This document shows, piece after piece, positions 1-64,000 of a DNA stretch of 64,000 nucleotides. How positions within the stretch are numbered: the first letter of the stretch is position 1; each line of letters starts with the position of its first letter. The notes beneath the pieces are model-generated. The model was not told the DNA's origin and ran no database searches. It saw only the letters and a program-made list of their open reading frames with translations. This DNA is from Rhodothermia bacterium. GTDB taxonomy: Bacteria; Bacteroidota; Rhodothermia; Rhodothermales; UBA2364. The stretch spans positions 1 to 64,000 of the forward strand of contig JAFLBZ010000010.1 of assembly GCA_017303715.1 (NCBI GenBank), given 5' to 3'. The position numbers and the translations under genes were made by a program.

Positions 1-2
1 GC

Positions 3-437
3 TTCATGCTCGACCTTTACCAAGCCAGTCAAAAAGCCACCGCCTTGGTAGCGGACAGGGAAACATGGGAGCGGGAGTTTAAACAGATCTGTCAGTTGGC
101 CGACGCTGAAGAACCGCCGCCCACGAAAGGAAAAAGGGGAAAGCCCCAAAACTCCAAAGGCAGAAACCTGCTCAACCGCTTGACCGCCCACCAAGATGGC
201 TGGCTCGCCTTTGCCTTTGTCGAGGGTATCCCCTTCACCAACAACCAAGCCGAACGAGACATCCGCTGCTTGAAAACCAAGCAGAAGGTCGCCACCAATT
301 TCCAGACTTTCAAAGGTGCATGCCACTATGCACGCATCCAGTCCTTTTCTTCAACCTTGCGCAAACATTCAATGAATGTTTTTCAGAACATGATTAACGC
401 TTTCGATAGAAATCCTGTCGTCTTTCAGGCTGCCTAA
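3..437 (+). CDS. IS66-family transposase, C-terminal part (cut by window start)
   Basis: The reading frame is already open at the left edge, so only the last 144 codons are visible. They match the C-terminal catalytic part of IS66 transposases (DDE_Tnp_IS66). The diagnostic stretch is FTNNQAERDIRCLK near residues 77-90, which carries the final catalytic Glu, followed by a region of the YARIQSFSSTLRKH type. IS66 transposases catalyse DNA cutting and joining of the element. The usual accessory orfs (tnpA/tnpB) would lie to the left, outside the window. Whether the copy is intact cannot be judged. The family call is secure. Confidence 0.9.
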   Translation, partial: FMLDLYQASQKATALVADRETWEREFKQICQLADAEEPPPTKGKRGKPQNSKGRNLLNRLTAHQDGWLAFAFVEGIPFTNNQAERDIRCLKTKQKVATNFQTFKGACHYARIQSFSSTLRKHSMNVFQNMINAFDRNPVVFQAA

Positions 438-669
438 GTTTTTACAAAATACACTAAACCGTGACTAAGCGTTTAGGAAACTCTTGGACGAGGTCAGGAA
501 TAGGCCAACAACGAAAGAATTGGATTTGTTTAGGTTCAATGCAAAAGATTAAATATTGAGATCGTCTCTATCTTATAGTATGATGTGGTGGCAAGGCGAC
601 CTTTAGGAAACCCACCGGATAGCTCAGCCAACATGGATGGCTTTGGCTACGACCAACCAGTTTTCCCTC

Positions 670-773
670 GTCATGTAAAAATGTCACTCCTACGGGGCTT
701 TGTTGTGCATTAAAAAGCTGAACAAACCCTTGCAATACCGAGATTTATGCAATCCCGTAAGTTCTTACATGAC
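670..773. repeat. 9-bp inverted repeat pair
   Basis: GTCATGTAA at 670-678 and its perfect reverse complement TTACATGAC at 765-773 face each other across about 86 bases, close to the IS66 fragment. They could be ends of a small degenerate element or arms of a long hairpin. No transposase lies between them and no target duplication was recognised. Confidence 0.35.
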
Positions 774-897
774 ACTCTTGACGCCGGAATTGGCTTTTGC
801 AGGCATCCACTTGATTACATAATGCACGTTTAAGCATTAAAATTCTTTTAAGATAAAGACTGGCTCAATATACTGCCAAGCATTTTTTGCCTCCATG

Positions 898-928
898 AAA
901 AAGCCGGAACCCCGATCTGGCTCCGGCT
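898..928 (-). terminator. Rho-independent terminator of the dacB-hslV-hslU unit
   Basis: The arms AGCCGGAACC (902-911) and GGCTCCGGCT (919-928) form a 10-bp stem with one mismatch and a 7-base loop. Read on the minus strand, the stem is followed by a T tract (A run at 898-902). It lies 30 bases downstream of the hslU stop, as expected for the end of this transcript. Confidence 0.85.
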
Positions 929-957
929 TAAGCAAAAGTTTAGGCGCTAAACAAGCC

Positions 958-2382
958 TTACAAAATAAACTGGCTCAGGTCTTTGTCTTGTGAGATACCC
1001 TCCAAGCGCTTCCGCACCCGCACCTCGTCCACCAAAATATGGTCTTCGGGCATGGCATCGGGCACATCGTACAAAATGTCCTCTAAGAGCGTGGTGAGAA
1101 TGGTATGCAAACGTCGTGCGCCAATGTTTTCCACCTCTTCATTCACCTGCGTGGCAATGCGTGCGATTTCGCGGATGGCCTCTTCGGTAAAAGTGATTTT
1201 CATGTTCTCGGTTTCGAGAAGGGCCTCATATTGCTTTAGGAGGGCATTTTTTGGCTGTTTCAGAATTTGGTAAAAGTCCTCCTCGGTCAGGCTGTGAAGT
1301 TCCACCCGAATTGGGAAGCGCCCTTGTAGTTCTGGGATCAAATCGCTGGGTTTGGAGACATGGAAAGCACCGCTGGCAATAAACAAGATGTGGTCGGTTT
1401 TAACCACACCATGTTTGGTGGTAACCGAAGAGCCTTCTACGATGGGCAACAAGTCACGCTGGACACCTTCGCGGGAAACATCTGCGCCTCCGCCTTTATT
1501 TGCACGTGCCGCAATTTTATCCACCTCGTCTAAGAATACAATACCGGATTGCTCCACTTTTTCAATGGCCTCGTTCAAGACTGCGTCCATATCAATCAGT
1601 TTTTGGGCTTCCTCATCAATCAAAAACTGTCGGGCTTCGCGGATTGGCATACGGCGTTTTTTACGTTTTCGGCTGCCTTGTCCCAGCATTTCCTGAAGAT
1701 TCATGCCAAACTCCTCCATACCCATTGGCGAAAACACCTGCATCATGGCACTGCCAGAGGTAGCAACTTCAATTTCCACATCACGGTCGTCTAATTCTCC
1801 CTCTTCCAATTTCTTTTTGAACTTTTCGCGTGTTCGGCCATAAAGTTCTTCTTCGTGTTTGGTCTCGGTTTTTGCATCATCAGCGGCTTCTGTACGCGGC
1901 TCATTCCCGAATAAATTAAACCCGGCGGGCAAAAGACTTCGGCTATTTTCCTTTGTAGAGACTGGCGAAGGTAATAAAATATCCAAAATGCGTTCGTGAG
2001 CCATTTCGGTAGCACGAACCCGAACTTTTGCTTTTTGCTCTGCCTTCACCATATTCACAGCTAGATCGGTCAATTCACGGATGATGCTGTCCACGTCGCG
2101 CCCCACATATCCTACTTCGGTGAATTTGGTCGCTTCTACCTTCAGAAATGGCGCATTGGCCAATTTAGCAAGACGTCGGGCGATTTCGGTTTTCCCGACA
2201 CCCGTAGGCCCAATCATAATAATATTGTTGGGCATGATTTCGTCACGAATGTCGGGCGATGCGTTAAGTCTCCGCCAACGGTTTCGGAGCGCAATCGCCA
2301 CACTTTTTTTGGCTTCTTGCTGGCCAATAATATATTTGTCTAATGCTGCAACAATTTCGCGTGGCGTTAAAGATGTACTCAT
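958..2382 (-). CDS. hslU: ATP-dependent protease ATPase subunit HslU
   Basis: HslU is the AAA+ unfoldase of the cytoplasmic HslUV (ClpYQ) protease. It unfolds substrates and threads them into the HslV chamber. At 474 residues it has the normal length. Walker A is GPTGVGKT at 58-65, the pore loop GYVGRD at 91-96, Walker B IVFLDE at 281-286, and a charged, variable I domain lies between about 108 and 245. The C-terminus ends in DLSQFIL, the kind of tail that docks into HslV. The gene follows hslV after 31 bases and ends at a clear terminator. Stress-linked control is common for this pair elsewhere, but no such promoter is visible here. The assignment is firm. Confidence 0.97.
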
Positions 2383-2413
2383 GCTTTTTGAAATTCGAAA
2401 TCACAAACCGGAA

Positions 2414-2950
2414 TTAGAGTTCCTGCACATTGATCTCGTGGTTGGTGTAAATACAAATGTCGGCGGCAATGTGGAGCGCTTCGGTCACAATCTCCTTTGC
2501 CGAGAGATGCGGGCTATGTTTGAGCATGGCGCGGGCTGCCGCAAGCGCATAAGAACCACCAGAGCCAATGGCCACGATGTCGTCATCGGGTTCTATCACA
2601 TCTCCCGTTCCACTAATCAGCAGCAAGTGCTCAGGAGAAGCAACCGCCATCAAGGCTTCTAAGCGACGCAAGTAACGATCCGTCCGCCAATCCTTTGCCA
2701 ATTCTACGGCTGCCCGAAGCACATTTCCCCTACGCTCCCGCAGCTTTTCCTCGAACCGCTCCATCAGCGTAAACGCATCCGCAGTTCCACCCGCAAAACC
2801 CACTAGTAGTTTACCGTCGTTAAGTGCCCGTACTTTTTGTACCTTGTGCTTCATAACGGTATCACCAAAAGTGGCTTGACCATCTGATCCGACGGCTACT
2901 TTACCGTTTTTTTTAATTGCAATAACGGTTGTTGCTTTGATTTTTGACAT
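2414..2950 (-). CDS. hslV: ATP-dependent protease peptidase subunit HslV
   Basis: HslV is the threonine peptidase of the HslUV complex and forms a double-hexamer chamber related to the proteasome beta subunit. The 178-residue product starts MSKIKATTV. The mature enzyme should begin at Thr7 after removal of a six-residue propeptide, leaving Thr7 as the N-terminal nucleophile. The family blocks [19 protein letters not shown] and AKDWRTDR are all present. The gene lies 16 bases after dacB and 31 bases before hslU on the same strand, so the three genes probably share a transcript. Confidence 0.97.
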
Positions 2951-2966
2951 TTATCCCTGTTTAAAA

Positions 2967-4514
2967 TTAATGCTGATACCGCGTGATCAACTTCACAATA
3001 CTATCTTGAACACGGGTTACGTATCCGGTAGAAACGTTGTATTGATTCACTATAAGTGCAAAGGCGATGGGAGTCCCTTTGACCGTTGTGACATACCCAC
3101 ATAACGAACGTACCCCACTGATATATCCCGTTTTGGCATGGACATTCCCCAACGTGGGGTATTCCTTCATACGCTTTTTTAGCGTTCCATCTACCCCAGC
3201 TACCGATAACGAATTGTAAAATGCCTGACGGGTTTGGCTGTTCGGATGTTGATACATGTATTCCAAAAGCCGGATGGTGGCCTCCGCCGTAACCTTGTTC
3301 GAGCGCGACAAGCCAGAACCGTCGGACAAGATAATTTCATCGGTACGCACCCCAATCTTGCGCAGAAACTCCCGAACGGCTCGTCCGCCTCGGACAGCGG
3401 ATCCCGGACGCGGGACGCCATCCCAAGATGTTGTGGTTCCCAAGGTTTTAAAAACGTGTTCTGCAAACATATTGTGGCTACGCTTATTGATCACAGCGGA
3501 CAACTCGGACAGGGGTGGCGAAATAGCGGTGCCCACCCTTCGCATCTCATATCCTCGGTAAGACGGCTTTTCGGCGAGGCTATCCACATCTACCGCCTTG
3601 CCCCAAATCTGGATCCCAGTATTTTGGAGGGTTTCTTTTAAGACGTGAGCCGTGTAGAGGGTCGGATTACTAATGGGCATGGTTCGGGTATATTTTTTTC
3701 CAGCCCCCACTTTTACGGTAAACGTCATGTCATTGGAATTATAGGGTCTCCCGACACCCCCGCTTACGCCCCTGCCGGAAGTTGTAGAGGTTTTGTTCAT
3801 CAAATTGACGTATTCCGTATTTCCAGGACGCAGCGTAACGGTCGCTTTTTGTCCCGGGCGGTTGCCCTCTACGGTAAATTCAATACAATTTTCTGTAAAA
3901 GAAAGGCCACTAATTTCTGCCGCATAGCAATTATTAAAGTCGCGAGAAACCCAATCTTCCCCCCTTCCAAAGTCGTCAAAAATATCGTCATCCCCAACAA
4001 TATTGCCCTCTACATTTCGGATTCCCATGCGTTTCAAAGCCTCCGACCATTCATAAAACACCCGCAGCAAATCATTTTGCTCATCATCCAATAGACCTCC
4101 AAAGCTGGGATCACCCGATCCCCTAATAAAGAGGTCGCCTTTTAGGGTTTCTCCCTCGATTTTCCCTCGGTAGTACAAGTCGGTCTCGTACCGAAAATCC
4201 GGCCCTAAGAGGTCTAATGCTGCTGCAGTGGTGTAAATCTTCATATTTGAAGCAGGCGTAAGAGGACGTTCAGGGTTACGTTCATACAGTACTTCGCCGT
4301 TGGACAAATCCATCACTTTGATTCCCCAAATTCCGCCACCATTGTACCGGACAAGGTAGTCTGAAATCTGTTCGCCCAGAGACCTTGGAGACTTGGTTTC
4401 GGGAGGTTCGGGGATGTTAACATCGGTCGAGTCTGGCTCCTCTTGTGCTTGGGTAACTTGGACGGAGGCCACACAAAGCAGCAAGAAGAACGCAAAGAAG
4501 CGAAATAAGGTCAT
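2967..4514 (-). CDS. dacB: D-alanyl-D-alanine carboxypeptidase/endopeptidase, PBP4 type (peptidase S13)
   Basis: A periplasmic penicillin-binding protein that trims peptidoglycan peptides. It has an N-terminal signal peptide (hydrophobic residues 3-20, likely cleavage after TQA-Q near 24) and the three serine-acyltransferase motifs: SNMK at 89-92 (nucleophile Ser89), SHN at 346-348 and KTG at 461-463. The long insertion between motifs one and two, and the SDGSGLSR block near 397-404, are typical of class C PBPs. At 515 residues it has the family length. It is the first gene of a probable unit with hslVU, an unusual pairing of envelope and cytoplasmic proteolysis. Confidence 0.94.
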   Translation of the reverse strand: MTLFRFFAFFLLLCVASVQVTQAQEEPDSTDVNIPEPPETKSPRSLGEQISDYLVRYNGGGIWGIKVMDLSNGEVLYERNPERPLTPASNMKIYTTAAALDLLGPDFRYETDLYYRGKIEGETLKGDLFIRGSGDPSFGGLLDDEQNDLLRVFYEWSEALKRMGIRNVEGNIVGDDDIFDDFGRGEDWVSRDFNNCYAAEISGLSFTENCIEFTVEGNRPGQKATVTLRPGNTEYVNLMNKTSTTSGRGVSGGVGRPYNSNDMTFTVKVGAGKKYTRTMPISNPTLYTAHVLKETLQNTGIQIWGKAVDVDSLAEKPSYRGYEMRRVGTAISPPLSELSAVINKRSHNMFAEHVFKTLGTTTSWDGVPRPGSAVRGGRAVREFLRKIGVRTDEIILSDGSGLSRSNKVTAEATIRLLEYMYQHPNSQTRQAFYNSLSVAGVDGTLKKRMKEYPTLGNVHAKTGYISGVRSLCGYVTTVKGTPIAFALIVNQYNVSTGYVTRVQDSIVKLITRYQH

Positions 4515-4559
4515 GGTAATCGGTTGCCGTTTGGTTTGGGGTGGGGATTTCCATATGGA

Positions 4560-4579
4560 AACAAGTGAAAATACTTGTT
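4560..4579 (-). terminator. Weak hairpin after the LOG-family gene
   Basis: AACAAGT (4560-4566) and ACTTGTT (4573-4579) form a perfect 7-bp stem with a 6-base loop, 12 bases past the stop of the LOG gene on the minus strand. Only a short TTTCC follows, so termination may be weak or the hairpin may do something else. Confidence 0.35.
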
Positions 4580-4591
4580 GTAAAATAGCGT

Positions 4592-5293
4592 TTAGAAGTT
4601 AGGTTTTATTCTGTGCTTTTTGTAAAAATCCGTGATCAGTTTAACCACTTCGTCGGCATCATCCGTCACATGAATCAGATCCATGTCTTCCGAAGAGATA
4701 AAACCTTCTTCTTTCAAGGTATTTTTGATCCAATCCACTAAAGGCCCCCAGTATTTTGTTCCTACCAAAATGATGGGAAAGACCCGCGCTTTTCCTGTTT
4801 GCACCAATGTTAGCGACTCAAACAATTCGTCTAAGGTTCCAAAACCACCCGGCATTGCAATAAAGCCCATCGCGTATTTGACAAACATGACTTTACGTGC
4901 AAAGAAAAAGTCGAAGGTTATCAACTTGTCTGGATCCACAAATCTGTTTGAAAACTGTTCGTGTGGGAGCTCGATATTCAGTCCAACAGAGGTTCCTTTC
5001 GCCTCGAAAGCGCCACGGTTTGCAGCCTCCATAAGACCGGGGCCTCCACCAGTAATGACCCCAAACCCACTTTCCACCAACTTTCGGGCGATTTCAACCG
5101 TTTGCTGATAGTAGGGATGGTCTTCTTTTAGACGTGCAGAACCGAAAACGGTGACACATGGCCCAAGGCTACCCATCGTTTGAAAGCCTTCTACGAACTC
5201 ACTCATGATCCTGAAGATGCGCCAAGTGTCTTGTATAGACTTGGTTTGCCAATCGTCAATGGCTTTTTTGTCCATCAAAGAAAAATCGGTCAT
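4592..5293 (-). CDS. LOG-family (TIGR00730) Rossmann-fold protein
   Basis: A member of the lysine-decarboxylase-like/LOG family. Characterised relatives hydrolyse nucleoside 5'-monophosphates, including cytokinin ribotides, releasing the base. The phosphate/ribose-binding motifs GGGPGLMEAANRG (82-94) and PGGFGTLDE (148-156) are intact, with catalytic Arg and Glu residues in the expected contexts. It is 233 residues long, near the longer bacterial members. It has no signal peptide and is cytoplasmic. It is the divergent neighbour of the VPS10-like gene and is separated from dacB by 77 bases holding a small hairpin. Older annotation as a lysine decarboxylase is not supported. The real substrate is unknown. 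Confidence 0.88.
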   Translation of the reverse strand: MTDFSLMDKKAIDDWQTKSIQDTWRIFRIMSEFVEGFQTMGSLGPCVTVFGSARLKEDHPYYQQTVEIARKLVESGFGVITGGGPGLMEAANRGAFEAKGTSVGLNIELPHEQFSNRFVDPDKLITFDFFFARKVMFVKYAMGFIAMPGGFGTLDELFESLTLVQTGKARVFPIILVGTKYWGPLVDWIKNTLKEEGFISSEDMDLIHVTDDADEVVKLITDFYKKHRIKPNF

Positions 5294-5449
5294 GTTATTT
5301 GCTATTTTAGGTTAAACCCGTTTCGCTTTAGCGTTTGTTTCCACTTGAACAATGTCAAAACGAAGGGATTATGTAGTATTTTCTTTTACAAAGAGTTCCC
5401 GACCTTTTAAAATTACTTTCTCTTTCCGTTTAATGCTTTCCACAAAACC

Positions 5450-8308
5450 ATGAACCCCATTCGTCTCCTTTTTTCTGGTTTGTTGATCTTGCTTTCGTGC
5501 AGTACCGCTTCGTATAGCCAACAAACATACTCCCCAACACCAGACCAAGCACGGATTTCATCTTTCACTGCCCGAAAAGCCGCCAAAGGTAACTCGGTGA
5601 CGGCTGGTATTCCCGTTAAAAACATAGGGCCGACCGTAATGAGTGGCCGTGTAACCGATCTTGACGTCAATCCAGCGGATCCAACCCAGTATTATGTGGC
5701 ATATGCCTCTGGCTCCGTTTTTAAGACGACGAACAATGGTTCAACGTTTATCCCCATTTTTGATCAAGAAGCGACCTCCACTATCGGTGACATCGCGGTT
5801 GATTGGACGAGAAAGATCCTTTGGGTCGGAACGGGCGAAAGCAATTCCAGCCGATCTTCATATGCGGGGACGGGCGTTTACAAATCGCTTGATGACGGAA
5901 AAACGTGGCAACATCTTGGCTTGGCCGATACGCACCACATTGGCCGCGTCATCCTTCACCCTACTAATCCTAATATTGCATGGGTGGCCGCTATCGGGCA
6001 TTTATACTCCCCGAACCAAGATCGTGGAGTTTTCAAAACCACTGATGGCGGAAAAACGTGGAAAAAAACCTTGTTTATTGACGAAAATACGGGAGTTATT
6101 GATTTGGTCGTGGATCAGAATAACCCAAATCTACTCTATGCGGCGGCTTGGTATCGCACACGACGGGCATGGAATTTTGAAGAAGCAGGCGAGACCTCTG
6201 GAATCTATAAAAGCACAAATGGTGGAGATTCTTGGGTGCTCGTTTCTACAAAATCTACGGGCTTTCCTACAGGAAAAGGCGTAGGGCGGATTGGTCTTAG
6301 CCTCTCTGGTAGTACGCTTTACGCCTTCCTCGACAACCAATTCCCAAAACCAAAAACAGATGCCCCAGCCGATGAAGGGCTGACGAAAGACCAACTGCGA
6401 ACAATGTCCAAATCACAGTTTTTGGCCCTCAAAAAAGAAAGCCTTAAGCAATATTTAGAAAAATTCGGCTTCCCACGCGAATATACTGCCGAAAGCGTCA
6501 TGGAAATGGTCCGGCGGGACGAGGTTAAGCCCATCGCTATGGTCGAATTTCTGGAAGATGCCAACCAACAACTGTTCGATACCGATGTGATCGGTGCAGA
6601 GCTTTACCGCTCCAATGATGGTGGCAAATCATGGAAAAAAACACATATCGGCTACTTAGATCAGGTTTACTTCACCTATGGCTATTACTTTGGAACCGTT
6701 TGGGCACATCCAAAAAACCCTGAAAAAGTGTATATCGCTGGAGTTCCCATCCTGCGTTCAGACGATGGTGGAAAAACCTTCCGCAACATCAACGGGGACA
6801 ATGTTCATGTTGACCATCATGCCCTTTGGGTTAACCCCAACCGTGCCGGACATTTGATCAACGGGAATGACGGTGGCGTTAACATTTCCTATGACGACGG
6901 CGCTTCTTGGTTCAAAATCAACACCCCTTCCGTTGGTCAGTTCTATGCCGTTACGTTCGACATGGCAGAGCCATATAATGTCTATGGCGGACTACAAGAC
7001 AATGGTGTATGGATGGGGCCAAGCAATTATCAACTTTCCCCGTTTGAATGGACGGACGATGGGCGATACCCCTATCAACGCCTCGGTGGGGGCGATGGAA
7101 TGCAGGTTCAGGTGGACTTCCGCGACAACAATACCGTGTATTTTGGTTCCCAATTTGGCTTTTATAGCCGGCTGAACCGTGCAACCCGCCAATCCCGAAC
7201 GGTTCGGCCACGCCACAAATTAGGCGAACGCCCCTTGCGGTTTAATTGGCAAACGCCTATACTTCTATCTCGCCACAATCAAGATATTTTGTACTTTGGC
7301 GCAAACCGTCTTTTCCGGTCTATGGACAAAGGCGATACTTTCACGGCCATTTCTGGAGACCTGACCAATGGCGGCAAGCCCGGAGATGTGCCATATGGAA
7401 CCTTAACCACCATAGACGAATCCGCTTTACAATTCGGGCTTCTTTATACTGGCTCCGACGATGGGCTGATTCATGTCTCAAAAGATGGCGGTACGTCTTG
7501 GCAACGCATTTCGGATGGTCTTCCACAAAACCTCTGGGTGAGCCGCGTCCGCGCAAGTAAATTCGACAAGGCAACTGTTTATGTAACCTTGAATGGGTAT
7601 CGGATGGATCATTTTGATGCCTATGTCTATGTTTCTAAAGACTATGGACAAACATGGAAAAGGATTGGCAAAGACCTACCCCAAGAAGCCGTAAACGTTA
7701 TCGTGGAAGACATTACCCATCCTAAACTCCTTTTCGTTGGAACGGATTTGGGGCTTTATGCCTCGTTAGATGGCGGAGAATCCTTTCATCAAATGGACAA
7801 CGGCCTACCCCATACGCCCGTTCACGACCTCGCTATTCATCCAAAAGCAGGTGACTTGATCATTGGAACGCATGGACGTTCCATCTATTTAGCCGATATT
7901 GCCCAACTTCGACAACTGAATGAGGATATTCTTGCCAAAGACCTCCACCTCTTCGCACCCGATAAAGTAACTTTCAGCGAACGATGGGGCGCAAAAGGGG
8001 CTGCTTGGCGGGACGCTTTTGAACCCAAAGTAACCCTTCATGTTTATACCAAAACAAGCGGCTCGGCAACGTTTACCGTGAAAGAGGCTTCTGGGAAAAC
8101 CTTGCAAACCTTCTCTCAATCCCTTAGAAAAGGACTCAACGAAGTCACCTACAACCTTTCCGCACAAGCGGGTAGCCTCAGCAAACAAAAAGCGGGCGAA
8201 AACGGCGTAGTTTACCTTCCAGAAGGCGAATATACCGTTGTAGCCTCCATTGGCAGCGTCTCTTCAGAGGGAACCCTGAAGGTGGCCAAACCAGAGCCAA
8301 GACGATAA
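5450..8308 (+). CDS. Secreted VPS10/sortilin-like beta-propeller protein with Asp-box repeats
   Basis: A 952-residue exported protein. The N-terminus has a hydrophobic segment ending in LLSC, so a lipoprotein anchored at Cys17 is possible; otherwise signal peptidase I would cut after AYS-like residues near 24. At least ten Asp-box (BNR) motifs of the form S-x-D-G-G-x-T-W/F recur along the chain (for example DDGKTW, TDGGKTW, NGGDSW, DDGGKTF, KDGGTSW), indicating one or two multi-bladed beta propellers. About 130 C-terminal residues form a separate beta-rich region. Such proteins are often labelled glycosyl hydrolase, but no catalytic residues could be assigned. No T9SS sorting tail is seen. 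The gene stands alone, divergent from the LOG gene. Confidence 0.85.
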   Translation: MNPIRLLFSGLLILLSCSTASYSQQTYSPTPDQARISSFTARKAAKGNSVTAGIPVKNIGPTVMSGRVTDLDVNPADPTQYYVAYASGSVFKTTNNGSTFIPIFDQEATSTIGDIAVDWTRKILWVGTGESNSSRSSYAGTGVYKSLDDGKTWQHLGLADTHHIGRVILHPTNPNIAWVAAIGHLYSPNQDRGVFKTTDGGKTWKKTLFIDENTGVIDLVVDQNNPNLLYAAAWYRTRRAWNFEEAGETSGIYKSTNGGDSWVLVSTKSTGFPTGKGVGRIGLSLSGSTLYAFLDNQFPKPKTDAPADEGLTKDQLRTMSKSQFLALKKESLKQYLEKFGFPREYTAESVMEMVRRDEVKPIAMVEFLEDANQQLFDTDVIGAELYRSNDGGKSWKKTHIGYLDQVYFTYGYYFGTVWAHPKNPEKVYIAGVPILRSDDGGKTFRNINGDNVHVDHHALWVNPNRAGHLINGNDGGVNISYDDGASWFKINTPSVGQFYAVTFDMAEPYNVYGGLQDNGVWMGPSNYQLSPFEWTDDGRYPYQRLGGGDGMQVQVDFRDNNTVYFGSQFGFYSRLNRATRQSRTVRPRHKLGERPLRFNWQTPILLSRHNQDILYFGANRLFRSMDKGDTFTAISGDLTNGGKPGDVPYGTLTTIDESALQFGLLYTGSDDGLIHVSKDGGTSWQRISDGLPQNLWVSRVRASKFDKATVYVTLNGYRMDHFDAYVYVSKDYGQTWKRIGKDLPQEAVNVIVEDITHPKLLFVGTDLGLYASLDGGESFHQMDNGLPHTPVHDLAIHPKAGDLIIGTHGRSIYLADIAQLRQLNEDILAKDLHLFAPDKVTFSERWGAKGAAWRDAFEPKVTLHVYTKTSGSATFTVKEASGKTLQTFSQSLRKGLNEVTYNLSAQAGSLSKQKAGENGVVYLPEGEYTVVASIGSVSSEGTLKVAKPEPRR

Positions 8309-8355
8309 ACAAAGATTTATGAAGAGCAATCAAAGTTAAAGTTCTTTCAAACCTT

Positions 8356-8399
8356 TTGCGGGGTACGGCGTTTTGTTTATATTAAATCTAAATAAGGAG
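8356..8399 (+). promoter_or_regulatory. Possible promoter and ribosome-binding site of sufS
   Basis: TTGCGG (8356-8361) and TATATT (8378-8383) lie 16 bases apart, a fair sigma70-like pair. AAGGAG (8394-8399) is a good Shine-Dalgarno sequence 8 bases before the sufS ATG, one of the clearer ones in this window. No IscR-like operator was recognised. Confidence 0.4.
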
Positions 8400-8407
8400 C
8401 CGTACCC

Positions 8408-9643
8408 ATGTTTTCTGCTACAGCCGCAGCGCTTGATGTTAATCGAATTCGGGAAGATTTTCCGGCATTGCACCAAAACATCAACCGTAAGCCGCTCGTC
8501 TATTTAGATAATGGCGCAACCGCACACAAACCCCAGTGTGTATTGGATGCCACGCAACAATTTTATGGACAAGGCAATGCAAATGTCCATCGTGGTATCC
8601 ACACCTTAAGTCAACTTGCCACCGACGCTTATGAAGTAACGCGCAAAACCGTTCAAAAATTTCTAAATGCGCCCTCCGAAGAAGAAATCATTCTAACCTC
8701 CGGAACTACCATGTCGTGTAATTTAGTGGCCTATTCCTTTGGAGAAGCCTTCCTAAAATCCGGCGATGTGGTCTTGGTCTCGGAAATGGAACACCATGCC
8801 AATATCGTGCCTTGGCAAATGGTTGCCACACGAAAAGGGGCGATTGTGAAAGCCATTCCAATAACGAACGAAGGCACGATCGATCTGGAGCGTTACGCCT
8901 CCCTCCTCTCCGAAAAAGTGCGTGTGGTTTCCCTCATCCATATCTCCAACATGCTCGGAACGGTTAATCCTATCGCTGAAATGATTCGGATGGCGCATCA
9001 GCATGGCATTCCGGTTTTGGTAGATGGCGCACAATCAGCACCGCATCAAAAAATAGACGTACAAGCGTTGGATGCAGATTTCTTTACGTTTTCCGGTCAT
9101 AAAGTCTTTGGGCCAACCGGAACCGGTGTTCTATATGGAAAAAAGCACCTCCTTGAGCAAATGCCTCCTTTTTTTGGCGGCGGCGATATGATCCGCACTG
9201 TCTCATTCAAGGAAACCACCTACAACGTTCTCCCGCATAAATTTGAAGCTGGTACACCCAATATCGCTGGGTTTTTAGGCTTAAATGCCGCACTTAAATA
9301 TGTAATGGACATCGGATTTGAGGGAATTTCGGCGTATGAAGAACTACTCGGCGCATATGCTTTAGAGCAATTAACGTCCATCAACGGACTTACCCTTTTT
9401 GGTGCGGCTCCGCATAGAGCGCCCGTATTTTCTTTTTTAGTGAACCAAATTCATCCTTTTGATTTAGGCACATTGTTAGACAAACAAGGTATTGCCGTCC
9501 GAACGGGCCACCATTGTACACAACCCCTACACCATAAATATGGCCTTACCGGATCCGTTAGGGCTTCATTCACCTTTTACAACACCTTACAAGAAGTGGA
9601 CGCATTAGTTCAAGGGATCCAAAAAGCAAGCCGCTTCTTCTAA
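8408..9643 (+). CDS. sufS: Cysteine desulfurase SufS
   Basis: A type II PLP-dependent cysteine desulfurase that takes sulfur from L-cysteine as a persulfide for Fe-S cluster assembly by the SUF pathway. The PLP lysine is Lys232 in SGHKVFGPTG. The persulfide cysteine is Cys370 in RTGHHC, and the short loop around it marks the SufS rather than the IscS/NifS group. At 411 residues it has the standard length. The start is supported by AAGGAG 8 bases upstream. It leads a gene run with sufE (18 bases later) and sufT. The scaffold genes sufB, sufC and sufD are not in this window. Confidence 0.96.
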   Translation: MFSATAAALDVNRIREDFPALHQNINRKPLVYLDNGATAHKPQCVLDATQQFYGQGNANVHRGIHTLSQLATDAYEVTRKTVQKFLNAPSEEEIILTSGTTMSCNLVAYSFGEAFLKSGDVVLVSEMEHHANIVPWQMVATRKGAIVKAIPITNEGTIDLERYASLLSEKVRVVSLIHISNMLGTVNPIAEMIRMAHQHGIPVLVDGAQSAPHQKIDVQALDADFFTFSGHKVFGPTGTGVLYGKKHLLEQMPPFFGGGDMIRTVSFKETTYNVLPHKFEAGTPNIAGFLGLNAALKYVMDIGFEGISAYEELLGAYALEQLTSINGLTLFGAAPHRAPVFSFLVNQIHPFDLGTLLDKQGIAVRTGHHCTQPLHHKYGLTGSVRASFTFYNTLQEVDALVQGIQKASRFF

Positions 9644-9661
9644 GTCATTGACCCCAAGCCG

Positions 9662-10099
9662 ATGAATGCAACTTATCCCACCATTGCCGAGCGCGAAGCT
9701 GAAGTAATTGCCGAATTTCAGTTGGCAGAGGGCGATTGGGAATTAGAAACAGAATTGTTAATGGATCAGGGTAGCCTCTTGGAACCTATGGATCCCGCCC
9801 TCAAAACCGAGGTCAACCGTGTTCATGGTTGCGTTTCTCAGGTTTGGCTCCACGCCAATTTGGAAAATGGACGAATACACCTATGGGCGGACTCGGACTC
9901 GCACCTCACAAAAGGCATTATTGCGCTGTTAATTCGTGTACTGAACTTCCAAAAACCAGCCGATATCGCACAAACAGAATTACGCTTTATCGAAAGCATT
10001 GGACTAAAGCACCTTTTAACCTCCCAAAGACAAGGAGGCTTGGCCGCAATGGTCAAGAAGCTTAAGCAGTACGCAGAAAGGTTTATCCAAAATACCTAA
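9662..10099 (+). CDS. sufE: Sulfur acceptor protein SufE
   Basis: SufE takes the persulfide sulfur from SufS, stimulates its turnover and passes the sulfur on to the SufBCD scaffold. The acceptor is Cys57 in VHGCVSQVW, the family signature. The 145-residue length and all-cytoplasmic character fit. It follows sufS directly, which supports the pairing. A later in-frame start is unlikely because the N-terminal helix (residues 5-30) belongs to the fold. Confidence 0.95.
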   Translation: MNATYPTIAEREAEVIAEFQLAEGDWELETELLMDQGSLLEPMDPALKTEVNRVHGCVSQVWLHANLENGRIHLWADSDSHLTKGIIALLIRVLNFQKPADIAQTELRFIESIGLKHLLTSQRQGGLAAMVKKLKQYAERFIQNT

Positions 10100-10131
10100 A
10101 AAACCTACCTAACCCCTAAATATTACATAGC

Positions 10132-10488
10132 ATGAGTGAATTATCGCGACACGAAACACCGACCTTTGTACCGGACGATTTTCCGGTTACCCAAGAACGG
10201 ATCATTGATGCCATACGGATGGTCTATGACCCCGAACTTCCGGTTAATGTGTATGACCTCGGTCTCATTTATGAGATTAATATTACTCCCCCCGACGAAG
10301 TACATATTGTAATGACCCTTACGACCCCTAATTGCCCTTCTGCACTCACCCTTCCGGGCGAAGTAGAAACAATGGTATGCTCGCTTCCAGAAGTAGGTAA
10401 ATGCACCTTAGAAGTCACCTTCGACCCTCCATATACCATGGACATGATGACAGATGCCGCAAAATTGGAAATGGGCTTGATGTATTAA
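10132..10488 (+). CDS. sufT: SUF-system Fe-S assembly protein, MIP18/DUF59 family
   Basis: A 118-residue single-domain MIP18-like protein (DUF59). Relatives named SufT/PaaD-like help mature Fe-S proteins. The conserved block DPELPVNVYDLGLIYEI (about residues 35-51) and a Cys in the TPNCPSA segment (about residue 68), the likely metal or thiol site, are present. It follows sufE by 32 bases and ends 43 bases before an unrecognised membrane protein, so it belongs to the suf run. The family is clear; its exact step in cluster delivery is known only by analogy. Confidence 0.88.
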   Translation: MSELSRHETPTFVPDDFPVTQERIIDAIRMVYDPELPVNVYDLGLIYEINITPPDEVHIVMTLTTPNCPSALTLPGEVETMVCSLPEVGKCTLEVTFDPPYTMDMMTDAAKLEMGLMY

Positions 10489-10531
10489 GGTAGTTTGATT
10501 AACTTAGCTGGAACTTCAGCCCAATGCCATT

Positions 10532-11854
10532 ATGCAAGAACAGAATACACCAAAAGATGAAGCACGTTCCTTCTGGGAAAATATGGGGATCTTTGACGAT
10601 TTGAATAAACCAAATCAGGATGATGAAGACCCAACGGAGCCAAGTCCGGACGATGCTCACAAAACTATAACGAACGACCAGAAGCAAACAGTAACCACAC
10701 CTGAAGCACCAAATGACGTGCTGACAAAGGCGCTCGAAGAAAATCCATCCCCAGCTTATATAGGCAAACCAAACACCGCATTTGACCACATAAAACACAT
10801 TATCTCCGACGAAAGGACGCATGACCTAAATAAATCTAATGAGAGCACTTATCAGACCTTTCCAGCATTACCTGCGTTAGTCAAAGAACAAGAATCTCAA
10901 GAAATGGAAACTGTACCAGAAGAAGTTGAAAACATTAACCCAAGGAAAGTAGGAAACAGAGAACACCCCATTTCCACACAAGTTAATAAAGCATCCTTAG
11001 TGAAACCTACCCCGCAAGTATCTCATATTCTACCCGGTAAAAATGCGGAATTTCGCTTTACGACCGGAAAGACCCCCATTTTGGTACGCATAGAAGGCCC
11101 TACTTCATTGCTAAATGGCTTAGAGGAGTCTGAAAATGAAGGTAAAAAACCCATTATAGCTTTAGGAGAACCTATCGCACAGCAACGGTCTGGTTTACAC
11201 CCACATCGTTTCTCGGAGGGCGCAGAAGAGAAAGAAAACCTTCTCAAGCCTCATACCACGAACATCGGTAAGCGTACACCTGTTCACCAAAGTAGCATGC
11301 GAGGTGCTGCCCTACCCAAGGCCATTACAGACATTCCAACACGTGCCGCTCCGCCAACTAAAAAAGACCTGAATCGCATTACAAAATGGAACGAAAAACC
11401 ATTGGTATTTTCTAGCGTCATTATGGGTGCTTTTATTGTTTTTTTTGGCATTATTGGGATATACCGAGCATTGCAGCCTGACTTTGAACCCATCAATTGG
11501 CAACAAATACGTTTATCCTTGTCTGGAGACGAAGCGGCTTTACAAGTAGAATCGGCAACTGAAAGTGCTCGCTATGTAGGTGGCGGTGGTGGGCGCTTCC
11601 CTACAAGAGGACAAGACTGGACGCCATCCGACTGGGCACGTTGTGGCTGTCCTGAGTGCACAAAAAACCTAAACCAATGGAAAGCTGTCCAAGCTTCGCT
11701 CAATGCTGGTAAGAAAACTGATTTACCCGATTCCAGCATTATTGTCACCCCCGGCGGTAAAATAGATCCCCTCGGAAGCGGAAGTAACGATCTTTATCGC
11801 GCACCACAAGGAGCCAATCAGACCGTAAGTCCAGGTGGTGCTATGATGTACTAA
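10532..11854 (+). CDS. Unrecognised single-pass membrane protein with a C-terminal CxCxxC motif
   Basis: Not recognised. This 440-residue protein has a long hydrophilic, acidic and Pro-rich N-terminal part (1-285) that looks disordered, and one clear transmembrane helix at about 291-311. The C-terminal part has a GGGGG run (350-354) and Cys371, Cys373 and Cys376 arranged as CGCPEC. Arg/Lys residues sit just before the helix, suggesting a cytoplasmic N-terminus and an external cysteine cluster. It begins 43 bases after sufT and ends at a strong terminator, so co-transcription with sufS-sufE-sufT is plausible. A metal- or redox-active role for the cysteines is only a guess. Confidence 0.75.
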   Translation: MQEQNTPKDEARSFWENMGIFDDLNKPNQDDEDPTEPSPDDAHKTITNDQKQTVTTPEAPNDVLTKALEENPSPAYIGKPNTAFDHIKHIISDERTHDLNKSNESTYQTFPALPALVKEQESQEMETVPEEVENINPRKVGNREHPISTQVNKASLVKPTPQVSHILPGKNAEFRFTTGKTPILVRIEGPTSLLNGLEESENEGKKPIIALGEPIAQQRSGLHPHRFSEGAEEKENLLKPHTTNIGKRTPVHQSSMRGAALPKAITDIPTRAAPPTKKDLNRITKWNEKPLVFSSVIMGAFIVFFGIIGIYRALQPDFEPINWQQIRLSLSGDEAALQVESATESARYVGGGGGRFPTRGQDWTPSDWARCGCPECTKNLNQWKAVQASLNAGKKTDLPDSSIIVTPGGKIDPLGSGSNDLYRAPQGANQTVSPGGAMMY

Positions 11855-11877
11855 AACATTTCTTTTATAATTTTTTG

Positions 11878-11906
11878 AGGGCTACTCACCATAGCCCTTT
11901 TCTTTT
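11878..11906 (+). terminator. Rho-independent terminator of the suf-run transcript
   Basis: AGGGCTA (11878-11884) and TAGCCCT (11892-11898) form a perfect 7-bp stem with a 7-base loop, followed by a T-rich tract (TTTTCTTTT). It lies 24 bases after the stop of the unknown membrane protein and closes that transcript before the threonine aldolase gene. Confidence 0.85.
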
Positions 11907-11917
11907 GTTCAGAAAAT

Positions 11918-12946
11918 ATGATCCACAAGATTGATCTTCGGAGCGATACCGTCACCAAACCCACTACGGCGATGCGAAACGCTATCATGGCGGCTTCGGT
12001 AGGAGATGACGTATTCGGAGAAGACCCAACGGCGATAAAATTACAAGAAACTGTGGCGGGGCTTTTAGGCAAAGAGGCCGCGCTTTTTGTCTCAAGCGGC
12101 GTCATGGGTAACCAGTTGGCGCTGAAGGTTCATACCCTGCCCGGCGACGAGGTGATCTGTGAAGAAGGTTGCCATATCGTCAATTATGAGTCGAGCGCGG
12201 GTGCTTTTTTATCTGGCCTTCAATTTCGTGCGCTTAAAGGTGAAAGAGGCATCTTAACTGCTCGTGACGTAGAGGCGGCCATTCGGTCTGGGGCTTATTG
12301 GGAACCCCAAAGTCGCATGATTGCTTTAGAAAATACCCACAACAAAGCGGGTGGCGTAGTTTTTCCGCAGCAACAAATTGAAGAGATTGCCCAAGTTGCT
12401 CATGCCCATAACTTGGCTTTTCACTTAGATGGGGCAAGGCTCTGGAATGCAAGTATCGCAACTGGACTTCCAGTTTCCGTATTGGCGGCTCCTTTCGATA
12501 CCATAAGTGTTTGTCTTTCTAAAGGTTTAGGTGCTCCAGTTGGGTCTCTTTTGGTGGGAACATACGAAAAGATCACCCTTGCCCGCCGGTTCCGTAAAAT
12601 GTGGGGCGGAGGCATGCGCCAAATTGGTTTTTTGGCCGCCGCAGGCTTATATGCCTTGGAACACCACCGAGAACGATTGGCCGAAGACCACCGGCTTGCC
12701 AAAAAACTCGCTTTCGGGATTGCTGAATTGGGCGTTTTTGACATCCTCCCAGAACAGACGGAAACCAATATCGTCATGTTTGGTACGAGACACCAATCTG
12801 CAAAAGAAGTTCTGGAACACTTGGCCAAAAATGGCGTCTTGATGGTCGCTTTTGGGCCAAATACCATCCGTGCAACAACTCATTTAGATATTTCAGAAGA
12901 AGAAATTGACAAAACACTAACAATCTTAAAGCGTATTTTCAAATAA
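11918..12946 (+). CDS. Low-specificity L-threonine aldolase family enzyme
   Basis: A fold-type I PLP enzyme that cleaves L-threonine or L-allo-threonine to glycine and acetaldehyde, or a related beta-hydroxy amino acid. The PLP lysine is Lys202 in [14 protein letters not shown]. The N-terminal [12 protein letters not shown] and the [11 protein letters not shown] segment are family hallmarks, and His/Asp at 169-171 (HLDG) contact the cofactor. At 342 residues it has the usual length. It starts 12 bases beyond the terminator tract, so its promoter must overlap the preceding gene or read-through must occur. It precedes lysA by 24 bases. Confidence 0.93.
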
Positions 12947-12970
12947 TCCGAATTATTTTAGGCCAAAAAC

Positions 12971-14227
12971 ATGAAAGTTCCCTACCAGCCACAACTCTTA
13001 CGGGAAATTGCCAAACAAAATGGCACGCCCACCTACGTCTATTTCGAGGACATTATCCGAGATCGCTGTAGAAAACTAAAGGATAAAGTCTCTTTGTTGC
13101 CGAACAAATTGCTTTATGCCATGAAGGCAAATTACAATCCGGCCATCCTTAAAATTATTTGCGAAGAAGGCATTGGTATTGACGCCGTCTCAATAGGAGA
13201 ATTAGAATTGGCCAAACGGGTTGGGTTTGCACCAGAAGATGTCCTCTATTCCGCAAATAGCATAACCGATGAGGAAATGTACGTTGCTGCAGAATACGGC
13301 AGTCTGTTTAACATTGGCGAGCTATACCGTTTAGAGCGTTTTGGCAGCGCCTTCCCCGGATCAGATGTTTGTATCCGCCTCAACCCCCGTATTGGCGCAG
13401 GACATCATGAATACGTTGTAACCGCAGGCGAAAAATCCAAATTCGGAATCCCGATGGAGCATGTGACACACGTTTTAGAGATTGCAAACAAATACAACCT
13501 GAACATTATTGGAATCCACCAACACATCGGAAGCGGTATCCTCGACATTGCGGATCTGTGGTCTGCTGTAGAGGTGCTTTTAGAAGCCGCACCGCATTTT
13601 CAAGACCTCACCTTTATCAATTTTGGAGGCGGACTTGGCATTCCCTATCGTATTGGAGAAGCAAGTTTTGATTATGATGGCTTTCAGCAAGTTCTCATTC
13701 CTCGCATCAAAGAATGGGCAGAGAAGAACGGAAAACAACTCGCATTTTGGTTTGAACCCGGACGCTATTTTGTCGCCGAGTCTGGGGTTTTACTCACCGA
13801 AGTTACCATGCTGAAGAAAAATGGCATTGGTTCTAGAACTTTTGCAGGAACCAACTCTGGGCAAAACCACCTGATTCGCCCCATGTTTTATGATGCCTAT
13901 CACGAAATATTCAACCTTACCAACCCTACAGGCATATTGTATAATTATGACGTAACCGGAAATATCTGCGAATCCGGAGATCGGTTTGCGAAAGACCGCC
14001 CCATTCAGGAGATTCGGGTTAATGATATTCTTGCCATATTAGATGCGGGGGCCTATGGCTATGCCATGTCATCGTTGTACAATCTACGCCCTTTACCGGA
14101 AGAAGTCCTTGCCAAGAGCGATGGGAGAACGATTACCGTTCGCAAAAGGGTTTCACCTTCCGACTTGATCGAACAACTTATATCGGAAACAACCGATGAC
14201 GACACCCCTACAACGGCTCAACCCTAA
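12971..14227 (+). CDS. lysA: Diaminopimelate decarboxylase
   Basis: A fold-type III PLP enzyme that decarboxylates meso-diaminopimelate to L-lysine, the last step of lysine synthesis. The PLP lysine is Lys52 in LYAMKANYNP. HIGSG (185-189), the phosphate-binding GGGLG (219-223), EPGRY (262-266) and the catalytic Cys333 in NICESGD are all present. At 418 residues it has normal size. It follows the threonine aldolase gene closely, so an amino-acid metabolism pair is likely. Confidence 0.95.
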   Translation: MKVPYQPQLLREIAKQNGTPTYVYFEDIIRDRCRKLKDKVSLLPNKLLYAMKANYNPAILKIICEEGIGIDAVSIGELELAKRVGFAPEDVLYSANSITDEEMYVAAEYGSLFNIGELYRLERFGSAFPGSDVCIRLNPRIGAGHHEYVVTAGEKSKFGIPMEHVTHVLEIANKYNLNIIGIHQHIGSGILDIADLWSAVEVLLEAAPHFQDLTFINFGGGLGIPYRIGEASFDYDGFQQVLIPRIKEWAEKNGKQLAFWFEPGRYFVAESGVLLTEVTMLKKNGIGSRTFAGTNSGQNHLIRPMFYDAYHEIFNLTNPTGILYNYDVTGNICESGDRFAKDRPIQEIRVNDILAILDAGAYGYAMSSLYNLRPLPEEVLAKSDGRTITVRKRVSPSDLIEQLISETTDDDTPTTAQP

Positions 14228-14302
14228 AAAACAACCATTCGATTGGAAATAGGGAAACCAAGACCCAACTGAATCACTTTAGAAGGTTTTAACGCAATAC
14301 AC

Positions 14303-14839
14303 ATGGATCAATACAAAGCATATTCGCTCGCGAACCCCTCTCCGGCCAACGTTTTTTGGCTGGGGAATTGGGCGTTTATGCTTCGGTTTTTCCTCTTTAC
14401 GGCCTTTATAACGTGGGGAACAGCCTATTTGGGTTTACCAACACCGCTTGCCCTAATCGGCTTTTTTGTGGTCATTGGTCTCCAGTTCTACGTTTGTGCC
14501 CAACGTTACAAAGCCATTTTATCTCATATCTGCATCGTAAAAATTTCGGATAGGCGGCTCATGCTCACCAACTATCAACAACAAACGCAGGTTTGGGATT
14601 TTATCAAGGTTACGTATCTGGAACTCCAAGATGCGGGGGTCATGATTCATACTTCCCACTCAAATCAGTTTGTTATCAGTAAATACTTCCCTGAATTTGG
14701 TGTATTGAGTGAGCATTTATTAGACCTTGCATCGTTTTATGATATACCTGTTTATTGCACAGGACATGCTTGGACGTCCAAACACCGCCATCACCTCTAT
14801 CCCTCCGTCAATGAATCCACCAATGTGGTGACAATGTGA
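14303..14839 (+). CDS. Small membrane protein with two N-terminal helices
   Basis: Not recognised by name. The 178-residue product has two adjacent transmembrane helices (about 24-42 and 46-65) and then a soluble C-terminal domain of about 110 residues with alternating beta strands. This is the layout of YcxB-like or PH-like membrane proteins. No catalytic motif is visible. It starts 75 bases after lysA and has no Shine-Dalgarno sequence. A function cannot be assigned. Confidence 0.7.
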   Translation: MDQYKAYSLANPSPANVFWLGNWAFMLRFFLFTAFITWGTAYLGLPTPLALIGFFVVIGLQFYVCAQRYKAILSHICIVKISDRRLMLTNYQQQTQVWDFIKVTYLELQDAGVMIHTSHSNQFVISKYFPEFGVLSEHLLDLASFYDIPVYCTGHAWTSKHRHHLYPSVNESTNVVTM

Positions 14840-14933
14840 TCTCAAAGCTTTTAGGCATTTTAATCAGAGGTCTTCAATTTGTCCTATTGAGCCTTCGTAG
14901 TTTCTTCAGCCAATAATCCGTATAAAGCTGGTT

Positions 14934-14962
14934 TTGATTATTTTGTGGTTTTGGCGTATCTT
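14934..14962 (+). promoter_or_regulatory. Sigma70-like promoter of the SAM hydroxide adenosyltransferase gene
   Basis: TTGATT (14934-14939) and TATCTT (14957-14962) are separated by exactly 17 bases, and the gene starts 29 bases after the -10 element. The region between lysA's membrane-protein neighbour and this gene is otherwise empty. Confidence 0.5.
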
Positions 14963-14991
14963 TCACCAACCTTATCTGCTTCCGCAAAAAG

Positions 14992-15819
14992 ATGCCAATA
15001 ATTACCTTAACCACCGACTATGGCACTCGCGATCCCTATGTCGCAGCGTTGAAAGGCGTACTTGTCTCTACATCGCCGAATGCCCATATCCATGATTTAT
15101 CCCATGAAATCTCGCCGCAAGATTTGATGGAAGCAGCTTTTTTTTTAAGAAATGCCTATCCTTATTTTCCAGAAGGCTCCATACATATGGTGGTGGTTGA
15201 CCCCGGAGTAGGAACCAAACGTAAAGCTGTTGCATTTCGGGCAAATGGACATTTTTTCATTGGTCCAGATAATGGCATTTTTTCATTGATGTTGGATGGT
15301 GTTGTACCAGAGGAATTGGTGGAATTGGATCGCTCAGAATTTTGGCGAACCGAACAACCTGCAAACACCTTTCATGGGCGCGATATTTTTGCATCGGTGG
15401 CTGCACACCTCGCAAATGGAACCGATTTAGCGTGCTTAGGAACGGCGTTAAATGCTTTAAAACCCTTGTATTGGGCGCTCCCCATTGCCGACCAACAAGG
15501 GATCCGCGGCTGGGTTACGCATATAGACCGCTATGGGAACTGCATTAGCAACATCCACAAAAGTATCTATTTGCAACATCATGAAAACCGGAAACCGAAA
15601 TGCTATGTGGGTTCAGCAATTATTAGTGGATTAAAAAATACCTATGGCGAGGTGGACTCTGGTGATATGCTCACGTTGTTCGGTAGCCACGACTTCTTAG
15701 AAATTGCCATTAATGAAGGTAGGGCATCCGATTTGCTTGGAATTATCAAAGGTACACCAATTTCAATGGTGTTTGTAGAACAGAAAAAGGCCCTTACGGA
15801 GCTTGAAATGGTAGGCTGA
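14992..15819 (+). CDS. S-adenosyl-L-methionine hydroxide adenosyltransferase (DUF62 family)
   Basis: A member of the fluorinase/chlorinase-like superfamily. Characterised bacterial and archaeal DUF62 proteins hydrolyse SAM to adenosine and methionine using a water activated by an Asp-Arg-His set. Visible signatures are TLTTDYGTRDPYV at the N-terminus, VVVDPGVGT near 66-74, GPDNG near 89-93 and HGRDIF near 125-130. The length of 275 residues, without the extra loop typical of true fluorinases, supports the hydrolase reading. It is cytoplasmic and sits 2 bases before an anti-sigma-like membrane protein gene. Confidence 0.9.
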   Translation: MPIITLTTDYGTRDPYVAALKGVLVSTSPNAHIHDLSHEISPQDLMEAAFFLRNAYPYFPEGSIHMVVVDPGVGTKRKAVAFRANGHFFIGPDNGIFSLMLDGVVPEELVELDRSEFWRTEQPANTFHGRDIFASVAAHLANGTDLACLGTALNALKPLYWALPIADQQGIRGWVTHIDRYGNCISNIHKSIYLQHHENRKPKCYVGSAIISGLKNTYGEVDSGDMLTLFGSHDFLEIAINEGRASDLLGIIKGTPISMVFVEQKKALTELEMVG

Positions 15820-15821
15820 TT

Positions 15822-16772
15822 ATGGCGGTAGCACAAGACGAAAAAAGCATCTTTACGCAAATCATGACCACCGATCAAGAAATCGGCTATCGTTTTGGGG
15901 AATACCTGAACACCTTGCGGCTAAGTACAGACCGCGTGGAGAGGTACCGCCAAATGATGCAGGCATGGGTTAAATTTACACACGATCACCAACTCCCCAA
16001 TGAACGGTTATGGACGGCAAGGTTAACGGCTTTTTACCACCACTTGGGCTTCTCTACTCAAGAAATGGCAGATTGCTTGAATGTAAAAGAAGCTACAATC
16101 TTGCGCTTTTTGGAAGAGTTTCCGCCTACAGCATTGCCTAAGACCTCGCCTACACAAGACGAATTGCACGATACGCCAAGTTTGCTCACCTGGAATGGCA
16201 CACCCATCATCCAAAAGCAGAAAAAACAAAGCTTAAGGAAATTCCTGAATGCCTTTCTTTTGATACTCATTGCTACCTCTTTTGCCGTAGCTATTCATTT
16301 CTTGTTTGGTAAGCAGCCAAATGAACAACATTTTATTCAACAAATTGCACTGGCAACCCCCAAAACACTCCTCAAAAGTGGCTCGCCTGAAGAAATCGAG
16401 ACCATGCTCCAACGCAAATTCAACCACACTGCCGATATTCCGTTGCTCATGGGCGAAGCAGAGCTTGGACTTGGCCAAACCTTTTTGCAAGGAGTCTCCG
16501 CACCAATGGCAACTTTCCTTATTGGTCAGAACGAGACCACGCGCATTAAAGTAATCACGCTGGGCTATCAGCAGTTGGACAAAATCAAGGAGACGGGCCT
16601 GAGTGAAAATGTACTTTCTGGTCTATCTGGAAGCGAGGGGCAGCCCATGTTACTGGATCGGCAATGGGGGGAACACAGTTGTATCATTTGGCGGTGGCGG
16701 GACGACCTATATTTCGCTTTTGTGCCGAACCAGCAAGTTAAGCCTTTCATCAATAAGCTAAGCCGATTTTAG
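15822..16772 (+). CDS. Single-pass membrane protein, anti-sigma-factor-like
   Basis: The 316-residue product has a helical, cytoplasmic N-terminal region (1-145) with a possible helix-turn-helix-like segment near 75-92. A single transmembrane helix lies at about 143-163. The C-terminal domain of about 150 residues ends in the pattern LLDRQWGEHSCIIWRWRDDLYFAFV. That tail resembles the end of zinc-finger-less anti-sigma/transmembrane regulator proteins, where a surface-exposed domain senses the envelope. It starts 2 bases after the DUF62 stop, so the two are translationally coupled. No sigma factor gene is nearby, so the role is inferred from general architecture only. Confidence 0.6.
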   Translation: MAVAQDEKSIFTQIMTTDQEIGYRFGEYLNTLRLSTDRVERYRQMMQAWVKFTHDHQLPNERLWTARLTAFYHHLGFSTQEMADCLNVKEATILRFLEEFPPTALPKTSPTQDELHDTPSLLTWNGTPIIQKQKKQSLRKFLNAFLLILIATSFAVAIHFLFGKQPNEQHFIQQIALATPKTLLKSGSPEEIETMLQRKFNHTADIPLLMGEAELGLGQTFLQGVSAPMATFLIGQNETTRIKVITLGYQQLDKIKETGLSENVLSGLSGSEGQPMLLDRQWGEHSCIIWRWRDDLYFAFVPNQQVKPFINKLSRF

Positions 16773-17000
16773 AGATTGGCTTTTCCAAACATGGGCTATT
16801 AACTACAAATTATTTTTATAAAATAAATTAAATTCATAAAATTAGCCTGCTTCTCCTCTGAAATTCCGCTTTCCATAGGCTCAAGCACCGGATCTGGAAT
16901 TTCTCACCCTTAGGAACCAAATCGCGATTATAAAACAACCCAAACTTTAACTTTTCTTTTCAACCTAGACACCTCTGATGATTAACCCCTGCCTGACATC

Positions 17001-18329
17001 TTATTCAGAAAAAGGGATTTGGATTCTAAACGTAGTTCCTTCACCGAGTTTAGAGGCTTGTACCCAAATTTTGCCCCTATGGTTTTCGGAAATGATTCGC
17101 CGTGCCAAGCTCAAGCCTAAACCCCAGCCCCTTTTTTTGGTGCTAAATCCGGGTTCAAAAATGCGTTGTTGTGTTCTCCTGTCCATACCTTTGCCATTGT
17201 CCGTAATCTCTAATAGAATATTTTTGGCTTGTTTCTTGGCAACTACACGGATAAACCCCTTGTCCTTATCCATTGCATCCATCGCATTTTTGATGAGGTT
17301 TTCCAATACCCATTCAAACAATTCTGGTGCGAGAGGCGCGCGTAAATCGTCCGGAACGTCCACTTCCAACCGGATATGCCTTTTACCTTGTTGCGGGATT
17401 CGTCGTCGCATATAATCCGTCACTCCGATGACCACTGGGGCAAGATTTGCGGGTGTAAGTTGAACAGAAGAACCAATTTTGGAAAACCGATTGGCCACCC
17501 GTTCCAAACGATGGATGTCTTTTTCCAATTCACCGGCCAATTCTTGTTCGGTTTCTGGAGACAATTCGCCCGATTTCATCAATTCCACCCACCCCATCAA
17601 ACTTGTGGTGGGCGTCCCCAATTGGTGTGCAGCTTCTTTCGCCATCCCTACCCACATTTTGCTCTGCTCGCTTCGCCGGAGGTGGGAAAGGCCAAAATAC
17701 CCGACCAAGAAAAATAACATAACGAACGCGAGTTGGATATAAGGAAACCATCGCAACTCGCCAATAACCGATGACTCTCCGTAATGTATATATTGCTTCA
17801 GCGTTCCAAAACCCTCCACAGAGATATTCACCTCAATTGGTTTAAAACGGCCATCCAGATTTTTAATTTCGTATCGTAGCTTTTCTTGTATTTGCGCTGT
17901 AGAAAGGCCAGATGAGTCCAGTTTTACATTTGCGTAATGACTGATAAATTGCATGGATTCGTCCGAGACAATGGCTGGAACGGTCTTACTGCTATACTCC
18001 CAAACCCTGCGCATGTAAGCAAGTGGTTCATCGGGAGGCATGGTCATACTCCAATCCAAAGCCTCTGTAAAGGCGTTCTTTTGTTCTTCCCTTAATTCAT
18101 TTTGTGAGGCAACCCATGTTTTAAGCGCTTCAAGTTGTTCGAGATGTGGGTTAAAGTAGGGCTGGGCGGTTTGAGCCAAAGCTTCCGCACCGAGTGTCAA
18201 GTTCCGAACTTCCCGCTCCTGTAATTGGTTTGCAAGCCGATTGGTATAATACAAAGAAGCTACGGAGATGAAGAGTGCTAATACGGTAAGCAAAGCGCGT
18301 AATTTTACCGAGAAAGAATAGGTTTTCAA
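17001..18329 (-). CDS. Membrane-bound sensor histidine kinase
   Basis: Two transmembrane helices (about 9-28 and 195-217) enclose an extracytoplasmic sensor region of about 165 residues with no recognised fold. The phosphoacceptor is His235 in AKEAAHQLGTPT. The ATPase domain has an N box in NLIKNAMDAM, G1 DNGKGMD and G2 GWGLGLSLA. No HAMP domain is apparent. The only start that keeps the first membrane helix is a TTG; an in-frame stop lies five codons upstream and the next ATG is deep in the sensor region. No response regulator is adjacent, so it is an orphan kinase here. It lies downstream of purA, past the purA terminator. Confidence 0.88.
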   Translation of the reverse strand: MKTYSFSVKLRALLTVLALFISVASLYYTNRLANQLQEREVRNLTLGAEALAQTAQPYFNPHLEQLEALKTWVASQNELREEQKNAFTEALDWSMTMPPDEPLAYMRRVWEYSSKTVPAIVSDESMQFISHYANVKLDSSGLSTAQIQEKLRYEIKNLDGRFKPIEVNISVEGFGTLKQYIHYGESSVIGELRWFPYIQLAFVMLFFLVGYFGLSHLRRSEQSKMWVGMAKEAAHQLGTPTTSLMGWVELMKSGELSPETEQELAGELEKDIHRLERVANRFSKIGSSVQLTPANLAPVVIGVTDYMRRRIPQQGKRHIRLEVDVPDDLRAPLAPELFEWVLENLIKNAMDAMDKDKGFIRVVAKKQAKNILLEITDNGKGMDRRTQQRIFEPGFSTKKRGWGLGLSLARRIISENHRGKIWVQASKLGEGTTFRIQIPFSE

Positions 18330-18375
18330 GGTCTTGAGGTCTTATTGACAAAGGAAAAAAAATACGTCCTTTTCT

Positions 18376-18413
18376 AAAAAATAAAAAGGATGTCTGTATG
18401 ATGGACATCCTTT
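18376..18413 (-). terminator. Rho-independent terminator of purA
   Basis: AAAGGATGTC (18385-18394) pairs perfectly with GACATCCTTT (18404-18413) around a 9-base loop. On the minus strand a T-rich tract follows (A runs at 18376-18387). It lies 20 bases after the purA stop. Confidence 0.9.
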
Positions 18414-18433
18414 GTTGCATGATCTGCCCAAAA

Positions 18434-19729
18434 TCAGTACCGTATGATCGTCTGTTCGCGTGCGGGACCTGTTGAAACCAATCGAATAGGGACTCCGACA
18501 AAGGTTTCAACAAACGCGAGGTAGTTTCGGGCGGCTTCTGGTAGCGCTTCGTAAGTTTTCACTGCGCTAATGTCTTCTTTCCACCCTTCATAGTCGGTAA
18601 ATTCCGGCACAACACGCGCCAACGTTTGGAGTTCACTGGGGAACCGGGAAGACACTTTATCATCGTATCGGTAGGCAACAGCAGCTTGCACGGTTTCTAA
18701 ACCCGAAAGCACATCCAATTTTGTGATGGCCAGTTCCGTCAAGCCATTGATCATGGCGGTATATTTAAGCGCGACCAAATCCAACCAACCCGTTCTACGC
18801 GGGCGACCCGTCGTTGCCCCAAATTCGTGCCCTACACGTCGGATTTCTTCGCCCAATTCATTTTCCAATTCCGTTGGGAAAGGGCCATTGCCCACACGGG
18901 TGGCATAGGCTTTTGCTATTCCAATTACGCGATTAATGGCAGTTGGCGGGACACCCAATCCGGTACAACACCCACCCACTGTTGGGTGGCTGGAGGTTAC
19001 ATACGGGTACGTCCCAAAGTCCACATCCAATAATGCACCTTGTGCGCCTTCTGCCAAGATGTTTTTGCCCTCTTTTAAGGCCACATTCAGGTATGCAGCG
19101 GTATCGGTGACATATGGGTCAATCAATTTATCAAACTCCACGTACTCTTCGATGATTTGATTCACGCTTAAGCCTTCGGATCCATAAAGGTGTTTGAGCA
19201 GGGCATTTTTTTCTTCGATGGCATTTTTCAGCTTTTGCGCCAAGACATCGCGGTTCAACAAATCCACGACACGAATCCCAGAACGTGCAAATTTATCCAC
19301 ATACGCCGGCCCGATACCACGCCCTGTTGTTCCGATGGCCGCACCACCAGAAGAACGCTCTTTGGCTTGGTCTAATGCCTTGTGATAGGGCATGATGAGA
19401 TGGGCATTGTGCGAGATAAAAAGCCGGCCCTCTACCTTGTAGCCCAATTCTTGGATCATACGAATCTCATCCATCACTGCCACCGGATCAATTACCACCC
19501 CATTTCCGATGACACAAGCAACCTCTTCCTGAAAGATTCCACTTGGGACCAAATGCAAGACAAATTTTTGTTGGACTTTTGTTTTTTCGTCTGTCCAAAT
19601 AATGGTATGTCCGGCATTTGCTCCGCCCTGATACCGAGCTACAATTTCACAGTTTTTGCTGAGCAAGTCCACCAATTTTCCTTTCCCTTCGTCGCCCCAT
19701 TGCGCTCCTATAACAACCGAAACAGGCAT
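18434..19729 (-). CDS. purA: Adenylosuccinate synthetase
   Basis: Catalyses the GTP-dependent condensation of IMP with aspartate, the first committed step to AMP. The 431 residues contain the N-terminal P-loop-like GAQWGDEGKGKLVD (about 7-20) with the catalytic Asp and the following region with the catalytic His of the GHT context. GTTGRGIGPAY near 130-140 (the IMP site) and the Arg-rich GATTGRPRRTGWLD block near 300 are also present. Length and motifs are standard. It is a single-gene transcript between two clear terminators. Confidence 0.97.
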   Translation of the reverse strand: MPVSVVIGAQWGDEGKGKLVDLLSKNCEIVARYQGGANAGHTIIWTDEKTKVQQKFVLHLVPSGIFQEEVACVIGNGVVIDPVAVMDEIRMIQELGYKVEGRLFISHNAHLIMPYHKALDQAKERSSGGAAIGTTGRGIGPAYVDKFARSGIRVVDLLNRDVLAQKLKNAIEEKNALLKHLYGSEGLSVNQIIEEYVEFDKLIDPYVTDTAAYLNVALKEGKNILAEGAQGALLDVDFGTYPYVTSSHPTVGGCCTGLGVPPTAINRVIGIAKAYATRVGNGPFPTELENELGEEIRRVGHEFGATTGRPRRTGWLDLVALKYTAMINGLTELAITKLDVLSGLETVQAAVAYRYDDKVSSRFPSELQTLARVVPEFTDYEGWKEDISAVKTYEALPEAARNYLAFVETFVGVPIRLVSTGPAREQTIIRY

Positions 19730-19751
19730 TTTTTCTTGATTTGGAAGTGTT

Positions 19752-19792
19752 AAAAAAACAAAAAAGCATCACGGGTTTGCGTGCCGCGATGC
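19752..19792 (-). terminator. Rho-independent terminator after the STAS gene
   Basis: GCATCACGG (19766-19774) pairs with CCGCGATGC (19784-19792), one mismatch, 9-base loop. On the minus strand a long T tract follows (A runs at 19752-19765). It sits between the STAS gene and purA and separates their transcripts. Confidence 0.85.
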
Positions 19793-19851
19793 CTATAGGA
19801 GGATACAAAAATTCAAGGACTTTTACTGTAAAATTTCGGCATATCTTCGAC

Positions 19852-20181
19852 TTACGCCAAAGCCTCCTCGATACTCACGAAAGTCGTAAAAATGGCGTTC
19901 AGCTTGGTAAGGTGGATCAAGTTGCTAATTTTTTCGGGTACGCGACTTAGGCGTAGGTCTCCTCCACCATTTCGCATGGTAATGACCCCACTAATGAGCA
20001 TTCCAAGACCACTCGAATTCATAAAGGAGACATCTGCAAGGTCAGCTACAACTCTTTTTTCGCCCTCATCTAACAAGGAATGTAAGATTTCGTTTAGCCG
20101 AACGCCATCAGGGCCACCCATCGCAGAGCCATTAAGGAAGATGACAGTTCCCGACGATTGTTTTTCGATATTAAGTTCCAT
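19852..20181 (-). CDS. STAS-domain anti-sigma factor antagonist (SpoIIAA/RsbV-like)
   Basis: A 109-residue single STAS domain. The segment VSFMNSSGLGML (51-62) holds the conserved serine (Ser56) that a partner kinase phosphorylates in SpoIIAA/RsbV-type switches. These proteins release sigma factors or other targets from an anti-sigma kinase when unphosphorylated. No RsbW/SpoIIAB-like kinase or phosphatase gene is adjacent, so the partner must be elsewhere. It is monocistronic with its own terminator. Confidence 0.9.
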   Translation of the reverse strand: MELNIEKQSSGTVIFLNGSAMGGPDGVRLNEILHSLLDEGEKRVVADLADVSFMNSSGLGMLISGVITMRNGGGDLRLSRVPEKISNLIHLTKLNAIFTTFVSIEEALA

Positions 20182-20285
20182 AGGTATTTTGAGTTAGAGA
20201 CTAAACATACGGCGATTATCGAAAGTTGTTTAGACCTTATTTGTTTATTTTCGGTTAAGAGGCTCAACCCATTTTTATTTGTTCA

Positions 20286-21371
20286 TCAACCAATACGACG
20301 CTCCCGAATTCCGCCAACCATCAGCCAAAGAAGCATTAGAACGGTAAGTGGGAGGGCGAAGTACCAGAATGCCGCTTGGAACGTGTGTAAATCGGTTTTG
20401 TCTGGGCCAGTTGCCAAGATAAGGTAAACCGTATAGGCAATATAATAACAGAAAAAAACTGCACCTCGGACGCGCGTGATGGTTTTTCCTGCAAAGAAAA
20501 TCGGGAAGCAGGCCAATGCAACCGCAATCATGACGGGAATATCGAACGCCAAAGCCGATGGTGAAACCGCAAGATTTTTTGGCGAGATAAGACCGGAAAA
20601 GCCAAGCACCGCCAATATATTAAAAATATTGCTCCCGATAACATTGCCTACGGCGATATCTCGTTCCCCTTTAAGCGTTGCGGCAACCGATGTAGCGACT
20701 TCTGGAAGAGAAGTCCCAATGGCGACGATTGTTAAACCGATCACCAATTCAGAAACGCCCATCCAGCGTGCAATCTCGGTTGCTGAAGTCACGAGCCAAT
20801 TAGACCCCAAGATCAGCAAGACTAAACCAACCGCGATCCAGCCAAGATTTACCCACAACGTGCCTTGTTTTTCCTTTGGGAACTCGGCTTCGATCTCCGT
20901 CCCCAAGGCGCTGCTTTTTTCTTTTCGGCTTTGGTAAACCTGAAACCAAGTATATCCAACTGCACCCATTGCTAAAATCACAGCATCTATTTTTCCCAAA
21001 ACGCCATCCATTGATAAGAGATACAATAAAACGGAAGCACCAATCATGACAGGAACATCAATGCGGATGAGTTGGGTATGAACGATAAGGGGCGAAATCA
21101 ACGCCGAAACACCCAGAATAAACAACACATTAAAAATATTACTCCCAACCACATTACCAATGCTTATATCTGCTGCTCCCGCATATGCGGCCATCGTACT
21201 CACGGTAAATTCGGGCATACTTGTCCCATAGGCCACAATCGTCAGGCCAATGATAATCGGCGAAATACCCAAGGAGAGGGCCAGATTGGAAGCACCCTTG
21301 ACCAAAAAATCGGCACCAAAAACCAAAAGTGCCAATCCTGCAGCCAGCATTAAAAACGTTAAAAGTGTCAT
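20286..21371 (-). CDS. Calcium/sodium antiporter, CaCA family (YrbG type)
   Basis: An inner-membrane cation exchanger with the two inverted alpha repeats typical of the CaCA superfamily. GTSMPE at 49-54 followed by GNVVGSNIFN at 72-81 is mirrored by GTSLPE at 219-224 and GNVIGSNIFN at 242-251. The acidic residues of these motifs bind the cation. About ten hydrophobic helices are visible, with a hydrophilic loop near 148-172 between the halves. At 361 residues it is slightly longer than E. coli YrbG. Ion specificity (Ca2+ or another cation against Na+ or H+) cannot be told from sequence. Confidence 0.92.
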   Translation of the reverse strand: MTLLTFLMLAAGLALLVFGADFLVKGASNLALSLGISPIIIGLTIVAYGTSMPEFTVSTMAAYAGAADISIGNVVGSNIFNVLFILGVSALISPLIVHTQLIRIDVPVMIGASVLLYLLSMDGVLGKIDAVILAMGAVGYTWFQVYQSRKEKSSALGTEIEAEFPKEKQGTLWVNLGWIAVGLVLLILGSNWLVTSATEIARWMGVSELVIGLTIVAIGTSLPEVATSVAATLKGERDIAVGNVIGSNIFNILAVLGFSGLISPKNLAVSPSALAFDIPVMIAVALACFPIFFAGKTITRVRGAVFFCYYIAYTVYLILATGPDKTDLHTFQAAFWYFALPLTVLMLLWLMVGGIRERRIG

Positions 21372-21396
21372 AGGGTCTTTTGTTTAGGTTTAACAG

Positions 21397-21442
21397 AAAA
21401 ACGCTGAGAAGTGGCCGCAGATAAACAACCACTCCCAGCGTT
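21397..21442 (-). terminator. Rho-independent terminator after secF
   Basis: An imperfect long stem is formed by AACGCTGAGAAGTGG (21400-21414) and CCACTCCCAGCGTT (21429-21442). On the minus strand it is followed by TTTTCTG. It lies 27 bases beyond the secF stop and before the antiporter gene start. Confidence 0.75.
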
Positions 21443-21468
21443 ATTAAACATTTCCAAAAACGTAACCT

Positions 21469-22386
21469 TTATTTACTGCCTTTACGCAACTTCAGGTCTA
21501 AGACCAATGCAGAGGCAACATAAACCGAAGAATAGGTTCCGAAAAGGATTCCGACGCTCATTGCAAAGGCAAAACCACGGATGGTTTCTCCACCAAAGAA
21601 AAAGAGCACCACCGCAGAAAACAACGTCGTCATGGAGGTAATCATGGTTCTGCTCAAGGTGCTGTTCATGGCCTTGTTCATGATATTATAGAAACTTTCG
21701 CTCTTCAGATCGTGCATGTATTCCCGCACGCGGTCAAATACGATCACCGTATCGTTCACAGAATACCCTACAATCGTCAAAAACGCCGCAATGATGGTTT
21801 GGTCTATCTGGAGCGGAATAGGGAGAATACCATTCAGCAAGGAAAACAAACCCAGCGTTATGGTAACGTCGTGGAAGGTTGCCGCCATCGCACCAACGCC
21901 AAATTGCCAACCACCATACGAGTAAAAGCGGATCAAGATATACACAAAGATCATGATTAAGGCAGCGACTACCGAATAAATCCCAGCTTGGCGCATGTCT
22001 TCCGCGAAGCGTGGTCCAACCACATCAGCCCCCACCATTTTTGCCTTTGCAGAAGGATACACTTGGTTAATGGTCTTGATGGTGGCCTCTTCTTGTTGTG
22101 CATTTCCTTCCGATGCAACGGAACGCACCAAAATATCGGAACCGCCATAGGCTTTCACCTCCACTTCAGATCCCAAAACAGGCACTAATGCAGCTTTGAT
22201 ACGGTTTACGTCAACGGTTCCGGCCACCTCAACAACCATTTCTTTACCGCCCTTAAAATCAATCCCTACCGCTAAACCGCGTACCACCAACGAAACAATG
22301 GCAATTCCGGTAATCACAAGCGAGAAAATGTACGCTTGCTTCCGATAGGCCATGAAGTCAAAATTTAGATTATGTAGAAGTCTCAT
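21469..22386 (-). CDS. secF: Protein translocase subunit SecF
   Basis: SecF works with SecD to pull secreted proteins across the inner membrane using the ion gradient. The 305 residues show six membrane helices: the first near 17-37, a periplasmic loop, then five helices in the C-terminal half. Family motifs include GIDFKGG near 46-52 and the VGYSVNDTVIVFDRVRE block near 205-221. It is encoded 67 bases after secD on the same strand. In many Bacteroidia the two are one fused protein, so separate genes are a taxonomic hint. Confidence 0.95.
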   Translation of the reverse strand: MRLLHNLNFDFMAYRKQAYIFSLVITGIAIVSLVVRGLAVGIDFKGGKEMVVEVAGTVDVNRIKAALVPVLGSEVEVKAYGGSDILVRSVASEGNAQQEEATIKTINQVYPSAKAKMVGADVVGPRFAEDMRQAGIYSVVAALIMIFVYILIRFYSYGGWQFGVGAMAATFHDVTITLGLFSLLNGILPIPLQIDQTIIAAFLTIVGYSVNDTVIVFDRVREYMHDLKSESFYNIMNKAMNSTLSRTMITSMTTLFSAVVLFFFGGETIRGFAFAMSVGILFGTYSSVYVASALVLDLKLRKGSK

Positions 22387-22453
22387 TTTTTTAAAAACTT
22401 TGAGTCAAAATAAAAATGTGAGGTCGTTCAATTCAGCATAAAACACTGAACGA

Positions 22454-24208
22454 TCAACCATAAGAAACGGTACGTTTTCCATCACCAGAGTACCACTCTA
22501 TAAACATGCGTGTAACCACCAAAGAGGTAAACAACGTGGTTGCAATACCCGCCATTAGGGTGACGGCAAAGCCTTTAATGGGACCAATCCCAAACGAATA
22601 CAAAATGGCTGCCGAAAGGAAGGTGGTGATGTTGGAGTCCAAGATAGCCGATAAGGCTTTGGCATAACCATCGTGAACAGCCAATTTATAGTTCTTTCCG
22701 TGGTCTAATTCTTCGCGGATCCGCTCAAAAACCAATACGTTGGCATCCACCGCCATACCCATCGTCAGTACAATACCGGCAATCCCCGGCAAAGTGAGGG
22801 TGGCGCTGAAGGATGCCAAAATACCAAAGAGAAACAATACGTTTAAGATCAGTGCAATAACGGCAAACACGCCACCCAAACGGTAATAGAACATCATAAA
22901 AAGACCAATCACAATAAAGCTAATGATGACAGACCATTTCCCGGCCTCGATAGATGCCGCACCAAGGCTTGGGCCAACGGTACGCTCTTGTACGATGGTC
23001 ACAGGTGCAGGTAAGGAACCAGACTGCAACACCGTCACCAAGTCTTTTGCCTCTTCCACATTGCCCATTCCGTTAATGGAAGTGCGGCCACCCGGGATTT
23101 TCTCATTGATCACTGGGTATGAATAGACCACGTTGTCCATTGTGATGGCCACTTGCTTGCCAACGTTGGCCCCGGTCAATCGCGACCAAATGCCTGCACC
23201 TTCACTGTCCATCGTCAGGGAAACTTCTGGCGCATTGGTAAACTGGTCAAATTGGGTATCCGCATTGGTGATATAGTCCCCTTTAAGTTCAACTTTTGAC
23301 CGTACTGCCAAATAGTTATACACTTCTTTTCCGGGTTCGCCACTGGGCTGAACGGCCCACATCGGTACAACGCCAGCCGGCATCATAGCGCGTACTTCCG
23401 GACGACGAAACATCGCGGCAACTTTGGCGGTGTCTTTTTGGGCGGCAACCCCAAAAGTGGTTCCTCCGACTGGTGTAAAGATGGCCAAAAGTGGGTTTTT
23501 AGTATTGTCCGTTTTAGGGGTTTCTTTTTTGGTCGTGTCTGCTTTTGCCGCTTTAGAGGTATCGGCTGGGGTTGCTTTACCACCGTCACGGAAGAAGGCC
23601 ACAATTTTTTCGAGTGAGGTGGCCACTTCGTTTTGATCCGCCATGAGGTGGAACTGAAGTTGTGCTGTTCCCCGCAAGAGTTTCCGAACCCGATCCGCAT
23701 TTGCCACGCCCGGCAATTCTACCGAGATACGGCGCGTCCCTTGCTTGACGATAGAAGGCTCTGCCACCCCGAAACGGTCCACACGGTCGCGCACAATTTT
23801 AATTGCCGCATCCATAGCCTTATCCGCTTGGGTATTCAAGTAGGTTTGGATTTCGGCATTGGTAGATTTGCGGGTAATGCCTTCGTCGGTATTACGGAAA
23901 TAGCGAGAGAGCCGCACATTGGCATCGCGTTTTTCAAATTCTTGGACAAATGTTGCAATCACATCTACATCACTCGTTTTAGCATTGGCCCCAGCTGCCC
24001 GCAGTACTTTATCGAACTGCTCATCGCGGTCGGTTGCCAAATCACGGACAAGGGCTTCCAGCCCCACCTCTAAGGTCACTTGCATCCCGCCCTGAAGGTC
24101 AAGACCAAGATTTAAGGGGCGCTCATTTTTCGTTACTGGATAAATCAGATAAAACAATGCGATCAGGAGAAAGCCAAGTGTCGCATATAGTTTAAAACCA
24201 CCTTTCAT
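22454..24208 (-). CDS. secD: Protein translocase subunit SecD
   Basis: Partner of SecF in the SecDF accessory complex of the Sec translocon. The start is placed at the ATG giving MKGGFKLYATLGF, because the first membrane helix begins directly there; an upstream GTG would add 28 residues of no family character. LGLDLQGG lies at 34-41, the large periplasmic P1 domain fills about 45-410, and five helices follow with VLTMGMAVDANVLVFERIREEL. A low-complexity Lys/Thr/Ala-rich insert (about 209-240) interrupts P1. 584 residues with this start. secF follows. Confidence 0.94.
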   Translation of the reverse strand: MKGGFKLYATLGFLLIALFYLIYPVTKNERPLNLGLDLQGGMQVTLEVGLEALVRDLATDRDEQFDKVLRAAGANAKTSDVDVIATFVQEFEKRDANVRLSRYFRNTDEGITRKSTNAEIQTYLNTQADKAMDAAIKIVRDRVDRFGVAEPSIVKQGTRRISVELPGVANADRVRKLLRGTAQLQFHLMADQNEVATSLEKIVAFFRDGGKATPADTSKAAKADTTKKETPKTDNTKNPLLAIFTPVGGTTFGVAAQKDTAKVAAMFRRPEVRAMMPAGVVPMWAVQPSGEPGKEVYNYLAVRSKVELKGDYITNADTQFDQFTNAPEVSLTMDSEGAGIWSRLTGANVGKQVAITMDNVVYSYPVINEKIPGGRTSINGMGNVEEAKDLVTVLQSGSLPAPVTIVQERTVGPSLGAASIEAGKWSVIISFIVIGLFMMFYYRLGGVFAVIALILNVLFLFGILASFSATLTLPGIAGIVLTMGMAVDANVLVFERIREELDHGKNYKLAVHDGYAKALSAILDSNITTFLSAAILYSFGIGPIKGFAVTLMAGIATTLFTSLVVTRMFIEWYSGDGKRTVSYG

Positions 24209-24328
24209 AAGGATTTGTTTTTTATGGTTTATAAAGATTAATGACAGCATGAAGTAGATCTGCTCTTGCCGATCTACCAAATACGCATACACAATGGGAA
24301 TTTTAAGACAAACGAAAGAGAAAACGAA

Positions 24329-24877
24329 CTAAGGCCCCATCGGGCAAATGTCGTGGGTGTCCAAATGTGGTGAAGGGGGTAAGAAATAAACTTGCTCCAC
24401 AAGTTGTACATTTGCCATCATGTGAGTATGCTTTGGCAAAACTTGGGATTGCAGCACCGCGAGAAGGCGGCTAAGGGGTAGATATTTAATGACCCCGATA
24501 TCGGAAAGGGAAGCCTGAATGGGTGGCGGCTGGGCTGAAAACCCGAAAAGTCGCGACTTTAATTGAAAAAGAACAAGTTCATCTGGCTGCGAAAGCGGCA
24601 AATCCAACAGCGATGGCGCAACGTCAAGCCGGCGCAACGAATGGATAAACCCAAGCAAAAAGGCATCAGTTGTTTCGGGGTTTTGCGCAACGGATTCCGA
24701 GATGGCTTTTTGAATTAGAAACTTGCCTTCTGGATTTAACTCGGCGGAGAGCCATTGTACCCGCTGTTCTGCACTCTGTCCTGCAAGTGCAAAGGGAACA
24801 CCCAACGGCGATGCAAGCCCGACCAAAAGCAGGACAATACAAAGTTGATGGTATTTGTTTCCGGAAAAGAAGGACAT
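24329..24877 (-). CDS. Small exported protein of unknown function
   Basis: Not recognised. The 182-residue product has an N-terminal hydrophobic segment (13-30) ending LAG-Q, a plausible signal peptide. The rest is helical and leucine-rich, with two cysteines, one of them five residues from the C-terminus. It lies 120 bases upstream of the secD start on the same strand. No family motif was identified. Confidence 0.6.
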   Translation of the reverse strand: MSFFSGNKYHQLCIVLLLVGLASPLGVPFALAGQSAEQRVQWLSAELNPEGKFLIQKAISESVAQNPETTDAFLLGFIHSLRRLDVAPSLLDLPLSQPDELVLFQLKSRLFGFSAQPPPIQASLSDIGVIKYLPLSRLLAVLQSQVLPKHTHMMANVQLVEQVYFLPPSPHLDTHDICPMGP

Positions 24878-24968
24878 TAGAGGTTTTTATTCTGCCAAAA
24901 TAGCTTTATAAGATAAGGATTTTAGAAGTGTATTGCAATGCACTTCCCATTCAGTTTAACGCAAGCAG

Positions 24969-24992
24969 AAAAGGCCACCCAAAGGATAGCCT
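24969..24992 (-). terminator. Possible terminator after the response regulator gene
   Basis: AGGC (24972-24975) and GCCT (24989-24992) with inner CC/GG pairs form an interrupted stem. On the minus strand a short T run follows. Its position 35 bases past the regulator stop fits, but the stem is imperfect. Confidence 0.4.
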
Positions 24993-25026
24993 CTTGTACC
25001 TATTGGCGGAAGAGCGAATGGACAAA

Positions 25027-25671
25027 TTATTCGGACGACTCTACCCACTGAACCGCGTGCTTCATCAACTCGGCGGCGGAGGTGAGGCTTAGTTTATCCT
25101 TGATTCGGGTGCGGTACGACTCAACCGTTTTAGGGGAGATATGGAGCCGCTCTGCAATTTCTCCGGATTTATAGCCACGCCCCGTCATTTCAAAAATCTC
25201 CAATTCTCGGTCGCTTAGAATTTCTAACGGGGATTGTCCGATGGGGCGTCTGCCGGGCATCATACTTTGGATAAGGCGTTCATTGATGGCATCGCTAATG
25301 TAAATTCCACCACCTAAGATTTTCCGGATGGCCTCGATGATCACCTTTCGTGCCTCTACTTTCATGACATACCCTTTTGCCCCGCTACGAATAACGCGCT
25401 CGGCATACAGTTGCTCATCGTGTCGCGACATAACGAGCATTTTCAACGTTGGTTTTAAAGCAGACATATGTTTCACCAATTCAAGCCCACTCATACCGGG
25501 TAAAGATATATCCACAATCAATAAATCAACACGGTGTTTTTCAATGTTTTCCATGGCTTCCTCCGCACTCCCCGCCATGGCCACAATGTTAAAATCAGGC
25601 TGGCTTTCTAAGATCATGGCCAGTCCTTCCCGCATGAGCGGATGGTCATCAACAATAAACAGGTTATACAT
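25027..25671 (-). CDS. NarL/FixJ-family response regulator
   Basis: A 214-residue DNA-binding regulator. The receiver domain (1-120) has the acidic pair at 8-9, the phosphoacceptor Asp54 in LLIVDISLPGM and the conserved Lys in GYVMK near 107. A LuxR-type helix-turn-helix (about 148-205) contains LSDREL and GEIAERLHISPKTVESYRT. It begins 7 bases after the PAS histidine kinase gene, so the two form a two-component pair. Target genes are unknown; the four stress-protein genes lie just beyond the kinase start on the opposite strand. Confidence 0.94.
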   Translation of the reverse strand: MYNLFIVDDHPLMREGLAMILESQPDFNIVAMAGSAEEAMENIEKHRVDLLIVDISLPGMSGLELVKHMSALKPTLKMLVMSRHDEQLYAERVIRSGAKGYVMKVEARKVIIEAIRKILGGGIYISDAINERLIQSMMPGRRPIGQSPLEILSDRELEIFEMTGRGYKSGEIAERLHISPKTVESYRTRIKDKLSLTSAAELMKHAVQWVESSE

Positions 25672-25678
25672 ATATTGG

Positions 25679-27448
25679 TTAATTTGGGGGTGATGGTGAA
25701 TTTTCTAATTTAAGAACACCTGTACCAAGCGGTTGTGTGCAGGTTATGATGGTTCCTCCTTTCGAGGAATTGCGGATGTCTAAGGTTCCACCGATAAGGC
25801 GGGCACGGTAATTCATGATATGAACGCCCATCCCACGTTGTGTACTTTCGTGCGGGTAAAAACCAGAACCATTGTCTTTAATGCGCAAGCGCAGTTGGTC
25901 ACTACCGACCGCCAATTCCACATGTACTTGCGATGCTTTACCATGCTTTACAGCATTACTGATGGCCTCTTGAACTATACGGTAGAGGTGGATGGCACTT
26001 GGATCGGTATAGGTATCGTATTCGCCAAAAACCTCAAAGAAGCATTTGATCCGAAAGATTTGCTCGGCCTGATGGCAAAGGCGCTCCAATGCCGAAGCCA
26101 ATCCATACGCTTCGAGTTGAACGGGAACCAATCCTCGCGCCAAGAAGCGTGCAAAGGTATCGGCTTCTTCAAGGTGACGAACTATTTTTTGGGCTTCGTT
26201 CGTCAGTGGGTTTTTCTCACGTTCTAATTTCATGGCCAGATTGTCTGCCATTAGGCTCAAGGCCGTTAACATTTGTCCCAAACCATCATGCAGGTCTTGG
26301 CCGATATTGCGGCGTTCTTGTTCGCTAATTTGAAGGATTTCCTTTTCGAGTTGACGCTGTTTGGTAATGTCGCGTACAATACCGCTATAAATACGGCGGT
26401 TTTTGAGGACGACCTCGTTCACCGCCAGTTCCATTGGAAAAACAGAACCATCTCGGCGCAGCCCTTGTACTTCGCGCCCAATCCCAATAATTTTCCGGAT
26501 TCCGGTCGAGTGGTAATTGTTAAGGTACAGATCGTGTTCGCGTTTATAAGGGTCTGGCATCAGCATTCGGATATTTTGCCCGATGACTTCCTCCGGCGAA
26601 TAATTAAAGATTTTGGCAGCAGCAGGATTAAAAGACTCTATTACGCCATGCTCGTTGATGGTAATTATCCCGCTAATGGTAGATTCCAAAATGGCATTTG
26701 CCCTTGCTTCCATATCGTAGAGGGCGGCTTCGGTACTCCGCTGGCTTGATACATTCTCGACCAATAAAACATGGCTTGTTCCTTCTGTACCAATGGCAGC
26801 TTCACTACAAGTCACTTTGACGATCAATTCCTCGCCCTTTTTATGAAGACCCTTTACCTCATTGCCCCGTAGCAGGAAGGATTTTCGGGTTGTAGGTTCC
26901 GAGATTTGGGGTAGGATTTTCTGGATTAAAGATCCTCTCAGTTCATCTTTTGAAAAGCCAAACATTAATTCCGCAATGCCATTACACCACAAGATCTCGT
27001 CCTGACCCGATAACTCAAAAATGCCTAAAGGGAGTGTATTGTAGAACTTGAGTTGCTCCTTAACCAATCGTCCATGATTTTCATGAGAGGCTTTTAGCTT
27101 TCTTAAACGTAAGATTTTTTTTAGTTTAACACTCAATACATTTTCGGTTGTGGGCTTTATCAAAAAAGCATCTAAGCCATTGTCAACCAATTTCATCAAA
27201 AGTGGGTCTGTATCGGGAGGAAGAATCCCCAATAGCACAACAGGCCGGAGGGATTGCGCTTGTTTTATCATGTTTTCCGCCGCGTGTGGGTTTGGGATCT
27301 CCACAATCAGAATGTCCGGAGGCGTAGTCTCTAAAGCAGAAAATGCAGGTAAGCGGGATATAACGGTTAGCTCGTCGTTGGAGGAACCTAACGCCCGCTC
27401 TACTTGTTCGATAAAAGCAGATGATGTGCTAAAAAGCCAAATTTGCAT
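25679..27448 (-). CDS. PAS-domain histidine kinase with an N-terminal pseudo-receiver
   Basis: The start chosen is the ATG with AAGGA four bases upstream; a TTG eleven codons earlier has no such support. In the 589-residue product, residues 1-115 form a receiver-like domain whose usual phosphoacceptor position is Glu50 (ILIVEIP), so it cannot be phosphorylated normally. PAS domains follow at about 131-235 and 247-365. The second is of FixL-like type, with LMPDPYKREHD and a GREVQGLRRDGSVFPMEL block. A HisKA_3 dimerisation helix carries His387 in QDLHDGLGQ, and an HATPase domain closes the protein. No membrane helices are seen, so it is a soluble sensor. It is paired with the regulator gene downstream. 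Confidence 0.93.
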   Translation of the reverse strand: MQIWLFSTSSAFIEQVERALGSSNDELTVISRLPAFSALETTPPDILIVEIPNPHAAENMIKQAQSLRPVVLLGILPPDTDPLLMKLVDNGLDAFLIKPTTENVLSVKLKKILRLRKLKASHENHGRLVKEQLKFYNTLPLGIFELSGQDEILWCNGIAELMFGFSKDELRGSLIQKILPQISEPTTRKSFLLRGNEVKGLHKKGEELIVKVTCSEAAIGTEGTSHVLLVENVSSQRSTEAALYDMEARANAILESTISGIITINEHGVIESFNPAAAKIFNYSPEEVIGQNIRMLMPDPYKREHDLYLNNYHSTGIRKIIGIGREVQGLRRDGSVFPMELAVNEVVLKNRRIYSGIVRDITKQRQLEKEILQISEQERRNIGQDLHDGLGQMLTALSLMADNLAMKLEREKNPLTNEAQKIVRHLEEADTFARFLARGLVPVQLEAYGLASALERLCHQAEQIFRIKCFFEVFGEYDTYTDPSAIHLYRIVQEAISNAVKHGKASQVHVELAVGSDQLRLRIKDNGSGFYPHESTQRGMGVHIMNYRARLIGGTLDIRNSSKGGTIITCTQPLGTGVLKLENSPSPPN

Positions 27449-27631
27449 AAATTTCCTTGATAAAAAACCTCCATTGATCAACTTGTTTTAAGATAAGTTG
27501 AGACTACTTCCTTCTTTGTAAGCATTTCTCTTACACCCTTGCCCAAATTACCCTACAAATAACAACCAATGAAGTGGGCATGAATGCACAAGGCATTGCC
27601 CACATAAGCACATCATACACTTTGATTAATT

Positions 27632-27660
27632 TTGATTAGAGGAAAAACCGTTCATTTTAT
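27632..27660 (+). promoter_or_regulatory. Possible promoter of the first universal stress gene
   Basis: TTGATT (27632-27637) and TTTTAT (27655-27660) are exactly 17 bases apart. The ATG follows 12 bases after the -10 element, so the leader would be only a few bases long. Spacing is ideal but the -10 sequence is mediocre. Confidence 0.35.
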
Positions 27661-27672
27661 TTCGATATTACA

Positions 27673-28632
27673 ATGCTTTTCGCACATCAACTCCTGCTTC
27701 CACTGACAGAGGCTACCGATCCGGACACTTTGGTGCGGGTAGCTACTTCGATAGGGAAAATGCTCAATGCGGCTTCGTTGCATTTGCTTTGCTTTCCAAA
27801 TGCATTAGGGCAGGGAGTTGCGAAAGCGTTCCCGAAGTCGCTACGTTCGTTAGATAACCATGAAACAAAGACCTTTCTTCCAGAACTTGATGCGATTGGT
27901 ACGACAAAGACCCAGCTTGAAGCGATGGGTATGCAGGTTAGTGTCGAGGTTGTACAACGCGAAACCCTCGCCGATGCAACACTTGCCGCACTTGAGCGGC
28001 TAAAGGCTGATCTGGTGCTTATGTTAACCCCAAATCATGCCCGCCCTTCGGTCGAGCAAGAAACTTTGAAGCGGCTTTTGCGCTTAGGTGGGGCAAATGT
28101 CCTCATGATTCCAAGAGAGCTGGGTGCTGAAGTAGTCTTCCCACCTCCAAAACGCATCCTCGTTCCGGTTGATTTTTCCGGTTATGCACGCGCCGCCCTA
28201 AAAGTAGCCAAAGAATTGGCACACTCACTCCCCAATGCCCAACTCTTGGTCTTAAATGTGGCAACCCAATCTGGCGGATATTTGGCTCCGCAAGTACATA
28301 ATTGGGAATACCAATTTGCCAAAGATAGAATTCGGATGTCTTTGTTCCAACGTTTAGAAGGCTTTATCCATGACACGCATGGCCCAGAAACCCAATATGA
28401 TTTGGACATTTTATTCGGCGAACCGATCCATCAAATCATCACAACGGCCAACAGAAATCAAATAGACCTTATTGTGATGTCTTCCCATGGGTTAAATGGC
28501 ATCGAGCGCCTGATGATAGGCAGTGTTACGGAAGGTATTATGCGTCAAACATCTGTACCGCTGTTGGTCGTCAAAGCAACGGAAGTCAAAAGCGGCTTTG
28601 CAAGCGCTTCATTGCTCGCAGCAAGTGCTTAA
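27673..28632 (+). CDS. Universal stress protein, two UspA domains (first of four)
   Basis: Two tandem UspA-like alpha/beta domains (about 1-150 and 155-305) in 319 residues. The second domain keeps the ATP-binding pattern G-x2-G-x9-G-S in SSHGLNGIERLMIGS followed by VPLLVVKA. The first domain has lost the glycines of that motif (MLTPNHARPS at the equivalent place), so it may serve only for dimerisation. Usp proteins are soluble stress-survival factors of diverse detail. It heads a run of four similar genes facing away from the PAS kinase/regulator pair. Confidence 0.9.
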   Translation: MLFAHQLLLPLTEATDPDTLVRVATSIGKMLNAASLHLLCFPNALGQGVAKAFPKSLRSLDNHETKTFLPELDAIGTTKTQLEAMGMQVSVEVVQRETLADATLAALERLKADLVLMLTPNHARPSVEQETLKRLLRLGGANVLMIPRELGAEVVFPPPKRILVPVDFSGYARAALKVAKELAHSLPNAQLLVLNVATQSGGYLAPQVHNWEYQFAKDRIRMSLFQRLEGFIHDTHGPETQYDLDILFGEPIHQIITTANRNQIDLIVMSSHGLNGIERLMIGSVTEGIMRQTSVPLLVVKATEVKSGFASASLLAASA

Positions 28633-28664
28633 ATTTACCTTATCACCCAACCCCTGAAATATCC

Positions 28665-29624
28665 ATGTTAAACATTAAAAGCATTCTAATCCCCATAGAT
28701 TTTTCCAAGTCTTCGCTTGCAGCAGCGGCGTATGCACTTGCTTTTGGGAAGGAATTGGAAGCTCAGGAGATCCACCTTATACATATTTTGGCACTCAAGC
28801 CAGCCAATGACCTTTATTCTGATGTTCTGGACGTCCAAAATCCCGAAGACCATCTAAGGCATTTACCGACCGACTGGCAACAACAGTGGGGACAACTCAA
28901 GCAAGATGTTCTGGATGCTGGATATCAGTACATTTCTGGGATGTTGCAATCCGATACCATTGCTTCACCCTTGGTTAAATATGCCGAAACCAATAAGATA
29001 GATTTGGTGGTTATGGCGACTCACGGACGGACAGGTCTTGCGCATCGCCTCTTGGGTAGTGTGGCTGATGGACTGATCGAATACGCGCCATGCCCTGTTC
29101 TTACCATTCGATCGGATCTTGCAGAAAAGCCTTACCAAGACATACGCAAAATCTTGGTTCCCTTAGATTTTTCAGAGCGCTCTGCCGAGGCCCTGCGTGT
29201 GGCACGAGAATACGCCCATCGAACAGATGCCGGACTAACCGCATTGAATGTGATCGCACGAACTGAAAAGTCCGATTTGCCAGCTTCTCCATGGGAAAAA
29301 GCCTATAACGAAAAAAATCCGGACGTGCGGCAAATTCATAAATTAGAATCCTTTATCCAATATGCGGGAGGGCCAAAAGTCCGCTACCAAACCGCATTGA
29401 TGTACGGCGATCCGGTAGAAGCCACCCAAATCTACTTAGAAGCATACCCGCAAGACCTGATCCTCATGTCCACCCGTGGACGATCTGGAGACGGGCTTTT
29501 CCACTACGGTAGTACTGCCGAAGAGTTGGTAAGACGCGCGCCTTGTCCAGTGTTAACCTTTAAGCAAGGAGACCGAATCCAATACAAACATTCACGGAAA
29601 AAGGTTGCCGCCACATCGTCTTAG
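28665..29624 (+). CDS. Universal stress protein, two UspA domains (second of four)
   Basis: 319 residues with the same two-domain layout as its neighbour. The first domain starts with KSILIPIDFSKSS and has an intact ATP motif in ATHGRTGLAHRLLGS followed by CPVLTI. The second has STRGRSGDGLFHYGST followed by CPVLTF, a motif with changed spacing. The C-terminus is Lys/Arg-rich. It starts 32 bases after the first Usp stop, and the run reads as one operon. A tandem-duplication origin is likely. Confidence 0.9.
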   Translation: MLNIKSILIPIDFSKSSLAAAAYALAFGKELEAQEIHLIHILALKPANDLYSDVLDVQNPEDHLRHLPTDWQQQWGQLKQDVLDAGYQYISGMLQSDTIASPLVKYAETNKIDLVVMATHGRTGLAHRLLGSVADGLIEYAPCPVLTIRSDLAEKPYQDIRKILVPLDFSERSAEALRVAREYAHRTDAGLTALNVIARTEKSDLPASPWEKAYNEKNPDVRQIHKLESFIQYAGGPKVRYQTALMYGDPVEATQIYLEAYPQDLILMSTRGRSGDGLFHYGSTAEELVRRAPCPVLTFKQGDRIQYKHSRKKVAATSS

Positions 29625-29667
29625 AGGCCAATACGCTTCTATTGTTCAACCCTAATCTACTAAGGCC

Positions 29668-30624
29668 ATGTTGACAAATGCCAAATTATTGCTCCCTGTT
29701 GAGCGAAATGAAACGACGCCAGACTTGGTTGCATTTGCCCACGCATTTGCCCGTGAGTATGGGATTAATCAGTTCCATTTGGTGCATGTACTTCCCATCA
29801 ACCCTCCCGTAAGTTCGTTAGAGCCAATGTTACAGGCAACCCTCCCGATGTCGGACGCCCATGTACTAAGTGAGGAGTCGGAGGTTTTTCTTAGCGGCAT
29901 TGCCAAAGACCTGCATAAGGCCGGCTTAGAGGTGCGTCAAACACTTCTTTTTGATTGGGATGTGGCCAATGCCTTGATTCGGTATGCGAATGAGATGGAA
30001 ATTGACTTGGTGGTAATGGGGACGCATGGGCGAAAAGGGATTAGTCGTTTGTTGATGGGTAGTGTAGCCGAGAAAGTAGTTCGTGAAGCAAATTGCCCTG
30101 TCTTGACGGTTCGTCCTAACACACATTTGGTGAAGCCCGAACTGATACGCCAAATTGTTGTCCCGACGGATCTATCGAAACATGCTAAAATGGCTTTCAA
30201 AGTAGCGCGTCATTTGGCCGCCCGTCATGGTGCAACCATCCATTTGTTACATGTCGTGAAAGAGGAAGGATTACCCCCCTTTTACGACCCCTATTGGTCT
30301 TATAACCAAGACAAAGAGGCCATGCACTCGAAAATTTATCCGTTGCTAAGCAAGTTTACAGAAGAAGTCCAAGTACCTTCCGCAAGAGTGGATTATGTAA
30401 TTCGGTTTGGAACGCCGGAGACGGAAATTGCGGACTTTGCCCATCAAATAAATGCAGACTTGATCGTGATCCCAACCCATGGGCTTACGGGGCTTGCTCA
30501 CTTCCTCATGGGAAGTGTAACCGAAAAAGTGCTTCGTTCCTCAAACATTCCGGTACTCACCATAAAATCCTTTGGGAAGCACCTAAGCCCCTTACTCACA
30601 ACAGAAAGCTATACGGAAGAATAA
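29668..30624 (+). CDS. Universal stress protein, two UspA domains (third of four)
   Basis: 318 residues. Both domains carry intact nucleotide motifs: GTHGRKGISRLLMGS followed by CPVLTV in the first, PTHGLTGLAHFLMGS followed by IPVLTI in the second. This makes it the only member of the run with two apparently complete ATP sites. It begins 43 bases after the second gene. Proteins of this type are cytoplasmic; a specific role is not visible. Confidence 0.9.
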   Translation: MLTNAKLLLPVERNETTPDLVAFAHAFAREYGINQFHLVHVLPINPPVSSLEPMLQATLPMSDAHVLSEESEVFLSGIAKDLHKAGLEVRQTLLFDWDVANALIRYANEMEIDLVVMGTHGRKGISRLLMGSVAEKVVREANCPVLTVRPNTHLVKPELIRQIVVPTDLSKHAKMAFKVARHLAARHGATIHLLHVVKEEGLPPFYDPYWSYNQDKEAMHSKIYPLLSKFTEEVQVPSARVDYVIRFGTPETEIADFAHQINADLIVIPTHGLTGLAHFLMGSVTEKVLRSSNIPVLTIKSFGKHLSPLLTTESYTEE

Positions 30625-30753
30625 CGCATACAATCGTACATCTGGCAATCTACTTCCGTTCTACACACGCTGACCAAGTTCTTAACTATAAATGACTTAG
30701 CAGAACTAAGTTCAAAATAATTCATCACCAGAGCTACTTCACCGGAGACCATT

Positions 30754-31716
30754 ATGTTATATGCCCGCAAATTATTGCTTCCCATTGAGTTCTCCGAAAT
30801 GTCTTATCTCGCTGCTTCTTGGAGTTTGGGCGTAGCCCGTAAATTGGGAATTCAAGAGGTTCACTTGGTTCACGTTGTCCAGATGAATCCCTCTCCGCGC
30901 ATCTCTGCAATTTCCGAGCGTGTGCAGTATGGCCAAGAGATCAGGGACAGTATCCCGCCTTCGTTCATGGAGCCATGGGAGAGTTTAACACAACAAGTGA
31001 TTCAGGAAGGATTTCGTTTAAGGATTGATGTTTTGGAAGCCAATGACATTACAAATGTTTTGGTTTCATATGCTGAATCGCATTTGATTGATCTCATTGC
31101 ACTCAACACTCACGCCAGAACAGGTTTCGCATTCGAGTCTCTGGGGAGTGTTGCCAAGAACCTGATTAGACACGCGCCTTGTCCGGTGTTAACCCTCCGC
31201 GTGGGCGACCAACAGCTATATAATACCCAATCTATCCAACAGATTTTGGTTCCGATAGACTTTTCCGATCGTTCGAAACAAGCCGTTCGGATTGCGCGAT
31301 CCCTTGCCGAGCGGATGGGGGGCGAGATTACCGCCTTTCATGTTGAACCTGTTGCCGGAGAAACAACCCAACATTCTCGGTGGGAACGCGAATACAACGC
31401 AAGCCACCCTAATGCGACACAAACACCCAAATTGGTGGACTTTCTGCACGCGGCTTCTGGCCCACGGGTAACCTGCCATACCGCGCCTCTTTTTGGGGAA
31501 TTGGTTCCAGCAACCCTGCAATATTTGGCAAGATACCAACATGATTTGATCGTTATTGGGACACATGAGTACCGTCAGGATGGTTTTGGCTTTACCCAGA
31601 GCATGACCGAGCGGCTCATTCAACTTGCGCCTTGCCCCGTATTGAGTTTCCGGCCTTCTTCGCGCTCATTAATTGAGTTCCACAATCCACAACAAGAACA
31701 TCTCATCCACGGTTAA
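30754..31716 (+). CDS. Universal stress protein, two UspA domains (fourth of four)
   Basis: 320 residues. The first domain has a slightly altered motif (NTHARTGFAFESLGS followed by CPVLTL). The second is degenerate (GTHEYRQDGFGFTQS), losing the central glycines. GGAG lies 9 bases before the ATG. The gap to the third gene is 129 bases, larger than elsewhere in the run, so it may have its own promoter, though none with a good -35 and -10 was found. A strong hairpin ends the run. Confidence 0.9.
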   Translation: MLYARKLLLPIEFSEMSYLAASWSLGVARKLGIQEVHLVHVVQMNPSPRISAISERVQYGQEIRDSIPPSFMEPWESLTQQVIQEGFRLRIDVLEANDITNVLVSYAESHLIDLIALNTHARTGFAFESLGSVAKNLIRHAPCPVLTLRVGDQQLYNTQSIQQILVPIDFSDRSKQAVRIARSLAERMGGEITAFHVEPVAGETTQHSRWEREYNASHPNATQTPKLVDFLHAASGPRVTCHTAPLFGELVPATLQYLARYQHDLIVIGTHEYRQDGFGFTQSMTERLIQLAPCPVLSFRPSSRSLIEFHNPQQEHLIHG

Positions 31717-31743
31717 GGCCCAATTGCCCAAGCGCTATAAACA

Positions 31744-31777
31744 AAATAGGGATGGACACTTGAGTCTATCCCTATTT
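31744..31777. terminator. Bidirectional terminator between the Usp run and the carboxypeptidase operon
   Basis: AAATAGGGATGGA (31744-31756) pairs with TCTATCCCTATTT (31765-31777), 13 bp with one mismatch and an 8-base loop. T-rich sequence follows on both strands. It lies between two convergent transcripts and can serve both. Confidence 0.85.
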
Positions 31778-31835
31778 CTTCGGTTTGGGTTCAAGGAAAG
31801 GCGAAGAGATCGCCTCTTCCGTAAGGCAGCGTTGG

Positions 31836-32405
31836 TTATTCTATTTTGCTAATCGCAATCGTCCATCCAATTTCCATTTTGAGAATTAATGGATGCTTGT
31901 CATTTTTAGCAATCCATAGTTTTTCTTTCCCATCTTCACTGACCATATAGAAGGCATCTATTGCCTGTTCCCCCATTTTTAATTGTGTAGCTTCGGTTAT
32001 TGGTTGGGAAGAGAATTTCTTTTTACCGGAGCCTGCATTAAATGCAAATGCTTTGCCTTTGCTCAACATTTCATAAGCATCCCGCGATATAAATCCTGCC
32101 GTCAGGTTTTCCAGTTTCTTAGATCCCGGATTATAAAAATTGTCCAATGCCATTGCGTGGTTCATGGCTGGTATTTTCAACGTCACATTGCCAACATATT
32201 GTGGGCCTAATGTCATACTCCACTTATAATCAACTGACTTATCAGCACCCATTATGTCCATAATAAATTGGTACTTGGTTCCACCAAAATTAACATCATA
32301 AGTAAATTTAGATCCTTTTTTCACGGTAAAAGGAGCCTCTTGTGCATCCGAGAAGTTGACCGAGAAAAAGAACAGGAGTAATAAGGGAATTGTTTTTTTC
32401 AACAT
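31836..32405 (-). CDS. Secreted protein of unknown function, third gene of the M14/deiodinase operon
   Basis: 189 residues with a clean signal peptide (hydrophobic 6-19, cleavage likely after SDA-Q). The mature part is beta-rich, with paired aromatic and charged positions suggesting a lipocalin-like or DUF3108-like beta barrel, but no family could be assigned. It starts 32 bases after the nitroreductase-family gene on the same strand, so it is probably co-expressed with it and with the M14 peptidase. Confidence 0.65.
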   Translation of the reverse strand: MLKKTIPLLLLFFFSVNFSDAQEAPFTVKKGSKFTYDVNFGGTKYQFIMDIMGADKSVDYKWSMTLGPQYVGNVTLKIPAMNHAMALDNFYNPGSKKLENLTAGFISRDAYEMLSKGKAFAFNAGSGKKKFSSQPITEATQLKMGEQAIDAFYMVSEDGKEKLWIAKNDKHPLILKMEIGWTIAISKIE

Positions 32406-32437
32406 AGCGTCTTTTTAGTTTTTATAAGTTATAAGTG

Positions 32438-33118
32438 CTAAAACCAAGAAGAAATCTTGGCAAGTGGTTTTCTGGATAAATTGGGTACACTTGCATGTAA
32501 AGACGGGAAGCCAACCGGAAAAAGCATAAATGGTTTTTCATTGATAGGCCGCTGAAGCAAGGCACTAAGAAAGCCCATTGGACTTGGTGTATGGGTTAAA
32601 GTAACTAAACCCATGTTATGAATTGCAGCAATAAACATGCCACATGCAATACCGCAACTTTCTTGGACATAATAATTTTTGCATTTACGCCCATCCTCAT
32701 CAAAACCATACGATTCTTCAAAACAAACCACAATCCAAGGTGCGGTCTCGATAAAGGGTTTTTCCCACGTTGTACCAATTGGTGCGAGGGCTTCTAACCA
32801 CGCTTGTGGCATCCGTTCTTCATAGGAGCGTTTTTCTTCTACCTCAACCGCCTCCCTAAGTTGACGTTTTAGTTCAGGATCTGAGATAGCAACAAACTGC
32901 CAAGGTTGCCGATGCGCACCACTTGGTGAAGTTCCCGCCGTCAGAATCGCCCGCTCGATCAGGTGCTTTGGGACGGGTTCCTCGGAGAAAAAACGAACAG
33001 AACGCCGTTTGTTCATTTGTTCGTAGAATGCATCCGCACGGTGCGTCATTTCCTCCATCCCCAACCGCTCATAAGTTAATAGGAGGTGGGGTGATTCCGC
33101 TACATTCGCCATCGTCAT
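32438..33118 (-). CDS. Nitroreductase-family flavoprotein, iodotyrosine deiodinase-like
   Basis: An FMN enzyme of the nitroreductase superfamily. The FMN-binding start is RRSVRFF (38-44), with TSPSGAHRQPW (63-73) next, as in iodotyrosine deiodinases (IYD), which reductively remove halide from halotyrosines. The residues that clamp the substrate amino and carboxyl groups in human IYD (Glu157, Tyr161, Lys182) have counterparts Glu95, Tyr99 and Lys120 with identical spacing. No N-terminal membrane anchor is present, so the protein is soluble. The gene lies 9 bases after the M14 peptidase gene. BluB-type and general nitroreductase roles are less likely because of the clamp. Confidence 0.88.
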   Translation of the reverse strand: MTMANVAESPHLLLTYERLGMEEMTHRADAFYEQMNKRRSVRFFSEEPVPKHLIERAILTAGTSPSGAHRQPWQFVAISDPELKRQLREAVEVEEKRSYEERMPQAWLEALAPIGTTWEKPFIETAPWIVVCFEESYGFDEDGRKCKNYYVQESCGIACGMFIAAIHNMGLVTLTHTPSPMGFLSALLQRPINEKPFMLFPVGFPSLHASVPNLSRKPLAKISSWF

Positions 33119-33127
33119 CTGCTTAAA

Positions 33128-35665
33128 TCAATAGGATCTACCAAAGAAAATGGCATTGAGCATCAGCCCATTTAAGGCATACCAGAAGCCCCTAAAGTTG
33201 GGATTATCGGCAAAGAGTACCACATTTCCCCTGCCCTGTTTACGGGAAAGGAGTGCCGCCGATCCCTTCACTTCTTGCAACATTTCGTCCGAGACGTAGC
33301 CACTGATATAGGGCTTTTCGGTATAACGTGCAACGGTGGCGCCGGGTACATTGGAAAGCGCATAAAGGGTTTCCGATGTTTTAAAGAACGCCATTTTTTC
33401 GGTTTGCCCAAATGCCAAAGGATGGGTAAGGTCTAATCTTGCCTCAAAAATAGCACCAGCAATATTTTGCGCCCCTCTTGTACGTGCAAGGTCTTCGAAA
33501 GGCACATTCCGTAAGTCAATCGCTTTGGTTTCTTTCACCTTTTCATCGGTCAAGTTATTCCGAATCGCCCATTGCATTGCGCCTTGAAGGGCAATCAAGG
33601 TGTTTCCTTCCGCCACCCAAGTTTTTAACTTTTCCGCCGTTCCATTGGGGTAAGAACCTTCCGAGAGGATTAGCACATTGTAGCGGTTTAAGTTGAGGCT
33701 CGGCAGGTCGGTTGCATTCAAGAGTGAGACCGGCATGGCCATACGTTCGGAAAGTAAGTGCCAGACCTCTCCGGCATTGTTGCTATTGACGCCACTTCCC
33801 TGAAACAACCCTACTTTAGGCATGGACAAGACCGGCATATTGTTGCTCCCCAAGTCGGGACCATCGGGAGTATAGCCGGTTTCGGTGGCATAAAAATCAA
33901 CGCCATGGCTTGCGGCAATGGCTTTTATGGTGGGCATAAGCCTTGCTTGATTTTCAGGCAGTACGGGAATAATAATGGTTCCTCGCTCAAAAACCTGTTG
34001 TTTACCATCCACTGCTAAAGTAAAGGGCAATTTACTCATCCGAACAAGGATCCCCTGTTTCTGGAGTTGATAAACTGCTTTAGGCGCATTATAATCTCCC
34101 CAAGGCATGAGATAAGCAATGGTTTGTGGGGGATTACCAAAGACTTGTCCGATTTTTGCAAGTGGCGCATTAAGTTGTTCGCCCAGTAAGCTCTGAATGC
34201 TCGATGTGGCTTCTTGATAAGGAACACCAAAAGCCAAGGGCATAGTCCAAGTAGAAATGTCATAAAACAAGGAATCACGGAAACTCGTTGTTTTCTCCAT
34301 GATCCCTTTCAAAAGTCTGATTTGGGGTTGATCCATAGGAATGACGTACCCACGCTTGATGTCTCCCGAAGTACCTTTTAACCGATGGATGATAACGTCA
34401 TGACGCATCAACATATTGACCAATGCGGCGGTACGGTTTGGATAACGGCTATCATCTAGAATATACCCCTTAACCGGATTGCTTCTTGCCAAGTCTTTTG
34501 CCTCGCGGTAAAAATTATGTTGGTGGCGCAAGAAATCTTCCCGCAGCGAGCTTAGCCCATTCATAGAAGACAAAGAGGTCACGAATTGGTTGAGAACGGT
34601 TTGGGCATAGGGTAACGTTCCACTACTCGTCTCTCTCAGAAGTGCCCGACTGGATCCCTGCTCAAACAGAATCCCAACTGCACCATTGATATCGGGAAAC
34701 GTGGAGCCTTTTCCATAATAAAAGTCATCATAGTTTTCCCGTGTGTAATACAACGAACCAATTTGATCCAAAAAGCGGGCATGGAAGGTGGCCAAGCGTT
34801 CGGTAAGGGTAACATTGCCTTGTGGTGTAAGTGGATTGGTACTGGCCGGAATACCGGGCTGGAAGAAAAACGTGGACTCACTCCCCATTTCGTGATGATC
34901 GGTTAATAATTGTGGCCGCCATTGGTAAAATGTTTCAATCCGTCCGACAGACTCTGGATGCACTGCCAAAACCCAATCTCGGTTGAGGTCAAACCAATAT
35001 TTGTTGGTACGACCTCCTGGCCAAGGCTCGTTGTGTTCGGCGTCATTCCCATCGTCATTGGGCACAGCGCCCCGCATTCGGTTCACATGATCCACAAACC
35101 GTGCACGTCCGTCTGGATTCATACACGGATCTAATAAAATGATCATTTTGCTTAATATCGCTTCGATCTCTGGTCCCTGTCCAGCTGCCAAATAATACAG
35201 AAAAAGCAAGGCAGCATCGGTTCCACTCGCCTCGTTTCCATGCACCGAATACCCGGCGTACCAAACTGCGGGCATGTTTTTCAAGGCTCCTTCGTCAATT
35301 CGTTCAGGCTCCTTCACCAACTGAAGGTTTTTCTGCCGGATACTTGCTAAGTTTGTATGATTTACTGGCGTGGTAATAGTGGCCACTACAAGTGGACGTC
35401 CTTCATAACTTTTCCCATATGTCCGGAGTGTAATACGGTTACTTGTAGCCGCAACCGCCTCAAAATACCGGACAACTTCTTCTGGACGTGTATGCTTGCT
35501 TCCCACCTGATATCCCAAAACGGCTTCAGGTGTTGGGATTTTAGGGTCAAAGTGCGTTATTCCTTTGGGGGTATAGGGCAACACGAACGGAATAGATTGC
35601 GCGTTCAGCGTCGAAAGCAGACAAGCGAGGTAACTTATCGAAAAAATAATGCGGCTTAATTTCAT
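33128..35665 (-). CDS. Secreted M14-family zinc carboxypeptidase
   Basis: 845 residues with a signal peptide (hydrophobic 5-20, cleavage after LNA-Q). The zinc site starts at His142 and Glu145 in HGNEAS; the third ligand is His257 or His258 in LTDHHEMGS, and FDLNRDW (225-231) holds the Asn-Arg pair that binds the substrate carboxylate. M14 enzymes remove C-terminal residues from peptides. About 500 further residues after the catalytic part are unassigned, with one glutamine-amidotransferase-like beta/alpha region near 620-800. It is the first gene of a tight three-gene operon with the deiodinase-like flavoprotein. Confidence 0.9.
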   Translation of the reverse strand: MKLSRIIFSISYLACLLSTLNAQSIPFVLPYTPKGITHFDPKIPTPEAVLGYQVGSKHTRPEEVVRYFEAVAATSNRITLRTYGKSYEGRPLVVATITTPVNHTNLASIRQKNLQLVKEPERIDEGALKNMPAVWYAGYSVHGNEASGTDAALLFLYYLAAGQGPEIEAILSKMIILLDPCMNPDGRARFVDHVNRMRGAVPNDDGNDAEHNEPWPGGRTNKYWFDLNRDWVLAVHPESVGRIETFYQWRPQLLTDHHEMGSESTFFFQPGIPASTNPLTPQGNVTLTERLATFHARFLDQIGSLYYTRENYDDFYYGKGSTFPDINGAVGILFEQGSSRALLRETSSGTLPYAQTVLNQFVTSLSSMNGLSSLREDFLRHQHNFYREAKDLARSNPVKGYILDDSRYPNRTAALVNMLMRHDVIIHRLKGTSGDIKRGYVIPMDQPQIRLLKGIMEKTTSFRDSLFYDISTWTMPLAFGVPYQEATSSIQSLLGEQLNAPLAKIGQVFGNPPQTIAYLMPWGDYNAPKAVYQLQKQGILVRMSKLPFTLAVDGKQQVFERGTIIIPVLPENQARLMPTIKAIAASHGVDFYATETGYTPDGPDLGSNNMPVLSMPKVGLFQGSGVNSNNAGEVWHLLSERMAMPVSLLNATDLPSLNLNRYNVLILSEGSYPNGTAEKLKTWVAEGNTLIALQGAMQWAIRNNLTDEKVKETKAIDLRNVPFEDLARTRGAQNIAGAIFEARLDLTHPLAFGQTEKMAFFKTSETLYALSNVPGATVARYTEKPYISGYVSDEMLQEVKGSAALLSRKQGRGNVVLFADNPNFRGFWYALNGLMLNAIFFGRSY

Positions 35666-36001
35666 GATTCTTGTTTTTGATGAACCGTTGGGTCTTTGAA
35701 ACTACGACGAAGGACACAAGACTACAACCCCAAAAAACAAGTCCCTCCTTATTTATTTAGGCAAAGTTTCCTTATAGCACCCAAGACCGCAGACCTCTTG
35801 TTCTATTTGAATCAACTTTACGCTTGGCCAGTAAAATCCACTGTGATTCTTTCGGGAAAATACCAATGAAAGAAACCATTCTTAAGGTTTTTACGTTTAT
35901 TTTTGCATCAATGAAATACATGGCCATTCCCTAAGCGGCGCTATGCACACAACATCATTGTACTTCATTGTTTTATTGAAGCTGAACCGAATTATAAACT
36001 T
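35666..36001. other. Divergent intergenic region
   Basis: 336 bases between two divergent genes, so it should hold both promoters. TATTTTTG at 35898-35905 fits the TAnnTTTG -7 element known from Bacteroidota for the rightward gene, but no matching TTTG -33 element is seen. Nothing else recognisable. Confidence 0.3.
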
Positions 36002-36502
36002 ATGGAATACCTAAAATGTAAAGCCTGTGGATGTTTCAGTATGGTTCCTGTGGACGTGGAAATGGGCAATATAGAAGACTTCGCCTCCGAGATGATGTCG
36101 GAAGAGGAAGAAGAAAACAACCTTAGTTTAGACGACTTGCTCCAAGCGGATTTTGACCTTACCGATGAGGAGCAAGAGGGCGACGAGAACGAGCCGGATA
36201 CCGAATCCGACGACCTCATGGAACAAGAAACGAGGTTTTTCTCCTGTCATGTTTGTGGTGATAATTGGCTTTCGATCAAAGAAGTGCAAAAAGACGGAGC
36301 CTGTAAAATTGTGTTCATCCATCAAATGGGAGCAACACCCGTCCTTAAACGCATAGCTGACATGCAAACACATGTGGTCCTAAATCCACAAACCGTTGCC
36401 GAATGGTCTTATTTTTTAGACGATAAAGAAGTGGAAGAAATGGAGTGGTTGGACCAGTTGGATAACCGCCGCCATATCCTTAAGGCCATTTGTTCAAATT
36501 AA
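36002..36502 (+). CDS. Small acidic protein with two CxxCG motifs
   Basis: 166 residues, not assignable to a named family. Cys6/Cys9-Gly10 (CKACGC) and Cys82/Cys85-Gly86 (CHVCGD) make two zinc-ribbon or rubredoxin-like knuckles. They are separated by an extremely acidic stretch (about 28-75, with runs of Glu and Asp). The rest (86-166) is helical. It has no signal peptide. The gene is followed by a terminator and then the alkB-like gene 92 bases later. A zinc-ribbon is the conservative reading; rubredoxin-like iron binding is possible but would need an unusually long insert. Confidence 0.7.
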   Translation: MEYLKCKACGCFSMVPVDVEMGNIEDFASEMMSEEEEENNLSLDDLLQADFDLTDEEQEGDENEPDTESDDLMEQETRFFSCHVCGDNWLSIKEVQKDGACKIVFIHQMGATPVLKRIADMQTHVVLNPQTVAEWSYFLDDKEVEEMEWLDQLDNRRHILKAICSN

Positions 36503-36525
36503 ACTTGTAACACATTTGACGCCTT

Positions 36526-36560
36526 AGCCCTTTCATTTTGATGGGGCTTTTTTTATTTTT
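36526..36560 (+). terminator. Terminator after the CxxCG protein gene
   Basis: AGCCC (36526-36530) and GGGCT (36544-36548) form the base of a stem, with CAT/ATG pairing inside, followed by a long T-rich tract (TTTTTTTATTTTT). It lies 24 bases after the stop. Confidence 0.75.
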
Positions 36561-36593
36561 GTTTACCCTATTGTTGCATAAACCCGTCCGAAA

Positions 36594-37640
36594 ATGAAGC
36601 CACACGTTGTCAAATATGGCCTTGTTTACATCACACCCATGGTTGTTTTATACTCCCTTTGGGCTGCTGACTTCGGGTCCTATCTTGCGGTATTTACGCT
36701 TTTTGGTATTATTCCATTTTTGGAACTTTTTACGCAAGGTTCTACCGAAAACCTTTCCGCCATCGAAGAAGCAGTCGCAAGCCAAGACCGCACCTACGAT
36801 TACCTACTTTATGGTCTTGTTCCGCTACAATATCTGATCTTAGGGTATTTTTTATTCCAAATGGACACTCAAAACGTACCGTTATCTGTTCAAATTGGGA
36901 TGACCACCGCTTTTGGCATGGCATGCGGTGTATTGGGGATTAATGCTGCACACGAATTGGGTCACCGCGCTACCAGATACGAGCAGTTTATGAGCAAAGC
37001 CCTCTTGTTGACGACGCTCTACCTCCACTTTTTTATTGAACACAACCGAGGCCACCACAAAAGAGTCTCTACCGATGAAGACCCTGCCTCCAGCCGATAC
37101 GGGGAATCGGTGTATGCGTTTTATGTCAGAACCATTTGGGGAAGTTGGATTTCGGCGTGGCGGTTAGAAGCCCTTCGGCTCAAGAAGCGTAAACAATCTT
37201 TCTGGTCTTGGCACAACGAAATGCTGCGGTTTCAGGCATTACAATGCTTGTTTATTGGGTTCATTTATGCCTTCTTTGGGTGGGACGTCACTCTTTGGTT
37301 TTTAGGCGGGGCTGCGATTGGTTGCTTGCTCCTCGAAACAGTAAACTACATTGAGCATTATGGGCTTCGTCGCCAAAAAATCGGGGATCGCTACGAGAAA
37401 GTCTTACCCATTCATTCTTGGAACTCCAATCACCCCATTGGTCGTTTAGTCTTGTTGGAACTCTCCCGCCACTCCGATCACCACTACATTGCCAGTAGGA
37501 AGTACCAGCTTCTAAGACATTTTGATGACAGTCCGCAAATGCCTACCGGCTACCCTGGAATGATGTTGCTGGCCCTTATTCCACCGATTTGGTATTATGT
37601 CATGCACCAAAGAATCGCGCAACTCCATCCGTTGGCATAA
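36594..37640 (+). CDS. alkB: AlkB-type membrane di-iron alkane hydroxylase
   Basis: An integral-membrane fatty-acid-desaturase-superfamily hydroxylase. AlkB enzymes oxidise the terminal carbon of alkanes, using electrons from rubredoxin. All diagnostic boxes are present: HELGHR (120-125), EHNRGHHKRV (149-158), NYIEHYG (251-257) and SRHSDHH (291-297). Hydrophobic helices lie near 7-45, 72-90, 100-118, 135-150 and 215-250. At 348 residues it is slightly shorter than Pseudomonas AlkB. No typical rubredoxin or rubredoxin reductase gene is adjacent. Substrate range cannot be read from the sequence. Confidence 0.92.
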   Translation: MKPHVVKYGLVYITPMVVLYSLWAADFGSYLAVFTLFGIIPFLELFTQGSTENLSAIEEAVASQDRTYDYLLYGLVPLQYLILGYFLFQMDTQNVPLSVQIGMTTAFGMACGVLGINAAHELGHRATRYEQFMSKALLLTTLYLHFFIEHNRGHHKRVSTDEDPASSRYGESVYAFYVRTIWGSWISAWRLEALRLKKRKQSFWSWHNEMLRFQALQCLFIGFIYAFFGWDVTLWFLGGAAIGCLLLETVNYIEHYGLRRQKIGDRYEKVLPIHSWNSNHPIGRLVLLELSRHSDHHYIASRKYQLLRHFDDSPQMPTGYPGMMLLALIPPIWYYVMHQRIAQLHPLA

Positions 37641-37920
37641 TGTAAAGTTCACGCAAAAGATTTTCGTTTTTCCACAAGCGGGATCTCTTGCATCACGGTT
37701 GAGATATTTTTTTATCTGCAATAATATCCCTCCTTTTCTCCCTTTTTTTGAAGTCGCAAGTGCCGAAGCATCTTCACCCATCTTTTTCCTTACACCATGT
37801 ATAAATTTTACCTATGCATGGATGTTATCTTCTCTTACGATTTTGACAAAAATATTTTTATACCCTTCTTGTACTAAAGTTGTAAATCTCTTTTTTCTAG
37901 TAAAGACCTTGATTAGCATT

Positions 37921-38904
37921 ATGGAACTACACGCACAACAACCAGATACACCACATACAAATGGCATCCCTACTTCAGGCATTACAGAAGATGGAGTGCT
38001 ATTATCAGAAGCCGTTAACACACCAGAAGAAGCCATAACGCCTGCTTTTTGGGATGAAAAAATATCGCTCCGAGAACTCAAAAACCTACGTGATAAAGGC
38101 CAGTTGGAGTCATTTCTTACAAACCCTAATGCAAATGCCAAACGCATCTTGACCGATTTGAAGTATGAAGCAGAGCTTGAGCGGTTGCAAATTGAATTGG
38201 TCAAAATGCAGCGCTGGGTACAAGATCAAGGCATTCGCTTGGCCATATTATTTGAAGGCCGTGATGCAGCAGGCAAAGGTGGAACTATCCGACGATTTAC
38301 AGAACACCTCAATCCACGGGCCATGCGGGTGGTAGCCCTTAATAAACCCACGGAAGAAGAGCGTGGGCAATGGTACTTCCAGCGATACGTCCGCCAAGTC
38401 CCCAATCGGGGTGAGATTGTCTTTTTTGACCGGAGTTGGTACAACCGCGCAGTCGTAGAGCCAGTAAATGGTTTTTGTACGCAACAACAGTACGATATCT
38501 TTATGCAGCAAGTACCCGAATTCGAGCATATGTTATATGAAGATGGGCTACTGCTGATCAAATTCTGGTTTTCAATTACCAAAGAAGAACAACTTAAGCG
38601 CTTCCAATCTCGGATGGTTAATCCGTTAAAACAGTGGAAAATCAGTCCGGTGGACATGAAAGCACAAGACCAGTGGGATGACTATACAAAATATAAAGAA
38701 CTGATGTTTAGCAAAACGCACAATTCTTTCAGCCCTTGGATTATCGTAAAAGCGAACAACAAGCAAAAAGCACGGTTAGAAAGCATACGGTATGCCCTTT
38801 CTATTTTGCCTTATACCGGAAAAGAGGAAGCGGTGACTTCTTTAATGCCAGACCCCAACATCATTGCGCGTTATCATCGTCGGGTTCGCCAATTGGATCA
38901 CTAA
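37921..38904 (+). CDS. ppk2: Polyphosphate kinase 2 family protein
   Basis: A PPK2 enzyme that transfers phosphate between polyphosphate and nucleotides. Walker A is GRDAAGKG (113-120), Walker B FFDRSWY (168-174), and a lid-type Arg-rich segment lies between. The start is the ATG of MELHAQQ; the longer frame upstream (TTG start) translates sequence of no family character. The 327-residue product has an N-terminal extension of about 75 residues before the kinase core. In the upstream 280 bases, TTGACA at 37843-37848 has no -10 partner at normal spacing. A terminator follows. Whether the nucleotide acceptor is a mono- or diphosphate is open. Confidence 0.92.
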   Translation: MELHAQQPDTPHTNGIPTSGITEDGVLLSEAVNTPEEAITPAFWDEKISLRELKNLRDKGQLESFLTNPNANAKRILTDLKYEAELERLQIELVKMQRWVQDQGIRLAILFEGRDAAGKGGTIRRFTEHLNPRAMRVVALNKPTEEERGQWYFQRYVRQVPNRGEIVFFDRSWYNRAVVEPVNGFCTQQQYDIFMQQVPEFEHMLYEDGLLLIKFWFSITKEEQLKRFQSRMVNPLKQWKISPVDMKAQDQWDDYTKYKELMFSKTHNSFSPWIIVKANNKQKARLESIRYALSILPYTGKEEAVTSLMPDPNIIARYHRRVRQLDH

Positions 38905-38942
38905 ATTGGCACGATGAAATACGGTTTGTCTCCAAAACTTAA

Positions 38943-38970
38943 ACGCTCTGAAATCTCGGAGTGTTTTTTT
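38943..38970 (+). terminator. Rho-independent terminator of ppk2
   Basis: ACGCTCTG (38943-38950) pairs with CGGAGTGT (38957-38964), 8 bp with two G-T pairs, followed by a run of seven T (38964-38970). It lies between convergent genes. The reverse side also has T-rich sequence, so it may help end the hydrolase transcript. Confidence 0.85.
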
Positions 38971-39008
38971 CCTATGAACAGCCCCTTATAAACACAGTCC
39001 ACATTCCG

Positions 39009-39854
39009 TTATAGCTGTTTTTTCACAAAAAGAACAGTTCGCGAAGTCACGTCCAGCAAACTTTTGGGGAGTGGGAATACTTGTGGGAAGGAGCCGCCCA
39101 AACCATGTTGGCCAGATGCTTTAAAGAGAATGGGGCGTTGAGCAGCCATGTTGTGCAAATAAACCGCATGGGTAAACGGAACCACATTATCGTCCTCGGC
39201 ATGGGCGATGAGCCAAGGAACATCCACGAGTTCTTGGGCACGGCGAGGTAAATCCAAACGTGCTTTATGTTCGAGGGCATCCTCATAGAGTGCCCGCCCC
39301 ATCCGCATTTTTTGCCCTGTTCTATCGTTCATAATTTCGGTATAACCTTTTTGCTTCCAATCTTGCACCATATTGGGCTTGAACCGCTGGAAGAAATCCG
39401 CTATGCTATTCCACGTAACCAAACATTTTAGGTGTTTCTGTTGTTCTGCGGCGGTAACAATCGCAATTCCCCCACCACGAGAATGCCCCAAAAGCCCCAT
39501 ACGAGCAACCTCTAAGTGCCCACGACCGACTTGCCCCGTCCGAATCCCCGCGATCATGTCCGCAACATCGTCCAATTCACGGGAGAGGGTATTTTGCTCA
39601 AACAAGTCTAAACGGGTAAATTCCGTCATATCCGTCGCACCAATGCCATTATAGGACAGGTTAAATGCAACCGATGCTATACCTTCTTGTGCAAATTGTG
39701 CTGCGAGAACCGGCCAAAAACCCCAATCTTTGAATCCTTTAATCCCGTGTACAAAGACCATTACAGGGAATGGCCCTTTGCCATCGGGCACAGTAAGATC
39801 ACCAAAAAGTATATCTCCATGTCTGTTTAGCAGTTGGAACGGATATCGGTGCAT
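39009..39854 (-). CDS. Alpha/beta hydrolase, dienelactone-hydrolase-like
   Basis: 281 residues with no signal peptide. The nucleophile elbow is GHSRGG (123-128) with Ser125; Asp221 or Asp222 in HAEDDNVVPF and His250 in GQHGLGG complete a catalytic triad. The oxyanion-hole region is VHGIKGFKDWG (35-45). Such proteins are esterases or acyl-peptidase-like hydrolases, and the substrate is unknown. It starts 12 bases after the dsbD stop, so the two genes share a transcript. Confidence 0.85.
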   Translation of the reverse strand: MHRYPFQLLNRHGDILFGDLTVPDGKGPFPVMVFVHGIKGFKDWGFWPVLAAQFAQEGIASVAFNLSYNGIGATDMTEFTRLDLFEQNTLSRELDDVADMIAGIRTGQVGRGHLEVARMGLLGHSRGGGIAIVTAAEQQKHLKCLVTWNSIADFFQRFKPNMVQDWKQKGYTEIMNDRTGQKMRMGRALYEDALEHKARLDLPRRAQELVDVPWLIAHAEDDNVVPFTHAVYLHNMAAQRPILFKASGQHGLGGSFPQVFPLPKSLLDVTSRTVLFVKKQL

Positions 39855-39866
39855 GGGATTAGATAG

Positions 39867-42242
39867 TCAAGAAGTGGAATTTGAAGTCCCCTCTAAGAAG
39901 GCGATAAAGGTTTTTAGGTCGGCCAGCCCATTCCATTGGCGGAGCAATTTTCCATCCGGCGTCACGATGGCATAGGTTGGGAGTGCCACGGTACCCGTCA
40001 TGGCCAATTGATAATCTTGCAACGTCGGTCCTTCTGTATCGTCATCCGTGTAAAGTCTTAATAGAACAAAGTTTTTCTTTAGACGCAAGTCCACTTCTGA
40101 TTGCGGAAAGACACTGGCTTCCATCTGGCGGCAGTTGGTACACGTATAACCTGTAAAATCAATAAAAACAGGCTTTCCAGTAGTTTTTGCCATGGCATAC
40201 GCTTCAGTCTTTGCTTTTTCAGCGGGATGTCGGTCGTTTCCAATCCAGCCATGTTCGTCTTTCAGGGAGGCCATTTTGGTAGTTGACACCCTCTTCTGTG
40301 CTGAAACAAATGCGGGGGGCAAATATGGATCGAAGAGGGGTAAGGCAGCTCCGCTTATACCAGAAAACAAATACACCGATATACCAACAAAAAAGACTGC
40401 TCCAAGCCCACGAAAGAGCGAAATCCGAGCATCTGTAACGCTATGTGGCAACCGCAACCAGCCCAGCAGGAAGAGCGCTGCGAGCAAAAAGATCATCCCC
40501 GCCAATACAATGGCCATTGAGCGGGAAAGCAAAAACGTCCCCCAAACCAAATCGGCATTGGACAAAAACTTGATGGCTGCGGCCAATTCCACAAAGCCCA
40601 AGACCACTTTTACGGTATTCATCCATGAACCAGACTTGGGTAATGCAGTTAACCAATGCGGGAACATGGCAAATAAGATAAAGGGGAGCGCAAAGGTAAT
40701 GCTAAACGCCAACATACCCAGAACAGGCCAAGACCAACTGCCTTGCGTGGTTGCGGCCAATAAACCACCAACAAATGGTACGGTACAAGAAAATGACACC
40801 AGCGTAAGCGTAAATCCCATAAAAACAAGACCTAAATAGCCTTTATTTTCGTCGCCCTTCTGGTTAAAGTAGTTCAAGAGCGCATTTGGAATGGTCAATT
40901 CATAAAAGCCCAAAAGCGAGAAAGCAAATACGATAAATACAAGGCCAATAAAGAGGTTTACCCAAGGATTGGCCGCAACGGTTTGCGCACCCGCTGCCCC
41001 CGAAATGGCCGCCATCAAAAGACCTAATCCCGTAAATGTTCCTACAATGGCTAAGCCATAAACCAGCGCGGAGCGAATCGGGTTTTGGGTTCTGTGGGTG
41101 AAATAAGACACCGTAAGGGGGATCATCGGAAAAACGCACGGGGTAAGTAAAGCCGCCAAAGCTGCTCCAATAGCCAACAGCAAGAAGGCCCACAATCCGC
41201 CCGAAGTTGCTTGTTTAAGGGCATCGGTGGCCGCAATACCGCCTTGGTGATCGCCTTCGGGCAAGGCTTCCAGTTTTGCCCCCTTAGATGCTGTAACCGG
41301 AATCGAAACGCTAAAGTCCGACTGGCGGGGTACACAAACCGAGGCATTACAAATCATATAAAGCATTTTTCCGTCAAGAATCACTTCTCCTTTGGCATCA
41401 TTCGGAATGCGAAGCAGCGCCGTAAAATTCGCTTCGTTTGTCCATTGGCGTACTTTCGATTTAAAAACGGCATCATAAACTTCATGCGCGCCAGTTGGGC
41501 GTAGTGCGCCTTCTACCTTTATGCCAGAAGGAGTACTCATCTTGAGCCGTAGTGGATTTCCAGCGGGAGAATCCGGTGTGTACATCTTCCAATCTTTGGG
41601 AATCGCGGCCCGAAAATCCACTTGTAATAACCCCCCGCGTGCTACCGAAGTGTTTGCCGCTTGCCAATTCCAAATGATGTCTGGAGCGCTTGGCTTTGTC
41701 ACAACGGAATCTCGAACATTTTTCTTCGATAATTCGGTAGCAATTTCTGTTCGGACGGTATTTTCCGCTTTGGTAACCGCTCCTACCTCCACATTGGTCA
41801 TGAGCAAAATTTTCTTAACAGGCAAACACAACCGATCATTACAGGCCATATAGGCCACTTCCGCCGTAACCGCATGTGTACCGGAAGGCGCATCTGGACT
41901 TATTTCCAGCACCCCATCCACATTGGCCGTTTTATCCCATTGTAGCACATCAGACTCAAAATTGGGATCATACTTTTTGGCTTCACCTTTTTGCTGAAAT
42001 CCGCCTTTTAAGGTAAAAAAAGGTGGTAATTTGGTGAATTTCACCGACAAGGGACGTCCTGCCGGAGACCCCATTGCATAGACATGCCAGCCTTCTTCAA
42101 TATGCCCAATAAACTGCATCCGCACATCTTTTCCAGCAAAGGCCCGCGCTTTGTCTGGAATCAATTCCCATGTTACAACGGGCGTTTGTGCGGATAGAAA
42201 AACATTTGGAATAAACCAAAGGAGAAGGAAAAACTTTTTCAT
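39867..42242 (-). CDS. dsbD: Thiol:disulfide interchange protein DsbD
   Basis: Carries reducing power from cytoplasmic thioredoxin across the inner membrane to periplasmic thiol proteins. The 791 residues consist of a signal peptide, two consecutive DsbD-alpha-like immunoglobulin domains (about 25-160 and 190-320; two copies instead of one), and an eight-helix membrane domain (about 345-640). The membrane domain has the paired cysteines in LTPCVFPMIP and FSCTVPFVGG. A C-terminal thioredoxin-like domain holds the active site CTNC at 701-704. It lies between galM and the hydrolase gene. Confidence 0.93.
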   Translation of the reverse strand: MKKFFLLLWFIPNVFLSAQTPVVTWELIPDKARAFAGKDVRMQFIGHIEEGWHVYAMGSPAGRPLSVKFTKLPPFFTLKGGFQQKGEAKKYDPNFESDVLQWDKTANVDGVLEISPDAPSGTHAVTAEVAYMACNDRLCLPVKKILLMTNVEVGAVTKAENTVRTEIATELSKKNVRDSVVTKPSAPDIIWNWQAANTSVARGGLLQVDFRAAIPKDWKMYTPDSPAGNPLRLKMSTPSGIKVEGALRPTGAHEVYDAVFKSKVRQWTNEANFTALLRIPNDAKGEVILDGKMLYMICNASVCVPRQSDFSVSIPVTASKGAKLEALPEGDHQGGIAATDALKQATSGGLWAFLLLAIGAALAALLTPCVFPMIPLTVSYFTHRTQNPIRSALVYGLAIVGTFTGLGLLMAAISGAAGAQTVAANPWVNLFIGLVFIVFAFSLLGFYELTIPNALLNYFNQKGDENKGYLGLVFMGFTLTLVSFSCTVPFVGGLLAATTQGSWSWPVLGMLAFSITFALPFILFAMFPHWLTALPKSGSWMNTVKVVLGFVELAAAIKFLSNADLVWGTFLLSRSMAIVLAGMIFLLAALFLLGWLRLPHSVTDARISLFRGLGAVFFVGISVYLFSGISGAALPLFDPYLPPAFVSAQKRVSTTKMASLKDEHGWIGNDRHPAEKAKTEAYAMAKTTGKPVFIDFTGYTCTNCRQMEASVFPQSEVDLRLKKNFVLLRLYTDDDTEGPTLQDYQLAMTGTVALPTYAIVTPDGKLLRQWNGLADLKTFIAFLEGTSNSTS

Positions 42243-42340
42243 GAATCAACCATCCATATTACAAAACAACATTAACCCCACATGCTGAAAGAGGTTGCCT
42301 CTTTGGTAATTCTTGACCACTTGTTCTAACAAGTTACAAC

Positions 42341-43405
42341 TTACCAATTAAAACGCCAAATGGTTTCTTGGCGATAGGGTTGTTCTGGCGTGATGAAAAT
42401 GGAAGGGAAGTGGGTTTGGTTGGGCGAATCCGGAAAAAACTGGGTTTCGAGGCTAATACCAGCGTGTTTCAGATAATTCACCCCATTCCATCCACACTGC
42501 GAGCCATCCAAGAAATTTCCAGTATAGCATTGAAGACCCGGATAGGTAGTGAAAACGTCTAAATTGCGCCCTGAGGTCTTTTCAAATAACGTTGCTGCAA
42601 ACCAAGGCGAATACGCTTCCTCTTGTAATACAAAACAGTGGTCTAATCCGTCTGCCAACTTTAGTTGTTCATCGGGCAAAAAGATTCGTTTTCCAATTTT
42701 GCGGGGCTTGGTAAAGTCGAATGGTGTATCACCAATGTCCATAAACGAACCATCGGGCACATAAGCCTCGTTCAACGGCAAAAAATGGGTTGCACGTATA
42801 AAGAGCTTATGCGTTTCTACACTTGTCTTTCCACCATCTTTTAGGTTAAAATAAGCATGATTGGTAATATTGACAGGTGTCTCTTGATCTGAGGTGGCCT
42901 CATACACCATGCGCAGTGTTTTACCCAATAAGACATAACGAACCGACACAATTACATTCCCCGGATAACCTTCTGCGCCATCCATACATTGGTATCGAAA
43001 AACCACGCCAGCAGCATGTGCGGTCTCGAATGGGAAAGCTTCCCACAATCTTTTACTCCAACCAAGATTTCCGCCGTGTAAATGGGTATTGCCTACATTT
43101 CTTGTCAACTCATATCGCTTTCCAGATTTCCAGTAACGAGCATCCCTTATTCTCCCAGCAACACGCCCTATTGTAGCACCTAAATAATAGGGATCATTAA
43201 GGTATCCTTCCAAGTTTTCATAACCCAACACCACGTCCCCGACGTCATTATTTTTGTCTGGAACCAGTACCCGCATAACCGTAGCCCCCCAGTCCGTAAG
43301 CCAGACCTCAACGCCGTAAGGTGAAACAAGTTTATAACAGGTCACAACGCGTCCATCGGGTAAATTTCCCAAAATAGCAGTAGAATAGCGGCTTTTCTCG
43401 TACAT
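42341..43405 (-). CDS. galM: Aldose 1-epimerase (galactose mutarotase)
   Basis: Interconverts alpha and beta anomers of galactose, glucose and related sugars. The 354 residues show the family pattern: NTHLHGG near 103-109, the catalytic His in NITNHAYFNL near 185 and the C-terminal SLETQFFPDSPN block near 319-330. It is cytoplasmic and lacks a signal peptide. It ends 98 bases before dsbD on the same strand and is divergent from the haloperoxidase gene. No other sugar genes are near. Confidence 0.93.
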   Translation of the reverse strand: MYEKSRYSTAILGNLPDGRVVTCYKLVSPYGVEVWLTDWGATVMRVLVPDKNNDVGDVVLGYENLEGYLNDPYYLGATIGRVAGRIRDARYWKSGKRYELTRNVGNTHLHGGNLGWSKRLWEAFPFETAHAAGVVFRYQCMDGAEGYPGNVIVSVRYVLLGKTLRMVYEATSDQETPVNITNHAYFNLKDGGKTSVETHKLFIRATHFLPLNEAYVPDGSFMDIGDTPFDFTKPRKIGKRIFLPDEQLKLADGLDHCFVLQEEAYSPWFAATLFEKTSGRNLDVFTTYPGLQCYTGNFLDGSQCGWNGVNYLKHAGISLETQFFPDSPNQTHFPSIFITPEQPYRQETIWRFNW

Positions 43406-43515
43406 GACGTTTCGTTTTTTTTCTTAACGACACCAATTCCATTTGGTTCTTCATTTGGAATCCGAATTACAACAAAGTAGCTTTTACAAAAAAAGAACCA
43501 CTTTCCCCAACTGTA

Positions 43516-44844
43516 ATGAAGACATTCGTTTTTTTCCTGCTTGTACTCTTAGCCCCGCCCCCCCAAGCCACAGCCCAAAATCGCCCAACGAAAGCCAAAC
43601 TAAACCAGCAGCGCTTGCTGATGCACCAAAGTGTTCATGCCCTGACGGAAACCATCGTACACGACATTTTTTCGCCTCCGGTGGCAAGTCGGGCGTATGC
43701 TTATGCAATGGTGGCCTTATACGAAGGTATTCACCATGAAGACCCCACCTATCGGAGCTTGGTAGGACAGATTAAGACGCTCCCACAAATGCCACAGCCA
43801 CAAGCCAACCAAACCTACAACTGGCTATTGGTGGGCACTCACGCCTTTTTTGAAACCGCTGGAAAGTTTGTATTTACCACCTCCATGCTCGCCGAAAAAC
43901 GCCAAACGGTGATGGCAAACTATACAACACTTAAAATTCCAGATGATGTAGCTGAACGCTCAAAACAGTTGGGAAAGGAGATCGCAGCGGCAGTTGTGGC
44001 TTGGTCTAAAACCGATAACTATGCCCAAACCCGTTCTATGCGCCGCTACGACGTCAAAAAAGGGGAAGACAAATGGCAGCTCACACCTCCCAATTATGTA
44101 GCCGCCTTAGAACCAAATTGGGGACAAATACGTCCGTTTGTAATGGACTCCAGCGCCCAATTTCGCGTCGCGCCCCCCCTTCAACTTGACATGACGCCCG
44201 GCTCCACTTACCACGCCGCTTTGATGCAGGTTTACAATACCACGATAAAACTTACTACAGAACAAAAGTGGATCGCGGATTTTTGGGACGACAACCCTTC
44301 CTCGATCCAATATCATGGCCATCTCGCCATTGCAATAAAAAAAATATCGCCACCTGCACATTGGATTGGCATTACCGAAATGGCAACCAATACCCAAAAA
44401 AGCACTCCCGTACAGACGGCTGCAGCGTATTGCTTGGTAGCTCTTGCCCTCGCAGATGGCTTTATCGCCAGTTGGGAGCAAAAATACCACGACGAATTTG
44501 TTCGGCCCATTACCATCATCCGAAAACACATTAGCCCCGAATGGGAGCCGCGCATACAGACCCCCCCTTTTCCAGAGCATACCAGCGGCCACAGTGTGAT
44601 TTCGATGGCGGCAGCCTCGGTATTAACGCATTTCTTTGGCAAAAACTTTCGCTTCACCGACCGTTCAGAGGAATCTTATGGCATTAAGCCACGTACCTTC
44701 CGCTCCTTTGAAGAGGCTGCTACCGAGGCAGGCATTAGCCGACTATACGGAGGAATCCACTACTTACACGCCATTACAGAAGGCAAAAAACAAGGCGAAT
44801 TGGTCGGAAAAAATATCACTGCCCGCCTTTCTTTGCGGAAATAG
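43516..44844 (+). CDS. Secreted vanadium-dependent haloperoxidase-family protein (PAP2 fold)
   Basis: 442 residues with a signal peptide (hydrophobic 4-18, cleavage after ATA-Q). The C-terminal half carries the vanadate/phosphate site: Lys323, Arg330, Ser357-Gly358-His359 (SGHS), Arg409 and His415. The Lys-Arg (7) and Arg-His (6) spacings equal those of fungal vanadium chloroperoxidase. Such enzymes oxidise halides with peroxide, but the same fold and residues also serve acid phosphatases, so activity must be tested. It is exported. It stands alone between galM (divergent) and the FG-GAP gene (convergent). Confidence 0.88.
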   Translation: MKTFVFFLLVLLAPPPQATAQNRPTKAKLNQQRLLMHQSVHALTETIVHDIFSPPVASRAYAYAMVALYEGIHHEDPTYRSLVGQIKTLPQMPQPQANQTYNWLLVGTHAFFETAGKFVFTTSMLAEKRQTVMANYTTLKIPDDVAERSKQLGKEIAAAVVAWSKTDNYAQTRSMRRYDVKKGEDKWQLTPPNYVAALEPNWGQIRPFVMDSSAQFRVAPPLQLDMTPGSTYHAALMQVYNTTIKLTTEQKWIADFWDDNPSSIQYHGHLAIAIKKISPPAHWIGITEMATNTQKSTPVQTAAAYCLVALALADGFIASWEQKYHDEFVRPITIIRKHISPEWEPRIQTPPFPEHTSGHSVISMAAASVLTHFFGKNFRFTDRSEESYGIKPRTFRSFEEAATEAGISRLYGGIHYLHAITEGKKQGELVGKNITARLSLRK

Positions 44845-44881
44845 TGCGTTATCAAATACCTAATGCGCTGCATAATTCCTC

Positions 44882-44910
44882 CGGATCATCCCCGCGTGTG
44901 GGGGGAATTG
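44882..44910 (+). repeat. Solitary sequence resembling a type I-E CRISPR repeat
   Basis: This 29-base stretch contains GGATCATCCCCGCGTGTG and then GGGGGGAATTG. It closely resembles the GGATCATCCCCGCG...CGGGGAACAC type of I-E repeats, including the CCCC-loop-GGGG hairpin (90-93 with 100-103 of this block). No second copy lies within a repeat-spacer distance on either side and no cas gene is present. It could instead be a plain hairpin between convergent genes. Confidence 0.35.
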
Positions 44911-44990
44911 GGAATGGTTTTTGAAATAATTTATTGACCGTCTCCTATAGTTTATCTGGCTTTGGGTAAAATCGGCATAAATAAAACTTT

Positions 44991-47900
44991 TCAATTACGC
45001 CTACCCAAATATGTTTTAACCTGCCATGTTTTTACAGGTTTATTATTGATTCCAGCGAGAAGCAGCGTACCTTGCTCGGTTTGGATCCAGTTTAGGTCTC
45101 GAATTTCTAAGGGCGTATGGAAGCCACTTTCCACCGAAGTAATAACCCGGAAACGTTCTTTGGCATCTCCCAATAAAATCAGTCCATGTAAGGCATTCTG
45201 GTAACCCGTTTGGGCGCGTTCGTGGTAATTATTCCCGCCCAAAATCAAATCCAGCAAGCCATCTTGGTTTAGGTCTTTAACCAAAATCGTATTGATTGGA
45301 GCAAACTGAGCCTCTTTAGGAAGTGGAATAGCCGAGAAATGGCCTTTTCCGTCATTTTCAAACAGCGTAGAAGAAAACGTATAAACAGCTTTTTTATATG
45401 CTTTTTGGCGTTGATCTACACTCAAGAAATCCTGAATGGTCGCATTCGAGTACGAAGCAAAAGTGGTAAAAAAGCGCCGCAAGGGAGCCAATTGATCTAA
45501 CAACTCATCGCGGGAAGGCATGGGATAACTTTTACCTTGGATGTAATAACTGATGATCGGATCTACGCTCCCATTTTCGTCAAAATCTCCTGCGACCAAC
45601 GTCATTGGCTCGGTGAGTGAGGGCTTCATTTGGTTGTTCAGACCCTGATTTCCAGCAACGAGATCGAGGTCTCCATCGCCGTCCATGTCTGCCGCTATAA
45701 GCGTATTCCACCAACCGTTGGTCATTGCAAAGCCACTTTTCTCGGTGAGTTCCGTCGCCGTCCATCCGGTCTCTATCTTAAAGACACGAATCGGCATCCA
45801 CTCGCCCGCAACCAGCAATTCCGGCGTCTGGTCGTGGTCTATGTCCGCCCAAACCGCCGAAGACGCCATCCCGATGTGTTTTAATTCCTCCGGTGTCACG
45901 TCCACAAAAGCACCGTTCTGGTTTTCGAGCAAAAAGCTACGTGGTTCCAAAGGGTAACGTCCGGAAAAAGAAAGTCCAGTGCGGAAGAGGTCAAGGTCTC
46001 CATCACCATCCACATCTGCCGCAGCCACTTCCCCGCCACAACTTTGGATTTTGGGCAAAGCCGTTTTCGCCAGATTACCACTCCCATCGTTCAGGTAAAG
46101 GCGGTCTTGATATGCAGGCGCAAAGCCACTTTCGTCCGCATCCACATCATTTCCACCAGAGACCACATACAAATCCGCATCGCCATCTTGATCCACATCT
46201 AAAAAGAGGGCGTCCACGTCCTCCAAATCGGCATCAACACCCAGCGCATCTTGTTGTTTTTCTAAAAAAGTACCGTCTGGTTGTTGTACATAAAGCGCAC
46301 TGACTTGACCTTTGGCCCCACCCACAAAAACATCTATGCGCCCGTCTCCGTTGACATCGGCGCTAGCCAATGTGGGGCCGGACTTAGAACGTTTCTTGGG
46401 CAACAAGGCTTCCCGTTTAAAATCGTTAAAATCATCCTCGGCATGGATAAAGTCTATGCCTCGTTCAACCACTGTAAACGAGAAGGAAAGTTCCGGTTTG
46501 GGGGTTTCTGTCGCTAACAAATCTGCATCCGCCTGTTTTAAGACTAAGGTCTGGTTGGTCGGGACATTTGCAATTTTTTGGATTTTCCCATTTGGCCACA
46601 GGACTTCGAGATTCACTTTTTCCAGATTTCCCAGCCCAAAGTACAGACTCGGCTCTACGGAAGATTGATAGCCACGTTCCACATAGTTTTCCTTAACAAA
46701 GAGTTGCTTTTTTTCAATTCCATTCAACGTTACCTTAGCCCCGATACCAAACCGATTCCCTTCAAAACCTTCAAATTTCACTTTTAAATACCGTCCCAAA
46801 CCTTGTTCACTCGCCAAGTTCTGATACACAAAGGCCACCTGATTGATGTTGTTTACCACCAAATCCAGATCGCCGTCATTATCCAAGTCAGCATAGGCCG
46901 CACCGCTGGAAACCGAATTTTGGTTCAACCCCCATACATCCCGCATGTTTTGAAAACGGAGATCTTTTTGATTTTGGAAAAGGTAATTTTTCACATCGGA
47001 AGAAGGGATTTCTTTCACCAATGAAAACAAGTCCACTTCTTGTCCTGCCAGCTGTGCTTTTCGGCGGGCTTCGCCATATTTATACCGTAGAAAGTCGAGG
47101 TCGGTATAATCACGAAGATAGCCATTGGTAATGAATAAATCCTGCCAACCATCGCGATCAAAGTCCGCAAAAAGCGGCGACCACGACCAGTCGGTATTAG
47201 AGACTCCCGCTAATTGCCCGATTTCCTGAAATTCCCCGCGCCCATTGTTCAGTTGCAGCATATTGCGCATGTACTGCGGATGATAACCATGCGAGAGCAG
47301 CATCTGCACAAAGTCGTACATGTCTGGGCCTTTCAGGATTTTTTGCCGCCGATTGTCCTCCGGCAACATGTCCACCGCAAAAAAGTCTGGATAACCATCG
47401 TTATTGATGTCACCAACGTCACTGCCCATCGAATTTTTGGTGGTATGCCCCAATCGGTTTCGGAGTTCTTCTTTAAATGTACCATCTTTTTGGTTGATGT
47501 AGAGATAGTCGTCTTCGTCGTAATCGTTACAGACATATAAATCCGGCCATCCATCCAAGTCGAAGTCCGAAACAGCGGCGCTTAATCCGGCTCCAATCGG
47601 ATTGGCAATGATCCCCGCATAATCACTCACGTCTGTAAACTTCCCATTATCGTTCCGGTACAAGCGGTCTCCGGCCAAGGGGTCTTTGGCGCGTTTCATG
47701 TAGGCCACATCAAAGTATTGGTAGTTTTTCACCATTTGATTGAGCACAAAGACATCTAAATCTCCGTCACGGTCAAAATCAAAAAAATGTGCCTGTGTGC
47801 CATGCCCAAAGTCTGCCAAACCAAATTCTGCGGCTTTTTCCGTAAAGGTCAAGTTCTGCTGGTTGATGTAGAGTTCGTTTCTCCGTAGCGGCTCGTCCAC

Positions 47901-48296
47901 ATCTGCACCATAGCTCACATAAACATCCAACCAGCCGTCATTGTTTACGTCCGCCATTGTTACACCAGCCTTCCAACCCCGCTTACCGGCCACACCTGCT
48001 GTTTTGGTGATGTCCTCAAAAACAAGGTTACCTTTGTTGAGATAGAGTTTATTTTGCCCCATGTTAGACGTAAAAAACACTTCGGGCAAGCCATCATTGT
48101 TCAGATCACCAACGGACACACCTGCGCCATTATAGAAAGTGGCGATTTCCATAATGTTTAAGCCGGGTTTTTCGACAAGGGTGTTTTGAAACGTAATGCC
48201 TGTTTTTTCTGGCGGCAATAACTTAAAGAGTGGTGATTGCGCGGCGACGTTTACGGAAGCCAAACAACTTAGCACGAACAAGGACAAGTATTTCAT
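44991..48296 (-). CDS. Large secreted FG-GAP/VCBS repeat protein with ASPIC/UnbV domain (CRTAC1-like)
   Basis: The start is set at the ATG of MKYLSLFVLSC, which gives a clean signal peptide ending VAA-Q; an ATG three codons earlier is an alternative. The 1101-residue product contains many FG-GAP motifs of the form D-x-D-x-D-G-x-x-D (for example DLNNDGLPE, DFDRDGWQD, DLDNDGDLD, DVDGDGRID), predicting two calcium-binding beta propellers. An ASPIC/UnbV domain lies between them (about 510-610, with GIGAKVTL and VLWPNGK). CRTAC1-like proteins are exported carbohydrate- or protein-binding factors of largely unknown role. No T9SS tail is evident. Confidence 0.92.
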   Translation of the reverse strand: MKYLSLFVLSCLASVNVAAQSPLFKLLPPEKTGITFQNTLVEKPGLNIMEIATFYNGAGVSVGDLNNDGLPEVFFTSNMGQNKLYLNKGNLVFEDITKTAGVAGKRGWKAGVTMADVNNDGWLDVYVSYGADVDEPLRRNELYINQQNLTFTEKAAEFGLADFGHGTQAHFFDFDRDGDLDVFVLNQMVKNYQYFDVAYMKRAKDPLAGDRLYRNDNGKFTDVSDYAGIIANPIGAGLSAAVSDFDLDGWPDLYVCNDYDEDDYLYINQKDGTFKEELRNRLGHTTKNSMGSDVGDINNDGYPDFFAVDMLPEDNRRQKILKGPDMYDFVQMLLSHGYHPQYMRNMLQLNNGRGEFQEIGQLAGVSNTDWSWSPLFADFDRDGWQDLFITNGYLRDYTDLDFLRYKYGEARRKAQLAGQEVDLFSLVKEIPSSDVKNYLFQNQKDLRFQNMRDVWGLNQNSVSSGAAYADLDNDGDLDLVVNNINQVAFVYQNLASEQGLGRYLKVKFEGFEGNRFGIGAKVTLNGIEKKQLFVKENYVERGYQSSVEPSLYFGLGNLEKVNLEVLWPNGKIQKIANVPTNQTLVLKQADADLLATETPKPELSFSFTVVERGIDFIHAEDDFNDFKREALLPKKRSKSGPTLASADVNGDGRIDVFVGGAKGQVSALYVQQPDGTFLEKQQDALGVDADLEDVDALFLDVDQDGDADLYVVSGGNDVDADESGFAPAYQDRLYLNDGSGNLAKTALPKIQSCGGEVAAADVDGDGDLDLFRTGLSFSGRYPLEPRSFLLENQNGAFVDVTPEELKHIGMASSAVWADIDHDQTPELLVAGEWMPIRVFKIETGWTATELTEKSGFAMTNGWWNTLIAADMDGDGDLDLVAGNQGLNNQMKPSLTEPMTLVAGDFDENGSVDPIISYYIQGKSYPMPSRDELLDQLAPLRRFFTTFASYSNATIQDFLSVDQRQKAYKKAVYTFSSTLFENDGKGHFSAIPLPKEAQFAPINTILVKDLNQDGLLDLILGGNNYHERAQTGYQNALHGLILLGDAKERFRVITSVESGFHTPLEIRDLNWIQTEQGTLLLAGINNKPVKTWQVKTYLGRRN

Positions 48297-48341
48297 GAGT
48301 CCCATTTGGTTTTGAGAATGGTGGCAAATTGCCCACCTCAA

Positions 48342-48659
48342 TATACATAACTACTTACAAATTAAACACTTTTATAAATAAACTTAAACAACACCAACGG
48401 AACCATGCCGATCTTCATCCTATTCAATAACCGAATGGTGTCTATTATTAAAAGGCGAAAATGACATATATTGAGGTTTGTTCACTCACGTACTCGAAAA
48501 CATTTATCGCCATTATTCTGGAATAGATAATACAAAAAAAGACCATCTTATTAAACACGATTATACAAAAACAATTTCCAAACGACGAATTCCAAACATC
48601 CAAATAAAGACAAGGCTTTTATTTTCAACGCATCTAAATATTCATGCGCCACCCGCTCG
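48342..48659. other. AT-rich intergenic region upstream of the FG-GAP gene
   Basis: Over 300 AT-rich bases between two minus-strand genes. It must hold the promoter of the FG-GAP gene and the end of the T9SS-cargo transcript. No convincing hairpin terminator or spaced -35/-10 pair was found, and the open frame on the plus strand has no coding character. Confidence 0.4.
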
Positions 48660-49625
48660 TTATTTTTGTTTAATCAGCCTCTTTTGAATGGACTGGCCTT
48701 TACTGTTAATCAGTTTTACGAGATAAAAACCATTTGGAAGATGGCGGACTTCTAACGTGTTTTGTTGCATACCCTTTTCATTCCATCCTAAATCTTGCGC
48801 AACCGCCTCACGCCCCAGCACATCAAAAATGCGCAATTGATAAAAAGAAGGTATGTCCGCCTCCCACAACAGCCCAACCTCATCAACGAAAGGATTTGGA
48901 AACACACTATGGAGAACAAATTTGTGCGAAACAGGTAAGGTTAATTCGTTCCTTACTATTTTCCGCATGCCATATTCTTTTCCATCCACTTTCGCATAAA
49001 CTAGGGAAATCTCACTACACGATCCCTCACATCCGCCCTCTCGGATTAGGCCAAGGTTATGCAACAAATTTGCACCTACACCAAAGACATGAAGCCAGCA
49101 ATTCCTTTTAAGGGCAACGCCCCTAATCACATCTTGACTAACCAATACTTCTTGCCCTACTAAGAAGTAATTTCGAAACCACATACATGATGCAGGAAAG
49201 AAATTGTCAGTGGTATCTTTTTGGTTGATTTCAAAAGGCTCTTCTTCCATCCTATAAGTAAAATAACGCCAGACTTCTTCAGTTATGCTGTCATTTTTTT
49301 GCACCAATGCCACAACACTCCTCGTTGAGTCGTCATATCGAACCCATTGAGAATGGTTAAATTGACCAGCAGAAAAATAATTATGGACATTTCCACTCAA
49401 AGAATGGGCATGTTCGCGCAGTAGGTAGTAATGCTCATTTCCCACAACAGAGTCACGGGGTATGTACCAATCCCAATACCCTCCTAAGAAGTCTTGTTCT
49501 ATTTTATACTGCCAAAAATTCCCAACCTGTAGCGGGAACCACTTCTTCCATTCCAAGGGGGTTTGGGAATAGCCAAAATGTGGAAGCCACAACAAGCTTA
49601 TTAGCGCGAAAAATATTTCTTTCAT
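48660..49625 (-). CDS. Secreted protein with T9SS type A C-terminal sorting domain
   Basis: 321 residues with a signal peptide (hydrophobic 4-18, cleavage after GYS-Q). The central part has no recognised family; it contains several Trp/Tyr-rich segments and cysteines near 148, 176 and 200. The last about 85 residues are a type A sorting domain: VFPNPF, then FDVLGREV-like and LPNGFYLVKL segments, ending in a basic tail (RLIKQK). This domain directs substrates through the type IX secretion system and attaches them to the cell surface. It therefore shows that the organism uses T9SS. Confidence 0.88.
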   Translation of the reverse strand: MKEIFFALISLLWLPHFGYSQTPLEWKKWFPLQVGNFWQYKIEQDFLGGYWDWYIPRDSVVGNEHYYLLREHAHSLSGNVHNYFSAGQFNHSQWVRYDDSTRSVVALVQKNDSITEEVWRYFTYRMEEEPFEINQKDTTDNFFPASCMWFRNYFLVGQEVLVSQDVIRGVALKRNCWLHVFGVGANLLHNLGLIREGGCEGSCSEISLVYAKVDGKEYGMRKIVRNELTLPVSHKFVLHSVFPNPFVDEVGLLWEADIPSFYQLRIFDVLGREAVAQDLGWNEKGMQQNTLEVRHLPNGFYLVKLINSKGQSIQKRLIKQK

Positions 49626-49844
49626 TTTGTTTGAAGCGTATATGGGTGGAATATAAGATGTTTTAGTATGTATTTGTTTCTCCTATACAAATATCACCTT
49701 TAACTTATAGTCTAATGTGTTGTTGAATAAGTAGCCTTCGGAAATCACATACATAAGAGAAAAAAGACTAAATTTTATTTTCAGTTATTTACCGATATTA
49801 TCTAAGGCACGACCCATTCTTGTCTTTAATGTAAAAACACACAA

Positions 49845-49878
49845 TAAAAAAAGCCAAGGACGGAAAATCCTTGACTTT
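49845..49878 (-). terminator. Terminator of the HMG-CoA reductase/acyl-CoA synthetase operon
   Basis: AAAGCCAAGGA (49850-49860) pairs with TCCTTGACTTT (49868-49878), 11 bp with one mismatch and a 7-base loop. On the minus strand a T tract follows. It lies 21 bases after the synthetase stop. Confidence 0.85.
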
Positions 49879-49899
49879 CTTACGGCCATACAAGACACG

Positions 49900-51690
49900 T
49901 TATTCTTGGTACATAGTGGCAATCACCTCCCCATATTTTTCCTGAATCACCCGTCGCTTCATCGAAAGTTTCGGGGTCAATTCGCCGCCTTCAATGCTAA
50001 AAGGCTCCTTCAACAAACGGAAATCTTTTATTTGCTCCCAATGTGGTAACTTATGGTTGCACGATTTAATCACCTTCATCAGGTGGTTATGCGCCTCTGG
50101 ATGATCCCAAACCTGATCTTCGGTAAGTATGTGACCCCTTTCTTTAAGTTCATGGAGCAATGCCGGTACATTCAAGACCAACAAGGCAGAACAGAACTTC
50201 TGGCCATTTCCAATTACAATCGCTTGCTCAATTTCGGGCGTCAGTACCAATTCATTTTCAATCGGTGCTGGTGCAATGTACTTACCAGTGGAGAGTTTAA
50301 GTAGTTCTTTTTTCCGATCTGTGATGAACAAATTACCGCTCTCATCAAATCGCCCAATATCTCCGGTTGCAAACCAGCCATCTTCAGAGAGGACCTCGGC
50401 GGTCTCTGCGGGTTTTTTATAGTAACCCTTCATGATATTGGGGCCTTTCGCCAAGATTTCGCCTTCCCCATCTACCCCACCTTCCACAGGAATGAGTTTA
50501 ATTTCTACGCCTTTAAGCACAACGCCCGCAGATCCGGCCACCAACCGATCTTTGTTGTAGATGGTTAACACAGGGCTGGTTTCTGTAAGTCCATACCCTT
50601 GTGCGGTTGGGATGCCGATACCATTCATAAAACGCATGATCTTGGCAGGCAAGGCTGCGCCACCACTGGTAACACCCACAAGATTCCCCCCGAAGAGTTC
50701 CCGAAACTTGGACAAGACCAATTTATCCGCCAGTTTCCAGCCCAATCCTGTTTTGGGATCCCCAACGTTGTAATTATTGGCTTTTTCAAATGCCCATCTG
50801 GCCAATTTTCCTTTTGCCCCCGGAGTAGCCTCGACCTTTGTTTGAATGCCGGTATAAACCTTTTCCAACAGACGCGGAACCGTAGTAAAGTGTACGGGCT
50901 TCACCTCCTGAATATCTACCGTGAAGGTGTCAATATTGGGAATAAAGTACATTGGGAAGCCACTGCTAATCGCTAAAAAGGTCATACATCGCTCAAAAAT
51001 ATGCGACAACGGCAAATAGGACAACAATTTCCCGCCACCATGCTCCTCGGTATTTACAAAGAAGCCATGCTCTTTGACCGCAATCACGTTCGATACTATG
51101 TTCCAATGGGTGAGCATCACCCCCTTGGGCATTCCGGTGGTTCCAGAGGTATAAATCAACGTGGCCAAATCTTCAGGATGTACCTCCGCCACCATCGCCG
51201 GATAAACGGTATCATCATTGCGCAAGCGTTCTTTACCTCGCTCCTTCAACTCATCGAGCGTCATCATACGAGGATGGAAACGGTCTAAAATGCCCACTAA
51301 TTTTATATCCGGTAACGTATCTACAAAGGGGGCAAAAGCCTTGAATAACTTCTCGGAGGAGGTTATATGGACTTTCGCCTCCGAGTCCTCTAAAATGTAC
51401 TTGATCTGATCGCCCGGCTGGGTGGCATAAATCGGAACCGTAACAGCACCTAAGGAGAGAATGGCTTGGTCGCAGAGAATCCATTCAGTGCTGTTTTCAC
51501 TGTGTAGGCCAACACGATCCCCTTTGCGGATTCCCAGATCATAAAGACCCATAGCAACTCTGGCCACATTTTTGCGGAAATCCTCGATCGAGGTCTCGAC
51601 CCATTTCCCATCACGTTTTACGGCCATACAAACCCCCGATTTATTGAGGGGATAACCTTCTTCGACCAATTGCAGGAGCGTTTTTTGCAT
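49900..51690 (-). CDS. Long-chain acyl-CoA synthetase (AMP-binding)
   Basis: An adenylate-forming enzyme that activates fatty acids to acyl-CoA with ATP. The P-loop-like motif YTSGTTGMPKG lies at 180-190, the GYGLTETSP motif near 364-372 and the ATGDIGR hinge region near 431-437. The 596-residue length and FadD15-like order of motifs fit long-chain enzymes. It is the last gene of a three-gene unit starting with HMG-CoA reductase. Substrate length cannot be deduced with certainty. Confidence 0.93.
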   Translation of the reverse strand: MQKTLLQLVEEGYPLNKSGVCMAVKRDGKWVETSIEDFRKNVARVAMGLYDLGIRKGDRVGLHSENSTEWILCDQAILSLGAVTVPIYATQPGDQIKYILEDSEAKVHITSSEKLFKAFAPFVDTLPDIKLVGILDRFHPRMMTLDELKERGKERLRNDDTVYPAMVAEVHPEDLATLIYTSGTTGMPKGVMLTHWNIVSNVIAVKEHGFFVNTEEHGGGKLLSYLPLSHIFERCMTFLAISSGFPMYFIPNIDTFTVDIQEVKPVHFTTVPRLLEKVYTGIQTKVEATPGAKGKLARWAFEKANNYNVGDPKTGLGWKLADKLVLSKFRELFGGNLVGVTSGGAALPAKIMRFMNGIGIPTAQGYGLTETSPVLTIYNKDRLVAGSAGVVLKGVEIKLIPVEGGVDGEGEILAKGPNIMKGYYKKPAETAEVLSEDGWFATGDIGRFDESGNLFITDRKKELLKLSTGKYIAPAPIENELVLTPEIEQAIVIGNGQKFCSALLVLNVPALLHELKERGHILTEDQVWDHPEAHNHLMKVIKSCNHKLPHWEQIKDFRLLKEPFSIEGGELTPKLSMKRRVIQEKYGEVIATMYQE

Positions 51691-51725
51691 GTGACTAATG
51701 TTTTGGATGTTAGGTTGTTCAGGGT

Positions 51726-52031
51726 TTATGAGGGGGTTTTAAGCGGTTTTGCTACGACAAATCCAGTCATTTTTTTTAGGGTGGCCACACCTTGGGCTTC
51801 CTCATTTTTTTTCATCATCTTAAGGTCATTTTCCATTTGTTGGATCACCTCCGAATATTCAAACGTTCGTCGGTATTGTTCAATAAATTCAAAGTCCTCA
51901 AACGTAACCTTGCCCCCACTTTCGGAAACATGGTAGAAGACCTCAGATTTGATGACCTCCAATTCTTGTTCTAATTGGGCAATCTGGGATTTTAACGCAA
52001 GATAACGCCTGAAAGCTGCTTCGTTTTCCAT
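51726..52031 (-). CDS. Small coiled-coil protein of unknown function
   Basis: 101 residues, rich in Glu, Lys and Gln, with heptad-like coiled-coil segments (about 5-30 and 60-80) around a short central beta-like part (GGKVTFEDFEF, 39-49). No signal peptide or catalytic motif. It lies 36 bases after the HMG-CoA reductase gene and 35 bases before the acyl-CoA synthetase gene on the same strand, so it is likely co-expressed with both. Not recognised. Confidence 0.65.
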   Translation of the reverse strand: MENEAAFRRYLALKSQIAQLEQELEVIKSEVFYHVSESGGKVTFEDFEFIEQYRRTFEYSEVIQQMENDLKMMKKNEEAQGVATLKKMTGFVVAKPLKTPS

Positions 52032-52067
52032 TCTAATGAGATTCTAACGCTATAAAAAACAAGTGGA

Positions 52068-53612
52068 TCATCGGTTTCGACCATATTGCTCATGACTGGA
52101 AACCCAATCCGAGGAAGAAATTGCCGAACCAAGGCTAAGTTCTCCGGCCAAGACCACACCCGCAATAATTTCGGCAAGTTTATAGACCCCATTTCGTCCG
52201 TAACAACCCAATATTTCAAGGCATTCCCGCTGCGTAGCCAACCCCGTTCCGCCGCCAAATGTGGCAATAATTAAGGAGGGAATCGTGATAGAGATGTACA
52301 AATCGCCTTCTTTGGTCACTTCACTAAACAAAATTCCCGCTGAAGACTCCGAAACGTTGGCCACATCTTGTCCGGTGGCAATAAAAATCGCCGTGATGCC
52401 ATTTGCCGAGTGGCAACCGTTGTTGTTTGCGCCAGACAAAATAGAACCAATATTGGCCACTTGGCTATGATAGACCAATTGCTCTGGCTCCACCCGCATG
52501 ATTTGTTGCAAGACACTTCGCTTAACCACACACTCTGCTGTTACCCGCTTGCCGCGCGTCCGCATAATATTGATCTGTGAGGCTTTTTTATCTGTCGCAA
52601 AGTTGGATTCGAGGTAAAAATGAGCGACATGGTGGTCTTTATAGGTATCTAATATCCAACTACAAGCAGCAAAGGTAGCACGTCCAACCATGTTTTGCCC
52701 GGCCGCATCCCCTGTTCGGTAATTAAAGCGCAGATAGGCAAATTTATTAGACAAATAGGCGTCAATTTCTTTTAGTTTAGCGACACTACTTGTTGCCTCG
52801 GCATGTTCTGCAATCTCGGCAAAATGATCTTGCACCCAAGAAACAAAGTGTCTCGCCCCTCTGGCGTCATCAAACACAAAGACGGGGGCGCGTTGCATGG
52901 CATCTTGCATGACGGTACACTTGACCCCGCCAGATAGGTTCATCACCTTAATGCCACGGTTGTAGGATGCCACCAATGTGCCTTCCGTCGTGGCCATCGG
53001 TACCACAAATTCGCCTTGTGCATATTCGCCATTGACCAACATGGGGCCCGCAAGCCCGATTGGTATTTGCGCCACACCCGTAAAATGCTCGATATTACCT
53101 TGCGTGATGTGCGGATCAAAGGAATAATGGTTAATGTGCTGGACTTGATGACCCGTTTGTTCTTTGATAAATTGCTGACGTCCCTTAATGGCGCCCTCAC
53201 TATAGTCATCACGGTCGTCACGTGGGATTTTAACCTCGTGTTTTGTTTCGCTTAACCCATCTTCCACCTTGAGTTTTAGCTTACCAAACGGCTTGGCCTC
53301 AAAAACCACTTCAATTTGGTGTTTTCCCGGAGAAAGTGGTGGAACACCCACAACCACCGATAGGGTTTCCCGAAGAGGCAACAAAATCGGATTTTCTTTA
53401 CTCACATTTGATGGGTGTACTTCCCCACCATCCGACGTAACGAGCGTTACTTTTTCTAAGGTAACTTCTTTGCCTTCAAGAGATACGCTATTAATCTTAA
53501 CGATTTCGGCATCGCTTAGTCGGTTTTTAATTTGGAAGGAAACACCTTCCGGTGCATTCTTAAGACTTCCAAAGGTATAAAGTTGTTTCAAGAGTAGGCT
53601 GGGTACAAACAT
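52068..53612 (-). CDS. Hydroxymethylglutaryl-CoA reductase, class I-like, with extra N-terminal domain
   Basis: Reduces HMG-CoA to mevalonate with NADPH, the committed step of the mevalonate isoprenoid pathway. The catalytic residues correspond to Glu210 (TTEGTL), Lys342 (TDKKAS), Asp416 (GQDVAN) and His507 near the C-terminus. The C-terminal His context and the GDAAGQNMV block favour class I. Residues 1-125 form an extra beta-rich domain, immunoglobulin-like in appearance, that ordinary bacterial enzymes lack. No transmembrane helices are present. It is the first gene of an operon with a coiled-coil protein and an acyl-CoA synthetase. Other mevalonate genes are not in the window. Confidence 0.92.
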   Translation of the reverse strand: MFVPSLLLKQLYTFGSLKNAPEGVSFQIKNRLSDAEIVKINSVSLEGKEVTLEKVTLVTSDGGEVHPSNVSKENPILLPLRETLSVVVGVPPLSPGKHQIEVVFEAKPFGKLKLKVEDGLSETKHEVKIPRDDRDDYSEGAIKGRQQFIKEQTGHQVQHINHYSFDPHITQGNIEHFTGVAQIPIGLAGPMLVNGEYAQGEFVVPMATTEGTLVASYNRGIKVMNLSGGVKCTVMQDAMQRAPVFVFDDARGARHFVSWVQDHFAEIAEHAEATSSVAKLKEIDAYLSNKFAYLRFNYRTGDAAGQNMVGRATFAACSWILDTYKDHHVAHFYLESNFATDKKASQINIMRTRGKRVTAECVVKRSVLQQIMRVEPEQLVYHSQVANIGSILSGANNNGCHSANGITAIFIATGQDVANVSESSAGILFSEVTKEGDLYISITIPSLIIATFGGGTGLATQRECLEILGCYGRNGVYKLAEIIAGVVLAGELSLGSAISSSDWVSSHEQYGRNR

Positions 53613-53807
53613 GTAAACAGGGGCTTGATTTAAAAAGGCTGTTAAATTATATCGGTGAATATAGTGTCAAAAGCGCTTTCAAAAACAGGCCGCACCGAAA
53701 AAAAATAACTTTTGACGCAGTTTGAACTTTAAACAAATGATATACAACCTAATTTAAACATATATTAATAATGTTAACATGTCATTATTACAGTCTCTAA
53801 TTTAAGT

Positions 53808-53837
53808 TTGACGCAATGCAGTATTTTCAGGTATATT
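53808..53837 (+). promoter_or_regulatory. Sigma70-like promoter of the beta-lactamase-like gene
   Basis: TTGACG (53808-53813) and TATATT (53832-53837) are 18 bases apart, the best promoter match in the window. The ATG chosen for the gene follows 63 bases after the -10 element. TTTGACGCA around this -35 also occurs at 53711-53719, so a duplicated binding site or second promoter is possible. Confidence 0.55.
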
Positions 53838-53900
53838 CCTCCCACTACTATTTGCGCAAAATCATTCTCCCTACAAACCTCCATTAACCCGTCACAAAAC

Positions 53901-54860
53901 ATGAAGTCCTCTTTATGCTATCGTTTGGCCAATATGACTCTGAAGAAGTTTTTGGTCTTATTCCTTGTTTTTGGGCTTTCAAGTTTACCCGCCTTTGGAC
54001 AACCGCTTAAAAAAGACGTGCTTTTAGAAAAGCAGTTATTGGAATTGGTCAAACCTTTCAAGGGAACGGTTGGAATTTATGTACAGCACCTCAAGCGCGG
54101 TCGCTTTGCTGCGGTCAATCCAGATACCTTGTTTCCTACCGCCAGCATGATCAAAGTACCCATTATGGCGGGACTTTTCGACAAAATCCAAAAAGGGGAA
54201 ATAAAGTATCATGACACATGGACTTACAAAGACTCACTACTTTATGCAGGAGAAGACATTTTGGGATCGTTCAAGGATGGCGAAAAGATATCGGTGAGCA
54301 AAGTAGCCATGTTGATGATCACCACCAGTGACAATACCGCCTCACTCTGGTGTCAACTCATGGCCGGAACCGGAACAGCGATAAATGCCTTCATGGAAAC
54401 CAATGGTTTTGCACAAACCCGTGTTAATTCCCGTACCCCCGGACGCGAGGCCATACGAAGCAAATTCGGATGGGGCGTAACCACACCACGCGAAATGACG
54501 GAGTTAATGATCCGAATCCGTCAAGGAAAGCTCATTAGTCCGGCTGCCAGTGAAGAAATGTATCGCAACCTAACCCGTATCTATTGGAATGACGAAGCGC
54601 TTTCCCAAATCCCCCCTTACGTTCAAGTAGCCTCAAAACAAGGTGCGGTAGATCGCTCGCGCTCCGAGACCGTTCTGGTCAATGCCCCCTCTGGCGATTA
54701 TGCCTTCACCGTCATCACCAAGAACCAAACTGATACCTTATGGACGTATGACAATGAGGGTTATGTGCTGCTTCGCCGTGTTTCTGCCTTGTTGTGGAAG
54801 CACTTTGAACCCAAAAGTCCATGGAAACCTACAGACGGCATGAAGATTTTTTGGGACTGA
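53901..54860 (+). CDS. Exported serine hydrolase, class A beta-lactamase-like
   Basis: With the ATG of MKSSLC as start (a second ATG eleven codons later would serve equally), the 319-residue product has a signal peptide with hydrophobic core 17-29 and likely cleavage after FGQ. The penicillin-binding fold motifs are SMIK at 82-85 (nucleophile Ser82), SDN at 143-145 and KQG at 246-248 in place of KTG. The Glu of the class A omega loop is not clearly placed (REA near 182-184). It may be a true beta-lactamase or a related hydrolase without that activity. A good promoter lies upstream. Confidence 0.85.
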   Translation: MKSSLCYRLANMTLKKFLVLFLVFGLSSLPAFGQPLKKDVLLEKQLLELVKPFKGTVGIYVQHLKRGRFAAVNPDTLFPTASMIKVPIMAGLFDKIQKGEIKYHDTWTYKDSLLYAGEDILGSFKDGEKISVSKVAMLMITTSDNTASLWCQLMAGTGTAINAFMETNGFAQTRVNSRTPGREAIRSKFGWGVTTPREMTELMIRIRQGKLISPAASEEMYRNLTRIYWNDEALSQIPPYVQVASKQGAVDRSRSETVLVNAPSGDYAFTVITKNQTDTLWTYDNEGYVLLRRVSALLWKHFEPKSPWKPTDGMKIFWD

Positions 54861-54950
54861 TCTATTGTTAGGACACAGACATATGGGGAATACCTTTTTT
54901 TAAATAAAAACACTTAAAATCATTGGCCAATCAGTGTGCAAATATTCACA

Positions 54951-54979
54951 TTGCATAGTCACCAACTTTCCAATACGAT
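54951..54979 (+). promoter_or_regulatory. Possible promoter of the T6SS leader transcript
   Basis: TTGCAT (54951-54956) and TACGAT (54974-54979) are 17 bases apart. A transcript from here would start near 54986 and run about 220 bases to the terminator at 55185-55207. The -10 match is moderate. Confidence 0.4.
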
Positions 54980-55184
54980 CTTCGCATGACAGCGGTTGGT
55001 TCTTAGAAAAAAGATACCGCCCCGTTTAGGCTAAGTTGCCAGCTATTTCGATGCAGTACATAGATATAAAGGACAGTGGACGAGTTTCAACTTCATTTTC
55101 GGAAACACATTTCGATCAAGACTTGCATTTTTCGTGAAGTTGTCGTAAAATAAAGCGTTACATCTTGTTGCTCTTCCGCTGTTT

Positions 55185-55207
55185 AGGCTTGTACGAGCCT
55201 TTCTTTT
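55185..55207 (+). terminator. Intrinsic terminator or attenuator immediately before tagF
   Basis: AGGCTT (55185-55190) pairs with GAGCCT (55195-55200) around a GTAC loop, with one wobble pair, followed by TTCTTTT. It lies 18 bases before the tagF ATG, leaving no room for a separate promoter. Transcription of the T6SS genes from upstream must therefore read through it. Confidence 0.7.
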
Positions 55208-55225
55208 GCAAACCCTTCACTGCAT

Positions 55226-56176
55226 ATGTTGCCATTCTGTTTTGGAAAAATGCCCGCCTTTGGGGATTTTGTTCGGGTTCAGGCTACTGGGTCAGATGTG
55301 AACCAATTTGACCAGTGGCTTCAAGAGGGTATTTTTTCTGGGAAACAACACCGAGCGCCAGAGTGGGATTTACTTTGGCGTAAGGCCGCTGACCACCACT
55401 TTTTTTACCCCGATGCCACCAGTCATCGTTTCATCACCGGACGCATACAAACCAATCGTGACAAGGCCGGTCGGCTTTTTCCCATAAGTTTTGGCATTAG
55501 GGGGGAATTACAAGGTCTCAACCACAACCTTTTGCCCGCTTTGGTTTTGGCTTTCCATCCTGCATATCGCAAGGTTGCAGAACTGATGGAGCAGCCCTTC
55601 ACCGATCTGGGATTTCCACTGGTGGAGCAAATGGTACGCACAATACCTATACCCGACCATGTTTTCTTTTCGCAAGCACAAAACCACCTAAAATTGTTCT
55701 TAGATACCACCACACAGGCTTCTTTTTGGTTTGGAATTTATGGGGATTTTAAGGACTATAGGAGAATGGATTTATGGCATCAACTATTTAATTTTATTCA
55801 CTTTGCACGAATGGAGAAAAACAAAAAGCTGCCCGGAATTGTGTTACCACTTAGTGCCTCGGAAACCGTAGTAGCGACAGAAGTGGCTTTTTGGCTTTCC
55901 ACGATTTTGCGCTTATGGGGCGCACCTGTTTTCCCAACATTTTTCTGGTCAATACCAAAGATAAAAGGCGCTCGTCGGTTGCTCGTATTTTTTGACAAGC
56001 CAAGTCCAGAAGCCTTTCTTGCACTCTTAGACAATGAGTTGGGACTCCCAGTGGTATATCCAATGGGCTATGGAACGATCGTTGGACAGGCTATTCCATA
56101 TCACACCCGTGAAGCCTTGGAAAACCCCGCCTTAAGTTTGGCACAATTAATCCTAAAAATCCCTGAGCGCATTTAA
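55226..56176 (+). CDS. tagF: Type VI secretion-associated protein TagF
   Basis: TagF proteins modulate T6SS assembly, in Pseudomonas as part of the threonine-phosphorylation-independent control. The 316 residues start with the family signature FGKMPAFGDFVR (6-17), followed by the RDKAGRLFPISFG block (about 76-88). The C-terminal half is a less conserved helical region. It is cytoplasmic. It is the first gene of the T6SS run, with tssA 58 bases later. The family is clear from the N-terminal half. Confidence 0.88.
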   Translation: MLPFCFGKMPAFGDFVRVQATGSDVNQFDQWLQEGIFSGKQHRAPEWDLLWRKAADHHFFYPDATSHRFITGRIQTNRDKAGRLFPISFGIRGELQGLNHNLLPALVLAFHPAYRKVAELMEQPFTDLGFPLVEQMVRTIPIPDHVFFSQAQNHLKLFLDTTTQASFWFGIYGDFKDYRRMDLWHQLFNFIHFARMEKNKKLPGIVLPLSASETVVATEVAFWLSTILRLWGAPVFPTFFWSIPKIKGARRLLVFFDKPSPEAFLALLDNELGLPVVYPMGYGTIVGQAIPYHTREALENPALSLAQLILKIPERI

Positions 56177-56234
56177 GGAAAAAAATCGTATTATCTGGAA
56201 AGTCCTTCACACCGCAAATACCACTTACTGACGT

Positions 56235-58007
56235 ATGGAAAACCTTACGCCCCTCTTAGAAGATGTACTGGCTCCCATCCCCGGCGATAATCCCGCCGGT
56301 AGCCGCATAGACCCAAACGAAGATATTGATTTTGTGTCCATCAAAAGCGAAGTGGACAAGATGAGTCTTGTTTCCGGCGCGGTGGATCAAGAAAAGCTCA
56401 TGGAGCAGGCCAAAGCCATTGCGGGAACGCAGCAAAATGTAGCCCTTAAAGGTGCGGCCACCACCTCCGGAACCAATTATGCGTTAATGGTCTCTGCAAG
56501 CCGTAATATCCTGAAAAACAAATCCAAGAATCTTCTGGTCATTGCCTATATGAACGTTGGCTTGGCGCATGAACAGGGCGCAATAGGGCTGGCGGAAGGG
56601 TTTGGCGCACTACGGATTTTTGCCGAAAACTTTTGGGATAACGGTTATCCGGAAAAGAAAAAACCCCGATTACGAGGCGCAGCACTCAACTTCATGATGC
56701 CCAAATTGCTCACATGGGTAGAACGGTACAAACCTCAAACCGGCGACGATGTGGCCTTAGAAGCCATCAAAACGCACCTTTCATTCCTTGCTGGTTTTTG
56801 GATGAAGGAGTTGAACGAACATGCCCCGCCCACAACAGAGTTTAAAGTGGGAATAGACAAATTAGCAAAACAAGTCTCTACACCTCCCCCGCCGCCGCCG
56901 CAACCGGAAGTCGTCGCACCGATACCAGAACAGGTGGACGCACCAATGGAAACAACCTACGAAACCACCGTCAGTACGTCTGCCATAAGTTTACCCGCCG
57001 CATTTAGTTCGATAGATGAGGCGATAATGGCCGTTCCGCAGCTCAGTTCAGCCATCCGTGGGGCAGATCGTCGGCATCCCGCTTCCTATCGGATGATGCG
57101 TGTAGCGATGTGGGCTGGCCTCACAGCAGAACCCGCTAACGAAATGTTGCCCGGGCCGGAGCCACACCGTTACAATTATTACCTTGGTGATCTGGCAAAC
57201 CAAGACATCGCGACCGTTATCGAGGAGGTAGAGGGGTTGATGCAAGAATTTCCGTACCCCTTGGTCTTAGATCTGCAACGGGTTTTGGTTCAGGCGCTCG
57301 AAAAAGCCGGAAGCGAATATTTACCTGCCAAAGAAGCGGTCTTAACCGAAATGGCCCTCATGCTGCAAAAAGTACCCGGTTTGCCTTCGCTTCGCTTTAA
57401 CGATGGTACACCTTTTGCAACTCCCATCACACAAACATGGATTGAGGATGTGGTTGTTCCTTTCACAGGATCTGGGGGAGGCGGGGGTGGTAACCTGATG
57501 ATTACGGCCAGCGAAGAAGAGCAAGCTTTGGTTGCCGCCTTTAAAGAGGCTCAAAAAACGATCGAAGAAGTTGGCCCCGCAACAGCAGTCGCCAAACTCC
57601 AAGCAGGGATGGAGTCCGATATTTCTGGACGCGCACGCTTCCGCCGCCGTCTCATGGTCGCCATTCTTTGTAGCAAAGTAGGTTATAACCGCATCGCATT
57701 GCCCATTCTTGAGTCCTTAGACTTGGAATCCGAGGCCATTGGTTTGGCACGCTGGGAACCCGCATTGGCGTTGGATGTCTGGCTGAACCAATATCGTTGC
57801 TACAAAGCACTTGCCTCGGAAGCTACGGAAGATCGCGTGTTTTATTGGCAAGAAAAAATGGACACAATTTTGGATAAAATGAGCCGTACAGATGTACGTT
57901 TTGCCATGACCGCTATAGGTGATCGTCCAAAAACTATCCATAGAGCCACTTTTAGTGAGGAATCACATGTAAATCTTGACGAATCATTTTCTCAAAATGA
58001 GTCTTGA
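56235..58007 (+). CDS. tssA: T6SS component TssA
   Basis: TssA primes and caps the growing contractile tail sheath. The ImpA-type N-terminal domain (about 8-165) has the signature IPGDNPAGSRID. Linkers are unusually repetitive: a run of six prolines (217-222) and a run of six glycines (414-419) separate the N-terminal, middle (about 250-405) and C-terminal (about 425-590) helical domains. At 590 residues it is one of the longer TssA forms. It sits between tagF and tssB. Confidence 0.88.
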   Translation: MENLTPLLEDVLAPIPGDNPAGSRIDPNEDIDFVSIKSEVDKMSLVSGAVDQEKLMEQAKAIAGTQQNVALKGAATTSGTNYALMVSASRNILKNKSKNLLVIAYMNVGLAHEQGAIGLAEGFGALRIFAENFWDNGYPEKKKPRLRGAALNFMMPKLLTWVERYKPQTGDDVALEAIKTHLSFLAGFWMKELNEHAPPTTEFKVGIDKLAKQVSTPPPPPPQPEVVAPIPEQVDAPMETTYETTVSTSAISLPAAFSSIDEAIMAVPQLSSAIRGADRRHPASYRMMRVAMWAGLTAEPANEMLPGPEPHRYNYYLGDLANQDIATVIEEVEGLMQEFPYPLVLDLQRVLVQALEKAGSEYLPAKEAVLTEMALMLQKVPGLPSLRFNDGTPFATPITQTWIEDVVVPFTGSGGGGGGNLMITASEEEQALVAAFKEAQKTIEEVGPATAVAKLQAGMESDISGRARFRRRLMVAILCSKVGYNRIALPILESLDLESEAIGLARWEPALALDVWLNQYRCYKALASEATEDRVFYWQEKMDTILDKMSRTDVRFAMTAIGDRPKTIHRATFSEESHVNLDESFSQNES

Positions 58008-58210
58008 TTTTATACAAAAAAATTGGTATCTATAAAGGCCCTGTGAAGCACTTGCTTGGTGCAAAAGGCCGCATGATGCCTCCGCTATTCGCAATAACAT
58101 TCTACTTAACCTTAATAAAGACCCCTCACAAACCTTTGGCCTGTCGGTATTCTGAAATCAAACGCATTTTCCTGACCCAAGGCAAAGGCTAAACACTTGG
58201 AGCAAAACGC

Positions 58211-58714
58211 ATGAGCAGTTTCCAACATGAAAAACCCCCTGCCCGTATTAATCTCTTTCTCGACGTCAAGAAAGGCGATGCCATGGTTCGCGAAGAACTC
58301 CCCTTCCGGATGTTGGTTATGGGTGATTTTGGCGGTGCAAAAGATGAAGACATTGCAGATAGGGACATCATCAACGTAAACAAAGACAACTTCGAGGACA
58401 TTCTAAAATCCAGAGAGATGAAGTTGGACATGGTGGTACAAAACCACTTAAAAGACGAGTCTGATGCCGAAATGAAGGTACAGATTAAAGTGGACAGCAT
58501 GAAGGATTTTACGCCTGAAAACGTGGCCAAACAAATCCCAGAATTAGACCGAATGCTTGCAACCCGTAACCTGCTACAAGACCTTCGGAATCGGGTTATC
58601 ACGCTTGGCGATTTTCGTCGGCAGCTCGAAAGCATCATTAAAGACAAAGAAGCCCTTGCGCGTCTTGCAGAAGAGCTTCATAAAATTGTCCCTGATGATA
58701 CCGATAAGGCTTAA
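58211..58714 (+). CDS. tssB: T6SS contractile sheath small subunit TssB
   Basis: TssB (VipA/ImpB) forms the sheath with TssC. The 167 residues show the family features: a basic N-terminus, RINLFLDVKKGDA near 14-26, and the PFRMLVMGDFGG stretch near 34-45. The C-terminal LRNRVITLGDFRRQLESIIKD helix region is also present. GGAG lies upstream of the ATG. tssC follows 71 bases later. The 203-base gap to tssA contains nothing recognisable. Confidence 0.95.
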   Translation: MSSFQHEKPPARINLFLDVKKGDAMVREELPFRMLVMGDFGGAKDEDIADRDIINVNKDNFEDILKSREMKLDMVVQNHLKDESDAEMKVQIKVDSMKDFTPENVAKQIPELDRMLATRNLLQDLRNRVITLGDFRRQLESIIKDKEALARLAEELHKIVPDDTDKA

Positions 58715-58785
58715 TTCACCTGTGTTCTGGCATTGTTGACACAAGTCCAGTTTCGTTTTTCATTAACCCTCGAAATATCAATTAC

Positions 58786-60318
58786 ATGTCTGCTACTCAA
58801 CAGGCTTCTGGCGCTTCGGGCGCACAGGTTCAAGAATTAGACGGTAAAGAAAGCCTCTTAGACAGCCTCTTTGCCCAAGTCAATATGGAAAAACCCTCCG
58901 AAACCGTAAATCTGAAGGTTTTTAAAGAAGGGGAACAACTTGCCAACCAGTCTAAAAACGAAATGATGGCTGCGGCCCTCAGTGTTTTTGTGGATACTGT
59001 TGCGGCATTGGACACCCCCTTAGACCGCTTAGACAAGCATTTCATAGATGCAATGGTGGCGAGCATAGACCAAAAAATCAGCCAGCAATTGGACGCGGTG
59101 ATGCACCACCCCACCTTCCAGCAAATGGAATCGTCGTGGCGGGGCTTAAAATTTATGGTGGATCGTGTGGACTTCCGCAAAAATGTGAAAGTCGAAATTT
59201 TAGACGTGGAAAAAGATGAACTGGCCGAGTCTTTTGAAGATTCGCCCGAACTTATCCAATCTCCGTTATACAAGCACATTTACACCGATGCCTACGACCA
59301 ACCCGGGGCTACACCCTATGCTACGATTGTCTCCAACTACGAATTTGACAACTCGGCGAAGGATGTCAACCTTCTGACCAACATGTCTAAGGTTGCGGCA
59401 TCGGCACACTGCCCCTTCTTAGGCTCGATTGGGCCGAAGTTTTTTGGAAAATCCAGCATGGAGGATTGGAAAAAGATTCCGGACTTGGGTGCATATATGG
59501 AGACTTCCGACTACATCAAGTGGAATGCCTTCCGTGCCACCGACGATTCCCGTTATGTGGGTCTCACCATGCCACGCTTCATGGCACGTTTGCCCTATGG
59601 CGACGACAATCCCGTAAAAGCCTTTAATTACCAAGAAAATGTTAAAGGAAGCGACCACGACAAGTACCTCTGGGCCAATGCCACATTTGCAATGGCAACC
59701 AATATGGCCAAAGCCTTTATGTCGGACGGATGGTCTGTGCAAATTCGTGGCCCAGAAGCTGGAGGAAAAGTAGAGGACTTGCCCGTTCACCTCTATGATG
59801 TGGGCAAAGGCAAGCAACTTAAAACCCCAACCGAGGTTCCGATTAGTGAAACCTTGGAATTCCAATGTGCCAATTTGGGTTTCATCCCCTTGAGCCACTA
59901 TCAAAACCGCGACTTCGCCTGTTTCTTCTCGGCAAACTCGGCACAGAAGCCCAAAATCTATGACGACGAATTTGCCACCGCAAATAGCCGGATCAACTCA
60001 CGATTGCCATACATCTTCCTTGCCTCGCGTATTTCCCATTATTTAAAAGTGATGCAGCGGGAAAACATCGGCTCTACCAAAAGCCGTGTGGTTATCGAAG
60101 AGGAACTCAACCGTTGGCTCAAGGGTCTTGTTACAGAAATGTCGAACCCTTCGCCCGCCGTTATCGCCCGTTACCCCTTAAAAGGCGCACAAGTAACCGT
60201 ATCAGAGGTGGGAGACAATCCGGGGTTCTACCGTGTGGAAACCATGATTATGCCTCACTTCCAAATCGAAGGAATGGACATCAACCTTTCACTCGTCGGA
60301 AAAATGCCGGCAAAGTAA
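58786..60318 (+). CDS. tssC: T6SS contractile sheath large subunit TssC
   Basis: TssC (VipB/ImpC), together with TssB, builds the sheath that drives the needle. 510 residues, the normal length. Family segments include the SWRGLKFMVDR block near 117-127, GPKFFG near 221-226 and the conserved RNIGST/SRVVIEEELNRWL C-terminal part. It is followed by a hairpin and then hcp. Assignment is firm. Confidence 0.96.
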   Translation: MSATQQASGASGAQVQELDGKESLLDSLFAQVNMEKPSETVNLKVFKEGEQLANQSKNEMMAAALSVFVDTVAALDTPLDRLDKHFIDAMVASIDQKISQQLDAVMHHPTFQQMESSWRGLKFMVDRVDFRKNVKVEILDVEKDELAESFEDSPELIQSPLYKHIYTDAYDQPGATPYATIVSNYEFDNSAKDVNLLTNMSKVAASAHCPFLGSIGPKFFGKSSMEDWKKIPDLGAYMETSDYIKWNAFRATDDSRYVGLTMPRFMARLPYGDDNPVKAFNYQENVKGSDHDKYLWANATFAMATNMAKAFMSDGWSVQIRGPEAGGKVEDLPVHLYDVGKGKQLKTPTEVPISETLEFQCANLGFIPLSHYQNRDFACFFSANSAQKPKIYDDEFATANSRINSRLPYIFLASRISHYLKVMQRENIGSTKSRVVIEEELNRWLKGLVTEMSNPSPAVIARYPLKGAQVTVSEVGDNPGFYRVETMIMPHFQIEGMDINLSLVGKMPAK

Positions 60319-60330
60319 GCCGTTGTCCTC

Positions 60331-60352
60331 GGGGAGGAGCTTTTTCCTCCCC
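60331..60352 (+). other. GC-rich hairpin between tssC and hcp
   Basis: GGGGAGGA (60331-60338) and TCCTCCCC (60345-60352) form a perfect 8-bp stem around GCTTTT, 12 bases after the tssC stop. No T tract follows, so it is more likely an mRNA-stability or processing structure than a terminator. It would protect the 3' end of an upstream fragment or the 5' part of an hcp message. Confidence 0.6.
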
Positions 60353-60472
60353 AAATAATTTCGATCTTCATGATCCCTTTTCCAAATCCGATGCGTTATT
60401 ATTAGTGTAAGTAAACACTTCAAATTACAACAACTTAAATCAAAACCTATCACTACAAAACGGAGAAAAAAA

Positions 60473-60979
60473 ATGGCACTCAATGCTTATCTGAAACTGA
60501 AAGGCCAAAAACAAGGCGAAATCAAAGGCAGTGTAACCCAAAAAGGCCGCGAAGGCAAAATCATGGTCATTGCTGTAAACCACGAGATTGTTAGCCCGCG
60601 TGATGCAGCCAGTGGCTTACCAACCGGTAAACGGCAACACAAACCCTTGGTCATCACCAAAGAGCTAGACAAGTCTTCACCGCTTCTTTATAATGTTCTC
60701 GTTAACAACGAAAACATCACCGAATTTGAACTCCAGTTCTGGACCCCACAAATTGGTGGCGCTGTTGGTGGTGGTGGAACCGAAAAACAACACTATACCG
60801 TTAAGCTGACCAACGCAAACATCGCTTCCATAAACTTTCGGATGCTGAACAACAAAAATCCGGAACTCATGCGCTACGCCGAGTACGAGGAAATTGCGTT
60901 CACCTACCAAAAAATTGAATGGACTTGGAATGATGGTGGTATCACTGCCGACGATGATTGGGAAAGCCCAGTTGTCTAA
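60473..60979 (+). CDS. hcp: T6SS tube protein Hcp (TssD)
   Basis: Hcp hexamers stack into the needle tube that is propelled by the sheath and also carry effectors. The 168 residues contain the family core: N-terminal AYLKLKGQKQGEIKG, a central HKPLVITKELDKSSP segment and YEEIAFTYQKIEWTW near the C-terminus, with a short Gly-rich insertion (GGGG) near 100-103. GGAG 7 bases before the ATG is one of the best ribosome-binding sites in the cluster. The gene is bounded by a hairpin upstream and a terminator downstream, consistent with high, separate expression. Confidence 0.95.
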   Translation: MALNAYLKLKGQKQGEIKGSVTQKGREGKIMVIAVNHEIVSPRDAASGLPTGKRQHKPLVITKELDKSSPLLYNVLVNNENITEFELQFWTPQIGGAVGGGGTEKQHYTVKLTNANIASINFRMLNNKNPELMRYAEYEEIAFTYQKIEWTWNDGGITADDDWESPVV

Positions 60980-61002
60980 GCCTTTCCAAAGGTTCGATTG
61001 TA

Positions 61003-61041
61003 CCGAAACTCCGTTGGGAAACCTTCGGGGTTTCGGCTTTT
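61003..61041 (+). terminator. Terminator after hcp
   Basis: CCGAAACTCCG (61003-61013) pairs with CGGGGTTTCGG (61026-61036) over 11 bp with one G-T pair and a 12-base loop, followed by CTTTT. It lies 23 bases after the hcp stop, inside the T6SS cluster. Only partial termination is expected, since tssE follows 76 bases later. Confidence 0.75.
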
Positions 61042-61116
61042 GAAGGAAGCCTCCGGTCTAACCCGCTTTCACCAAAACCGGAAGCGTTCTATTTCGCCAT
61101 ACAACCAGCCTTTTAG

Positions 61117-61536
61117 ATGCAAGCAAGCCTTTTAGACGTCCTTTTGGGACACTTTGACGTACAAAATCCTGTTTCGGCAGTACCCGAACGCGATCATCGG
61201 ATTTATAGCGTGATGGCGAATCTTCGTCGGTTGTTTAACACCAGACAAGGCGCGATAGAGCATTTGCCGGACTACGGCCTCCCAGACCTGCATACGCTGT
61301 ACCGTGACATGCCTTGGGGGGCGGAGCAATTAAAAAAACTCTTGGAAGAAGTGGTACGGAAGTATGAACCAAGGCTTTCGCAGGTCAATATCAGTTACCA
61401 GCATACGGATGTAAACCAAATGCGGCTTATTTTTGTCCTACGGGCGAAATTAGACAAAAAGCAAATTGTTCGTTTCCAGACCACCATTACGGCCACCGAA
61501 CTGATAGACGTATCGCCCTTGCGCCGCGAAGTTTAA
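61117..61536 (+). CDS. tssE: T6SS baseplate protein TssE (gp25-like)
   Basis: TssE is the gp25-like baseplate wedge protein that starts sheath polymerisation. The 139 residues carry the family blocks SVMANLRRLFNTRQGAIEHLPDYGLPD (about 28-54) and the EPR motif (EPRLSQV, about 88-94). It is followed 50 bases later by tssF, as in many T6SS clusters. Read alone it could be a phage baseplate gene, but the neighbours settle the matter. Confidence 0.94.
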   Translation: MQASLLDVLLGHFDVQNPVSAVPERDHRIYSVMANLRRLFNTRQGAIEHLPDYGLPDLHTLYRDMPWGAEQLKKLLEEVVRKYEPRLSQVNISYQHTDVNQMRLIFVLRAKLDKKQIVRFQTTITATELIDVSPLRREV

Positions 61537-61586
61537 CCTAATGAAAAGACAACCCTTTGCCCAGCGGTTGTCAAACAATCATAAAC

Positions 61587-63329
61587 GTGTCGAGAAAATA
61601 CTACGAAGAGGAAATGCGGTATCTACATGAGGCTGGTAAGGCATTTGCCCAAGCCCATCCAGAAACCGCCCGTTTTCTGAACTTAGACAGCATCACAGAC
61701 CGCGACCCCTACGTTGAGCGGCTTTTTGAAGGATTTGCCTTCCTTTCTGGTCGGATTCACGAGCGGTTGGACGATGATTTACCCGAATATACAGAAGGGT
61801 TGTTTAACCTTTTGTGGCCCCATTACCTCAGGCCCATTCCGGGTTTGGCCATCTTAGAAATGCAACCCAAAGTTGGGGTCATTCAGGAAACCACCTCTTA
61901 TGTGGCAGGTACGGAAGTAATCTCAAAGCCAGTCGGTCCCGAAAATGTGGCTTGTCGGTTTACTACCACCAGCGATTTAGATGTACATCCGCTCTCCTTG
62001 AGCAAGGCCGAAATGACATGGGTTCCCGGAAGTTCGAGTCTCAATTTGCGTTTCGACCTTTTGAAAGGAGCTTCCTTTGAGAATCTTCGCTTTAAAAATG
62101 GAAAACTGCGGCTCTTTTTCTATGCTGACCCCGCTATCGCCTCCACACTCCATTTGTTTATGACCCGTCATGTCAGACGGATTAGTTTGGTGTGTGGGCC
62201 GGACGACAATCCTTTTACGGTGTCTCATGACCAATCTTGGGTGGAGCCTTGTGGTTTTAAGGAAGAAGATGGACTATTGCCCTATTCTCGGTTTTCCTTT
62301 AAAGGGTTTAGATTGCTCCAAGAATATTTTAGTTTTAGGCCCAAATTCTGGTTTGTGGACTTGTGCGGCTTCGAGCGTTTTACGCCGGAAGATTCTCCTT
62401 CCTCATTTACTGTTCGTGTGGACTTTGACCGCTCCTTCCCGGAAGACAGGAGATTTAAAACAGAGAACATCCGCTTGCATTGTTCCCCCATTATCAACCT
62501 ATTTCAGAAGGATACAACGCCGATTCGTGTGGATCACCTTACGACAGAGTACCGGATCAATCCAGACACCAACGCGCCACGGAGCTATGAAATTTATGAT
62601 ACCACAGAGGTGGTTGGTATTGAGGAACGAACCAATCGCAGGCATTTTTACAAACCTTTCTACTCTTTTGAACGAGACGAAAAAGGCCGATTCTATACCA
62701 CCAAAATCCGTCAAGCTCCCTCTGGGCAATACGATCTTTACCTCTCGATTTTGGGTTCTAATTTGGATCAGGACTTGGCAAACGAGACCTTGTCTATCAC
62801 GTCTTTGGCCACAAACAGGAGCTTACCACGCGAACACCTTAAAGAAGGCGATATTTCCAAACCCCCGCCCGGATTTGCCGATGTGGTTCAGTTGCGTAAC
62901 CTCACCCAGCCGACCTTAGACCGGCATCCGCCGCGAGACCAGAACTTTTTTTGGAAACTGATCTCACACCTTTCCATGAACCACATGTCCATCGCCAATC
63001 CTATTGCATTCCGGCTTTTACTCAGTTTATACGACTGGGAACGAAGTGAAGCCAACCGGAAACGGATTGAGGGCATCCGAAATATCCAGTGGCGACCCAA
63101 AGAACGGGTGTATCGTGGCGCCATCATTCGCGGATCCGAGGTCGTTCTTGAGGTACAAGATGGTGCTTTCGCAGATGAAGGCGATTTATGCTTGTTCGGA
63201 TTGGTGCTAAGCCATTTCTTGGGGATGTACGCGACCATCAACTCCTTTGTTTATCTCACCTTAATGAGTATGCCCTCTGGCAAAACCTATGAATGGTCGC
63301 CACAAAAGGGCGTAAAACCTGTATTATAA
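61587..63329 (+). CDS. tssF: T6SS baseplate protein TssF
   Basis: TssF forms the baseplate wedge with TssG and TssK. The start is set at the GTG giving VSRKYYEEEMRYL, because family members begin with (M)SRKYY-like sequence; a TTG ten codons earlier adds unrelated residues. The 580-residue product shows the typical FxRDPYVERLFEGFAFLSGRIHERLDDD-like N-terminal region and the C-terminal INSFVYLTL segment. tssG follows 14 bases after the stop. Confidence 0.94.
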   Translation: MSRKYYEEEMRYLHEAGKAFAQAHPETARFLNLDSITDRDPYVERLFEGFAFLSGRIHERLDDDLPEYTEGLFNLLWPHYLRPIPGLAILEMQPKVGVIQETTSYVAGTEVISKPVGPENVACRFTTTSDLDVHPLSLSKAEMTWVPGSSSLNLRFDLLKGASFENLRFKNGKLRLFFYADPAIASTLHLFMTRHVRRISLVCGPDDNPFTVSHDQSWVEPCGFKEEDGLLPYSRFSFKGFRLLQEYFSFRPKFWFVDLCGFERFTPEDSPSSFTVRVDFDRSFPEDRRFKTENIRLHCSPIINLFQKDTTPIRVDHLTTEYRINPDTNAPRSYEIYDTTEVVGIEERTNRRHFYKPFYSFERDEKGRFYTTKIRQAPSGQYDLYLSILGSNLDQDLANETLSITSLATNRSLPREHLKEGDISKPPPGFADVVQLRNLTQPTLDRHPPRDQNFFWKLISHLSMNHMSIANPIAFRLLLSLYDWERSEANRKRIEGIRNIQWRPKERVYRGAIIRGSEVVLEVQDGAFADEGDLCLFGLVLSHFLGMYATINSFVYLTLMSMPSGKTYEWSPQKGVKPVL

Positions 63330-63343
63330 AAACCACAAGACCA

Positions 63344-64000
63344 ATGGCCGCAATCAAAAACAAACCAAGTCACCGCGTAATGGAACGCATGTTAGAAGAG
63401 CCGCACCAGTTCGACTTCTTCCAAGCGGTGATGCTCTTGGAGCGGCAATATGGCGATCTAAAGCGGACGGATGTTTATACGGACAACGAGGCGCATCCTG
63501 TCTTTATGCAACCCCACACTGGCTTGGTCTTCCCGCCTTCCGACATCAAGAACATTCAGTTGGTGAAGCACAATGCGCTGGAAAAACCCGTTGTCACCGT
63601 TACTTTTATGGGCTTATACGGTATTGCCTCCCCACTACCCGTCTATTTTTACGACGAGATTGCAACAGATCAGGCATATACCATTCCGCTCAAGTCCTTT
63701 TTGGATTTTTTCAACCATCGTCTTTATCAGCACTTTTATCGGGCGTGGAAAAAATACCAACCATCGCTTCAGGCACAAAACGAACATGTGGATCGTCATG
63801 CCGAGCGGTTTTATGCTTTGGCCGGAATTGGTCTTCCTGAAGAGCGCTCAGGGCAATTTTTCTCGCCCTTACGCTTGGCGGCATTTGCCGGAAGATTGTC
63901 CTCGCCGACACGAAATGCAGAAGGGTTACGCGCCATTTTGGAGGCTTTTTTTGACAATACCCAAGCACGGATTCAGGAAAATATCCCGCGTTGGGTTGAA
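63344..64000 (+). CDS. tssG: T6SS baseplate protein TssG, N-terminal part (cut by window end)
   Basis: 219 codons are visible, running off the right edge. The frame begins MAAIKNKPSHRVMERM and shows the family markers: FDFFQAVMLLERQYG (about 23-37), FMGLYGIASPLPVYF (about 87-101) and the FLDFFNHRLYQHFYRAWKKY stretch (about 119-138). It works with TssF in the baseplate wedge. The distance to tssF and the cluster order make the call firm. Remaining T6SS genes (tssH, tssI, tssJ-M or their equivalents) would lie to the right. Confidence 0.94.
   Translation, partial: MAAIKNKPSHRVMERMLEEPHQFDFFQAVMLLERQYGDLKRTDVYTDNEAHPVFMQPHTGLVFPPSDIKNIQLVKHNALEKPVVTVTFMGLYGIASPLPVYFYDEIATDQAYTIPLKSFLDFFNHRLYQHFYRAWKKYQPSLQAQNEHVDRHAERFYALAGIGLPEERSGQFFSPLRLAAFAGRLSSPTRNAEGLRAILEAFFDNTQARIQENIPRWVE

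Follow-up and report, generated by a model that had tools for sequence, protein, structure and literature searches.

It is very probable that the flavoprotein encoded next to an M14 metallocarboxypeptidase in a Rhodothermia bacterium is a bacterial orthologue of iodotyrosine deiodinase (IYD), the product of a widespread stand-alone gene, and that its M14 neighbour is a separate enzyme with no evidence of a shared pathway. The human counterpart removes iodine from tyrosine in the thyroid. Across the order Rhodothermales, the IYD gene is frequent but lacks a constant neighbour, a pattern that speaks against inferring its role from any single adjacent gene, and its pairing with the M14 gene should not count as evidence of a halotyrosine pathway. 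Bacterial IYDs as such were already known, and a range extending from mammals to bacteria has been published (PMC13078365, citing Phatarphekar et al. 2014).

The window, that is, the whole 64,000-nucleotide stretch analysed (positions 1 to 64,000 of contig JAFLBZ010000010.1), carries three closely spaced genes on the reverse strand. The M14 gene (33128–35665, 845 aa; ORF, Pfam, and fold comparison) is followed after 9 bases by the gene of an IYD-type FMN nitroreductase-family protein (32438–33118, 226 aa; ORF, Pfam, and alignments), and after another 32 bases by a gene encoding a secreted 189-aa protein with no function assigned (31836–32405; ORF, with the signal peptide recognized by eye). 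This order and spacing, described in an earlier sequence-only reading, agreed with the ORF coordinates, and the third ORF falls outside the interval 32438–35665 given there. Since the flavoprotein orthologues of the same genus align from Met3 of the window's protein, translation may start at 33112, leaving a gap of 15 bases to the M14 gene. In the window's genus, the flavoprotein gene and the small secreted gene, both downstream of the M14 gene, probably share one transcript with it. A possible, weak terminator is located directly 3' of the third gene (31803–31819, reverse strand), and a promoter and terminator scan of the region returned the same counts as in shuffled sequence.

The third gene had no match in Pfam. 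Its signal peptide, judged by eye, ends in SDA ahead of QE, its structure model (pLDDT 41) was too poor for use, and it was found in 3 of 60 relatives, every one a member of the window's genus. Convergent to these genes, four universal stress protein genes, each encoding about 320 aa, lie in a row on the forward strand (27673–31716), most of them with two Usp matches; this run is not at the same place in the other two genomes of the genus.

Comparison with solved structures placed the flavoprotein closest to 5ko7 (2e-73), followed by the mammalian IYD entries (about 1e-60), with a whole-protein match of 9e-61 to human IYD (4ttb). The best nitroreductase not named IYD reached 4.7e-12, and Pfam assigned the Nitroreductase family (2.9e-19). 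Entries 5ko7, 5ko8, and 5krd, deposited as 'Nitroreductase', represent the IYD of Haliscomenobacter hydrossis. Glu95, Tyr99, and Lys120 of the flavoprotein align with Glu157, Tyr161, and Lys182 of human IYD, at exactly the positions that had been proposed from the letters of the window, and the matches to human IYD and 5ko7 put this alignment well beyond chance. All 43 sequences of one alignment (5ko7, human IYD, and 41 from the order) have the triad unchanged, and so do all 83 of a wider set, composed of 80 cross-phylum loci and three further sequences. According to their record titles, the 80 loci span Bacteroidota, Acidobacteriota, Actinobacteria, Chloroflexi, Planctomycetota, Proteobacteria, and Archaea. 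In a control alignment, the complete triad was absent from all eight other nitroreductase-family proteins of the same order. The flavin-site residues of the flavoprotein are R38, R39, R42, S66, and T177, of which R38/R39/R42 and T177 align with human R100/R101/R104 and T239; beside the Pro-Ser flavin-site motif, residue 64 is Ser, compared with Ala in nearly all relatives. Sequence comparison shows the flavoprotein to be orthologous to the solved bacterial IYD. The IYD-like identity suggested earlier was thereby supported, both by orthology to the solved IYDs and by a triad that is invariant in the orthologues and incomplete in the tested paralogues. Close IYD relatives with 54% identity and an intact triad also occur in two records titled Euryarchaeota/Poseidoniales (L111 and L127), and one IYD copy with three in-frame stops (G195:C12:246645–247265) is likely a pseudogene.

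Because the flavoprotein is orthologous to 5ko7, its likely activity is the reductive dehalogenation of free halotyrosines. By analogy with the characterised relatives, a cytoplasmic FMN enzyme would reductively strip the halogen from free halotyrosine to give tyrosine and halide, with Glu95, Tyr99, and Lys120 forming a lid that would grip the amino-acid moiety of the substrate, and with Thr177 as a probable flavin contact. Bromotyrosine is also debrominated by mammalian IYD (PMC4708624). No signal peptide was recognized in the flavoprotein by eye. The IYD fold and triad may instead have been kept for another main substrate, a zwitterionic phenol or nitro compound such as nitrotyrosine or a quinone, on which the protein would work as a general flavin reductase. 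Promiscuity is known in the nitroreductase family and no genome context links the IYD gene to halogen chemistry, but the flavoprotein has its triad, Thr177, and most of its active-site residues in common with the proteins solved as IYD, which makes such a substrate unlikely.

The M14 protein matched Peptidase_M14 in Pfam (4.7e-19) and had no PDB match by sequence, and the structure predicted for it (mean pLDDT 84) resembles that of carboxypeptidase A. The zinc ligands H142/E145/H258, the pair N228-R229, and the catalytic E335, whose roles are assigned from established M14 motifs, were invariant across 23 orthologues. The extra C-terminal half carries a sub-threshold DUF4350 match. Loops around the pocket were modelled with low confidence (residues 265–276 and 307–321), so that a tyrosine preference of the protein cannot be judged from the model. 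The signal peptide, again judged by eye, ends in LNA ahead of QS, so that the mature protein would begin with Gln, a feature typical of Bacteroidetes (PMC5837995). The protein would act as a separate secreted carboxypeptidase on peptides outside the cytoplasm. With the peptidase exported and the flavoprotein predicted to be cytoplasmic, any link between them would require import of the released residues, and nothing pointing to such import was seen here.

Across 60 relatives and 394 phylum genomes, adjacency of the M14 and IYD genes was confined to the window's genus, where it was found in all three genomes (G000–G002). Each gene is widespread: IYD occurs in 44 and the M14 orthologue in 42 of the 60 relatives, and in the phylum set the counts are 114 and 125. 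Outside the genus, the M14 orthologue lies at least about 15 kb from IYD or is absent, the nearest pair being about 15 kb apart as read from the listed coordinates (G111 and G202), and in 80 named loci from many phyla, no relative of the M14 gene was found in the 6 kb around IYD. A flavoprotein gene conserved without the pair had been named in the sequence-only reading as an outcome that would refute it, and this is the pattern observed: the flavoprotein is conserved, whereas the pair is adjacent in a single genus, so that the coupling fails by the standard set there. The syntenic block of this genus comprises the third gene, IYD, M14, a desaturase-like gene, PPK2, a hydrolase, and DsbD, and the conserved gene order stops just past the third gene. 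This block is retained as a unit, and the linkage is therefore not specific to the M14–IYD pair. The short gaps persist in three species whose proteins are 70–77% identical, and co-transcription may thus bring some benefit. The adjacency to a secreted peptidase is a quirk of one genus and not a sign of a shared pathway.

No positive association between the two genes was detected within the order (odds ratio 0.25, Fisher p = 0.11), where 28 of 60 genomes contain both, 16 IYD only, 14 M14 only, and 2 neither. Families f14 and f15 have IYD and lack the M14 orthologue, f15 retaining distant M14 paralogues, and the reverse holds for family f3 and most of f13. Among the 394 phylum genomes, 72 possess both genes, compared with about 36 expected under independence. 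Much of this excess is supplied by one large family of the class, nearly all members of which have both genes, so that shared ancestry could be a sufficient cause of the phylum-wide co-occurrence. Within the order, IYD was probably inherited vertically.

Other families of the order have IYD adjoining or close to asnS together with a SIMPL gene, or placed between genes for an M24 peptidase and a glycosyltransferase. Several genomes of family f15 (L035, L063, L067, L069, L073) have an IYD gene that begins within a few bases of where asnS ends, and the order asnS–SIMPL–IYD is retained in other families. Family f4 (L046, L047, L048, L050, L052) has IYD directly downstream of the M24 peptidase gene, often overlapping it, and upstream of the glycosyltransferase gene, an arrangement kept over several genera. 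The window's genome carries asnS on a separate contig without IYD beside it, which suggests that IYD was relocated in this lineage. No partner gene of IYD was conserved across phyla, and its neighbours were clade-limited only. A link to tyrosine breakdown through HPPD (TIGR01263) was rejected: the window's genome has HPPD, but families f14 and f15 lack it and still have IYD. One genome (G007, L058:45–5578) has IYD within 2.5 kb of genes for 4-hydroxyphenylpyruvate dioxygenase and a probable homogentisate dioxygenase, a neighbourhood that was not repeated in other loci.

Peptidases made up at least 4 of 50 distinct operon-like IYD neighbours (families M14, M24, M49, and S13) compared with at least 2 of 49 background genes; the neighbours were drawn from many lineages, the background genes from the same loci, and one of the neighbours, the M49 gene of L124, was included by hand. 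This share is not distinguishable from background and does not favour a link to peptidases. Co-transcription of a peptidase with IYD in the window's genus, and perhaps independently elsewhere, for the reuse of halotyrosines from oxidised protein is a very improbable reading, for which the candidate examples of independent pairing are M24 in one family of the order and M49 and S13 in single Bacteroidota lineages. Also very improbable is the scavenging pathway first proposed for the window, in which the secreted M14 enzyme frees C-terminal halotyrosines that are imported and dehalogenated by the flavoprotein: the short gap retained in three species, the complete set of zinc and catalytic residues, and the intact triad agree with it, but against it stand a pairing restricted to one genus, two genes that occur independently in whole families, different predicted compartments, and the lack of a clear peptidase enrichment.

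Among the closest known systems, the carboxypeptidase A-type enzymes (5om9 and 2ctb) resemble the M14 protein in the modelled catalytic domain fold and in the predicted zinc and catalytic residues; the M14 protein differs from them in its length of 845 aa, its large additional C-terminal half, and an identity of 16–17%. The flavoprotein shares with mammalian IYD/DEHAL1 (4ttb and 3gb5) the conserved Glu157/Tyr161/Lys182 and Thr239, whereas the mammalian motif TTTPLNCG corresponds to THTPSPMG in the window. Mammalian IYD also has an N-terminal membrane anchor. The IYD of Haliscomenobacter hydrossis (5ko7) is matched over nearly its full length with the same triad; the two proteins are about 54% identical and differ at Ser64, where most have Ala, and both carry the flavin-site motif THTPSPM and lack a membrane anchor.
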